A stretch of 39,307 nucleotides of DNA from a bacterium. Lineage in GTDB: Bacteria > Bacillota > Clostridia > Oscillospirales > Acutalibacteraceae. The translations under genes were made by a program, and so were the position numbers. The notes under the pieces are model-generated. The model was given only the letters and a program-made list of their open reading frames with translations. It was not told the origin of the DNA and did no database searches. The stretch's first letter is position 1. Each line of letters starts with the position of its first letter. The DNA is taken from NCBI GenBank assembly GCA_020624805.1, contig JAHKVW010000007.1:1-39307 (forward strand), given 5' to 3'. Below are positions 1 through 39,307 of the stretch, in pieces.

Positions 1-114
1 CGTTCTTCGGCTTGTTTCCTATGCCTTGCTTTGGGTATGCCCAAATAATCTCATCTTTTTTCATTTTAGGGCTTGACTTTTATTTGCAAGACTCCTTATC
101 ATTATCATAACAAA

Positions 115-2934
115 TCATTCCAACAGCGGTTTCAGATACTGACCGGTGAAGGAAGCCTCACATTGCGCGATCTGCTCGGGCGTACCCTGCGCCACCACGG
201 TACCGCCCATATCGCCGCCCTCGGGGCCGAGGTCGATGATGTGATCGGCGGTCTTGATCAGCTCGAGGTTGTGCTCGATAACGATCACCGTGTTGCCGGC
301 ATCCACCAGCTTATGGAGCACCTCCACCAGACGATGCACATCGGCGATGTGCAGGCCCGTTGTCGGCTCGTCGAGGATATAGACCGTCTTGCCGGTCGGA
401 CGCTTGGAAAGCTCCGTGCTGAGCTTGACACGCTGTGCCTCACCGCCCGAAAGCGTCGTAGCGGGCTGACCGATCTTGATATAGCCCAGACCGACGTCAT
501 AGATCGTCTGCAAACGGCGCTGAATCTTCGGGATGTTCTTGAAGAACTCCAAGCCCTCTTCCACGGTCATTTCGAGCACATCATGGATCGACTTGCCCTT
601 ATACTTGACCTCCAGAGTCTCGCGGTTATAGCGCTTGCCCTTGCATACCTCGCACGGCACATAGATATCGGGCAAAAAGTGCATCTCGATCTTGATGATA
701 CCGTCGCCCTGACACGCCTCGCATCGACCGCCCTTGACGTTGAAGCTGTAGCGCGACGAGGTATAGCCGCGCATCTTGCTGTCGGTGGTCGAGGCGTACA
801 GGCTGCGGATATCGGTGAACACGCCGGTATAGGTCGCGGGATTGGATCGCGGGGTCTTGCCGATGGGGCTTTGATCGATACTGATGACCTTGTCGAGTTC
901 TTCGACTCCCTCAATGGCTTTGAACTTGCCGGGCGTACACTTCGCGCGGTTCAGCTCACGCGCCAGATGCTTATATAAGATCTCGTTGATCAGGGAGCTT
1001 TTGCCAGAGCCGGATACACCGGTCACGCAAACAAATTTCCCTAAAGGAATTTTAACATTGATATTTTTCAAATTATTCTGCTGAGCGCCCTTGATGGTGA
1101 GGAACTTGCCGTTCCCTTTTCTGCGCTTTTCGGGAAGCGGGATCGAACGCTTACCGCTCAGGTATTGCCCCGTCATGGAGCCTTCGCATTTCTCGATATC
1201 CTTCACGGTGCCGGTGGCGACGATCTCACCGCCGTGTACGCCCGCGCCGGGGCCGATATCGACGATGTAATCCGCCGCGCGCATGGTGTCCTCGTCATGC
1301 TCGACAACGATGACCGTGTTGCCGATATCGCGCAGGCGCTTCAAGGTGCCGAGCAGCTTATCATTATCGCGCTGATGCAGACCGATCGACGGCTCGTCGA
1401 GGATATACAGCACGCCCATCAACGCGGAACCGATCTGGGTCGCCAGACGGATGCGCTGACTCTCGCCGCCCGATAAAGTCGCCGAAGCGCGGGACAGGGT
1501 CAAATAGCCCAGTCCGACGGATTTCAAAAAGTTCAGTCGAGACTTGATCTCGTTGAGGATTTCACCCGCGATCATGCGGTCACGATCCGAGAGCTCGAGC
1601 TTCTCAAAGAAGTCGAGGATCGCAACGACAGACAGATCGCACAGATCGGCGATATTCATCCCGCCGACCGTCACCGCAAGCGATACGCGCGACAGACGCT
1701 TGCCGCCGCATTCGTCGCAGGGGATCTCCTTCATGTAACTCTGGATCTCTTCCTTGACCCACTGGGAGTTACTGTCGCGGAAACGGCGCTCCAAATTCGG
1801 GATGATACCCTCGAACTCACGGTACATCTCGCTTTTGTTGAACGGTGTACGGCGGATCAAATGGAGCTTTTCGCCTTTGGTGCCGTAGAGGATCGCGTCG
1901 ATGACCTCCTCGGGCAGATCCTTGATCGGCGTAAAGTAATCAAAGCCGTATTTCTCGGACAGACCGTCCATGTACATCTGCGCGATGGTATTGCCCTCCA
2001 TCGCCCAGCCTGAGCCTTTGATACCGCCCTGCGAGATGGACTTGTTCGGATCGGGGATGATCAGCGACGGATCGACGCGCAGGAACACGCCTAAGCCCGT
2101 ACACTTCGGACAAGCGCCGAAGGGGTTATTGAAGGAGAACATACGCGGCGCGAGCTCGTTGATGCTGCTGCCGTGCTCGGGACACGCGTAGTTCTGTGAA
2201 TACAGGATGTCTTCCCCATTCACCACACTGACCAGCACCAGACCGTCCGCCATTTTAGAGGCGGTCTCCAAGCTGTCCGCCAAGCGGGAACGGATGCTTT
2301 CTTTGATAACCAGACGGTCGACGACGATCTCCACGCTGTGTTTTTTATTCTTTTCGAGAACAATATCCTCACTCAGATCATAGAGGATACCATCCGCGCG
2401 AACACGCGCGAAGCCGGATTTGCGGGCGGATTCAAACACGCCCTTATGCTCACCCTTCTTGCCGCGGATCATCGGCGCGAGCACATGGATCTTAGTGCCC
2501 TCGTCCAGTTCCATGACGCTGTCGGTGATCTGGTCGATGGTCTGCTGAGCGATCTCACGGCCGCACTTCGGACAGTGCGGGATGCCGATGCGCGCGTAGA
2601 GCAGTCGGAAATAGTCGTAGATCTCCGTCACCGTACCGACAGTGGAACGCGGGTTCTTGGACGTCGTCTTTTGGTCGATCGAGATCGCCGGAGACAGTCC
2701 GTCGATGGAATCCACCTCGGGCTTCTTCATCTGTCCGAGGAACATACGCGCGTAGGAGGACAGGCTTTCGACATAGCGGCGCTGACCCTCGGCATAGATC
2801 GTGTCGAAGGCAAGGGAGCTTTTGCCCGAGCCCGACAGCCCCGTCAGGACAACGAGCTTATCGCGCGGGATCTCGAGATCGACGTTCTTTAAGTTGTGCT
2901 TTTTCGCACCTTTGATAACGATTTTATCTTGCAT
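115..2934 (-). CDS. uvrA: UvrA, excinuclease ABC subunit A
   Basis: UvrA is the DNA-damage sensor of nucleotide excision repair. It dimerises, scans DNA with UvrB and loads UvrB at lesions in the cytoplasm. The 939-residue protein has the usual full length (about 940). Visible parts are the first ABC half with Walker [10 protein letters not shown] near residue 32, a zinc-binding region CPEHG...CPKC near 250-280, signature LSGGESQR near 490, a second Walker [10 protein letters not shown] near 640, the zinc knuckle CEACQGDG...CEVCKGKR near 740-765, and the second signature LSGGEAQR with [11 protein letters not shown]. The ATG at 2934 fits the family N-terminus ([10 protein letters not shown]), although no strong Shine-Dalgarno precedes it. 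It is the last gene of a minus-strand run; a repeat-filled 283-base gap with the ftsH terminator separates it from ftsH, so it probably has its own promoter. Confidence 0.97.
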
Positions 2935-2968
2935 GGTTTCACTTCACTTGTTATAGAAGGATAAAAAT

Positions 2969-3155
2969 CCTCCCTTTTTTGCTAAGGGAGGTGGCACTGA
3001 CACACGTGCCAAGTGCCGGAGGATTGACAATAAATTGATTCGGCAACCCCCAGTCACCATGACGCAAGCGTCAGGTGACAGCCTCCTCGCCGGAAGCGGC
3101 TCCCCCCTTGTCCTTCGGACATTCCCCCAACGGGGGCACCTTAGGAAAGGGGGCC
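2969..3155. repeat. L element carrying a nested N element
   Basis: An inverted-repeat element fills the uvrA-ftsH gap. The left arm has a CCTCCC...GGGAGG hairpin, then a TGGCAC...GTGCCA-type stem and GGAGGATTG. The right arm starts CAACCCCC and has a GTCACC...GGTGAC stem. The right terminal hairpin is interrupted at 3085-3140 by an N element (CCTCGCCGG...CGGGGGCACC), leaving GACAGCCTCC on one side and TTAGGAAAGGG on the other. Confidence 0.8.
3085..3140 (-). repeat. N element (nested in L)
   Basis: About 56 bases running CCTCGCCGGAAGCGGCTCC, a GTCC-TTC-GGAC stem-loop, then CCCCCAACGGGGG and CACC. Near-identical copies occur at 37591-37650 and 38954-39009 in the opposite orientation, and diverged copies at 17054-17112, 19538-19596 and 13702-13757. 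It splits the host L hairpin. Confidence 0.8.
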
Positions 3156-3165
3156 TTTCTCTTCT

Positions 3166-3204
3166 AAAAATCAGGCGGAGTGACATTTGCGTCAGGCTCC
3201 GCCC
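3166..3204 (-). terminator. Intrinsic terminator of ftsH
   Basis: Read on the minus strand, GGGCGGAGCCTGAC pairs with GTCACTCCGCCT around a short loop and is followed by TTTTT. It lies 14 bases past the ftsH stop codon. Confidence 0.85.
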
Positions 3205-3217
3205 GATAATTGGTTCA

Positions 3218-5152
<1,935 letters not shown>

Positions 5153-5172
5153 TATATTTCACTCCTTCTTAG

Positions 5173-5340
5173 CCTTCCCCTTGAGGGGAAGGTGTCGCCG
5201 ACAACTCGTTGGCGGTGACGGATGAGGTGGAAACACTTCTGCCCCATACCATCAATCTATTATCGGAAAGGCTTTCACCTCATCCGACCAAATCGCCTGT
5301 TGAGGCGATTTGCACTCCTTCCCCTTTGAGGGAAAGGGAG
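5173..5340. repeat. K element, copy 1
   Basis: It begins CCTTCCCCTTGAGGGGAAGG, continues with GGTGTCGCC...GGCGGTGACGGATGAGGTGG, has an AT-richer centre, and ends with the inverted counterpart CCACCTCATCC-like sequence and a TTCCCCTTTGAGGGAAAGG hairpin. It fills nearly the whole hpt-ftsH gap. The first half is almost identical to the copy at 8684-8852. Confidence 0.85.
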
Positions 5341-5351
5341 CCTTTGAATAT

Positions 5352-5891
5352 TCATTCGTATATTTCAGGCTTGAGTACGCCGATGTAGGGCAGGTTGCGG
5401 TAGTATTCCTTATAATCCAGACCGTAACCGACTACAAACTCGTCGTCTACATCAAAGCCGATATAATCCACGTCGATCTCGATTTCACGGCGGGCGGGCT
5501 TATTGAGCAGGGTGCAGATACGCACGCTCTTCGCGTTTTTCGCCGAGAAATACTTTTTGATAAAGTTCAGCGTATTGCCGCTGTCGATGATATCCTCTAC
5601 GATGATCACGTTTTTCTCATCAATAGGTTCTGATAAATCCTTGATGATATTCACGCGACCGGTGCTCTTGGTGCCTTTACCGTAGCTGGAAACACAGATA
5701 AAATCGATCGTGCACATCATGTCGATGTTCTTGAGCAGATCCGCCATAAACTGGACGCTGCCCTTGAGCAGTCCGACAAAGACGATCTCATCCTCGCCCG
5801 CGTAATCGCGCTCGATCTGAGCGGCAAGGCGCTTGGCGGCTTCTTGGATCTCTTCTTGTGTGATCAATACTTTTTCCATGTCCTTATTCAT
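5352..5891 (-). CDS. hpt: Hypoxanthine phosphoribosyltransferase
   Basis: A purine-salvage enzyme that converts hypoxanthine or guanine plus PRPP to IMP or GMP in the cytoplasm. The 179 residues match the small bacterial HPRT length. The PRPP-binding loop is VIIVEDIIDSGNTL near residues 95-108; the flexible-loop SSYG near 68-71 and the C-terminal FVVGYGLDYKEYYRNLPYIG, which contacts the base, are present. The ATG at 5891 overlaps the end of tilS by 8 bases, so translation is probably coupled. An alternative ATG four codons in (5879) has a poorly spaced ribosome site. Hpt next to tilS and ftsH is a conserved Firmicute arrangement; in Bacillus and Listeria the two proteins cooperate in regulating ftsH, which is family knowledge and not visible here. 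Confidence 0.95.
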   Translation of the reverse strand: MNKDMEKVLITQEEIQEAAKRLAAQIERDYAGEDEIVFVGLLKGSVQFMADLLKNIDMMCTIDFICVSSYGKGTKSTGRVNIIKDLSEPIDEKNVIIVEDIIDSGNTLNFIKKYFSAKNAKSVRICTLLNKPARREIEIDVDYIGFDVDDEFVVGYGLDYKEYYRNLPYIGVLKPEIYE

Positions 5892-7289
5892 TGTTCAACC
5901 CCCCGTTGATCAAATAATATTCCCCATCACGGGTCAGATCCGCTTTCGCCTGCGCGGAGGTACCGATCCCCTCGATCCACAGCACGGTGGAGCCGTCAGC
6001 GACGAGAAGGATGGTATCGCGCAGTTCACGCGGTATTTTCAGCTCATTCAAGAGCTTTTTTACGGTTTTTGTCACGCCGCGGTGGTGATCGGTAAAGGTA
6101 TCGCCCGCGCGACGGCGTCGAATCAAGGTATCTCGTGTCATTATATCACACGGGATGCCGTCATGTAATAATAAATTGTTAATTTTTTCACCGCTGATCG
6201 CAAGCGCCGGAGCGATCTCAAAAGGTTGTCCGTCGCGCACCTTGATCCGTGTACCGTGCTCCCTCATATAGTCGAGGATCGGCATACAGATATCTTCCGC
6301 GTCGAACTTTTGCGGTACGATCCGCAGGATACCCTGCACGCAGGACGCGGTATAGCCGCCGCCTACATCGACCGCCCCGTTTGTTCGCATCGCTTCTATT
6401 ATAAGCGCTGTGTGTTGAAAGTCAACAGGCGCAGCGGCTTTTTCCAAAATGTTTTTGACGGCGTATTTCAGTACGATCGGCTCACATCGCAAGAGCTTTT
6501 CACATGACCAGCCGTAAGGTGTTTTTGCCGCTTTTAATTCCTTTTCGGAAATTCGATTCAAATATTCGTCCGTTTCCCGCATGATCCCCGACATTCTGCC
6601 GATGCTCTCCCCTACGCTCGGATTCAGCTCGCGCAGCACGGGCATGACCTGATGGCGGAGCTTGTTGCGGGTGTAGTCGTCGGAAAGGTTCGTCGAGTCC
6701 GTCACATGATCCAAATGATTCTCGACGCAGTAGGCTTCGATCTCAGCGCGTGTACAATGTAGCAGCGGACGGATGATGTTGCCGCGTCTGATCGGGATCC
6801 CGGCAAGCCCCGCAAGTCCAGTCCCGCGGGTCAGATTCCAGAGAACGGCATCGGCGTTATCGTCGCTGTGGTGCGCGGTCGCGATCTTCGCGCCGCCGAT
6901 GTCGTGTGCGACCCGATCAAAAACCGGTACCGCAGTCTTCTGCCGCAAAGCTCGACGCTCTCTCCCGATCCATGGGCGATCGACGGCACATCCGCTTTCT
7001 CACAAAAGAACGGAATACCATACCGCTCGCACAACCCTTTGCAGAAGTGTTCGTCACTATCCGCCTCTTCCCCACGAATGCCGTGGTTGAAGTGCGCCGC
7101 ATAAAGTGTGATGTTTAATTCTTCTTTTAAAGAATTAAGAAGATGCAGCAGCACGACGGAGTCCGCACCGCCGGAGAGTGCGATTAGGACGCTGTCTCCG
7201 TTCTGCAGTAATTGTTTATCCTCAATGAAACGCCTGACCTCAGCAAGAACGCCGACAGGCGCGCCGTCAAAACGCGTTTTGTTACTCAT
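5884..7289 (-). pseudogene. tilS: tilS, tRNA(Ile)-lysidine synthetase, split by a one-base frameshift
   Basis: TilS converts the wobble C of tRNA-Ile(CAU) to lysidine, an essential step for reading AUA. Its ATP-pyrophosphatase P-loop SGGADS (residues 39-44) lies in one frame, from the ATG at 7289, where the start overlaps the dnaB stop as ATGAGTAA. The next motif, IATAHHSDDNADAVLW, and the whole C-terminal half to 5884 lie in another frame. The frames meet at a run of five T on the coding strand (A at 6919-6923). Adding one T, or slipping back one base there, gives RYRFFDRVAHDIGGAKIATAH, which reads like an ordinary TilS. The rest is intact, including the C-terminal domain with TRDTLIRRRRAGDTF. 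Because the gene is normally essential, a sequencing or assembly error, or transcriptional slippage on the T run, is more likely than true loss. Confidence 0.88.
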
Positions 7290-8649
7290 GACTGTGGTCT
7301 TGTCCGGTAAAGCGCATGAACTCGCCCTGCCAATGCAGCTTGACGATGGTGGTCTCACCGTGGCGGTTCTTGGCGACGATACATTCGCCGCTGTTCTGAT
7401 CGACCGCCGCCTGCACCGTCTCAGCGCCCTTCTCGCGTTCATAGTAGCCGTCGCGGTACAGGAACAGTACGATATCGGCGTCCTGCTCGATCGAACCGGA
7501 GTCACGCAGATCGCTCAGCTGCGGACGGTGATCCTGTCGCTGTTCCGAAGCACGGCTGAGCTGGCTTAAGCAGATAACGGGAACGTTGATCTCCTTCGCC
7601 AAAATTTTCAGATTTCGCGTCAGCTCGGAGATCTCCTGTACACGGTTGCCGTCACGGCGACCCGTGGACATCAGCTGGAGATAGTCGATGACGACGAGAT
7701 CGGGATTTTTGAGTCTTCTGAGCTTTGCTTTCATCTCGGGCACAGTGATACCGGGCGTATCATCCAGATACAGCTGGGCGTTTTTGAGGATATCGCCCGC
7801 GCCGATCAGTCGGTTCCATTCCTCCTGATTCAGCCTGCCGGTACGCAGCTTGGTACCGCCGACCAGCGCCTCGGACGAGAGCAGTCGGGACGCGAGCTGT
7901 TCCTTGGTCATTTCCAGCGAGAAGAAGGCGACCTTCTTCTTGGCGATGACGCTGACGTTGCGCGCGATGTTCAGCGCGAACGAGGTCTTGCCCATACCGG
8001 GACGCGCCGCGAGCAGGATCAGGTCGGAGCGGTTCAGACCCGTGATGACGCGGTCGAGGTCGCCGATACCGGTGGACACCGGCTTGATGGTATCATCGTC
8101 ACGGCTGAGCATATCGAGCCTGTCAAAGGTCTGGAACAGCACCTCGTCGATGCGCTGCAAGCCTTGGATATTCTTTCCGCGGCGGATATCAAAGATCTTC
8201 TGCTCGGCGGAATCGATCAAAAGCTGCGGCTCCATCTCACCGTCAGAGCTGTCCTCGATGATATCACGCGCGGCGTTCATCAACGCGCGCACATCGTATT
8301 TGTCGCGCACGATCCGCGCGTAGTTCTCGACGTTGGTGATGGAGGGACAGCTCTGGGCGAGCTGGACGAGGTAGGTCTTACCCGTCGCCTCGTCAAAATC
8401 CCGCTCCATCTTGAGCGTTTCGAGCACGGTGATCTGGTCTACCGCCTTACCGGTGGTAAACATCGACATCATCGCCGCGTAGATCGTGCGGTGGTTGGCA
8501 ATATAAAAGTATTCGGATGACGGCAGGATCTCCGCTACGCGGGCGATCGCGTCCGGCTCCATCAGAATGGCGCCCAGCACCGCCTGCTCCGCCTCGGGCG
8601 AATACGGCAGCCGCAATCCGTTATAAACAGTGGTAGTATTATCAGGCAT
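7282..8649 (-). CDS. dnaB: DnaB-type replicative DNA helicase
   Basis: The hexameric helicase that unwinds DNA at the replication fork (called DnaC in Bacillus). The N-terminal domain begins LPYSPEAEQAVLGAIL, followed by the RecA-like ATPase with Walker A ARPGMGKTS near residue 210, DLVVIDYLQLM (Walker B) and the SRDSGSIEQDAD-like arginine-finger region (LSDLRDSGSIEQDADIV). The ATG at 8649 is chosen because AAAGGA lies seven bases upstream and the protein then has the usual length of about 455. The longer open frame to 8715 would add residues encoded by the neighbouring K repeat and should not be annotated. The stop overlaps the tilS start, so the two are probably co-translated. Confidence 0.96.
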   Translation of the reverse strand: MPDNTTTVYNGLRLPYSPEAEQAVLGAILMEPDAIARVAEILPSSEYFYIANHRTIYAAMMSMFTTGKAVDQITVLETLKMERDFDEATGKTYLVQLAQSCPSITNVENYARIVRDKYDVRALMNAARDIIEDSSDGEMEPQLLIDSAEQKIFDIRRGKNIQGLQRIDEVLFQTFDRLDMLSRDDDTIKPVSTGIGDLDRVITGLNRSDLILLAARPGMGKTSFALNIARNVSVIAKKKVAFFSLEMTKEQLASRLLSSEALVGGTKLRTGRLNQEEWNRLIGAGDILKNAQLYLDDTPGITVPEMKAKLRRLKNPDLVVIDYLQLMSTGRRDGNRVQEISELTRNLKILAKEINVPVICLSQLSRASEQRQDHRPQLSDLRDSGSIEQDADIVLFLYRDGYYEREKGAETVQAAVDQNSGECIVAKNRHGETTIVKLHWQGEFMRFTGQDHSHE

Positions 8650-8683
8650 AATCTTTTCCTTTGTCATTACAGCGAACGGAAAG

Positions 8684-8852
8684 CCTTCCCCTTGAGGGGA
8701 AGGTGTCGCCGGCAACTTGTTGGCGGTGACGGATGAGGTGGAAATGTTTCCTCCTCAACTCGTCAATCGATAAAGCAGAAAGGTTTCCACCTCATCCGAC
8801 CCTATCGACTCTCCGGGAGCCGATAAGCCCACCTTCCCCTCAAGGGGAAGGC
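8684..8852. repeat. K element, copy 2
   Basis: The left end CCTTCCCCTTGAGGGGAAGG and right end CCTTCCCCTCAAGGGGAAGG are both perfect hairpins and inverted copies of each other. The element fills the rplI-dnaB gap completely: it ends four bases before the rplI stop codon and starts 35 bases upstream of the dnaB start. Any terminator or promoter between these genes must lie inside the repeat. Confidence 0.87.
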
Positions 8853-8856
8853 TGAT

Positions 8857-9303
8857 TTACGCTTTTTCGACGGAGATCGTGCAGTGGGCGGTGATGCCGG
8901 AATACAGCTTGATCTCTACATCATACTCGCCGAGATTCTTGATATCATCCTTGAGGGTGACCTTGCGCTTATCGATGTCGACATGCTTGCGGTTCTTGAC
9001 CTCAGCGGCGATATCCTTGGCGGTGATGCTGCCGAAGAGCTTACCGTTCTCACCCGCCTTCGCCTTGATGACGAACTTGGAGCCCTCGAGCTCCTCCTTC
9101 GCCTTTTTCGCGTTGGCGATCGCGGTGTCGATCTTATATTGCTTGCTCTGCTCGGCGTTCTTGAACTCGTTCATCGCCTGCGCGTTGGCTTCCTTCGCGA
9201 CGTTGCGCGGGAAAAGAAAGTTGCGCGCGTAACCGTCGGATACACTGACGAGATCTCCTTTTTTACCGAGGGACTTGACGTCCTGTAACAGAATCACTTT
9301 CAT
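8857..9303 (-). CDS. rplI: 50S ribosomal protein bL9
   Basis: A structural protein of the large ribosomal subunit that binds 23S rRNA near the L1 stalk. The 148 residues match the family. The N-terminal globular domain [21 protein letters not shown] with the conserved [10 protein letters not shown] is followed by the long connecting helix (about 40-75) and the C-terminal domain with [17 protein letters not shown] sits eight bases before the ATG. It lies 27 bases downstream of gdpP, the usual gdpP-rplI-dnaB order, so co-transcription with gdpP is likely. Confidence 0.97.
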
Positions 9304-9330
9304 AATCTATACCTCCAATAAAACACAATA

Positions 9331-11271
9331 TTATTTGAATTCCCAGTCTTCCAAAACTTCGATCAACTGTTCTTTGGCTTCCTCTAAGGAAACGCCCTTG
9401 AGCTGCGTAGCCGCCATAGTCTGGTGACCTCCGCCGCCCAACGCCTCCATCACCAGCTGCACGTTCATCTTTCCGAATGAACGCGCCGAGATGTTGATGG
9501 TGCGCATATCGATGCGCGAAATGACAAATGACGCATAGGTATCCTGGATCATCAGCAGATCGTCGGCAGCCTGCGCACATACGAGGCGGGAACTGCGCGA
9601 AGAATCGTCCGCAACGGTGACCGCACAGTGATTGATGATCTGCGCGGAGGATACCAGCAGGCTCTTTTCACGGTAATTGTCCAGTGAATTCGCAAAGACG
9701 TTACGAACCGCTACGGTATCAGCGCCCTTCTTGCGCAGGAACGCCGCCGCTTCAAAGGTACGTACGCCCGTATTGATGACAAAATTCTTGGTATCGAGCA
9801 TGATACCGGCTAACAGCGCCTCTGCCTCCATCTGATTGATCACATCATCGGCAAGGTACTCGATGACCTCCGTGACCAGCTCAGACGCGGATGAAGCGCT
9901 GGGCTCATGCAGAAATACGCTGGCGTTGTCGATGGAATTCACCATCTTGCGGTGGTGGTCGATGACGATCACATTGCCGCAGTTTTTATACAGACGCTCA
10001 CTCTCAATAAAATCGGGCGACTGGGTATCGACAATGATCAGCAAAGTTCGCGCTCCCGTCAGCAAAATGCCGCTGTCGGGATAGATGAACATATCATCAC
10101 GAGCCGTGCTGAGCTGCTTGATCATATCACGCGCCATAGAGCGATCGATATCGGTGACGATATGGCAGGTTTTGTCGTATTTCTTTGTGACCAGAGAATA
10201 AATACCGGTCGCGGCGCCGATACAATCCAGATCGGAAAAGCGGTGACCCGTCACCAGCACGCGGTCGCTCATCTCGATCGCCTCGGCGATCTGCTGTGAG
10301 ATCGCGCGCACCTTGACCTTGGAGGTCTTTTCAACGCCCTTCGCGACGCCGCCGAAAAAGACGTATTCATTGTCCGTCAGGATCGCGACCTGATCGCCGC
10401 CTCTGCCTAAGGACATATCCAGCGCTTTTCTCGCTTTGGAAGCGCTCTCTGTCATCGATACACAGCCGTGACCGATACCGATCGACAAGGTGGCGGGTCT
10501 GCCGTGATAACGGATCGAACGGATCGCGTCCAACAGGCTGAATTTATCCTCCATCTGGCGGTTGAGGATCTCTTCCTCCAAAATGGCGATATAGCGGTTT
10601 TCTCCCAGACGGCGCATCAGGATATCATACTCCGTCGCCCAGCCGTACAGGATGTTTTCCGCAGCCAAATGAGCGGCAGCCGCCTCCTGATCCGCGTCGG
10701 GTGAAAAGTCCTCGATATTATCGAAAACGATCAGCGCGACGCTGGTTTTGGTGTCATAATACTGATCGACGATATTTTTATAGTAGGTGTCGTCGATAAA
10801 CTCAAACATCATTCCCTGTTCCGTCGGACGGACAAAGGTAGTAAACCGTCTGCCCGCGAACTCGGAATCGAACACGCCTCTTTTGACCGCCTGTTCCAGA
10901 TCGACGCCCGGAATAAAGGTCGTAATAGGAGCGTTGACGCCTTCATACTCGTCAAGAAACGACCTGCGGAACAGCGCGTTATAGGCGATCACCTCGCCGT
11001 GTGTGCCGCATATCGCAACAGGGGTCTTGATCATTTCAAGCGACTTTTTCGACGGATCAAAGCAATCCTCCATCGCTGATTTCGCTACCTCACGGATGTA
11101 ATTCCGGAATCTCAGCACGGCGATAAAGATGACCGTGATGACGATCATCGTCACGCCTAATTCGATAAATCCGACAATAGGATTATAGATAACGGTGATA
11201 CCCGACATCGGGATCATCAAAACCGCGAGAAATAGGAACGCGGGGATCACAGTCCAAACATGTTTCTTCAT
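9331..11271 (-). CDS. gdpP: GdpP-type cyclic-di-AMP phosphodiesterase (DHH/DHHA1)
   Basis: A membrane enzyme that hydrolyses c-di-AMP to pApA and so controls potassium, osmolyte and cell-wall homeostasis. The 646 residues show two N-terminal transmembrane helices (about 5-25 and 35-55), a PAS-like domain (about 85-165), a degenerate GGDEF domain (RLGENRYIAI in place of GGDEF), the DHH domain with GHRFSDLDCIG (342-352), VDT (about 414) and VIDHH (436-440), and the DHHA1 motif GGGGH near the C-terminus. The ATG at 11271 is preferred over one 12 codons upstream because it begins the membrane helix and has AGGT upstream; the site is weak. It lies 93 bases downstream of rnj with no clear terminator between them. 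Confidence 0.93.
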   Translation of the reverse strand: MKKHVWTVIPAFLFLAVLMIPMSGITVIYNPIVGFIELGVTMIVITVIFIAVLRFRNYIREVAKSAMEDCFDPSKKSLEMIKTPVAICGTHGEVIAYNALFRRSFLDEYEGVNAPITTFIPGVDLEQAVKRGVFDSEFAGRRFTTFVRPTEQGMMFEFIDDTYYKNIVDQYYDTKTSVALIVFDNIEDFSPDADQEAAAAHLAAENILYGWATEYDILMRRLGENRYIAILEEEILNRQMEDKFSLLDAIRSIRYHGRPATLSIGIGHGCVSMTESASKARKALDMSLGRGGDQVAILTDNEYVFFGGVAKGVEKTSKVKVRAISQQIAEAIEMSDRVLVTGHRFSDLDCIGAATGIYSLVTKKYDKTCHIVTDIDRSMARDMIKQLSTARDDMFIYPDSGILLTGARTLLIIVDTQSPDFIESERLYKNCGNVIVIDHHRKMVNSIDNASVFLHEPSASSASELVTEVIEYLADDVINQMEAEALLAGIMLDTKNFVINTGVRTFEAAAFLRKKGADTVAVRNVFANSLDNYREKSLLVSSAQIINHCAVTVADDSSRSSRLVCAQAADDLLMIQDTYASFVISRIDMRTINISARSFGKMNVQLVMEALGGGGHQTMAATQLKGVSLEEAKEQLIEVLEDWEFK

Positions 11272-11364
11272 AATGGTACCTGAATCAAAAAATGTTGCAG
11301 TTGTCATACCGGGCGCGATGATACAGCGCTTTCAGCACGACATATTCAGCAGTATGAAAATCGA

Positions 11365-13194
11365 TTATACTTCCATCAAGATGGGCAGGATCATCGGGGA
11401 ACGCCCCGTCTGGCGGACGATCAGCTTAGCGATATCGTCCTTGATCAGATTCTTGATCACGCCCCATTCATGAATATTCCTGCGGGAGCAGTCCTCGAGA
11501 ATATCGTGGGACAGCGACTTGATGTCATCCATCAAGTCACCGCTCTCGCGCACATAGACAAATCCGCGGGATACGATATCGGGGCCGCTGACGACATGAC
11601 CGTCGTACACATCCAGAGAGGCGACGATGATGATCAAGCCGTCCTGACCGAGATGCTTACGATCACGCAGTACGATCGATCCGACGTCACCGACGCCCAG
11701 ACCGTCGACAAATACCTTACCGGACGCGACAGGCTCCGCTTCTTTGAAGCCGTTCTCGCTGATCTCGACCGACTTGCCGATATCGCCGATATAGATATCC
11801 TTGCTGTCCATACCGAGGGACATCGCGAGCGTTCGGTGCTTTTGCAGCATCTTCTGCTCACCGTGGATAGGGATGAAATACTGCGGCTTGACCAGTGAAT
11901 GGATGAGCTTGAGCTCCTCCTGACAGGCGTGACCGGATACGTGCACCTCATACATGCTCTCGTATACGACGTCACAGCCGCGCTTCAACAGCTCGTCGAC
12001 GACATTGCCGACGGCACGTTCGTTACCGGGGATGGGATTGGCGGAAATGATAATGAAATCGCCCGCGCCGACGCTCACCTTGCGGTGGTCGGAATACGCC
12101 ATGCGGGACAACGCCGACATCGGCTCGCCCTGTGAGCCTGTGGTAGCCAGCACGATCTTCTCGGGCGGGTAGTCCTTGAGCTGATCGATATCGATGATCA
12201 GGTTATCGGGCACCTTGACATAGCCCAGCTCCTGCGCGACCTTCATATAGTTGATCATGGAGCGTCCGGAGAACGCGACCTTTCTGCCGTACTTGACGGC
12301 GCAGTTGATGATCAACTGGATACGGCTGATATTGGACGCGAAGGTCGCGATGATGATACGCTTCTTCATCGCGGATGCAAACAGCTGATCAAAGCTGTCA
12401 GTCACCTTCTGCTCCGTCTGTGTATAGCCGGGGCGTTCGGCGTTGGTGCTTTCGGCAAGCAGCGCCAATACGCCCTCATCGCCCAGCGCGGCAAAGCGGT
12501 TCAGGTCGGTCATCCTGCCGCCGATGGGCGTGTAATCGACCTTGAAATCGCCCGTATGGACGAGAACGCCCGCGGGGGTATGCAGCGCGATCGCGACCGA
12601 ATCGGGGATGGAGTGATTGACATGGATCAGCTCGATATCGAAGCATCCGAGCTTGAAGGAATCGCCCGCTTTCTTTTTGACCAGCGTAGGCGGTGCGGAG
12701 AGGCTGTGCTCTCTCAATTTGTTCTCGATCAGTCCGATGGTCAGGGGCGTGCCGTAGATCGGCACGTTGATCTTCGCGAGTAAAAACGGGATGCCGCCGA
12801 TATGATCCTCATGTCCGTGCGTGATCACAACGCCGCGGATCTTCTCTTTGTTCTGTTCCAGATAGGTATAATCCGGGATGACCAGATCGACGCCCAGCAT
12901 ATCGCCGTCGGGGAACGCCATGCCGCAGTCGATGAGGATGATATCGTTCTCACACTCGAACACGGTCAGGTTCTTACCGATCTCGTTGAGTCCGCCGAGG
13001 AACGACACGCGGATCGGCGGCTTCGACGGTGCTTTCTTCTTAGCGGAACGCGGCTTTTTACCCTTTGTGTTGGCAGTCACATTCGCCTTGAACGCGCGCT
13101 TGACAGCAACGTTTTTTTCATTTTTCTTCGTATTTCGGGGCATTTTCGGTTTGCCCTTGCTTTTCATTTGAGGCTTCTTTTTCATTTCGCTCAA
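11365..13194 (-). CDS. rnj: Ribonuclease J
   Basis: A metallo-beta-lactamase-fold 5'-3' exo- and endoribonuclease central to mRNA decay and rRNA maturation in Firmicutes. The zinc motif THGHEDHIGG lies near residue 125-134, the second metal histidines in HVNHSIPDS and VHTGDFKVD, then the beta-CASP domain (LAESTNAERPG, FASNISRI, GSQGEPMSAL) and the C-terminal SGHACQEELK...PIHGE region. The start is TTG at 13194: AAAGGAGG lies seven bases upstream of it, whereas the nearest ATG (13185) would be 16 bases away. An extension of about 60 residues, very rich in Lys and Arg, precedes the catalytic domain; it is longer and more basic than in Bacillus RNase J1 and may bind RNA (inference). Confidence 0.94.
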   Translation of the reverse strand: MSEMKKKPQMKSKGKPKMPRNTKKNEKNVAVKRAFKANVTANTKGKKPRSAKKKAPSKPPIRVSFLGGLNEIGKNLTVFECENDIILIDCGMAFPDGDMLGVDLVIPDYTYLEQNKEKIRGVVITHGHEDHIGGIPFLLAKINVPIYGTPLTIGLIENKLREHSLSAPPTLVKKKAGDSFKLGCFDIELIHVNHSIPDSVAIALHTPAGVLVHTGDFKVDYTPIGGRMTDLNRFAALGDEGVLALLAESTNAERPGYTQTEQKVTDSFDQLFASAMKKRIIIATFASNISRIQLIINCAVKYGRKVAFSGRSMINYMKVAQELGYVKVPDNLIIDIDQLKDYPPEKIVLATTGSQGEPMSALSRMAYSDHRKVSVGAGDFIIISANPIPGNERAVGNVVDELLKRGCDVVYESMYEVHVSGHACQEELKLIHSLVKPQYFIPIHGEQKMLQKHRTLAMSLGMDSKDIYIGDIGKSVEISENGFKEAEPVASGKVFVDGLGVGDVGSIVLRDRKHLGQDGLIIIVASLDVYDGHVVSGPDIVSRGFVYVRESGDLMDDIKSLSHDILEDCSRRNIHEWGVIKNLIKDDIAKLIVRQTGRSPMILPILMEV

Positions 13195-13312
13195 ATAAAT
13201 ACCTCCTTTGTTCAGTATATATGTAGATCCGTTCCTTTTACCGATCAGAAACGGATGGTTGACCATGTCAATAAATATGCGGCAGCACAAACGAACATAC
13301 TCCCACTTATAC

Positions 13313-13348
13313 ATCATATACTATACCAAATAATTCCCGTTTGGTCAA
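13313..13348 (-). promoter_or_regulatory. Sigma-A promoter of rnj
   Basis: On the minus strand TTGACC (13343-13348) is 17 bases from TATAGT (13320-13325). The resulting leader of about 115 bases contains a stem-loop at roughly 13220-13255 (ATCCGTT pairing with AACGGAT) upstream of the TTG start. Confidence 0.75.
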
Positions 13349-13435
13349 GTGGTACAAGAACGATACGATGGATTCTCGGCAAAAATGATTTGATGTGCGT
13401 TAGGAAACAGTCAATCGGAAACGTTGAAGAGGATT

Positions 13436-13600
13436 TGTAGGGGTCGGCGCCCTCGACGACCCGACGCGGAACGTTGGTCAAAATGCAATTATCGTTGAGG
13501 AGATGTTAATTATGTAGGGTACGGCGCTTGGGCTCGCGTGTTAGTCGTACCGAATACTTATGGTTAACTATCCCCAACATTGAAGCATATCCCTGTATCC
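13436..13600. repeat. Single R-type hairpin units in the rnj-rnhA gap
   Basis: The rnj-rnhA gap has no gene from 13349 to 13946. It holds a GTAGGGGTCGGCG...CGACCC hairpin (13437-13465) and a GTAGGGTACGG...CGTACC hairpin (13514-13552), both starting with the GTAGGG terminus seen in the R family. The remainder shows nothing recognisable. Confidence 0.55.
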
Positions 13601-13841
13601 GTAGGGACGAGCATTGCTCGTCCGCATGGCAGAAGCGTTTGATTTCTATCTCACGCTTTCGATACAAGAAACGCCCGTCATTCTGCGGATGACCAATGTG
13701 ATCTCCCCTATGGGGAGGTGTCGCAAAGCGACAGAGGGGTGCCGTCTCCGGCTGAGGAACATCCCTACGGCGGAATTGATTTGCCGTGCGGTGGGTGGGA
13801 TACGACGGATAGGTTTCGGGAGGGTCAAGGCCCTCCCCTAC
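13600..13841. repeat. REPIN-like R element with nested N
   Basis: It begins CGTAGGGACGAGCATTGCTC (hairpin with loop ATT) and ends GGGAGGGTCAAGGCCCTCCC followed by CTAC, so the termini are inverted GTAGGG and CCCTAC. The stretch after the left hairpin is shared with 15380-15573. A diverged N element sits inside at 13702-13757. The 90-residue open frame across it is made of repeat and is not a gene. Confidence 0.7.
13702..13757 (+). repeat. N element (diverged copy)
   Basis: CTCCCCTATGGGGAG, a GTCGC-AAA-GCGAC stem, then AGGGGTGCCGTCTCCGGCTGAGG. This follows the same order of parts as the other N copies read in the plus orientation. It lies within the R element at 13600-13841. Confidence 0.65.
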
Positions 13842-13864
13842 AATAACTGTTTCAATCTACGGAA

Positions 13865-13898
13865 ACTCCTAACTCCTCACTCCTAACTCCTCACTCTG
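13865..13898. repeat. H-type heptamer array
   Basis: Tandem 7-base units CTCCTAA, CTCCTCA, CTCCTAA, CTCCTCA just upstream of the rnhA promoter. On the other strand they read TTAGGAG/TGAGGAG, which fits the YTRRNRR consensus of the other heptamer arrays. Confidence 0.7.
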
Positions 13899-13946
13899 CC
13901 CCTTCCCTATCATTGGCATATTCCGGTAACATATTCCCCTGCACCC

Positions 13947-13974
13947 TTGCAATGCTCACATAATCTGTTATAAT
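13947..13974 (+). promoter_or_regulatory. Sigma-A promoter of rnhA
   Basis: TTGCAA (13947-13952) is 16 bases from TATAAT (13969-13974). The first ATG of the open frame (13973) overlaps this -10 box and cannot be on the transcript, which settles the start as the GTG at 14006. Confidence 0.8.
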
Positions 13975-14005
13975 GATAACAGAATCAGCAAAGGATGTGT
14001 GTCCT

Positions 14006-14443
14006 GTGAAAACAGTGGAAATCTATACCGACGGCGCCTGCTCGGGCAATCCGGGTCCCGGAGGCTGGGGCGCGGTACTGCGTTATAACGGTCACGAAAA
14101 GGAGATCTCGGGTGGTGAAGCGCACACCACCAACAACCGCATGGAGCTCATGGCGGTGATCGAGGCGCTGAGCCTCTTAAAGGAACCGTGCGAGGTCAAG
14201 CTCTACTCCGACAGCCAGTATGTCTGCAACGCCCTCAAGCTCGGCTGGGCAAGAAAATGGCAGCAAAACGGCTGGATGCGCAACAAAAAAGAAAAAGCCC
14301 TCAATCCCGAATTATGGGAAAGGCTTTTGAAGCTGTGCGATATCCACGACGTCGAGCCCATCTGGGTCAAGGGTCACGCGGGTCATCCCGAGAACGAGCG
14401 CTGTGACCGCATGGCGGTAGCGGAGAGTCAGAAGTTTATGTAA
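14006..14443 (+). CDS. rnhA: Ribonuclease HI
   Basis: Cleaves the RNA strand of RNA-DNA hybrids, removing R-loops and primers. From the GTG at 14006 the protein has 145 residues, the normal length for the minimal enzyme. The four acidic catalytic residues are visible: D9 in [17 protein letters not shown]47 in NNRMEL, D69 in LYSDSQYV and D134 in ENERCD, together with H124 in VKGHAGH. The basic handle region ([17 protein letters not shown]) is present, as in E. coli RNase HI. AAAGGA lies ten bases before the GTG. The gene is monocistronic on the plus strand, facing the nrdR terminator. Confidence 0.95.
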
Positions 14444-14627
14444 GCGGTTGAGATTGCCACGGCATGAATGCCTCGCAATGACAATTCGTATGCGGTGAGA
14501 TCGCCACGGCATGAATGCCTTGCAATGACAATTCGTATGCGTTGAGATCGTCACGGCATGAATGCCTCGCAATGACAGTTCGTATATGTTGAGATCGCCA
14601 CGGCATGAACAACACCTCGCTATAACA
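14444..14627. repeat. Tandem P repeats (3.5 units of 47-48 bases)
   Basis: Units start at 14444, 14492, 14539 and 14586. Each reads GTTGAGATCGCCACGGCATG, then AATGCC (a GGCATgaATGCC hairpin), TCGCAATGACA and ATTCGTAT. The fourth is truncated and altered (CATGAACAACACCTCGC). The array starts at the base after the rnhA stop codon. There are no unique spacers, so this is not a CRISPR array. Solo members of the same family lie at 19024-19076 and 36031-36080. Confidence 0.85.
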
Positions 14628-14638
14628 AATAACAGCAT

Positions 14639-14680
14639 CAAAAAGTCCCCGATATCGCGATACAGCGAATCCGGGGACTA
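14639..14680 (-). terminator. Terminator of nrdR (possibly bidirectional)
   Basis: On the minus strand AGTCCCCGG pairs with CGGGGACT and runs into TTTTT. On the plus strand the same stem is followed by only ATTTAAAT, so termination of rnhA here would be weaker. Confidence 0.8.
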
Positions 14681-14739
14681 TTTAAATACAGCAAGCTGAT
14701 CAACGCGTGCATATGGCCGTTCTGCACACGGTAAATACA

Positions 14740-15195
14740 TTATTTTTCCAGCAGGAGCTTGTTCAGCTCTTCCATGAACGTGTTGATATCCTTGAACTGG
14801 CGATAAACGGAAGCGAAGCGTACATACGCAACCTCGTCCACGTTCTTGAGCTGATCCATGGTAAGCTCGCCGATAGTCATCGAGGTGACCTCTCTGTCGA
14901 GGGAGCTTTGGAGCTGTGCCTCGATGGTATCGACCATCTTCTCGATCTGCTCGATGGAAACAGGGCGCTTCTCACACGCGCGCAGGATACCTGCGGTCAG
15001 TTTGGCACGGTCAAAGACCTCGCGGGATTTATCGCGCTTGACGACAACGATCGGAACGGTCTCGATCACCTCATGGGTGGTAAAACGCTTGCCGCATTTC
15101 AGACATTCACGACGGCGGCGGATGCGCTCACCCTCGTCGGCGGGACGGGAGTCGATGACCTTGCTTTCTTCAAATCCACAGTAGGGACACTTCAT
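14740..15195 (-). CDS. nrdR: NrdR, transcriptional repressor of ribonucleotide reductase
   Basis: A nucleotide-sensing repressor that binds NrdR boxes upstream of nrd operons. At 151 residues it has the typical length. The N-terminal zinc ribbon has C3, C6, C31 and C34 (MKCPYCG...CLKCGKRF), followed by the ATP-cone domain (about 47-137) beginning [17 protein letters not shown]. The ATG at 15195 has GGGGTG upstream. The gene stands alone with its own promoter (15238-15266) and terminator. No clear pair of NrdR boxes was recognised near it. Confidence 0.96.
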
Positions 15196-15237
15196 ATTTA
15201 CACCCCAATATCTTGAAATAATAATTCTACAATAGAA

Positions 15238-15266
15238 ATTATAAACTATATATGCGATATTGGCAA
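15238..15266 (-). promoter_or_regulatory. Sigma-A promoter of nrdR
   Basis: On the minus strand TTGCCA (15261-15266) is 17 bases from TATAAT (15238-15243), about 40 bases upstream of the start codon. Confidence 0.8.
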
Positions 15267-15270
15267 GTTA

Positions 15271-15300
15271 ACTTTTTGTAATCTGGCATTACAAAAAAGT
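15271..15300. repeat. AT-rich palindrome upstream of nrdR
   Basis: ACTTTTTGTAAT, five-base loop, ATTACAAAAAAGT. It lies five bases upstream of the nrdR -35 box, so it could be an operator or a bidirectional terminator-like hairpin. Nothing else in the window matches it. Confidence 0.55.
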
Positions 15301-15379
15301 AGGACAGCAGGGGCGTTTTCCTACTGTAAACATTTCAGCGGATCGTAGGAAGCGGCTTTAAGGAAACGTTACCGATAAT

Positions 15380-15573
15380 CGTAGGGGTCGACATTCATGA
15401 CGACCCGCACGGCAGAAACGTTACTCCCCTATCTCACGTTTTCGATATCGGAAACGTCCGTCATTCTGCGGATAGTCAATGACCATAGCGCAGCGTTACG
15501 GAAGCAGACATTTGCTTCGCGTTTAGGTGGTATTAATCGGATAGGTTTCGGGAGGAGCAAGCCCCTCCCCTAC
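15380..15573. repeat. REPIN-like R element
   Basis: Left hairpin CGTAGGGGTCGACATTCATG...ACCC, a middle part shared with 13600-13841, the recurrent motif ATTTGCTTCGCGTTT, then GATAGGTTTCGGGAGGAG and CCCCTCCCCTAC. The terminal 25 bases (15549-15573) are identical to units at 23109-23133 (inside the RAYT gene) and 28137-28161. Confidence 0.75.
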
Positions 15574-15623
15574 AATAAGCTTCATTTGCTTCGTATTTGG
15601 TTGACATTTATTTGGATAAGTCA

Positions 15624-15649
15624 AGGGAGGGTCAAGACCCTCCCCTACA
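15624..15649. repeat. Single REP unit
   Basis: GGGAGGGTCAAGACCCTCCC followed by CTACA, eight bases downstream of the hydF stop codon. It is preceded by the recurrent leader ATTTGCTTCGTATTTGG. The hairpin could stabilise or end the hydF transcript (inference). Confidence 0.75.
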
Positions 15650-15656
15650 ATATCAA

Positions 15657-16844
15657 TTATTTCATCACCGGCTTCAACGCACGATCTAAGATCCCGTTCA
15701 TCGCGGCGATGGCAACGCCGTAATTGACCATCGGGATCCCGGCGGATAAGGCAGTGCGCTGCCGGTGCTGCATCTCCTTCTCGTTGAGCATACAGCCGCC
15801 GCAGTGGACGATCACCTTGTACGCCGACAGATCATCGGGAAAGGTGCCGCCCGAGGTAAAGGTGAAATCAGGTTCCGCGCCCGCGTAATTGCGGATCCAG
15901 CCGGGCAGCTTCACGGTGCCGATATCGCCGCACTGGCGGTGATGGGTACAGCCCTCGCTGATCAGCACCTTGTCACCGTCTTGCAGATGCTTCAACGCGT
16001 TCGCGCCGCGGATCAACCCGTCTAAATTGCCCTTGAAGCGCGCGAACAGGATCGAAAACGACGTCATCGGAATATCCGTGGGTGTATTTTCCGCGACCCT
16101 TTTAAACGCCTGAGAGTCCGTGATCACGAGGTTTGGTTTTTCGTTCAGCTTCGCCAACGTCGCTTTCAGCTCCGTATCCTGACAGCAGATCACGGTGCAG
16201 TGGTGATCGAGCAGTTCCCGCAAGGTCTGCTGCTGCGGCAGGATGATCCTGCCCTTGGGCGCGGATTCGTCGATCGGGATGACCAGCACGACGGTATCGC
16301 CTTCTTCCACCAGATCGGCGACGAGGAACTTTTCTTTCTCCTGAGACCGAATCAGGGTGGCAAGGCGCTCTTTGAGCTCCCCTATTCCCTCGCCTGTCAA
16401 AGCACTGACACACGCGGTGTGATTATCTTCCTTCGGAGGGTTCTCCATCAGGTCGATCTTATTCACGGCGATCAGATAAGGCAAACCGCGGCAGACAAAT
16501 TCATCGAGCAGTTTTTCATCCGCCTCGGACAGACCGACGGTACCGTCTACCACGAGAACGGCGATATCGGTTTTGCGCAGTACCTCGCGGGTGCGCTCAA
16601 CGCGCAGCTCGCCCAAAGCGCCTTCATCGTCAAAGCCGGGGGTGTCGATGATCACGACAGGTCCGAGCGGCAAGAGCTCCATCGCCTTTTGGACAGGGTC
16701 GGTGGTCGTGCCGAGGGTATCCGATACGACGGAGATGCGCTGATTGGTAACGGCATTGACCACACTGGATTTGCCCGCGTTGCGCCGTCCGAAAAACGCG
16801 ATATGCGGCCGCAGCGCGGATACGGTTGAAGAATTTAAAGTCAT
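15657..16844 (-). CDS. hydF: HydF, [FeFe]-hydrogenase H-cluster maturation GTPase
   Basis: The scaffold GTPase on which the di-iron subcluster made by HydE and HydG is assembled before transfer to the hydrogenase. The 395 residues start at the ATG at 16844 (AGGTG five bases upstream); the longer open frame to 16901 adds residues encoded by the K repeat. The GTPase part has GRRNAGKSS (19-27), a DTPG motif near 67-70 and NKID near 128-131. The C-terminal cluster-binding residues are C299 and H301 in CTHHRQCGDIG and C348, C351 in HCGGCM, matching the HydF iron-sulfur site. It is the last gene of the minus-strand group regulator-hydG-hydF. No hydE or hydA lies in this window. Confidence 0.95.
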   Translation of the reverse strand: MTLNSSTVSALRPHIAFFGRRNAGKSSVVNAVTNQRISVVSDTLGTTTDPVQKAMELLPLGPVVIIDTPGFDDEGALGELRVERTREVLRKTDIAVLVVDGTVGLSEADEKLLDEFVCRGLPYLIAVNKIDLMENPPKEDNHTACVSALTGEGIGELKERLATLIRSQEKEKFLVADLVEEGDTVVLVIPIDESAPKGRIILPQQQTLRELLDHHCTVICCQDTELKATLAKLNEKPNLVITDSQAFKRVAENTPTDIPMTSFSILFARFKGNLDGLIRGANALKHLQDGDKVLISEGCTHHRQCGDIGTVKLPGWIRNYAGAEPDFTFTSGGTFPDDLSAYKVIVHCGGCMLNEKEMQHRQRTALSAGIPMVNYGVAIAAMNGILDRALKPVMK

Positions 16845-16860
16845 AATAACACCTGCAAAG

Positions 16861-17126
16861 CCTTCCCCTCGGGGGGGAGGTGGGCAATTTGCCTTAAGCA
16901 AATTGGTCGGATGAGGGGCTGAGTTAGCCGAAAGCTCATCTTAACAAAGAGAGTGAGGCATTTCTGTTATCCTCGGTAAGCACACAGCCTCACCGAGTCC
17001 TGTATCTATAGGAAAGGCTTTCACCTCATCCGTCAACTGCGTTGACACCTTTTCCTCGCCGGAGACAGCTCCCCCACTGTCACTTCGTGACGTCTCCCCA
17101 ACGGGGAGCACCTCAAGGGGAAGGCT
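16861..17126. repeat. K element, copy 3, with nested N
   Basis: The left end CCTTCCCCTCGGGGGGGAGG is followed by GGTGGGCAATTTGCC...GGATGAGGGG; the centre contains CATCTTAACAAAGAG, shared with the copy at 26393-26590. The right hairpin is split by an N element at 17054-17112, leaving ACACCTTTT before it and TCAAGGGGAAGG after it. It fills the hydF-hydG gap. Confidence 0.82.
17054..17112 (-). repeat. N element (nested in K)
   Basis: CCTCGCCGGAGACAGCTCCC, a GTCAC-TTC-GTGAC stem-loop, then TCCCCAACGGGGA and GCACC. It interrupts the right terminal hairpin of K copy 3. Confidence 0.8.
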
Positions 17127-17127
17127 G

Positions 17128-18576
17128 TTAAAAACGAAAATCTCTGTGGTTGGAATTCTTGATATCTTCGATATTCTGCGCAGCGATGGCACGTACCTTC
17201 TCCTTGGGGATGCGCTGCAATTCCTTGGCGATCATATCAAAACCGATCGCCTTGGTCTCGGGTGATGCGTAATCCACGAGATACTCTGCCAAGGTCATCA
17301 GCGCGTTCGGATGACAGCAGTTGAGGATCTGACCGCTCTTGCACAGCGACATAAAGCGATCGCCGGTCCTGCCCTCACGGTAGCAGGCGGTACAGAAGGA
17401 CGGGATATGACCGCTTTGCATCAGCCATCTGACGACCTCATCGAGGGTGCGCTGATCGCTGACGTCAAACTGCTCGGTATCATGCGGGCGATCCTTTTCG
17501 GCATAGCCGCCGACGGAAGTTCTCGAACCGCCGGACACCTGAGAGATACCCAGACGCAGGAGCTTGGAGCGAACCGCCTCACTCTCGCGGGTGGAGATGA
17601 TCATGCCGGTGTACGGAACCGCCAAACGGATGCAGGCGGTGATCTTCTCAAAGGTCTCGTCGTCGATACCGCCGTCGAACTCGTCGGGGTCGATATCGTC
17701 GGCACGATCGACGCGCGGAACGGAGATCGTGTGCGGGCCTACGCCGTGGACAGCCTCCAGATGCTCGGCGTGCATCAACAGTCCCGCGAATTCATACTTA
17801 TACATTTCCAGTCCGAACAGTACGCCCAGACCCACGTCGTCGATGCCGCCCTGCATCGCGCGGTCCATCGCCTCGGTGTGATAGTCATAGTCATGCTTGG
17901 GGCCTGTGGGATGGAGTTGGAGATAGCTCTCTTTGTGATAGGTCTCCTGGAACAGGATATAGGTGCCGATGCCCGCGTCCTTGAGCTTGGTGTAATTCTC
18001 GACCGTGGTCGCGGCGATATTGACGTTGACGCGTCGGATCGCGCCGTTCTTATGCTTGATGCTGTAGATGGTGTCGATGCACTCGAGGATGTACTCGATC
18101 GGGTTCATCACGGGATCCTCACCGCTCTCGATGGCGAGGCGCTTGTGACCCATATCCTGCAGGGCGATGACCTCCTGCCGCACCTCATCCTGCGTCAGCT
18201 TTTTGCGCGGGATGGTCTTGTTCTTCAGATGATACGGACAGTACAGACAGCCGTTGACGCAGTAATTCGAGAGATACAGCGGCGCGAAGATGACGATACG
18301 GTTGCCGTAAAAGGCGAGCTTGATCTCCTCCGCGATCTCAAAAATGCGCTTTGTCACCTCGGGATCCTCGCACGCGAGCAGTACGGACGCCTCGCGATGG
18401 GTCAGTCCGTTACAGCGACAGCCGGTCGCGGTCGGGATCGGACGCGCCTTTTCAAGGATCTCATTGATCAGGGTCATGTTGTTTTTGTTTTTCTCGGCAT
18501 AAGCGAGAGTCTCGCGGATCTCTTCATCATTGATGAACTCCTCCGCGTGTAATGAAGCAGGGTTGTAGATTGCCAT
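17128..18576 (-). CDS. hydG: HydG, radical SAM tyrosine lyase for hydrogenase maturation
   Basis: Splits tyrosine to p-cresol and dehydroglycine and delivers the CO and CN ligands of the H-cluster as an Fe(CO)2(CN) synthon. The 482 residues match HydG. The radical SAM cluster motif is C106-x3-C110-x2-C113 (YCVNGCLYC). The second, auxiliary cluster region is the C-terminal CTACYREGRTGDRFMSLC followed by CC about 390-425, which separates HydG from ThiH. AAGGAG lies eight bases before the ATG at 18576. The gap to the upstream regulator (180 bases) is an H element, so the three genes could still be one transcript. Confidence 0.97.
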   Translation of the reverse strand: MAIYNPASLHAEEFINDEEIRETLAYAEKNKNNMTLINEILEKARPIPTATGCRCNGLTHREASVLLACEDPEVTKRIFEIAEEIKLAFYGNRIVIFAPLYLSNYCVNGCLYCPYHLKNKTIPRKKLTQDEVRQEVIALQDMGHKRLAIESGEDPVMNPIEYILECIDTIYSIKHKNGAIRRVNVNIAATTVENYTKLKDAGIGTYILFQETYHKESYLQLHPTGPKHDYDYHTEAMDRAMQGGIDDVGLGVLFGLEMYKYEFAGLLMHAEHLEAVHGVGPHTISVPRVDRADDIDPDEFDGGIDDETFEKITACIRLAVPYTGMIISTRESEAVRSKLLRLGISQVSGGSRTSVGGYAEKDRPHDTEQFDVSDQRTLDEVVRWLMQSGHIPSFCTACYREGRTGDRFMSLCKSGQILNCCHPNALMTLAEYLVDYASPETKAIGFDMIAKELQRIPKEKVRAIAAQNIEDIKNSNHRDFRF

Positions 18577-18610
18577 GTGTATATCTCCTTATATGAATAA
18601 TGCTATATTT

Positions 18611-18756
18611 AATTAGGAATTAGGAATTAGGAATTGACGGCGGGACACCCGCACCCGTTTTATATACGAAACGGAAATGCTTAGTTCTACATATAGGAAT
18701 CAAAAACACGAAGTGTTTCCCTTAATTCCTCATTCCTAATTCCTAATTCCTCATTA
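18611..18756. repeat. H element (inverted heptamer arrays)
   Basis: Left array TTAGGAA x3 (18611-18635), followed by a GCGGGACACCCGC-type hairpin; right array 18723-18756 (CATTCCT/AATTCCT units, the inverse), preceded by an AACACGAAGTGTTT hairpin. It fills the whole gap between hydG and the small regulator gene, whose stop codon abuts the right array. Confidence 0.8.
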
Positions 18757-19002
18757 TTATATACTTGCGTACGCCGTCTTGACGCTCACGCCGGGCAGTG
18801 AACCGATCTTTCCGCTCAGGGCGGCAGTCTTGTCCTGCGGCGCGTCGACAGCGACACTGATCAGCCGAACGCTGCGTTCTTTATACGGCACGCCCATGCG
18901 CCCGATCACATAGTCCGCAAAATCGGACAACAGCTCGTTGATCTGTTTCGTCGCGTCATCGTTTTCCACGATGATGCTGACGACCGCGACACGTGTATCC
19001 AT
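18757..19002 (-). CDS. TM1266-family iron-only hydrogenase system regulator (putative)
   Basis: An 81-residue protein with a ferredoxin-like ACT/NikR-C fold pattern (MDTRVAVVSIIVENDDATKQ at the start, LPGVSVKTAYASI at the end). Small proteins of this type occur next to hydE/hydF/hydG in Clostridia and Thermotoga and are annotated as putative hydrogenase-system regulators; the mechanism is not established. The family call rests on the size, the pattern and the position directly upstream of hydG. The ATG at 19002 has AAAGGA 11-12 bases upstream. No DNA-binding helix-turn-helix is visible, so it may sense a ligand or act through a partner. Confidence 0.8.
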   Translation of the reverse strand: MDTRVAVVSIIVENDDATKQINELLSDFADYVIGRMGVPYKERSVRLISVAVDAPQDKTAALSGKIGSLPGVSVKTAYASI

Positions 19003-19023
19003 TGAATATCACATCCTTTGTAA

Positions 19024-19076
19024 TCGGTTGAGATTGCCACAGTCGCTGAACACAAGTGTTCGCTCCATCGCAATGA
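19024..19076. repeat. Solo P element
   Basis: TCGGTTGAGATTGCCACAGT, a GAACAC-AA-GTGTTC hairpin, then ATCGCAATGATA. It lies in the 5' leader of the hydrogenase regulator gene and belongs to the same family as the tandem array after rnhA. Confidence 0.75.
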
Positions 19077-19084
19077 TATCATAC

Positions 19085-19108
19085 AAAAAACCGCGCCAAA
19101 AGGCGCGG
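19085..19108 (-). terminator. Intrinsic terminator upstream of the hydrogenase regulator gene
   Basis: On the minus strand CCGCGCC-TTTT-GGCGCGG followed by TTTTTT: a perfect 7 bp stem and six T. No open frame precedes it on this strand. It sits 83 bases upstream of the 19002 start, so it ends either a short RNA or a leader. Confidence 0.8.
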
Positions 19109-19135
19109 CAAATAGCGAATAAAGGAGCAAGGCGC

Positions 19136-19169
19136 AGTATACGCCCACTCCGGATCTGCGGTTTGTCAA
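19136..19169 (-). promoter_or_regulatory. Candidate promoter for the leader before the hyd genes
   Basis: On the minus strand TTGACA (19164-19169) and TATACT (19136-19141) are 22 bases apart, which is longer than normal. GGATCTGC occurs on the plus strand at 19151-19158 (within the spacer) and again at 19193-19200. A transcript from here would meet the terminator at 19085-19108 after about 40 bases. Confidence 0.4.
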
Positions 19170-19363
19170 CGCCTTTCACTCAGGCGATCCGCGGATCTGC
19201 CTTTATGTCAGGTCATTTGTTTAGTTCAGTGTAACACAGAAGCGATCACAAGTCAATACGCGAATTTCGGGCAGATTTGTAGGGCGGGGGCTTGACACGC
19301 GTGTCTGACTTACCGCAACCTATCTGTTAATTCCTATATAACGCGGAGCAAAGCAATCCTTCC

Positions 19364-19606
19364 GTAGGGACGAGCATTGCTCGTCCGCAGAATGACGGGG
19401 TTTCGGTTATCGGGAATGATAGATAGAAACACAACGCCTCTGCCATGCGGTACGTCATAAATGCCGTACCCTACGGAGCAACTAATCTGCTTCGCGTTCG
19501 GAGCGACATTTACCGGAAAGGTTATGGCGGGAGCATTCCTCGGCGGAAACACCTCCCCCGCTGTCACTTAGTGACGTCTCCCCAACGGGGAGCACCCCCG
19601 CCCTAC
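19364..19606. repeat. REPIN-like R element with nested N
   Basis: Left GTAGGGACGAGCATTGCTCG hairpin, internal GCGGTACG...CGTACC stem, the ATCTGCTTCGCGTTCGG leader motif, then GGCGGGAGCATT interrupted by N (19538-19596) before CCCGCCCTAC. It is the main content of the 19003-19627 gap apart from the leader signals; a shorter GTAGGGCGGGGGCTTGACAC half-unit lies near 19279. Confidence 0.68.
19538..19596 (-). repeat. N element (nested in R)
   Basis: CCTCGGCGGAAACACCTCCC, GTCAC-TTA-GTGAC stem-loop, TCCCCAACGGGGA and GCACC. It separates the two halves of the right-hand R hairpin (GGCGGG and CCCGCC). Confidence 0.8.
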
Positions 19607-19627
19607 AGATGACATCTTATCCCAATA

Positions 19628-19656
19628 TTGACATTTTTCGCCAAGTTCAGTATAAT
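19628..19656 (+). promoter_or_regulatory. Consensus sigma-A promoter
   Basis: TTGACA (19628-19633), 17 bases, TATAAT (19651-19656): a full consensus match. Transcription would start near 19663, so the open frame's earlier ATG at 19609 is excluded and the acyltransferase start is the ATG at 19678. Confidence 0.88.
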
Positions 19657-19677
19657 CCGAATAGAGGACTCATACCT

Positions 19678-20811
19678 ATGAGAAGATCGCTGTCCGTACG
19701 GATCGCGATAAACAATTCTGTGAGGCAAAAGATGAACGACAATTCAAAACCGCGCATCTTTAAATTTGATAACGTCAAGCTGCTCGTCATGATCCTGGTC
19801 GTCGTCGGCAGCTTTGCGGAGGAGTTCGCCGATGAAAGCGATATGTTTCGCTCATGGTTCATCTTCGTCAACTCCTTTGCGGCGCCGCTCTACATCTTTT
19901 TGAACGGCCTGTTCCAAAAGAGGTTCCAAAAGGATTATCGACCGAATCTGCACAAGATCAGCTACTACCTGATCCTCGGATTCATTTTGAAAATCGCGAT
20001 CTACGCGCTGCGGCGATTCAACGGCGAGGAGATCGGGCTGGATCTGTTAGGCAGCGCCGGCATCGACTGGTACTTCTTTATCATCGTGATGTACACGGTG
20101 ACACTCTATCTGCTCAAGGACGTCCATCCCGGGATCGTGATCCCCGCGACGATCGTTCTGGGCGTTGCGGCGGGATTCTTCCCGTTGGGCGACAGCTTCT
20201 ATCTGATGCGCTACTTTGTATTTCTGCCCTTCTACGCGGCGGGCTACTATTTGACGCCCGCAAAGGTCAGGCGCTTTTCACATCAGACGAAGGTCAAGCT
20301 CGTCGGCGTCGCGTTTTTGGTGATCTACTTCGTTCTGTGTTTCAGAATGAGAGATACGATCTATCCCCTGCGTATGCTGTTCACCGGCAGAAACCCCTAC
20401 AACATCGTCCCCATCGAGGGCTGTACCTTCTATCACCGACTGCTGTGCTACGGCATTTCTGCGGTCATGATCATCGCGGTCATCGCCATCATCCCCAATC
20501 GCAAGGTACCGCTGCTCACGCATATGGGACGCAACACGCTGAGCGTACTCTTCTGGCATTATCCGATCGTGCTGCTGATGTGGCACTTCGGGGCGTTTGA
20601 TTTCCTGCTGACATTGGGCGATCCGCTGTGGAAATTCAGCGTATTGACCGCGGCTGTGCTCACGGCGCTGATCCTGTCCTTCGACGTCTTCAGCTGGCCG
20701 CTGAGAAAACTGCAAGCGCTGATCGACAAGATCCCGCTGATCCCCTGCTTTGTCATGGACAGCGTAATCCTCATCACAGCGGCAGTCGTAAACATCTGGT
20801 TCCCGATCTGA
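19678..20811 (+). CDS. Acyltransferase-3-like multi-pass membrane protein
   Basis: About 377 residues with roughly ten hydrophobic helices, resembling membrane acyltransferases (family 3, OafA/NodX-like) that O-acetylate cell-surface sugars. It carries the family opening pattern F-D-N-V-K-L-L-x6-V-V-V-G and a C-terminal half with THMGRNTLSVLFWHYPIVLL, similar to family members (GxxSFxIYLxHxP). The conserved histidine expected after the first-helix glycine (GH) is serine here (VVVGSFAEEF), so enzymatic activity is doubtful. The ATG at 19678 lies just downstream of the promoter; MNDNSKPRIF at 19732 is an alternative start. It is monocistronic, with a terminator at 20889-20916. The substrate is unknown. 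Confidence 0.75.
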   Translation: MRRSLSVRIAINNSVRQKMNDNSKPRIFKFDNVKLLVMILVVVGSFAEEFADESDMFRSWFIFVNSFAAPLYIFLNGLFQKRFQKDYRPNLHKISYYLILGFILKIAIYALRRFNGEEIGLDLLGSAGIDWYFFIIVMYTVTLYLLKDVHPGIVIPATIVLGVAAGFFPLGDSFYLMRYFVFLPFYAAGYYLTPAKVRRFSHQTKVKLVGVAFLVIYFVLCFRMRDTIYPLRMLFTGRNPYNIVPIEGCTFYHRLLCYGISAVMIIAVIAIIPNRKVPLLTHMGRNTLSVLFWHYPIVLLMWHFGAFDFLLTLGDPLWKFSVLTAAVLTALILSFDVFSWPLRKLQALIDKIPLIPCFVMDSVILITAAVVNIWFPI

Positions 20812-20888
20812 ATCATCTGTCGGGATGCCACGGGCTGACACTTGTGTCAAGCCCTCGCAACAAAGATTTGTATACCACACTCACTCTG

Positions 20889-20916
20889 ACGGCACGGTTC
20901 ACCCGTGCCGTTTTTC
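20889..20916 (+). terminator. Terminator of the acyltransferase-like gene
   Basis: ACGGCACGG-TTCAC-CCGTGCCGT followed by TTTTTC on the plus strand. Confidence 0.88.
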
Positions 20917-20942
20917 TCTATCAAAATCATGAAGGGGAAACT

Positions 20943-20962
20943 ATTTCAAATTATTTTGAAAT
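20943..20962. promoter_or_regulatory. Operator 1 of the SdpR-like repressor (predicted)
   Basis: ATTTCAAATTATTTTGAAAT, a nearly perfect 20-base palindrome just upstream of the -35 box. The same half-site recurs at 21011-21030. A paired palindrome around an ArsR-family promoter is typical of autoregulation. Confidence 0.75.
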
Positions 20963-20967
20963 TCCTA

Positions 20968-20996
20968 TTGACTTTTGATAGGCGCGGCGCTATAAT
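20968..20996 (+). promoter_or_regulatory. Promoter of the sdpR-like gene
   Basis: TTGACT (20968-20973), 17 bases, TATAAT (20991-20996), flanked on both sides by the ATTTTGAAAT palindromes. Confidence 0.87.
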
Positions 20997-21010
20997 ACAC
21001 TCAAACAGCT

Positions 21011-21030
21011 GTTTAAAAATATTTTGAAAT
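21011..21030. promoter_or_regulatory. Operator 2 of the SdpR-like repressor (predicted)
   Basis: GTTTAAAAATATTTTGAAAT, sharing 10 consecutive bases with operator 1 and lying just downstream of the transcription start, where a bound repressor would block initiation. Confidence 0.72.
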
Positions 21031-21048
21031 AGATTCGGAGGTGAGCCG

Positions 21049-21306
21049 GTGTCATTAGGCAGTACATTCAAAACACTATCCGACCCGCAGCGGCGCGAGA
21101 TCCTGATGCTGATCAAGAAGAATTACCGTATGTCAGCCGGTGAGATCGCCGAAGCGCTGGGTGTAACACCGCAAAAGCTGAGCTATCATCTGAAGCTGCT
21201 CAAGGAAAGTGATCTGCTGATCGAAAGCAAGGAAAAGAACTTTGTCTATTACGAGCTCAATGCCTCGCTCTTTGACGAGCTGATATTATGGCTCAAACAA
21301 TTTTAG
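21049..21306 (+). CDS. ArsR-family (SdpR-like) autorepressor
   Basis: An 85-residue winged-helix repressor: LGSTFKTLSDPQRREILMLI, then the recognition region SAGEIAEALGVTPQKLSYHLKLLKESDLL and wing LIESKEKNFVYYELN. The pattern LSDPxRREIL and absence of cysteine metal sites fit the SdpR subgroup rather than metal sensors. The GTG start at 21049 has GGAGGT six bases upstream. The next gene encodes an SdpI-like membrane protein, the same pair as B. subtilis sdpRI, where SdpR represses its own operon and is sequestered by SdpI on toxin exposure. The two flanking operators support autoregulation. No sdpABC toxin genes are in the window. Confidence 0.88.
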   Translation: MSLGSTFKTLSDPQRREILMLIKKNYRMSAGEIAEALGVTPQKLSYHLKLLKESDLLIESKEKNFVYYELNASLFDELILWLKQF

Positions 21307-21388
21307 GGCACTTGTGCCTTTTTCTATCACACTATATCCGTCATCTTGGCACGCGTGCCTTTTTCGATCACTCTGTATCCGACGTCTT
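21307..21388 (+). terminator. Tandem terminator-like hairpins between sdpR- and sdpI-like genes
   Basis: Two direct repeats of 41 bases: GGCAC-TT-GTGCC-TTTTTCTATCAC... (21307-21347) and GGCACG-CGTGCC-TTTTTCGATCAC... (21348-21388). Each is a small GC hairpin followed by five T, directly after the repressor stop codon. They may attenuate readthrough into the sdpI-like gene. Confidence 0.7.
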
Positions 21389-21413
21389 TCCTAACCATTC
21401 AAGGAGGTTTACG

Positions 21414-22094
21414 ATGAAACGATTCAAGAAAATCACGATCATTTTGTTAGCGATCCTGCCGACGATCTATTCCGCGATCGCCGTATTCTTCATCCTGCCC
21501 GATACGGTCGCGGCGCACTTCGGGATAGACGGCACACCCGACCGCTACGGTTCCAAATACGAAGCCTTCCTCTTCCCCGCCATCATCCTCGTCATCGCCG
21601 TATTATATTTCCTTTTCAGAAAAATCCAACAGAAATCATCCACGGATGAAAACGATCGTACCGCGCGGAATCTCGACATTCTGGACACGGTGATCATGAT
21701 CGTCATGGTGCTGTTCAACGCGCTTTGCGTCTTTTTCCTGACCATGATGAAGAACCCCGCCACAATGAAGAACAAGGAGAATATGATCTTCGTCATCATC
21801 TCCTGCGTCATGGGCGTATTGTTCATCCTGCTGGGCAACATCCTGCCCAAGACCAAGCCCAATTCCTTTATCGGTGTGCGCCTGAGCTGGAGCATGGATA
21901 GTGACGAGCACTGGTATATCACCAACCGTAACTGCGGTATCGCAATGGTGCTCGCGGGTATCTGCACCGTCATCGCCGGGCTGATCGTCCGCAACGGCAC
22001 CTATATCATCTACATGATCCTTTCATTGATCCTGTTTTTAACGGTTGCAACTATTTATTCTTATGTTATAATAAAGCGTGAGAAAAAGAAATAA
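21414..22094 (+). CDS. SdpI-family membrane protein (DUF1648 plus SdpI domain)
   Basis: A membrane protein related to SdpI, the immunity and signalling protein against the SdpC cannibalism toxin of Bacillus. The 226 residues show a first helix (8-28) with the DUF1648 motif LPDTVAAHFGIDGTPDRYGSK, helices near 46-66, 88-108 and 120-140, the SdpI hallmark LPKTKPNSFIGVRLSW...W after the fourth helix, and two more C-terminal helices. AAGGAGGT sits seven bases before the ATG at 21414; the open frame upstream to 21288 overlaps the repressor gene and the hairpins and is not used. It is probably transcribed with the repressor, subject to the tandem hairpins. Confidence 0.88.
   Translation: MKRFKKITIILLAILPTIYSAIAVFFILPDTVAAHFGIDGTPDRYGSKYEAFLFPAIILVIAVLYFLFRKIQQKSSTDENDRTARNLDILDTVIMIVMVLFNALCVFFLTMMKNPATMKNKENMIFVIISCVMGVLFILLGNILPKTKPNSFIGVRLSWSMDSDEHWYITNRNCGIAMVLAGICTVIAGLIVRNGTYIIYMILSLILFLTVATIYSYVIIKREKKK
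22045..22072 (+). promoter_or_regulatory. Internal promoter for the kinase-like gene
   Basis: TTGCAA (22045-22050), 16 bases, TATAAT (22067-22072), inside the 3' end of the sdpI-like gene and 36 bases before the next start codon. Confidence 0.65.
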
Positions 22095-22107
22095 CAGGAG
22101 TAACCTT

Positions 22108-22830
22108 ATGCATATCTATCGAATCGCAGAAATGAATATCGCCGTCAAGGCGCGTTATGAAGAGACCTACCGCTATATGGCGGACTTTTTGACCGACAGC
22201 GAGGAGTATGAGCTGTTGATCGAGCCGACCGACGAGATGATCCGCTATGAAGCCGAGCTGGGCGAAGAGATCCACGGCGATCCCGGCAGTCCGTATATCT
22301 GTGAGTCGGTCGCCATCCTGCGCGTGATCTGCGACTACATCATCGACAAAAGCGGGTTCTTCCTGCATTGCTCATGCCTGAAATACAAGGAGGAAGCGAT
22401 CATCTTCACCGCGCCCTCCGGCACCGGCAAAAGCACCCACGCCGCGCTGTGGCGCAGGCATTTCGGCGACGAGGTCACCATGATCAACGACGACAAGCCG
22501 CTGGTGCGCGAAAAGGACGGCAGGTTCATCATCTACGGTACGCCGTGGAACGGCAAGCACGGCATCGGTGAAAACACCTGTGCCCCCGTCAGGGCGATCG
22601 TGTTCCTCTCACAGGCGCCGGAAAATCACGCCGCGCCGATCAATCCGGTCGAGGCGATCACCCTGCTCCTGCAGCAGACCGTGCTCCCCTCCGATAAAGC
22701 GCACCTGTCAAAGCTACTCGATATGCTCGGCAGGATGGTCGAAACCATCCCCATGATCCGCCTGGGCTGCACCATCAGCGATGAAGCGGTGACAACGGTG
22801 TATCGGGAGATTTATGATGATCAACAATAA
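22108..22830 (+). CDS. HPr-kinase-like P-loop ATPase
   Basis: 240 residues with a P-loop APSGTGKST (102-110) followed by HAALWRRHFGDEVTMINDDKPLVRE. This arrangement (P-loop, then a ND(D/E)KP strand, then GTPWNGKHG) is shared with the C-terminal domain of HPr kinase/phosphorylase and with the small HprK-like proteins found with PqqD or lasso-peptide genes. The N-terminal 90 residues are not recognised. AGGAG seven bases before the ATG at 22108 supports the start. No PqqD, HPr or peptide precursor was seen nearby, so the substrate is unknown. It overlaps the RAYT gene that follows by 14 bases. Confidence 0.75.
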   Translation: MHIYRIAEMNIAVKARYEETYRYMADFLTDSEEYELLIEPTDEMIRYEAELGEEIHGDPGSPYICESVAILRVICDYIIDKSGFFLHCSCLKYKEEAIIFTAPSGTGKSTHAALWRRHFGDEVTMINDDKPLVREKDGRFIIYGTPWNGKHGIGENTCAPVRAIVFLSQAPENHAAPINPVEAITLLLQQTVLPSDKAHLSKLLDMLGRMVETIPMIRLGCTISDEAVTTVYREIYDDQQ

Positions 22831-23323
22831 AGAGCAATTCCCCAAAAGGAAGCCGACACACATGAAGTCCTTTGATTACAGCGAGAATCACAGATACTTC
22901 ATCACCATATGCTCTGACGGCAAAAGGAAGATGGTTTCCGATATTTCTGTAGGGGAGGGGCTCGCTCCTCCCGTCATCCATCTTTCCGCAATCGGGAAGA
23001 TTATTGAGGAACAGCTTCTTGCCTTATCAACAAGATACCCCCAGATCGAAATTGAGAATCACGTTATCATGCCCAATCATTTACATATGATTCTTCGTTT
23101 AGAGAATACGGGAGGAGCAAGCCCCTCCCCTACCACACACGACATCATCTGCACATTGAAATCTTTGGTAACACGTTCCTGCAGACAAATTGGTTATCGG
23201 GGAAACATATGGCAACGCAGCTACTATGAACATATCATCCGTAATGAGGACGATTATAAAAACACTTGGATCTACATCGACAACAATCCTGCCCGATGGT
23301 CTGAGGACGAATACTACCAATAA
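22817..23323 (+). CDS. REP-associated tyrosine transposase (RAYT, Y1_Tnp family)
   Basis: A single-strand HUH/Y1 nuclease related to TnpA of IS200/IS605, of the type that excises and spreads REP hairpins. Numbering from the upstream in-frame ATG at 22814, features are FDYSENHRYFITIC (20-33), the HUH motif in VIMPNHLHMIL (H89, H91), FKS-like LKSLVTR (115-121), IWQRSYYEHIIRNE with the catalytic tyrosine at 137 or 138, and NNPARW near the end. The ATG at 22817 is chosen because GGAG is seven bases upstream. Two full REP hairpins of the R family lie in frame inside the gene, at 22949-22973 (encoding VGEGLAPP) and 23109-23133 (encoding GGASPSPT), inverted to each other on either side of the HUH motif. 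No separate flanking REPs are present. All catalytic residues are intact. Confidence 0.88.
   Translation: MINNKEQFPKRKPTHMKSFDYSENHRYFITICSDGKRKMVSDISVGEGLAPPVIHLSAIGKIIEEQLLALSTRYPQIEIENHVIMPNHLHMILRLENTGGASPSPTTHDIICTLKSLVTRSCRQIGYRGNIWQRSYYEHIIRNEDDYKNTWIYIDNNPARWSEDEYYQ
22949..22973 (+). repeat. REP unit inside the RAYT coding sequence (left)
   Basis: Begins GTAGGGGAGGGG and ends CTCCTCCCG with a CTCG loop. It reads in frame as VGEGLAPP. It is the inverse, with one base changed, of the unit at 23109-23133. Confidence 0.85.
23109..23133 (-). repeat. REP unit inside the RAYT coding sequence (right)
   Basis: Begins CGGGAGGAGCAAG and ends CCCCTCCCCTAC. It is identical over 25 bases to 15549-15573 and 28137-28161. 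It reads in frame as GGASPSPT, between the HUH motif and the catalytic tyrosine. Confidence 0.87.
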
Positions 23324-23324
23324 C

Positions 23325-23355
23325 AAACCACCTGCTCGATCGAACAGGTGGTTTT
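23325..23355 (+). terminator. Bidirectional terminator between RAYT and degV
   Basis: AAACCACCTG, ten-base loop, CAGGTGGTTT with TTTT on the plus side. On the minus strand the stem is followed by GTTATT, weaker but usable for degV. Confidence 0.78.
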
Positions 23356-23381
23356 ATTTCTCTATCGGAATTATTATTGCG

Positions 23382-24242
23382 TTACTTCGTCATGAACAGC
23401 ACGCCGAGGGTACGGGGGCCGCAATGGCTGGAAATGGTGCATGACGCGCGGGTGATGTGGATCTCCTTGAAGATATTCTTCGCCCTGACGGCTTCGACGA
23501 CCGCGTTGACCTCCTCGGCGTCCATACCCGCATGGGTGACGAACACACGGTCGGGATCAATGTTGTCATACTTATTGATGGTGTCCTCCATATACTGGAG
23601 CAACACCTTATCATATTTGCCGCGATACTTTTTGCCGACGCCCATCGAACCGCCGTCATCATTGTGGACATCGATCGAGGGTTTGAGGCTGAGCAGATTC
23701 GCGCCCAGCATGGCGATCGCGGAGCATCTGCCGCCCGCATGGAGGAAATCGAGGCGGTCGAGCACAAAGGACGCGTGCGACTTGGGCACCATCGCGGTGA
23801 CCTTCTCGGCGATCTCCTGTGCGGATAAGCCCTGATCGCGCAGCTCACACGCCTTGATGACCAACAGACCCGAACCGGTGGAAAGGTTCTGGGTGTCAAC
23901 CGAAAAGACCCTGCCCGGGAATTCCTGTGACGCGAGCACACTGCTCTGATGGGTCACGCTCAGCTTGGAGCCGAGGCTGAAATGCACCACGTCACAGCCC
24001 TGATCTATGAACTGCTTGAAGAAGTCGGTATACTCACCGACGCTGCCCGCGGTGGTATGCGGCAGTTCCTTTGTCTGATAAAAGATCTCATACAGCTCTT
24101 CGGGGGTGATGTTCACCCAGTCCTCATAGCTTTTACCGCCGATGACGATATGCAGCGGGATGGTAGTAACGCCGTAGCGCTGTTCCAGATCCTTGTTCAG
24201 GTCGCATGTGATATCCGATGTGATGATAACCTTGTTGCTCAT
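23382..24242 (-). CDS. DegV family fatty-acid-binding protein
   Basis: A cytoplasmic lipid-binding protein; in the FakB group it presents fatty acids to the kinase FakA for phospholipid synthesis. The 286 residues match the family. The opening MSNKVIITSDITCDLNKDL, the ligand loop TTAGSVGEYTDFFK with the conserved TS/TA-S region, SLGSKLSVTHQSS and the middle signature VLDRLDFLHAGGRCS are all visible. GGGGG six bases before the ATG supports the start. It is monocistronic and divergent from the GH31 gene. The exact role cannot be told from sequence, since Clostridia carry several DegV paralogues; no fakA is in the window. Confidence 0.9.
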   Translation of the reverse strand: MSNKVIITSDITCDLNKDLEQRYGVTTIPLHIVIGGKSYEDWVNITPEELYEIFYQTKELPHTTAGSVGEYTDFFKQFIDQGCDVVHFSLGSKLSVTHQSSVLASQEFPGRVFSVDTQNLSTGSGLLVIKACELRDQGLSAQEIAEKVTAMVPKSHASFVLDRLDFLHAGGRCSAIAMLGANLLSLKPSIDVHNDDGGSMGVGKKYRGKYDKVLLQYMEDTINKYDNIDPDRVFVTHAGMDAEEVNAVVEAVRAKNIFKEIHITRASCTISSHCGPRTLGVLFMTK

Positions 24243-24287
24243 ATTCTGCCCCCTGTGCGGTATTTCGATAAAATCCGCAAATAATCA

Positions 24288-24316
24288 TTGTAACTCATTT
24301 CATTCGATGGTATACT
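24288..24316 (+). promoter_or_regulatory. Candidate promoter of the GH31 gene
   Basis: TTGTAA (24288-24293), 17 bases, TATACT (24311-24316), about 100 bases upstream of the start codon in the divergent degV-GH31 gap. Confidence 0.6.
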
Positions 24317-24423
24317 GATATTGAATGATCGAATCGTTCTGATCCGACAGCAAATGAATATCGATCCCCAATCTATATTATTATACATCCAAAGCGTAAA
24401 AAAATCAAGTGCGAGGTATCACC

Positions 24424-26307
24424 ATGATCAAAAGATTCTGTTATGACCCCATCATCACCACCGGAGCCGTCGTCAAAGACCTCCCCTACTCTAACGGATC
24501 ACCCGAGCCGTTCACCGTTACCGAAAACGGTTTCACTCTGTATATGGACGCCAAGACCCGCGTCTACGGACTCGGCGAAACCATGCGCGGCATCAACAAG
24601 CGCGGATGGATCTATGAGAGCCGATGCACCGACGAGCCGTTCCATACCGAGGACAAGCGCTCTGTCTACGGCGCGCACAACTTTATCCTGATCGACGGCA
24701 AAAAACGCTTCGGCGCGTTCTTCGACCTGCCCGGCAGGATCACCTACGATATCGGCTATACCGACAGCGACATCATCACCATCACGCCTGAGAATTTCGC
24801 GCTCGATCTGTACATTATCACGGGCGACAGCCTGAAAGCGATCGTCAGCGAATTTCGCGCTTTGATCGGCAAAAGCTATCTGCCGCCGAAGTGGGCGTTC
24901 GGCTACGGACAGAGCCGCTGGGGATATGTGACCGAAGATGACATCAGACGGTGTGCTGACCAATATAAAGATGCGCGCATCCCGCTGGACATGCTGTACC
25001 TCGACATCGACTATATGGACAGCTTCAAGGACTTCACCATCCACCCCGAACGCTTTCCCGATCTCAAGGCTTTTGCCGCCGAGATGAAGGCGCGCGGGAT
25101 CCGGCTGATCCCCATCATCGACGCCGCCGTCAAAAAAGAAGAGGGCTACAGCGTCTATGACGAGGGGCATGAAAAGGGCTATTTCTGCAAGGATGAGAAC
25201 GGCGAGGATTTCGTCGTCGGCGTATGGCCGGGCAAAAGCGTTCTGCCCGATTTCCTCGATCCCGAAGCGTCACGCTGGTTCGGACAACAATACAAAGCCC
25301 TCACCGATCTGGGCATCGAGGGCTTTTGGAACGACATGAACGAGCCGGCGCTCTTCTACAGCGAAAAAGGGCTTGAGCGCGCGATCGAAGAAGTTCAAAA
25401 GATCGATATCGAAAAGATCGGCGCGCTGGACTTTTTCGGCACACGCGACGTACTCGTGAAACTCCAGAATTCCGACAGCGACTACAAGAGCTTTTACCAC
25501 AACACCCCCGAGGGCAGATTCGCCCACTACGATGTGCACAACCTCTACGGCTATCGGATGACCAAAAGCGCCTATGACGCGCTGTGCGAACTGCGCGACA
25601 AACCGAGCTTGTTGTTCTCACGCGCGTCCACTATCGGCGCGCACCGTTACGGCGGCATTTGGACAGGCGACAATCACAGCTGGTGGAGCCATATTCTGCA
25701 AAGCCTACAGCAGATGCCGGGACTGAATATGTGCGGCTTTTTGTTCAGCGGCAGTGATATCGGCGGCTTCAACGGCAACTGCACCCGCGATCTGCTGATC
25801 CGCTGGATGAGCTTCGCGCTGTTCACACCGCTCATGCGCAACCATGCCGCCTTCGGCACACGCAGTCAGGAGGCGTTCGCGTTCGGCGACACCGAGGTGT
25901 TCCGCCACATCATCACGCTCAGATACCGCCTGCTCCCCTATCTGTACGATGAATTCGTCAAGGCGGTCGAGAACGATACCATGTACTTCCGACCCCTCGC
26001 GTTCGACTATGAGGACGACGAGATCGCCGCGACGGTCGAGGATCAGCTGATGGTCGGCGACAGGATGATGATCGCGCCGATCTACCGCCAGAACGCCGAC
26101 GCGCGACATATCTACCTGCCCGAGAAGATGACACAGGTGCGGATGCACGAGGGCGAAATTTCTACAGAAGAATTATGCAAGGGTTGGCATTATGTGAATA
26201 TCCCCCTCGGCGACGTCGTCTATTTTACTACCTCACCCATCGCGCTCGGGGAGACGGTTAAGAATACGTCGGAAGTAAACTGGGAGAAACAAGATACTGA
26301 AAACTGA
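24424..26307 (+). CDS. Glycoside hydrolase family 31 alpha-glucosidase
   Basis: Releases glucose from the non-reducing end of alpha-glucosides by a retaining mechanism. No signal peptide, so probably cytoplasmic and acting on imported oligosaccharides. The 627 residues contain the N-terminal beta-sandwich with RVYGLGE, the (beta/alpha)8 barrel opening PPKWAFGYGQSRWGY, DMLYLDIDYMD, the nucleophile D304 in GFWNDMNEP and the general acid D416 in GIWTGDNHSWW. GAGG seven bases before the ATG at 24424 fixes the start; the GTG at 24409 is not used. The last residues (KQDTEN) and the stop codon are encoded by the first heptamers of an H element, so the original C-terminus may have been trimmed. Xylosidase or sulfoquinovosidase activity is less likely but not excluded. 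Confidence 0.9.
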   Translation: MIKRFCYDPIITTGAVVKDLPYSNGSPEPFTVTENGFTLYMDAKTRVYGLGETMRGINKRGWIYESRCTDEPFHTEDKRSVYGAHNFILIDGKKRFGAFFDLPGRITYDIGYTDSDIITITPENFALDLYIITGDSLKAIVSEFRALIGKSYLPPKWAFGYGQSRWGYVTEDDIRRCADQYKDARIPLDMLYLDIDYMDSFKDFTIHPERFPDLKAFAAEMKARGIRLIPIIDAAVKKEEGYSVYDEGHEKGYFCKDENGEDFVVGVWPGKSVLPDFLDPEASRWFGQQYKALTDLGIEGFWNDMNEPALFYSEKGLERAIEEVQKIDIEKIGALDFFGTRDVLVKLQNSDSDYKSFYHNTPEGRFAHYDVHNLYGYRMTKSAYDALCELRDKPSLLFSRASTIGAHRYGGIWTGDNHSWWSHILQSLQQMPGLNMCGFLFSGSDIGGFNGNCTRDLLIRWMSFALFTPLMRNHAAFGTRSQEAFAFGDTEVFRHIITLRYRLLPYLYDEFVKAVENDTMYFRPLAFDYEDDEIAATVEDQLMVGDRMMIAPIYRQNADARHIYLPEKMTQVRMHEGEISTEELCKGWHYVNIPLGDVVYFTTSPIALGETVKNTSEVNWEKQDTEN

Positions 26308-26676
26308 AAACTTAAGACTTAAAAATGAATAATAAAGGGGCGCGTGCGCCTTTATCTATACCACTGTAACGTGTAGCAGAATCAAAAAAGCCTTCCCCTC
26401 GGGGGAAGGTGGCTCGGCGTAAGTCGAGTCGGATGAGGGGCTTACTTATCCGAAAGATCATCTTAACAAAGAGCGTGAGACATTTCCTCGATCCTCGGGA
26501 CACATTCAGTCATACCGAGATCGACATTAACAGGAAAGGGTGCCCCCTCATCCGTCACCTTTGGTGACACCTTCCCCCCGAGGGGAAGGCTTTTCCAACT
26601 GAATACTATCATTGATCGAGCAAAGCGAGAAACTATCATTATTCATTCTTCAATTTTCAGTCTTCAGTCTTAAGTC
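26296..26676. repeat. H element enclosing a complete K element
   Basis: The left array 26296-26336 reads ACTGAAA, ACTGAAA, ACTTAAG, ACTTAAA, AATGAAT and is followed by a GGCGCG-TGCGCC hairpin. The right array 26639-26676 is the inverse (TTCAATTTTCAGTCTTCAGTC). Between them lies K copy 4. This structure fills the GH31-pduL gap. Confidence 0.78.
26393..26590. repeat. K element, copy 4
   Basis: The left hairpin CCTTCCCCTCGGGGGAAGG and the right hairpin CCTTCCCCCCGAGGGGAAGG; inside, GGATGAGGGG...CCCCTCATCC in inverted orientation and a centre with CATCTTAACAAAGAG. The centre matches copy 3 directly and copy 5 in reverse. Confidence 0.85.
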
Positions 26677-26681
26677 AAAAC

Positions 26682-26708
26682 AAAAAAGCTCCCCCTTTCG
26701 GAGGAGCT
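26682..26708 (-). terminator. Terminator of pduL
   Basis: On the minus strand AGCTCC, loop, GGAGCT followed by TTTTTTG. Confidence 0.82.
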
Positions 26709-26754
26709 GACGCGTTAGTTGATTCGAATCTCTAAAGGGGTTTCACAACGACGA

Positions 26755-27327
26755 TCACAGGATGATCTCGCCGTCGGTGGTACCCATCAGACCCGCGGCA
26801 TTCGCCTCATCGGTATCGAGGTGAACAGCAGGAGCGTACTTCGGGGATACACGAACGATCACATCGTCAAAGATGACCTTTCTGCCGTTGTCGCCGACAG
26901 CGACCTTGACGATCTGCTTATCCTCAACGCCGTACTCTACAGCGGTCTCGGGAGTCAGATGGATGTGACGCTGCGCGACGATCACACCGTGGTCGATCTC
27001 GACCTCACCCTCGGGTCCGCGCAGGATGCAGCCGGGAGTTCCCGCCAGATCGCCGGACTCACGGATCACGCCGGTCACGCCGAGCTTACGGGTCTCGGTC
27101 ATAGAGATCTCTACCTGATCCTCAGGACGGAACGGGCCGAGGATGGACATGGTGATCTCACCGCGGGGGCCTACTACGGTCACCTTTTCGGTGCAGGCGA
27201 ACTGACCGGGCTGAGAGAGGTCTTTCTTATTGGTCAGGGTCTTGCCCTCACCGTACAGGGTCGCGAAAGTCTCTGCGGTGACATGGAGATGGTGAGCGGA
27301 GGTCTCTACCATAATTGTACTTTTCAT
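26755..27327 (-). CDS. pduL: PduL-type phosphate propanoyltransferase (phosphotransacylase)
   Basis: A zinc enzyme that exchanges CoA and phosphate (acetyl- or propanoyl-CoA to the acyl phosphate), unrelated in fold to Pta. The 190 residues carry the metal-binding histidines in both beta-barrels: SAHHLHV near residues 11-16 and AQRHIHLTP near 128-136. The ATG at 27327 is chosen (GGTGG eight bases upstream); the longer open frame adds 11 poorly conserved residues. No encapsulation peptide or microcompartment genes are seen, so the enzyme probably works free in the cytoplasm, making acetyl phosphate for ATP through acetate kinase (inference). It diverges from the udg gene. Confidence 0.92.
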   Translation of the reverse strand: MKSTIMVETSAHHLHVTAETFATLYGEGKTLTNKKDLSQPGQFACTEKVTVVGPRGEITMSILGPFRPEDQVEISMTETRKLGVTGVIRESGDLAGTPGCILRGPEGEVEIDHGVIVAQRHIHLTPETAVEYGVEDKQIVKVAVGDNGRKVIFDDVIVRVSPKYAPAVHLDTDEANAAGLMGTTDGEIIL

Positions 27328-27440
27328 AATAATTACCACCAATCTGTTAATTGTATACATGGGTCAAGCCCACGATTATATCTATTGTACATCATTAAGA
27401 AACATATTTCAACAACTTATCGGAAATAAGGTGAAGGATT

Positions 27441-28016
27441 TTGAGCACTTGGCAGGAAATCGAAGAAAAATGTCTGAACTGCACACGCTGTCGGCTGTGT
27501 GAGAAACGGCACAACGTCGTGTTCGGCGTCGGCAACAAGGACGCGCGCATCCTGTTTATCGGCGAGGGTCCGGGCGAGCAGGAGGATCTGCAGGGTGAAC
27601 CGTTCGTCGGCAGAGCGGGACAGCTGCTCGATAAGATGCTCTACGCCGTCGACCTCGACCGTCACCAAAATGTCTACATCACCAACATCGTCAAATGCCG
27701 ACCGCCCATGAACCGCGATCCGCAGGAGGATGAACAGGACTGCTGTATCGGCTATCTGAGGGAGCAAACGCGCTTGATCCGCCCGAAGATCATCGTCACG
27801 CTGGGCAGGATCGCGGGGATGAAGCTGATCAAGCCCGATCTGAGGATCACCCGCGAGCACGGCGCCTTCATCGAGCGCAAGGGGATCTGGATGATGCCGA
27901 TGCTCCACCCCGCGGCGTTGCTGAGGAATCCCAGCCAGATGGAAGGCGCGTTCAATGACTTTTTAATTCTCCGAGAGAAAATAAAAGAGATTTGTCCTGA
28001 CGTTTATGATAGGTAG
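27441..28016 (+). CDS. Family 4 uracil-DNA glycosylase (iron-sulfur)
   Basis: Removes uracil from DNA arising from cytosine deamination. The 191 residues show the 4Fe-4S ligands C14, C17, C86 and C102 with the usual spacing, motif A GEGPGEQEDLQGEPFVGRAG (41-60) and motif B HPAALLRNP near 165. The start is TTG at 27441, with AAGGTGAAGGA upstream; no ATG or GTG gives the conserved N-terminus. The divergent pduL promoter region lies upstream. An R element (28026-28161) begins ten bases after the stop codon. Confidence 0.92.
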   Translation: MSTWQEIEEKCLNCTRCRLCEKRHNVVFGVGNKDARILFIGEGPGEQEDLQGEPFVGRAGQLLDKMLYAVDLDRHQNVYITNIVKCRPPMNRDPQEDEQDCCIGYLREQTRLIRPKIIVTLGRIAGMKLIKPDLRITREHGAFIERKGIWMMPMLHPAALLRNPSQMEGAFNDFLILREKIKEICPDVYDR

Positions 28017-28025
28017 GCGCATATT

Positions 28026-28161
28026 GTAGGGGAGCGGCTTGCTGCTCCCGAAAACATTTCCGTCTATTCCTATTCCACCGCGAAGCAAATGCAACTTCTC
28101 CTTGACTTGTGTATTCTATTATCAAACTATCTACCGCGGGAGGAGCAAGCCCCTCCCCTAC
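28026..28161. repeat. REPIN (two inverted REP units)
   Basis: The left unit starts GTAGGGGAGCGG and ends GCTGCTCCCG (28026-28050). The right unit (28137-28161) is the inverse and is identical to the REP in the RAYT gene. Between them is the inverse of the recurrent ATTTGCTTCGCG leader motif. This is a textbook REPIN layout: two REPs head to head with a short spacer. Confidence 0.83.
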
Positions 28162-28211
28162 AGCAAACGTTACGGTGTCAACTATCAATGGGTGTGGACA
28201 AAGTCCACCAT

Positions 28212-28244
28212 CAATTCCTCATTCCTAATTCCTAATTCCTCATT
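28212..28244. repeat. H-type heptamer array
   Basis: CAATTCCTCATTCCTAATTC and one further pair of units, preceded by a GTGGAC-AAA-GTCCAC hairpin. It abuts the terminator of the small unknown gene. Confidence 0.72.
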
Positions 28245-28273
28245 AAAAAAGCTGACCTTTGCGGTCAGCTTTT
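28245..28273 (-). terminator. Terminator of the ireB-downstream gene
   Basis: GCTGACC-GCAAA-GGTCAGC followed by TTTTTT on the minus strand. TTTT on the other side makes it usable for readthrough from the plus strand. Confidence 0.85.
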
Positions 28274-28274
28274 C

Positions 28275-28559
28275 TCATGATTTCAGGGCTCTTTCCAGCC
28301 ATACGTCGGCGATGTCGAGGGCGACATACAGGCCGCTCTTCTCGCTGGACTTGACGAGCTGTTTGCGGGGGCTTAAATCGGGATCGGTACAAAGCAGCTG
28401 GATCGCCACCTTATCCGCAATCTCGGTATCCCCTACTGTTTTCTTACTTTTTATCTGCATTCTGATCACAAAACGGTCAGCCATACTGCCAAAGTACAGC
28501 TCATCGCCGCAACGAACCAGAGGCTTGCCCTTATAGGTCGAAAATTCCTTTTCAGCCAT
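28275..28559 (-). CDS. Conserved small protein of unknown function
   Basis: 94 residues from the ATG at 28559 (MAEKEFSTYKGKPLVRCGDE), with AAGGG about ten bases upstream; a TTG three codons earlier is an alternative. The sequence is soluble, with alternating strands (DRFVIRMQIKSKKTV, KVAIQLLCTD) and a short C-terminal helix ending WLERALKS. No catalytic or metal motif is evident. It starts 29 bases downstream of ireB, probably in one operon and sharing its terminator. In many Firmicutes ireB is followed by ruvX and a DUF1292 gene; this protein is neither. I do not recognise its family. Confidence 0.8.
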   Translation of the reverse strand: MAEKEFSTYKGKPLVRCGDELYFGSMADRFVIRMQIKSKKTVGDTEIADKVAIQLLCTDPDLSPRKQLVKSSEKSGLYVALDIADVWLERALKS

Positions 28560-28588
28560 TGGAATCAATCCCTTCGTTTTATTATGAT

Positions 28589-28834
28589 TTAGACGTTCAG
28601 ATAAGACTTCACCATGACCTCGAGCAGGTCGTCGCGGTCGATCTTACTGATGATGTTACGAGCGTTGCCGTATGTAGTGATATAGGTAGGATCCTCGCTC
28701 AGGATATAACCGACGATCTGATTGATGGGGTTATAGCCCTTCTTTTTCAGCGCGTTATAAACGGTGATCAGCGCCTCTTTCATCTCGTCGTCACGGTTAC
28801 CGCCCAGAGAGAATACCATAGTCTTATCTAACAT
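28589..28834 (-). CDS. ireB: IreB family regulatory phosphoprotein (UPF0297)
   Basis: A small cytoplasmic protein phosphorylated by the PASTA kinase IreK (PrkC/Stk) in Enterococcus, where it affects cephalosporin resistance. The 81 residues show the family core KKKGYNPINQIVGYILSEDPTYITTYGNARNIISKIDRDDLLE, with the conserved LDKTM start. In IreB the phosphorylated threonines are near the N-terminus; a threonine is present here at position 5. GGAGG lies seven bases before the ATG. A good promoter (28867-28895) sits upstream, and the small unknown gene follows in the same direction. Confidence 0.93.
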   Translation of the reverse strand: MLDKTMVFSLGGNRDDEMKEALITVYNALKKKGYNPINQIVGYILSEDPTYITTYGNARNIISKIDRDDLLEVMVKSYLNV

Positions 28835-28866
28835 ACAAACACCTCCGTAGATACTAACTCAAAGCT

Positions 28867-28895
28867 ATTATACTACAAAACAAAGAATAATGCAA
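28867..28895 (-). promoter_or_regulatory. Sigma-A promoter of ireB
   Basis: On the minus strand TTGCAT (28890-28895), 17 bases, TATAAT (28867-28872), 33 bases upstream of the start codon. Confidence 0.8.
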
Positions 28896-28961
28896 GCCCC
28901 CAAATGAGGAAACGCTCAAAGGCTGAAAACGGAGAATTGAAAAACGAATCATACTTGTAAT

Positions 28962-28990
28962 AAAGGCAAGGGTGTTATGCCCTTGCCTTT
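28962..28990 (-). terminator. Terminator of the dockerin-protein gene
   Basis: On the minus strand AAAGGCAAGGG, loop, CCTTGCCTTT and then ATTAC; a long stem with a short T run. Confidence 0.75.
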
Positions 28991-29012
28991 GAGATTGAAG
29001 AATAATAAGGTC

Positions 29013-30122
29013 TCAGCCGGTCGTATAAGTCAGCCCTGCCAAGTGTCTTTGTAAGCAGGTCACATCGAGAATACCGCGCTCACCGTCGCGGTTGAAATCG
29101 GAATAATACTTTGCCGAATACATCCATAAGCCGTCTTCGGGAATGATCGCGTCGTCAGCGGGATAATCACTTTGTTTGACCTCACAACGTTGTAAGAAAG
29201 CTGCGTCGATAACCGAAAGATCGTTGTCGCGATCAATATCTCCGAGCAGTCTGCCGCCGCCGTACCGATCGAACACATTTGCAAAACCGTCATATTCGGA
29301 ATAATCCGAGATACTTACGTTGATAAACCGATCGGCTTTGACGTCATAAACTCCGTAACCGGAGGAAAACGGGACGCCGTAACTGCTGCGCATAATAACA
29401 CGATTGGCGATGATGGCATTATAGTAGGCGGATTGTTCCATATTGGTATCTGCCTTAACCAAAACCCAATCGTTTTCGCCGTTTTTGTCTTTATGATAAT
29501 ACAGCTCAGAGTAGTCCCAAAACTCCGGAGGAGTCGGTAACGTATTTAAGTATGCTTCAAACTGCGTTTGGTAAAGAGGAGCTGAAGATGAAAGTTGTGT
29601 TTCTGCCCTCAGTTCGGTCGGATGCTCCGCAGCCTCTTCTGTCTGCTGATAACCTTCATAAGAAATCGATTCTACCTCCATCATTTCAGCAAGACGATAG
29701 ATAGTCTGAGCGTTAGCGAGCAGCTGAACCATCGGAGCCATCGTGCTGATATAGACGACGTCTTCCTCGGGGATCCCGCTCTTTTCCACGAACGCCTGAT
29801 TAGCGGCTGTTTCATACTGTTTCGCGAGACGATTGTACACCGCGTCATATGTATGAACATCATCCATCGTCATATTCGGACCGAAATGATCTCTCCACCA
29901 ATCTTCACCCAACTCCTGACGAACCATCCATCGGAGTTCTTCCACCGTGGGGACGTTCACGTTCAGCCATAACAGCACCTCGAACTTTTCACCGTCGGGC
30001 GTTTCACTGATTTTACGCTCAACATCGGCGCTGATTTTGGGTGTTGACGTCGCCGCATATGCCGCCATACAACATGTCAACGTGATTACAAAAGCCATCA
30101 TCATACATATTACTTTTTTCAT
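29013..30122 (-). CDS. Secreted protein with C-terminal type I dockerin-like domain
   Basis: 369 residues. The N-terminus MKKVICMMMAFVITLTCCMAAYAATS is a Sec signal peptide with likely cleavage after AYA; the two cysteines do not form a good lipobox. A helical domain of unknown function follows (about 30-170), starting KISETPDGEKFEVLLWL. At the C-terminus two calcium-binding dockerin repeats are visible: GDIDRDNDLSVIDAAFLQRC and SDFNRDGERGILDVTCLQRH, each with the D-x-D/N-x-D loop and a following helix. Dockerins bind cohesins; none is in the window, so the partner is unknown. No catalytic domain is recognised. AAGGA upstream of the ATG at 30122 supports the start. Confidence 0.85.
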   Translation of the reverse strand: MKKVICMMMAFVITLTCCMAAYAATSTPKISADVERKISETPDGEKFEVLLWLNVNVPTVEELRWMVRQELGEDWWRDHFGPNMTMDDVHTYDAVYNRLAKQYETAANQAFVEKSGIPEEDVVYISTMAPMVQLLANAQTIYRLAEMMEVESISYEGYQQTEEAAEHPTELRAETQLSSSAPLYQTQFEAYLNTLPTPPEFWDYSELYYHKDKNGENDWVLVKADTNMEQSAYYNAIIANRVIMRSSYGVPFSSGYGVYDVKADRFINVSISDYSEYDGFANVFDRYGGGRLLGDIDRDNDLSVIDAAFLQRCEVKQSDYPADDAIIPEDGLWMYSAKYYSDFNRDGERGILDVTCLQRHLAGLTYTTG

Positions 30123-30210
30123 GACAATACTTCCTTTCATGTGCAATGAGTAATAGATCCTTCGGGTCTCAATATATCATCATCTTGAATCACTCCGATT
30201 CGCAGGGAAT

Positions 30211-30238
30211 AAAAAAGCGCACAACCGAAGTTATGCGC
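30211..30238 (-). terminator. Terminator-like hairpin upstream of the dockerin gene
   Basis: On the minus strand GCGCATAAC-TTCG-GTTGTGCGC then TTTTTT. No gene precedes it on this strand until pheT, which has its own terminator, so it ends either a leader of the dockerin gene or an unannotated short RNA. Confidence 0.75.
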
Positions 30239-30297
30239 CAAAAAACACATTGCTCCGACTGTCGCCAAACAATTCATTATTTATCAAGTGCAAATTC

Positions 30298-30370
30298 AAC
30301 TCATTATAGAATAGCATGATAAAGAGCTCAGTGTTTTTATCTCGATAAAAACACTAAACTATAATGAGTT
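30298..30370. repeat. Long AT-rich inverted repeat
   Basis: Outer 12-base arms AACTCATTATAG (30298-30309) and CTATAATGAGTT (30359-30370) enclose an inner perfect stem AGTGTTTTTAT-CTCG-ATAAAAACACT (30330-30355). It lies in the gene-free stretch 30147-30892 and belongs to none of the other repeat families. Confidence 0.7.
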
Positions 30371-30608
30371 AACAAAATGCTGTTACTCTCTAAAATCATG
30401 CAAAAGTATCCCACATGAAGTTAGAGGTTCACTTGACATTATAATATATAAAACAATGAATAGTTTGGCATCTCTATGATATCATAAAAAGAGCATAAAA
30501 TCAATATAGGTTTATATATTATTACATTATTGATAAACATTTTTTGAGCAGTATTTCCCAAGGCTCCCATTGGGAAATGGGTCGTGTGCAACACGCCGGC
30601 GCTAAAAG

Positions 30609-30805
30609 GCTCCCTTTGGTAAAGGGAGCTGCTGAGCGAAGCGAAGCTGAGGGATTGCATAATTGCTCGAGCGAAGCGAGTATCTCATTTGATTTCCTTG
30701 ATGTTATAGCAAAGTATCAAAACAAAGTATCTCTCTTCGTTCGGTCAATTCATACAATCCCTCTGAGCTCGCAAGCGAGCCCACCTCCCTTTACCAAAGG
30801 GAGGC
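30609..30805. repeat. L element (both arms)
   Basis: The left arm GGCTCCCTTTGGTAAAGGGA ... GAGGGATTG; the right arm CAATCCCTC ... CACCTCCCTTTACCAAAGGG. The arms are inverted copies around a 75-base AT-rich centre. Short stems (GAGCGAAGCGAAGC, GCTCGCAAGCGAGC) lie inside each arm. Confidence 0.83.
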
Positions 30806-30849
30806 TTGGAAAAAATCTGCCCCTATATTAAAACGATTCAACAAACTAA

Positions 30850-30873
30850 GAGCGGAGCTTCACGGCTCCGCCC
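30850..30873 (-). terminator. Terminator of pheT
   Basis: On the minus strand GGGCGGAGC-CGTGAA-GCTCCGCTC followed by TTAGTTTGTT, 20 bases past the pheT stop. Confidence 0.8.
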
Positions 30874-30892
30874 TTTTGTTTATCATCGATCT

Positions 30893-33253
30893 TTATTTTT
30901 TCAGCATGATCCCCTGCTGTTCCAGCTCGGCGATGATGCCGTCGGTCACAGCGGCGACCTCTTCCTTGGTCAGGGTACGGCTGTTGTCCGAGAAGGTGAC
31001 GCGCACGGCGATGGAGGAATTCTCCCCCGCGTCGTAGATGTCGATGACGTCGACATCCTTGATCAGCACGCAATCCGCGTTCTCGATCGCTTTGGCGACC
31101 GGCGCGAAGCGGGAGGTCAGGAAGCTTAAGTCGATCTCGATCGCTGGGAACTTGGACGGCTCCTCATAGTGAATGGAGTTGTTCCCGATCGCGGCGAACT
31201 TGTCCATATCGATCTCGGCGAATACGACGTTGGCGCGCTTGTCGAGCTTCTTCATCACGGACGGATGGATCATACCGATCTTGCCCAGCTCAACGCCGTC
31301 CGCGATCACCGCGTTAAGGTTGACCGGATGTTCAAAGTCAAACGCGGGCTCACGCTTTTCAAAGGTGACCTTCTTGTGCTTTAATTCATCCACAAGCGTC
31401 TCGATGATCGTCTTCATCATAAAGTACTGATCACGGATGTTATCGCCCTTCGCGTACAGGGTGATACCGAGGTGCTTTTCCTCGATACAGAGATCATCGT
31501 CGGTCATGCCGGTGACCACTCTGCCCACCTCGAAGATACCGTACTTCGGCGCGTAGCCGAGATTTGACTTGATCTGGCACAGCTGTGTGGGGATCATAGT
31601 CTCGCGGATGGTCTCAATGTTGGGGTTGGTGGCGTTCATCAGCTTGATCACGCCGCGGTTTTCGATACCCAGCTCCTTGAGCTCGTCCACATAGTTCCAG
31701 ACGTAGGAGTGCAGCTCGTGCAGGTTATAGTGCTTGACGAGGATATCCTTGACGCTGTCCTCATCCTTCTTCACCGGTTCGGGACGGGTCGGGAACAGCG
31801 GCGCGGTCGCGGTGTGGATCTCAAAGTTATCGTAACCGTAGATACGGGTGATCTCCTCGATGATGTCCGCCTTGATGGTGACGTCCTTGGTGGCGCGCCA
31901 TGAGGGGACTTTTACGGAGAAATCATCACCGTTGTTCTCTACGCCGAAGCCGAGGCGCTGCAGGGTATTGACGATAGTATCGTTGTCGATCTCGATACCG
32001 GTGTATTTATCGACATACGCCTTGTCAAAGCTGAGCTCGACCTCGGGATAATGATAGGCGTATTCATCGGTCAGGGAGGATACGATCTTCACGCCGTTGT
32101 CCCAGTGCTTGATCAGGAACACAAAGCGCGCGATCGCCGCGGTAGTCAGCTCGGGATCGAGCGACTTCTCATAGCGCATGGAAGCGTCGGTACGGTGGCT
32201 GAGACGGACGGTGGATTTGCGGATAGACGCCGCGTCAAAGGTCGCGGATTCGAGGGTGAGGGTGTTGGTGTCCTCGACGATCTCACTGTCCAGACCGCCC
32301 ATGATGCCCGCGATCGCGACAGGGGTATTGTCGTCGCAGATCATCAGCGTTTCGGGGTCGATATGGCGCTCCACGCCGTCGAGGGTGGTGAAGTCGAATT
32401 CATTCTCAAAGCGCTTGATGCGGATCTTCTCCACCTTGCGGGAGTCGAACGCGTGCATCGGCTGACCCATCTCGAGCATGAGGTAGTTGGTCATGTCGGC
32501 GAGGAAGTTGATCGCGCGCATACCGCAGTAGAACAGGCGGATACGCATATCGACAGGGCTGACGCTGCGGGTGCAGTTCTCGAACTGCAAAGAAGAATAA
32601 CGGTAGCACAGCGGATCCTCGATCTTCATGTCGACCTTGGGCAGTTCATCAAAGAGCGACAGATCGTACTTGACGAGCTCCTTGAGCGGACGCTGCGCGA
32701 TCGCGGCGAATTCACGCGCGATACCGTAGTGGCTCCACAGGTCGGGGCGGTTGGTAAGACTCTTGTTGTCGACCTCAAAGACGATATCGTCGATGGCGTA
32801 GATCTCTTTAAGATCGGTACCGTTCTTAACGTCATCGGTGATCTCCATGATGCCGGCGTGATCGTCACTGATGCCGATCTCCTTTTCGGAGCAGCACATA
32901 CCATAGCTCATATAGCCCGCGAGGGGTCTGGGCGCGATCTCGATCTCACCGATCTTGGCGCCGACCTTGGCGAAAGCGGTCTTCATGCCGACTCTGACAT
33001 TCGGAGCGCCGCAGACGACGTCGATGAGCTCAGTATCGCCGATATCCACCTTCAGCAGATGGAGCTTCTTACTCTCGGGATGCTCCTCGACCGACTTGAT
33101 CTCGGCGACAACGATGCCGCTGATATCACTGCCCTTGAACTGTATGTCATTCTCTACCTCTGCGGTAGAAAGAGAAAACTGATTGATCAATTTCAGCTCG
33201 TCCAGACCCGAAAGATCGACGAAGTCCTTGATCCAATTCATTGATAAAAACAT
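30893..33253 (-). CDS. pheT: Phenylalanyl-tRNA synthetase beta subunit
   Basis: The large subunit of the alpha2-beta2 enzyme that charges tRNA-Phe; it holds the editing site and tRNA-binding modules. The 786 residues run through the N-terminal EMAP/tRNA-binding domain (about 40-150, with GVVCGAPNVR-like VVCGAPNVRVG), the B3/B4 editing domain (about 210-380, with the MRAINFLADMTNYLMLEMGQPMHAFD region), the B5 DNA-binding-like domain (about 405-475), the catalytic-like core and the C-terminal anticodon-binding FDX-ACB domain (from about 690). GGAGG lies before the ATG at 33253. It follows pheS by 12 bases, under the same T-box leader. Confidence 0.97.
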   Translation of the reverse strand: MFLSMNWIKDFVDLSGLDELKLINQFSLSTAEVENDIQFKGSDISGIVVAEIKSVEEHPESKKLHLLKVDIGDTELIDVVCGAPNVRVGMKTAFAKVGAKIGEIEIAPRPLAGYMSYGMCCSEKEIGISDDHAGIMEITDDVKNGTDLKEIYAIDDIVFEVDNKSLTNRPDLWSHYGIAREFAAIAQRPLKELVKYDLSLFDELPKVDMKIEDPLCYRYSSLQFENCTRSVSPVDMRIRLFYCGMRAINFLADMTNYLMLEMGQPMHAFDSRKVEKIRIKRFENEFDFTTLDGVERHIDPETLMICDDNTPVAIAGIMGGLDSEIVEDTNTLTLESATFDAASIRKSTVRLSHRTDASMRYEKSLDPELTTAAIARFVFLIKHWDNGVKIVSSLTDEYAYHYPEVELSFDKAYVDKYTGIEIDNDTIVNTLQRLGFGVENNGDDFSVKVPSWRATKDVTIKADIIEEITRIYGYDNFEIHTATAPLFPTRPEPVKKDEDSVKDILVKHYNLHELHSYVWNYVDELKELGIENRGVIKLMNATNPNIETIRETMIPTQLCQIKSNLGYAPKYGIFEVGRVVTGMTDDDLCIEEKHLGITLYAKGDNIRDQYFMMKTIIETLVDELKHKKVTFEKREPAFDFEHPVNLNAVIADGVELGKIGMIHPSVMKKLDKRANVVFAEIDMDKFAAIGNNSIHYEEPSKFPAIEIDLSFLTSRFAPVAKAIENADCVLIKDVDVIDIYDAGENSSIAVRVTFSDNSRTLTKEEVAAVTDGIIAELEQQGIMLKK

Positions 33254-33265
33254 AGCGCGCCCTCC

Positions 33266-34321
33266 TTACTTATCATCCGTGAACTGGGACATCACCTTGA
33301 GTGAGCCGGAGTTGAGATCACGGATATCCTTGATGCCGTACTTCATCATCGCCAGTCGGGTCAAGCCCAGACCGAACGCGAAGCCGGTGTATTTTTCGGG
33401 GTCGATACCGCCCTCTTTGAGCACCTCGGGGTGGATCATGCCGCAGGGGCACAGCTCCAGCCAGCCGGAGTGGTTGCAGGAGGGACAGCCCGTCTCACCG
33501 CCGCAGATCAGGCAGGAGATGTCCAGCTCAAAGCCGGGTTCGACGAACGGGAAGAATCCGGGACGCAGGCGCACCTTGACGTCCTTCTGGAACACCTCGC
33601 TGAGCATGGTTTTCATAAAGTAGATCAGGTTAGAGATGGAGATATCCTTGTCCACCATCACGCCTTCCATCTGGAAGAAGGTGTTCTCATGGGTCGCGTC
33701 GGTCGCTTCATTTCTAAAGCATCTGCCCGGGAAGATCGCGCGGATCGGCATACCGTTCTCCATGAGCTGTTTGCCGTATTTTTTGAGGATCGCGTTCTGC
33801 GCGGCAGAGGTCTGGGATTTCAGCAGCTCGCCGTTCTCCAGATAATAGGTGTCCTGCATATCGCGCGCGGGGTGATTTTTGGGCACGTTGACCGCCTCAA
33901 AGCACTCGTAGTCAGTGACAACCTCGGGGTAATCCTCCACGTTGAAGCCCATCGTGGTGAAGATGCGCTCACACTCGCGCTGTACCAACGTGATGGGATG
34001 ATAGGAGCATCTGTCCTCTTTGGTGGGGATGGTGAGGTCGAATTCGGGAGTCGCGTCGATCTCCGCTTGGATCTCGAACTCCTTGAGCTCCTCGGCACGC
34101 TGCGCGATACGCTGCGCCGCGAACTGCTTCAACGCGTTGACCTGCTGACCGAACTCCTTCTTCTCCTCATTGGAGAGCGATTTCATACCCTTGAGCAGAT
34201 CGGTGATCGAACCCTTTTTGCCTAAATAGCTGACGCGCAGCTCTTCGAGCTTTTTGCCGTCAACCGCGGCGCTCAGCTCTTCACCGAGCCTCGCTTTTAA
34301 TTGTTCCAGCTTTTCTTTCAT
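33266..34321 (-). CDS. pheS: Phenylalanyl-tRNA synthetase alpha subunit
   Basis: The catalytic subunit of phenylalanyl-tRNA synthetase. The 351 residues have the N-terminal coiled coil (about 1-85), motif 2 FRNEATDATHENTFFQMEG and motif 3 GLGLTRLAMMKYGI. A small cysteine-rich insertion (CLICGGETGCPSC) precedes the conserved CGMIHPEVL, as in many Clostridia. The start is the ATG at 34321: GGAGG sits five bases upstream, and the earlier in-frame ATG at 34333 overlaps that ribosome site. It lies 30 bases after the acyltransferase gene and is probably co-transcribed with it. Confidence 0.97.
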   Translation of the reverse strand: MKEKLEQLKARLGEELSAAVDGKKLEELRVSYLGKKGSITDLLKGMKSLSNEEKKEFGQQVNALKQFAAQRIAQRAEELKEFEIQAEIDATPEFDLTIPTKEDRCSYHPITLVQRECERIFTTMGFNVEDYPEVVTDYECFEAVNVPKNHPARDMQDTYYLENGELLKSQTSAAQNAILKKYGKQLMENGMPIRAIFPGRCFRNEATDATHENTFFQMEGVMVDKDISISNLIYFMKTMLSEVFQKDVKVRLRPGFFPFVEPGFELDISCLICGGETGCPSCNHSGWLELCPCGMIHPEVLKEGGIDPEKYTGFAFGLGLTRLAMMKYGIKDIRDLNSGSLKVMSQFTDDK

Positions 34322-34351
34322 ATGTTCCTCCATAATGTATTGTGATATAGA

Positions 34352-35446
34352 TTAATACCTGAGTATTTTTTGACAGACACGTTCGACAAACGCGCTGATT
34401 TTATCGTCTTGTTTTCGAAGCGGCTTCAGATACCACCGCTCGATCAGATGGATGCGCAGCAGTTCTATGACGATACATGCCGCGAACACCGCCGCCGTCA
34501 CCCACAGCGAAAAGAAGATCAGATCGGAGCTATGGGCGTGGGACGAGGTCTTGAAGATTCGCGACCAGAGTACGCCGCGCATATAGGGATCCTCGTGGAT
34601 CAAGTACACGCCGAAGGTCGCCGCCGCGATCGCGTTGAGCCATTTGATCTCCCCCATGCGGATGTTCTTGAAGCCGATAAACAGCAGTACCGCAGCAGCC
34701 GCGACAAACAGCGAGGTCGAACCGAAATAGTTCGCGACAAAACGCTTGTAATCCTCGGTGACGATCTGCTTCATCCCGATCGTCAGACCGCAGCTGAGCA
34801 GCATGATCACGATCGCCGACAGGATGCACACAACGGGACGGTTCTTCTTCTCGTCGCGCCACAAGCGGATATACGCGCCGATGCTGTACATATAAAACAT
34901 GCTGACCAGCTCATTGGCAAAGCCGTTGAGGTTCAACACCGTATACATCAAAATCCAGAACACCGTCATCACCGCCAGCGCCTTTTTGAACGTGCTTTGG
35001 CTGAGCGACCGATACATTCTGTTCAGAAGCGGCGAGAGCAGCGTGATGATGAAAAAGCAGGTCAGGAACCACCAGATCTGCGCGCTGACGGGGATAAAGT
35101 TCAACAGGAAATCGACCGTCTTGAACTTGATCGCCTTTGTCAGGATCAACACCAAATAGATACCGACGGCGTAAAAGAACCCCTGCAGCCACAGGCGTAT
35201 CACGCGGCTGTATCGAAATCGCTTTGACGTCACGGAGAAGTAGCCCGAGATCAGCAGAAAGATATCGACGCCCAGCTTGCCGCCGGAGCCGAAGAAGGTG
35301 ATCCACACGCTGTTCAGCGAGATCTCATCCTCGTATTTAAAGCCGCCGTGAATGGCAAAGTGCGAGGCGACGATCATCACCATCGCAACGATCCTGAGCA
35401 GCTCGATATTCGACCGTCTGCCGACAGATACGGTATTTGTTTTCAT
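34352..35446 (-). CDS. Acyltransferase family 3 membrane protein
   Basis: A multi-pass membrane protein that probably O-acylates surface polysaccharide. The 364 residues begin MKTNTVSVGRRSNIELLRIV; the first helix carries the catalytic histidine in MVMIVASHFAIHGG, and a second family block is GVDIFLLISGYF. About ten helices follow. The ATG at 35446 has AAAGGA eight bases upstream and lies directly after the T-box terminator; the open frame upstream to 35587 runs through the T-box and is not coding. The gene is thus the first in the T-box-controlled unit with pheS and pheT, an unusual partner for a tRNA synthetase operon. A later insertion of the gene between leader and pheS is possible (inference). 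Confidence 0.85.
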   Translation of the reverse strand: MKTNTVSVGRRSNIELLRIVAMVMIVASHFAIHGGFKYEDEISLNSVWITFFGSGGKLGVDIFLLISGYFSVTSKRFRYSRVIRLWLQGFFYAVGIYLVLILTKAIKFKTVDFLLNFIPVSAQIWWFLTCFFIITLLSPLLNRMYRSLSQSTFKKALAVMTVFWILMYTVLNLNGFANELVSMFYMYSIGAYIRLWRDEKKNRPVVCILSAIVIMLLSCGLTIGMKQIVTEDYKRFVANYFGSTSLFVAAAAVLLFIGFKNIRMGEIKWLNAIAAATFGVYLIHEDPYMRGVLWSRIFKTSSHAHSSDLIFFSLWVTAAVFAACIVIELLRIHLIERWYLKPLRKQDDKISAFVERVCQKILRY

Positions 35447-35550
35447 GCTCTCTGTCCTTTGCAAAAAAAATAGTCTCCCATCCCCATGGGACGGAAGAAC
35501 CGCGGTACCACCCAATTTTCCGAAGGCGATCATCATAAGGATCGACAACG

Positions 35551-35607
35551 CAACCCTCCGGCACTCGACACGCGTGTCTCGCGCCACCTCCCTTAGAAAA
35601 GGGAGGC
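35551..35607. repeat. L arm inside the T-box leader
   Basis: CAACCCTCCGGCACTCGACA, a GACACGCGTGTC stem, then CACCTCCCTTAGAAAAGGGA and GGC. Same design as the arms at 2969 and 30609. It lies between the Stem I region and the antiterminator. Confidence 0.78.
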
Positions 35608-35660
35608 TAAGCCTCGGACTCTCAAAAACCGTTAACGGGGTCAGCCGTCAGAACCTATTT

Positions 35661-35783
35661 GTCAGTGGTCAGTGGTTAGTGGTTAGTGGTCAGAGAAAAA
35701 AGCCGAAGTTATCAGCCTCTATTCAAAGGGTGCGGGCAAAGCCCGCCGATTACTGATCACTGATCACTGAACACTGATCTCTG
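35661..35783. repeat. H element inside the T-box leader
   Basis: The left array 35661-35694 (CAGTGGT/TTAGTGG units), the right array 35750-35783 (ACTGATC/ACTGAAC units, inverse), with a GCGGGC-AAA-GCCCGC hairpin inside the right array. Read with the leader, its middle (35695-35718) forms a hairpin AGGCTGA...TTCGGCT followed by six T, resembling a terminator. Confidence 0.78.
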
Positions 35784-35909
35784 CGTTCAGCTCTGCCGCT
35801 CGGGAGTGAACTTCGCCCTGCCTCTGCCGTCCGTGCTCACAGCCGCCGACACAGACTCTCTGTCGGTTTCAGCCGGGTTACTCTCTCCGTCACTGCGTTA
35901 TCTTGAGTA

Positions 35910-35938
35910 ATGATAACACCATTGCGAGAATTTTGCAA
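35910..35938 (-). promoter_or_regulatory. Promoter of the T-box / acyltransferase-pheST unit
   Basis: On the minus strand TTGCAA (35933-35938), 17 bases, TATCAT (35910-35915). Transcription would start near 35903, at the 5' edge of the T-box. Confidence 0.75.
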
Positions 35939-36030
35939 GAGTTTATTGAAAAACATCTTTTTCTATGGTAAAGTATTACGTAGAATCGCTCACAGCCGAC
36001 AGCGTGACATACAGTATGATCAACATGTTG

Positions 36031-36080
36031 ATCGGTTGAGATTGCCGCGTCGGGCTGTAAAAGCCCTTCTCGCAATGACA
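36031..36080. repeat. Solo P element
   Basis: ATCGGTTGAGATTGCCGCGT, a GGGCT-GTAAA-AGCCC hairpin, then TCTCGCAATGACA. It lies 20 bases upstream of the next gene, within its probable leader. Confidence 0.78.
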
Positions 36081-36100
36081 TTATAGGAAAGGGTGTTATC

Positions 36101-36643
36101 ATGGATAACCTTATCGAACAAGTCGTCCCGAAAAAGCGTGACGCGGGATATGTGATCCGCATTATCATCATCATCCTGATCGCGATCGGCATCCCCGCGG
36201 GCTTCATCGTCGCCGCCGAGCTGACACAGACAGCGTATCTGGCGATCATCGGGCTGTTTTTACTGCTCTTCTGCGTATACGGCGCGTGGTACTTCATCAC
36301 CTCGCAGAATGTGGAATTCGAGTATTCTTTTCTGTCATCCGTCCTGCGTATCGACAGGATCATCGCCAAGCGCAAGCGTAAACCCATCGTCAAGGTGGAC
36401 GTCAAGCGTTTTGACGACTTCTTCCCCTATTCCGACAGCGAGATGGACAAGCGCAAGTTCAACAAGATCTATCATGCCGCGCATGAGGAATTCTCCGAGG
36501 AAAACTACGTCGCGAGCTTCCGCGACGAGGGCAAGGGCAAATGCGCGATCATCTTCACCCCGAATGAGGATCTGCTGAATGAGATGAAGCTGTATTTCGG
36601 CAACGAGCTGCGCAAAAATCTCTTCAAGAACAAACAGCTATGA
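36101..36643 (+). CDS. Two-helix membrane protein of unknown function
   Basis: 180 residues: two transmembrane helices (about 18-38 and 45-67) followed by a cytoplasmic domain of about 110 residues with a strand-rich, charged sequence (QNVEFEYSFLSSVLRIDRII, VKRFDDFFPYSDSE). The pattern suggests a small family common in Clostridia, perhaps DUF6106, but I am not certain. AAAGGG lies about seven bases before the ATG. The stop overlaps the nnrD start as ATGA, so the two are translationally coupled. No function can be assigned. Confidence 0.8.
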   Translation: MDNLIEQVVPKKRDAGYVIRIIIIILIAIGIPAGFIVAAELTQTAYLAIIGLFLLLFCVYGAWYFITSQNVEFEYSFLSSVLRIDRIIAKRKRKPIVKVDVKRFDDFFPYSDSEMDKRKFNKIYHAAHEEFSEENYVASFRDEGKGKCAIIFTPNEDLLNEMKLYFGNELRKNLFKNKQL

Positions 36644-37518
36644 AACGGGTAGACTTCGACTATTTCGAGCGGCATTTTCCCCGCCGACCCGCCGACGCGC
36701 ACAAGGGTACGATGGGCACGCTGGTCTCGCTGACAGGCAGCTTCGGTTTTGCGGGAGCGGCGATCCTCAGCGCAAAGGCGGCGCTGAGATCGGGCGTCGG
36801 ACTGCATTATCAGGTCTTGCCCGAGAGCATCTATCCCCTGTTCGGCACAGCGGTGCAGGAGAGCGTATGTGTACCCGTCAAGGGTAAAGAGGGCAGATTA
36901 TGTCTGTCGGATACAGAAACGATCCGACCGACCCTCGACAGGGCGACCGCCATACTGATCGGCTGCGGGATGGGCTGTACCGAAGAAACAGCCGCTGTGG
37001 AAAAGGCGGTGCTCAGCTCTGTGGAATGTGCCGTCATCATCGACGCGGACGGCATAAACGCGCTCGCGCGGCATATACATAGTGTAGAAGGCTGTCGGGG
37101 CGAGATCATCCTGACCCCGCATGTCAAGGAATTCTCACGGCTGAGCGGACTGAGTGTAGAGAAGATCCTCTCCGATCCCGCCAAACACGCCGAGGAATAC
37201 TCACTGCGGCATCGGGATGTGACACTTGTGCTCAAGGGTCACCGCACCTATATCGCCCGAAACGGCGATTTGTATGAAAATATCGCCGGCAACAGCGGTA
37301 TGGCAAAGGGCGGCTCCGGCGATGTGCTCGCGGGCATTATCGCATCTCTCACGGCGCAGGGCATCCTCCCCTATCACGCGGCAGTCATGGGCGTACATAT
37401 CCACGCTTTAGCGGGAGATATCGCCGCCGCGAAGCTGTCACAGACCGCGATGCTGCCCTCCGACATCATCGACTCCCTCCCCGAGATCTACACCAAGATC
37501 GAGGATGCATTACAGTAA
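36640..37518 (+). CDS. nnrD: ADP-dependent NAD(P)H-hydrate dehydratase
   Basis: Repairs damaged NAD(P)HX back to NAD(P)H using ADP. The 292 residues show the ribokinase-like fold: KGTMGTLVSLTGSFGFAGAA near 22-41, LIGCGMG near 106, IIDADGINAL near 133, the signature LTPHVKEFSRL near 157-167 and the nucleotide motif NSGMAKGGSGDVLAGI near 218-233. The epimerase domain often fused to it is missing. The ATG at 36640 overlaps the upstream gene's stop by four bases. A terminator-like hairpin follows at 37538-37568. Confidence 0.93.
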   Translation: MKRVDFDYFERHFPRRPADAHKGTMGTLVSLTGSFGFAGAAILSAKAALRSGVGLHYQVLPESIYPLFGTAVQESVCVPVKGKEGRLCLSDTETIRPTLDRATAILIGCGMGCTEETAAVEKAVLSSVECAVIIDADGINALARHIHSVEGCRGEIILTPHVKEFSRLSGLSVEKILSDPAKHAEEYSLRHRDVTLVLKGHRTYIARNGDLYENIAGNSGMAKGGSGDVLAGIIASLTAQGILPYHAAVMGVHIHALAGDIAAAKLSQTAMLPSDIIDSLPEIYTKIEDALQ

Positions 37519-37537
37519 CATACAGGACGTACAAAAC

Positions 37538-37568
37538 CGACGGATGTTTCAGACACCGTCATTTTGTT
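37538..37568 (+). terminator. Terminator of nnrD
   Basis: GACGGATGT, TTCAG, ACACCGTC then ATTTTGTT. An inverted, altered copy of the same sequence lies at 37713-37760, beyond the inserted repeats. Confidence 0.65.
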
Positions 37569-37760
37569 AAGAAGGCTCCTTTTGGGAAAAGGTACCCCCG
37601 TTGGGGGAATGTCCGCAAAGCGGACAAGGGGGGAGCCGCTTCCGGCGAGGAGCTGTCACCGAACGGTGACTGAGGAATTGTATCAATTGCTCGAGCGCAA
37701 GCGAGATACTATTTCTTAACAAAATGACATTGTGTTGGAAAACACCGTCGGTTGTTTTTT
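37559..37760. repeat. L arm plus nested N inside an inverted duplication
   Basis: Inverted arms TCATTTTGTTAAGAA (37559-37573) and TTCTTAACAAAATGA (37713-37727) enclose an L arm (GGCTCCTTTTGGGAAAA ... GTCACCGAACGGTGAC ... GAGGAATTG) that is split by an N element at 37591-37650. The outer flanks also match in inverse (ACCGACGG and CCGTCGGT). Confidence 0.72.
37591..37650 (+). repeat. N element (nested in L)
   Basis: GGTACCCCCGTTGGGGG, a GTCCGC-AAA-GCGGAC stem, AGGGGGGAGCCGCTTCCGGC and GAGG. It is nearly identical, apart from the central loop, to 38954-39009 and to the inverse of 3085-3140. Confidence 0.82.
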
Positions 37761-37778
37761 GTCCATATGGAGGTAAAC

Positions 37779-37846
37779 CGGGAGGGTCACAGTGGCGCTT
37801 AGCCAAATCAAAGATTCGGACAGCACCTCAAAGACCCTCCCCTACA
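37779..37846. repeat. REP unit split by a second palindrome
   Basis: CGGGAGGGTCA (37779-37789) and AGACCCTCCCCTACA (37832-37846) are the two halves of an R hairpin. Between them (37790-37831) sits GTGGCGCTTAGCCAAATCAA...CAGCACC, a palindrome whose better-preserved copy is at 38150-38184. Confidence 0.8.
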
Positions 37847-37894
37847 ATAGGCTTCATTTGCTTCGCATTTGAATGATATTTATCGGATAGGTTT

Positions 37895-37920
37895 CGGGAG
37901 GGTCGAGACCCTCCCCTACA
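37895..37920. repeat. Single REP unit
   Basis: CGGGAGGGTCGAGACCCTCC then CCTACA, preceded by the leader motif ATTTGCTTCGCATTTG and TATCGGATAGGTTT found before other R units. Confidence 0.78.
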
Positions 37921-37933
37921 AATGATATTGCCC

Positions 37934-37976
37934 TCAACTCCACTCCTAATTCCTAATTCCTAATTCCTCACTCCTC
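37934..37976. repeat. H-type heptamer array
   Basis: CACTCCTAATTCCTAATTCC and further TAATTCC and CACTCC units, six in all, each seven bases. Confidence 0.75.
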
Positions 37977-38040
37977 GCAGTAGCTCTCAGCCAATCATCG
38001 TTCACGGACTCAATCGTCCGTTCCGATTCTTGGGAGAAAC

Positions 38041-38184
38041 GGGGACCCCATAATCCCCCGGATTATGGGGAAAGGAGGAGCCGCGATACGAGGTCAAGGC
38101 ATACCAACCGGATATGCCTACCGAGTTCAGCGTGCGACGACGAGCATGGGTGCTGTTAGCCAAATCAAAGATTTGGACAGCACC
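38041..38184. repeat. Diverged N-like element and a perfect palindrome before the lipoprotein gene
   Basis: A GGGACCCCATAATCCCCCGG...AGGAGCCGC...CGAGG segment (38041-38091) resembles N. Then GGTGCTGTTAGCCAAATC, AAA, GATTTGGACAGCACC (38150-38184) forms a near-perfect palindrome. A short heptamer remnant (CTCAACTCCTAACT) precedes the ribosome site of the lipoprotein gene. Confidence 0.6.
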
Positions 38185-38214
38185 TCAACTCCTAACTAAA
38201 AATCCGGAGGTACT

Positions 38215-38706
38215 ATGAAACGAATCATCATCCTGATCCTGACAACGATACTCTTACTCACCCTCGCGTCCTGCGGCTCACCGCCGACATTGAAAACCGA
38301 TTTCTCCGCCCTGTTCAGCGCGCAAAGCGGCGATACGGTCTATGCGGGAACACTTAACAAAAACGGCGACCGCCTGACGATCGCCATGAAGGAGCCGTAC
38401 CCGATCGCGGGGATGGTATTCGATTACAGCGACGGCGGGCTGAGCATCAAAAGCCGCGGTCACAGCACCAATGCCGACGCGGATTATCTGCCCGACAACA
38501 GCGTTCCCGCTTCGCTGCGCAACGCCCTGCTGTATCTGTCGCAGGCAAGCTTCACCGGCTCGCAAGGCGACTGTGACCATTACGCCGTCACCACGCCCTA
38601 CGGAGAATCCGCCATGACCGCAGCCGACGGTTACCCGACCGGGATCACCGACCCTCACAGCGGGATATGCTTCAAATTCACCGCCCCGTCGGAAGCGAGG
38701 GATTGA
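38215..38706 (+). CDS. Putative lipoprotein of unknown function
   Basis: 163 residues with a lipoprotein signal: MKRIIILILTTILLLTLASC, where the lipobox is L-A-S-C with the modified cysteine at 20. The mature part is strand-rich (DTVYAGTLNKNGDRLTIAMK, GGLSIKSRG) and contains a C-x-H pattern near residue 118 but no recognised domain. GGAGG lies four bases before the ATG. It is surrounded on both sides by more than 500 bases of repeats, so it has no operon partners here. Small lipoproteins of this size and pattern are common in Clostridia; the function is unknown. Confidence 0.8.
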   Translation: MKRIIILILTTILLLTLASCGSPPTLKTDFSALFSAQSGDTVYAGTLNKNGDRLTIAMKEPYPIAGMVFDYSDGGLSIKSRGHSTNADADYLPDNSVPASLRNALLYLSQASFTGSQGDCDHYAVTTPYGESAMTAADGYPTGITDPHSGICFKFTAPSEARD

Positions 38707-38941
38707 ATAATATAGGGTTAACGGTTAATGGTTAACGGTTAACGGTGGCGGGAAACACTTCGTGTTTTGGATCGGTAGATAAATAGTTTCTCGCTTTGCT
38801 CGGACAATATTGCAATCCCTCAGTCGCTTTGCGACAGCTCCCTTTACCAAAGGGAGCCTTTTACGGAGCAAATGAAGCCTATTGTAGGGGACACGTGTGT
38901 CCTTTTATCTGTCTTTCGTATAAGCGCAGCGTTTATCAAAG

Positions 38942-39195
38942 CCTTCCCCTCGGGGTACCCCCGTTGGGGGAATGTCCGAAGGACAAGGGGGGAGCCGCTT
39001 CCGGCGAGGAGAAGGTGGGTCGGCGTATGCCGAGTCGGATGAGGGGATAACCTTTCCTGTTGATTACGGACTCGGTGGGACTGTGTGTTTACCGTGAATC
39101 AAGGAAATGTATTACACTCTTTGTTAAATCAATCTTTCGGATAAGTCAGCCCCTCATCCGTCACCTTTGGTGACACCTTCCCCCCGAGGGGAAGG
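38942..39195. repeat. K element, copy 5, with nested N
   Basis: The left hairpin CCTTCCCCTCGGGG is interrupted by N (38954-39009) before AGAAGGTGG; the right end is CACCTTCCCCCCGAGGGGAA. The centre (CTCTTTGTTAAATC...CTTTCGGATAAG) is the reverse complement of the centre in copy 4, so the core is inverted relative to the ends. Confidence 0.8.
38954..39009 (+). repeat. N element (nested in K)
   Basis: GGTACCCCCGTTGGGGG, GTCC-GAA-GGAC, AAGGGGGGAGCCGCTTCCGG then CGAGG, inserted in the left terminal hairpin of K copy 5. Confidence 0.82.
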
Positions 39196-39307
39196 CATTT
39201 TTATTAAGAAACGCGAAGTGTTTCCCACTATGATTCATTTTTCAATCTTCAATTTTCAATAACATATGCCCTTCCCCTGCAAATGTTTCCGATCGATCCG
39301 CCATGGA

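Follow-up and report, generated by a model that had tools for sequence, protein, structure and literature searches.

A RAYT transposase gene (TnpAREP type) from a 2.5-Mb draft genome of the family Acutalibacteraceae carries, inside its own reading frame and on either side of the HUH motif, two inverted copies of the GTAG-tagged REP hairpin that is dispersed through the same genome, and GTAG hairpins were found at the same two places in two samples of related genes. This in-frame pair probably acts as a cognate REPIN that the enzyme has within its own gene: a linked seed or master pair, which would remain matched to the enzyme and be inherited with it. The window, that is, the whole stretch of DNA analysed here, is contig C60 (39,307 bp) of this genome, which is labelled G000, and its features are collected in Table 1.

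Table 1. Coordinates of the RAYT gene, its in-frame REPs and the dispersed REPs of the window
Feature	Position	Strand	Remarks
RAYT / TnpAREP-type HUH-Tyr transposase ORF, 169 aa	22814-23323	+	profile, fold and sequence evidence
In-frame REP 1, reads GTAGGGGAGGGGCTCGCTCCTCCCG, encodes VGEGLAPP (residues 46-53)	22949-22973	+	GTAG end outward (left)
In-frame REP 2, encodes GGASPSPT (residues 100-107)	23109-23133	-	GTAG on minus strand (right end)
REP pair in REPIN geometry, brackets the HUH codons, 185 bp	22949-23133		GTAG outward at both ends
HUH motif codons, N88-H89-L90-H91	23075-23086	+	
Predicted catalytic Tyr codon, Y154 in YIDNNP	23273-23275	+	
Dispersed REP, in-gene family	13818-13841	-	2 mismatches to search pattern
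Dispersed REP	15549-15573	-	identical to REP 2
Dispersed REP, in-gene family	15625-15648	-	2 mismatches to search pattern
Dispersed REP	28026-28049	+	both bases of one stem pair changed
Dispersed REP	28137-28161	-	identical to REP 2
Dispersed REP, in-gene family	37896-37919	-	2 mismatches to search pattern

Judged by sequence and structural model, the ORF is a RAYT (TnpAREP) with an HUH-Tyr (Y1) core. It matched NF047646 with 68.7 bits (E 4.8e-19), under the 80-bit cut-off, and PF01797 with 21.5 bits, under the cut-off of 23. A profile match to E. coli TnpAREP with its REP hairpin was obtained in the PDB (4er8, E 2.4e-10), and the same entry was the best fold match of the AlphaFold2 model (E 2.2e-7, TM 0.60 by query length; mean pLDDT 85.8, pTM 0.77). 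H89 and H91 were invariant in 62 aligned sequences, and Y154 was conserved in at least 90% of them. The start of the gene overlaps the 3′-end of the upstream ORF 22078-22830, an arrangement that may allow translational coupling; this ORF shows a weak likeness to the SynChlorMet protein ScmC (TIGR04249, 31.8 bits against a cut-off of 125).

The first-pass annotation of the window had described two complete, inverted 25-base REP hairpins within the RAYT gene, 185 bp end to end, and the sequence agrees: REP 2 is the REP 1 unit on the opposite strand with one loop base different. Repeat comparison and translation also bore out that REP 2 is identical to two other copies in the window, and that both units are read in frame, as VGEGLAPP and GGASPSPT, on either side of the HUH motif, which lies outside the REPs, as does the predicted Tyr154. 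In the AlphaFold2 model, VGEGLAPP is a predicted loop between strands 42-45 and 54-57, and GGASPSPT is one between strand 89-96 and helix 108-125; neither loop holds a catalytic residue. This supports the description of the gene as one that contains a REP pair of its own, arranged like a REPIN, with both units in predicted loops that spare the catalytic residues; we predict that the octapeptides are tolerated surface loops and not the target of selection. A search with the query protein gave 461 relatives, nearly all of which, among the 120 listed, had these or similar peptides; since such a search shares words with the REP peptides, it was used for the structure, the PDB-profile alignment and as a lead, and not for the counts given below.

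A GTAG-tagged REP family is dispersed in this genome. The in-gene REP pattern has 8 matches in the window (at most 3 mismatches), against 0.00 expected from shuffles. The whole genome holds 68 close matches (at most 1 mismatch) of the window REP, 2 in the RAYT gene and 66 outside it, and 112 copies of a looser pattern (at most 1 mismatch), against 0 for the reversed control. When 100 of these 112 places were considered, neighbouring REPs at most 400 bp apart formed 11 GTAG-outward pairs, the in-gene pair included, 2 opposite pairs and 9 tandem pairs, and 10 of the 11 GTAG-outward pairs were 126-190 bp long, a range that takes in the 185 bp of the in-gene pair. With inverted REPs, GTAG outward and typical spacing, the in-gene pair is arranged as a REPIN. 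The nearest external REPs (at most 2 mismatches to the in-gene ones) lie 7231 bp upstream and 4717 bp downstream of the RAYT gene, so that the window gene lacks the close flanking REPs of a REPtron.

Other repeats were noted along the way. A 136-bp inverted REP pair lies at 28026-28161, and the stem pair changed on both sides belongs to its left copy. Elsewhere in G000, the MutL gene of contig C31 (locus L032) contains an in-frame REP at 20484-20507, read as VGEGLGPPA (residues 461-469) and located between the N- and C-terminal Pfam domains, in agreement with published REPs in genes of DNA repair (PMC3733652). Motifs like GCCTTCCCC..GGGGAAGG and like CCTCATCCG mark one or more further dispersed repeats (5171-5260, 8682-8771, 16906-17058, 26428-26594 and 39008-39200) with no obvious relation to REPs. 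A short array of tandem copies, 91-93% alike and recurring every 47 bp (GAGATCGCCACGGCATGAATGCC...), occupies 14447-14609, and pyrimidine-rich dispersed repeats of the CCTAATTCCTCATTC type are found at 13859-13896, 18719-18756, 28208-28245 and 37936-37973, three of the four at most 50 bp from a REP.

We then looked for the same in-frame placement in relatives, using two samples drawn without use of the hairpins and site windows fixed for counting. For set A, 150 genomes from the GTDB family of G000 were searched with an HMM, which gave matches in 72 of them; 60 RAYT-like regions were hand-picked from the listed matches by HMM alignment span, and three from G000 itself were added. These regions yielded 50 HUH ORFs from 32 genomes, while 13 of the 63 were dropped without an ORF passing the motif filter, being other HUH classes or broken or split genes. 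Two other motif filters left 43 and 39 ORFs; the set of 39, with both hairpins in 24, led to the same conclusion. For set B, a search with REP-excised proteins was used, and 80 of 427 confirmed named loci gave 84 ORFs, with two loci having no ORF and five having more than one. L076 and L175 are near-identical across the sets, and L156 was counted twice in set B as identical ORFs.

GTAG hairpins were present at site 1, before the HUH motif, in 36/50 ORFs of set A and 55/84 of set B, at site 2, after it, in 43/50 and 60/84, and at both sites in 32/50 and 48/84, which makes 80 ORFs (78 distinct) with hairpins on either side of HUH. In the flipped orientation, sites 1 and 2 gave 0 and 0 in set A and 0 and 3 in set B, and control tetramers (seven in A) gave 0-2 in set A and 0-5 in set B. 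The reading phase was uniform in 35/36 and 39/43 hairpins of set A and in 53/55 and 47/60 of set B (sites 1 and 2, respectively). Site 1 mostly starts 120-132 nt before HUH, and site 2 mostly ends 56-71 nt after it. When stop-to-stop frames were scanned without fixed site windows, 79 of 86 GTAG hairpins (A) and 116 of 144 (B) still fell into the two site windows in the one orientation, and among those outside, 5/7 (A) and 21/28 (B) lay over 250 nt upstream of HUH, where they probably precede the start codon. The two other RAYT genes of G000, on contigs C107 and C45, have different GTAG hairpins at both sites, those of the C45 gene differing from each other by 5 edits. Over both sets there were 119 distinct in-gene hairpins and 64 and 77 distinct peptides at sites 1 and 2; no relative was found to make the two peptides of the window gene from unrelated DNA, as the relatives' peptides differ and are made by their own hairpins.

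ORFs lacking one or both hairpins were common (18/50 in set A, and 36/84 in set B, 17 of which lacked both), indicating that the pair is dispensable or easily lost. Such ORFs bear on the suggestion that the two peptides are precise insertions, with a mixed outcome. Loops with a REP are usually 22-25 aa long at site 1 and 21-23 aa at site 2, and ORFs with no detected hairpin include a short class of 13-17 aa in 8/31 (site 1) and 15-17 aa in 10/28 (site 2); the medians, however, were 23 vs 23 aa at site 1 and 21.5 vs 23 aa at site 2 for loops without and with a detected REP, so that length separates the two groups only in part, all lengths being taken from crude motif anchors. Some of the long loops without a detected hairpin look like eroded REPs, and others do not. 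Among 34 listed RAYT ORFs of Bacteroidota and UBP15, hand-picked and hence no representative sample, with several being the same gene in overlapping loci, no matched pair was seen at both places, and the arrangement therefore appears centred on Clostridia in the samples taken. The GTAG hairpins of UBP15 RAYT genes lie mostly after HUH, some as unlike pairs; for example, the RAYT ORFs of L223 and L225 (G151, UBP15) have two unlike GTAG hairpins, both after HUH.

The two hairpins of one gene vary in concert. Their mean edit distance within a gene was 2.06 in set A (n=32) and 1.19 in set B (n=48), compared with 8.45 between genomes (A) and 8.44 between ORFs (B), and 0 of 20,000 permutations in each set reached the observed within-gene mean, in tests that ignore shared ancestry. 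Hairpins 0-2 edits apart were found within 23/32 (A) and 40/48 (B) genes, compared with 35/964 and 71/2256 comparisons between them. Stem pairs were counted in genes whose hairpins are of equal length (23, 24 or 26 nt), identical pairs once. In the longest class, stem position 7, which is often unpaired (G.A or A.G), was occupied alike at both sites in all 40 distinct hairpin pairs. In 68 distinct pairs, 19 of 408 stem cells differed between the sites; 16 of these 19 were changed on both sides and are still Watson-Crick, and 3 were one-sided, a share of compensated differences that is somewhat inflated by a detector favouring paired stems. This compensation favours selection at the level of the hairpin. 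Non-Watson-Crick pairs were counted with symmetric scoring, since one earlier detector favoured G.T. On the GTAG strand, site 2 had G.T 11 times (C.A in the mRNA), A.C 0 times and T.C twice, and site 1 had G.T 5, A.C 3 and G.A 3 times; several of the wobble cases share ancestry, and the polarity is therefore suggestive only. Taken together, compensation and wobble favour, at the sequence level, a constraint on the GTAG-strand hairpin, as ssDNA, over one on the peptide or the mRNA, with a wobble count that is small and partly due to shared descent. REP divergence tracks protein divergence weakly but clearly (Mantel r 0.26, 0/5000, n=43).

The in-gene hairpins also correspond to the dispersed REPs of their genomes. 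We scanned 30 genomes for six of the in-gene types (at most 1 mismatch). The window type had 68 copies in G000, 6 in G070, 3 in G071, which has the same in-gene REP, and 0 in the other 27 of the 30 genomes, and the type of a G118 gene had 12 copies in G118 and none in the remaining 29. Pattern E was found in G084 (34 copies), G062 (13), G081 and G118 (5 each), G148 (3), G102 (2) and G096 (1); pattern B in G015 (39), G066 (11), G034 (10) and six others (1-6); and pattern C in G013 (10), G070 (8), G118 (4), G133 (2), G066 (1) and G148 (1). The type of the C107 gene occurred in 12 of the 30 genomes, most often in G000, where 2 of its 21 copies are within the C107 RAYT. G000 holds two enzymes (window and C107) and two families, each with an in-gene pair. 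For 12 of the 14 genes scanned, the in-gene type was also dispersed outside RAYT genes in the same genome, with 66 and 19 outside copies in G000, 38 in G015, 32 in G084, 10 and 3 in G118, 7 in G066, 4 in G081, 2 in G064, and 1 each in G071, G126 and G133. The remaining two, in G102 (both matches) and G148 (its single match), had their type only inside the RAYT gene (0 outside copies at no more than 1 mismatch in draft genomes). In each of the genes of G071, G064 and G126, the two hairpins are identical. Near the RAYT genes, matches to the in-gene REPs had a density of 1.78 per 100 kb in the own genome and 0.17 in other genomes (at most 2 mismatches), a tenfold difference. The cognate match is not exclusive: the examined RAYTs of G070 and G013 carry REPs other than pattern C, and the examined RAYT of G062 bears another type than pattern E.

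Close flanking by REPs, as in a REPtron, was the case for a minority of genes. In a count of REP-bearing genes with 300 bp on each side, the start codon placed by rule and the near-duplicates L175 and L082 left out, 28/111 had a same-family REP (at most 2 mismatches) within 300 bp outside the gene, and 5/111 had one on both sides; with at most 4 mismatches, these numbers were 31/111 and 6/111. Counting from stop-to-stop frames, which misses in-frame REPs ahead of the start codon, gave 23/111 and 4/111. REPtron-style flanking was accordingly rejected as a general rule.

It had also been proposed that the gene, or its inner part, could move as a REPIN, and for this we found no support in G000: scoring of 40 of the 124 first-look candidates in the genome turned up no second copy of the inter-REP stretch, and the stretch is without the N-terminal strand and the Tyr helix. 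An HMM search of the genome, with all 9 candidates scored, found only three full RAYT genes. In G066, two related RAYT copies have 469 bp in common, the ends of which are not at REPs. The in-gene REPIN was not seen to move or multiply as a unit with its spacer. Plasmid and phage records contained 5 and 1 relatives, respectively, all below 60% identity and with no direct sign of transfer; the one in a 4.8-kb record from human faeces named Bacteriophage sp. (MT839559.1, 124-591) is a RAYT with 41% identity.

Given these observations, other explanations for the in-gene pair have to be considered. The main rival, which we regard as unlikely though deserving serious weight, is that the REPs are passengers, which entered two permissive loops in one or several insertion events and are overwritten again and again by recombination with dispersed copies, such that gene conversion keeps the pair alike while neither enzyme nor family gains anything from it. 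In-frame REPs do occur in other genes, such as the MutL gene described above, intragenic REPs have been published (PMC3733652), and missing and apparently eroded sites are common. However, independent insertions should vary in position, orientation and phase, whereas in the 80 ORFs the hairpins sit at two narrow places, all in one orientation and most of them in a single phase. Moreover, the genes of G102 and G148 have no outside copies of the scanned type to be converted by, at no more than 1 mismatch in draft genomes, and the hairpins in the genes of G071, G064 and G126 are identical despite just 1, 2 and 1 outside copies. The passenger view is disfavoured by the narrow placement, the uniform orientation, the largely uniform phase and the genomes in which no outside copies were found.

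The pair might instead act in the transcript, the inverted REPs pairing with each other or forming local hairpins and thereby tuning the translation or stability of the RAYT mRNA. The first-pass annotation had raised such regulation, and a predicted pairing of the two REPs with each other, some 25 bp long and spanning the HUH region, would fit it (RNA fold z -5.3, ssDNA fold z -6.7 vs shuffles), but we consider it improbable. Selection for long-range pairing would keep the two sites complementary, whereas the 16 compensated differences among the 19 keep the local hairpin and break the long-range match, and the exceptions at site 2, G.T and never A.C on the GTAG strand, point, if only suggestively, to that strand and not to the mRNA. 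Selection on the peptides, with loops of the form VG....P serving the protein and the palindromic DNA as a by-product, appears very improbable. The VG that opens site 1 and the PT that closes site 2 are indeed widely common, yet the palindrome is kept while the peptides vary as widely as counted above, and the 17 ORFs of set B with neither hairpin keep the HUH motif, which was itself a filter condition. The two sites also match as DNA in opposite orientation and so encode unrelated peptides, which counts against selection at the peptide level.

REPINs were reportedly described by Bertels and Rainey in 2011. They consist of two inverted REPs with GTAG outward (PMC6006769), and the in-gene pair shares this arrangement, unlike a REPIN in that its spacer is transposase coding sequence with no second copy found in the genome. 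With the REPtron and E. coli TnpAREP (4er8), the window gene shares the HUH-Tyr fold and a dispersed family of GTAG-tagged hairpins, and it differs from the REPtron in that its REPs are inside the ORF and not close flanks. GTAG REPs and intragenic REPs have been described (PMC3733652). Like these and the Rickettsia palindromic elements, the REPs of the window gene are palindromic repeats read in frame within a protein; those elements occur in many unrelated genes at mostly differing sites (PMC3733652), whereas here it is a likely cognate transposase that has them, at two narrow places.

The RAYT with REPs inside is not the first of its kind. REPs can insert in tnpAREP genes of subclass 2.4 with the frame kept, generally between HUH and Tyr, and some subclass 2.8 genes carry an in-gene REP (Quentin et al. 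2018, PMC6006769); the bare observation had thus been made before. Subclass 2.4, which is said to take in 100 Bertels group 4 RAYTs (PMC6006769), resembles the window gene in its in-frame REP at a peripheral position between HUH and Tyr, that of REP 2, and in its signatures NH[IFV]H, WQ and YIxNNP (PMC6006769), which read NHLH (L not being among the listed letters), WQ and YIDNNP here. The distance from HUH to Tyr is about 65 aa, compared with a subclass median of 88 aa in a region that is highly variable there (PMC6006769). The subclass is also marked by 8 inserted aa where helix B ends (PMC6006769). Unlike the accessible account of subclass 2.4 (PMC6006769), the window gene has a second in-ORF place before HUH, and the genes described here have an inverted, concerted pair that matches dispersed REPs, mostly without close flanking REPs. 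In a literature search by title and start of abstract, with most subscription papers outside its scope, none of the papers listed dealt with paired, concerted in-ORF REPs. What the present analysis adds to Quentin et al. 2018 is the matched inverted pair at two places, the concert within the gene, the dispersed cognates and the few close flanks.

If the pair is the enzyme's own cognate REPIN, as we think probable, the enzyme would, by analogy with TnpAREP of E. coli and Stenotrophomonas, bind the in-gene hairpin as ssDNA and nick it near the GTAG foot; cleavage in vitro near REPs and a role of GTAG have been described (PMC8266576). Copies made from the in-gene pair, or exchanged with it, would then keep the gene and the dispersed family in step. 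A transfer of REPINs without the RAYT gene has been argued against (PMC8049555). As no flanking REP would be needed, an ORF transferred by itself would deliver the enzyme along with its substrate, and a new REP family could start from it. Whether the in-ORF REPIN is a heritable master copy of its REP family, co-evolving with the specificity of the enzyme, such that a single small ORF could set up a complete REP-RAYT system after its transfer to another genome, is a more tentative step, which we judge possible but somewhat short of an even chance.

These results touch on the origin of new REP families and on what keeps an existing family and its transposase matched. A gene with a cognate REP pair in its own frame would remove an obstacle in this respect. 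In addition, the 119 distinct in-gene hairpins are a natural series of enzymes and REPs for reading the recognition code, and they present a case of protein-coding sequence in which a DNA hairpin is preserved at two sites simultaneously.
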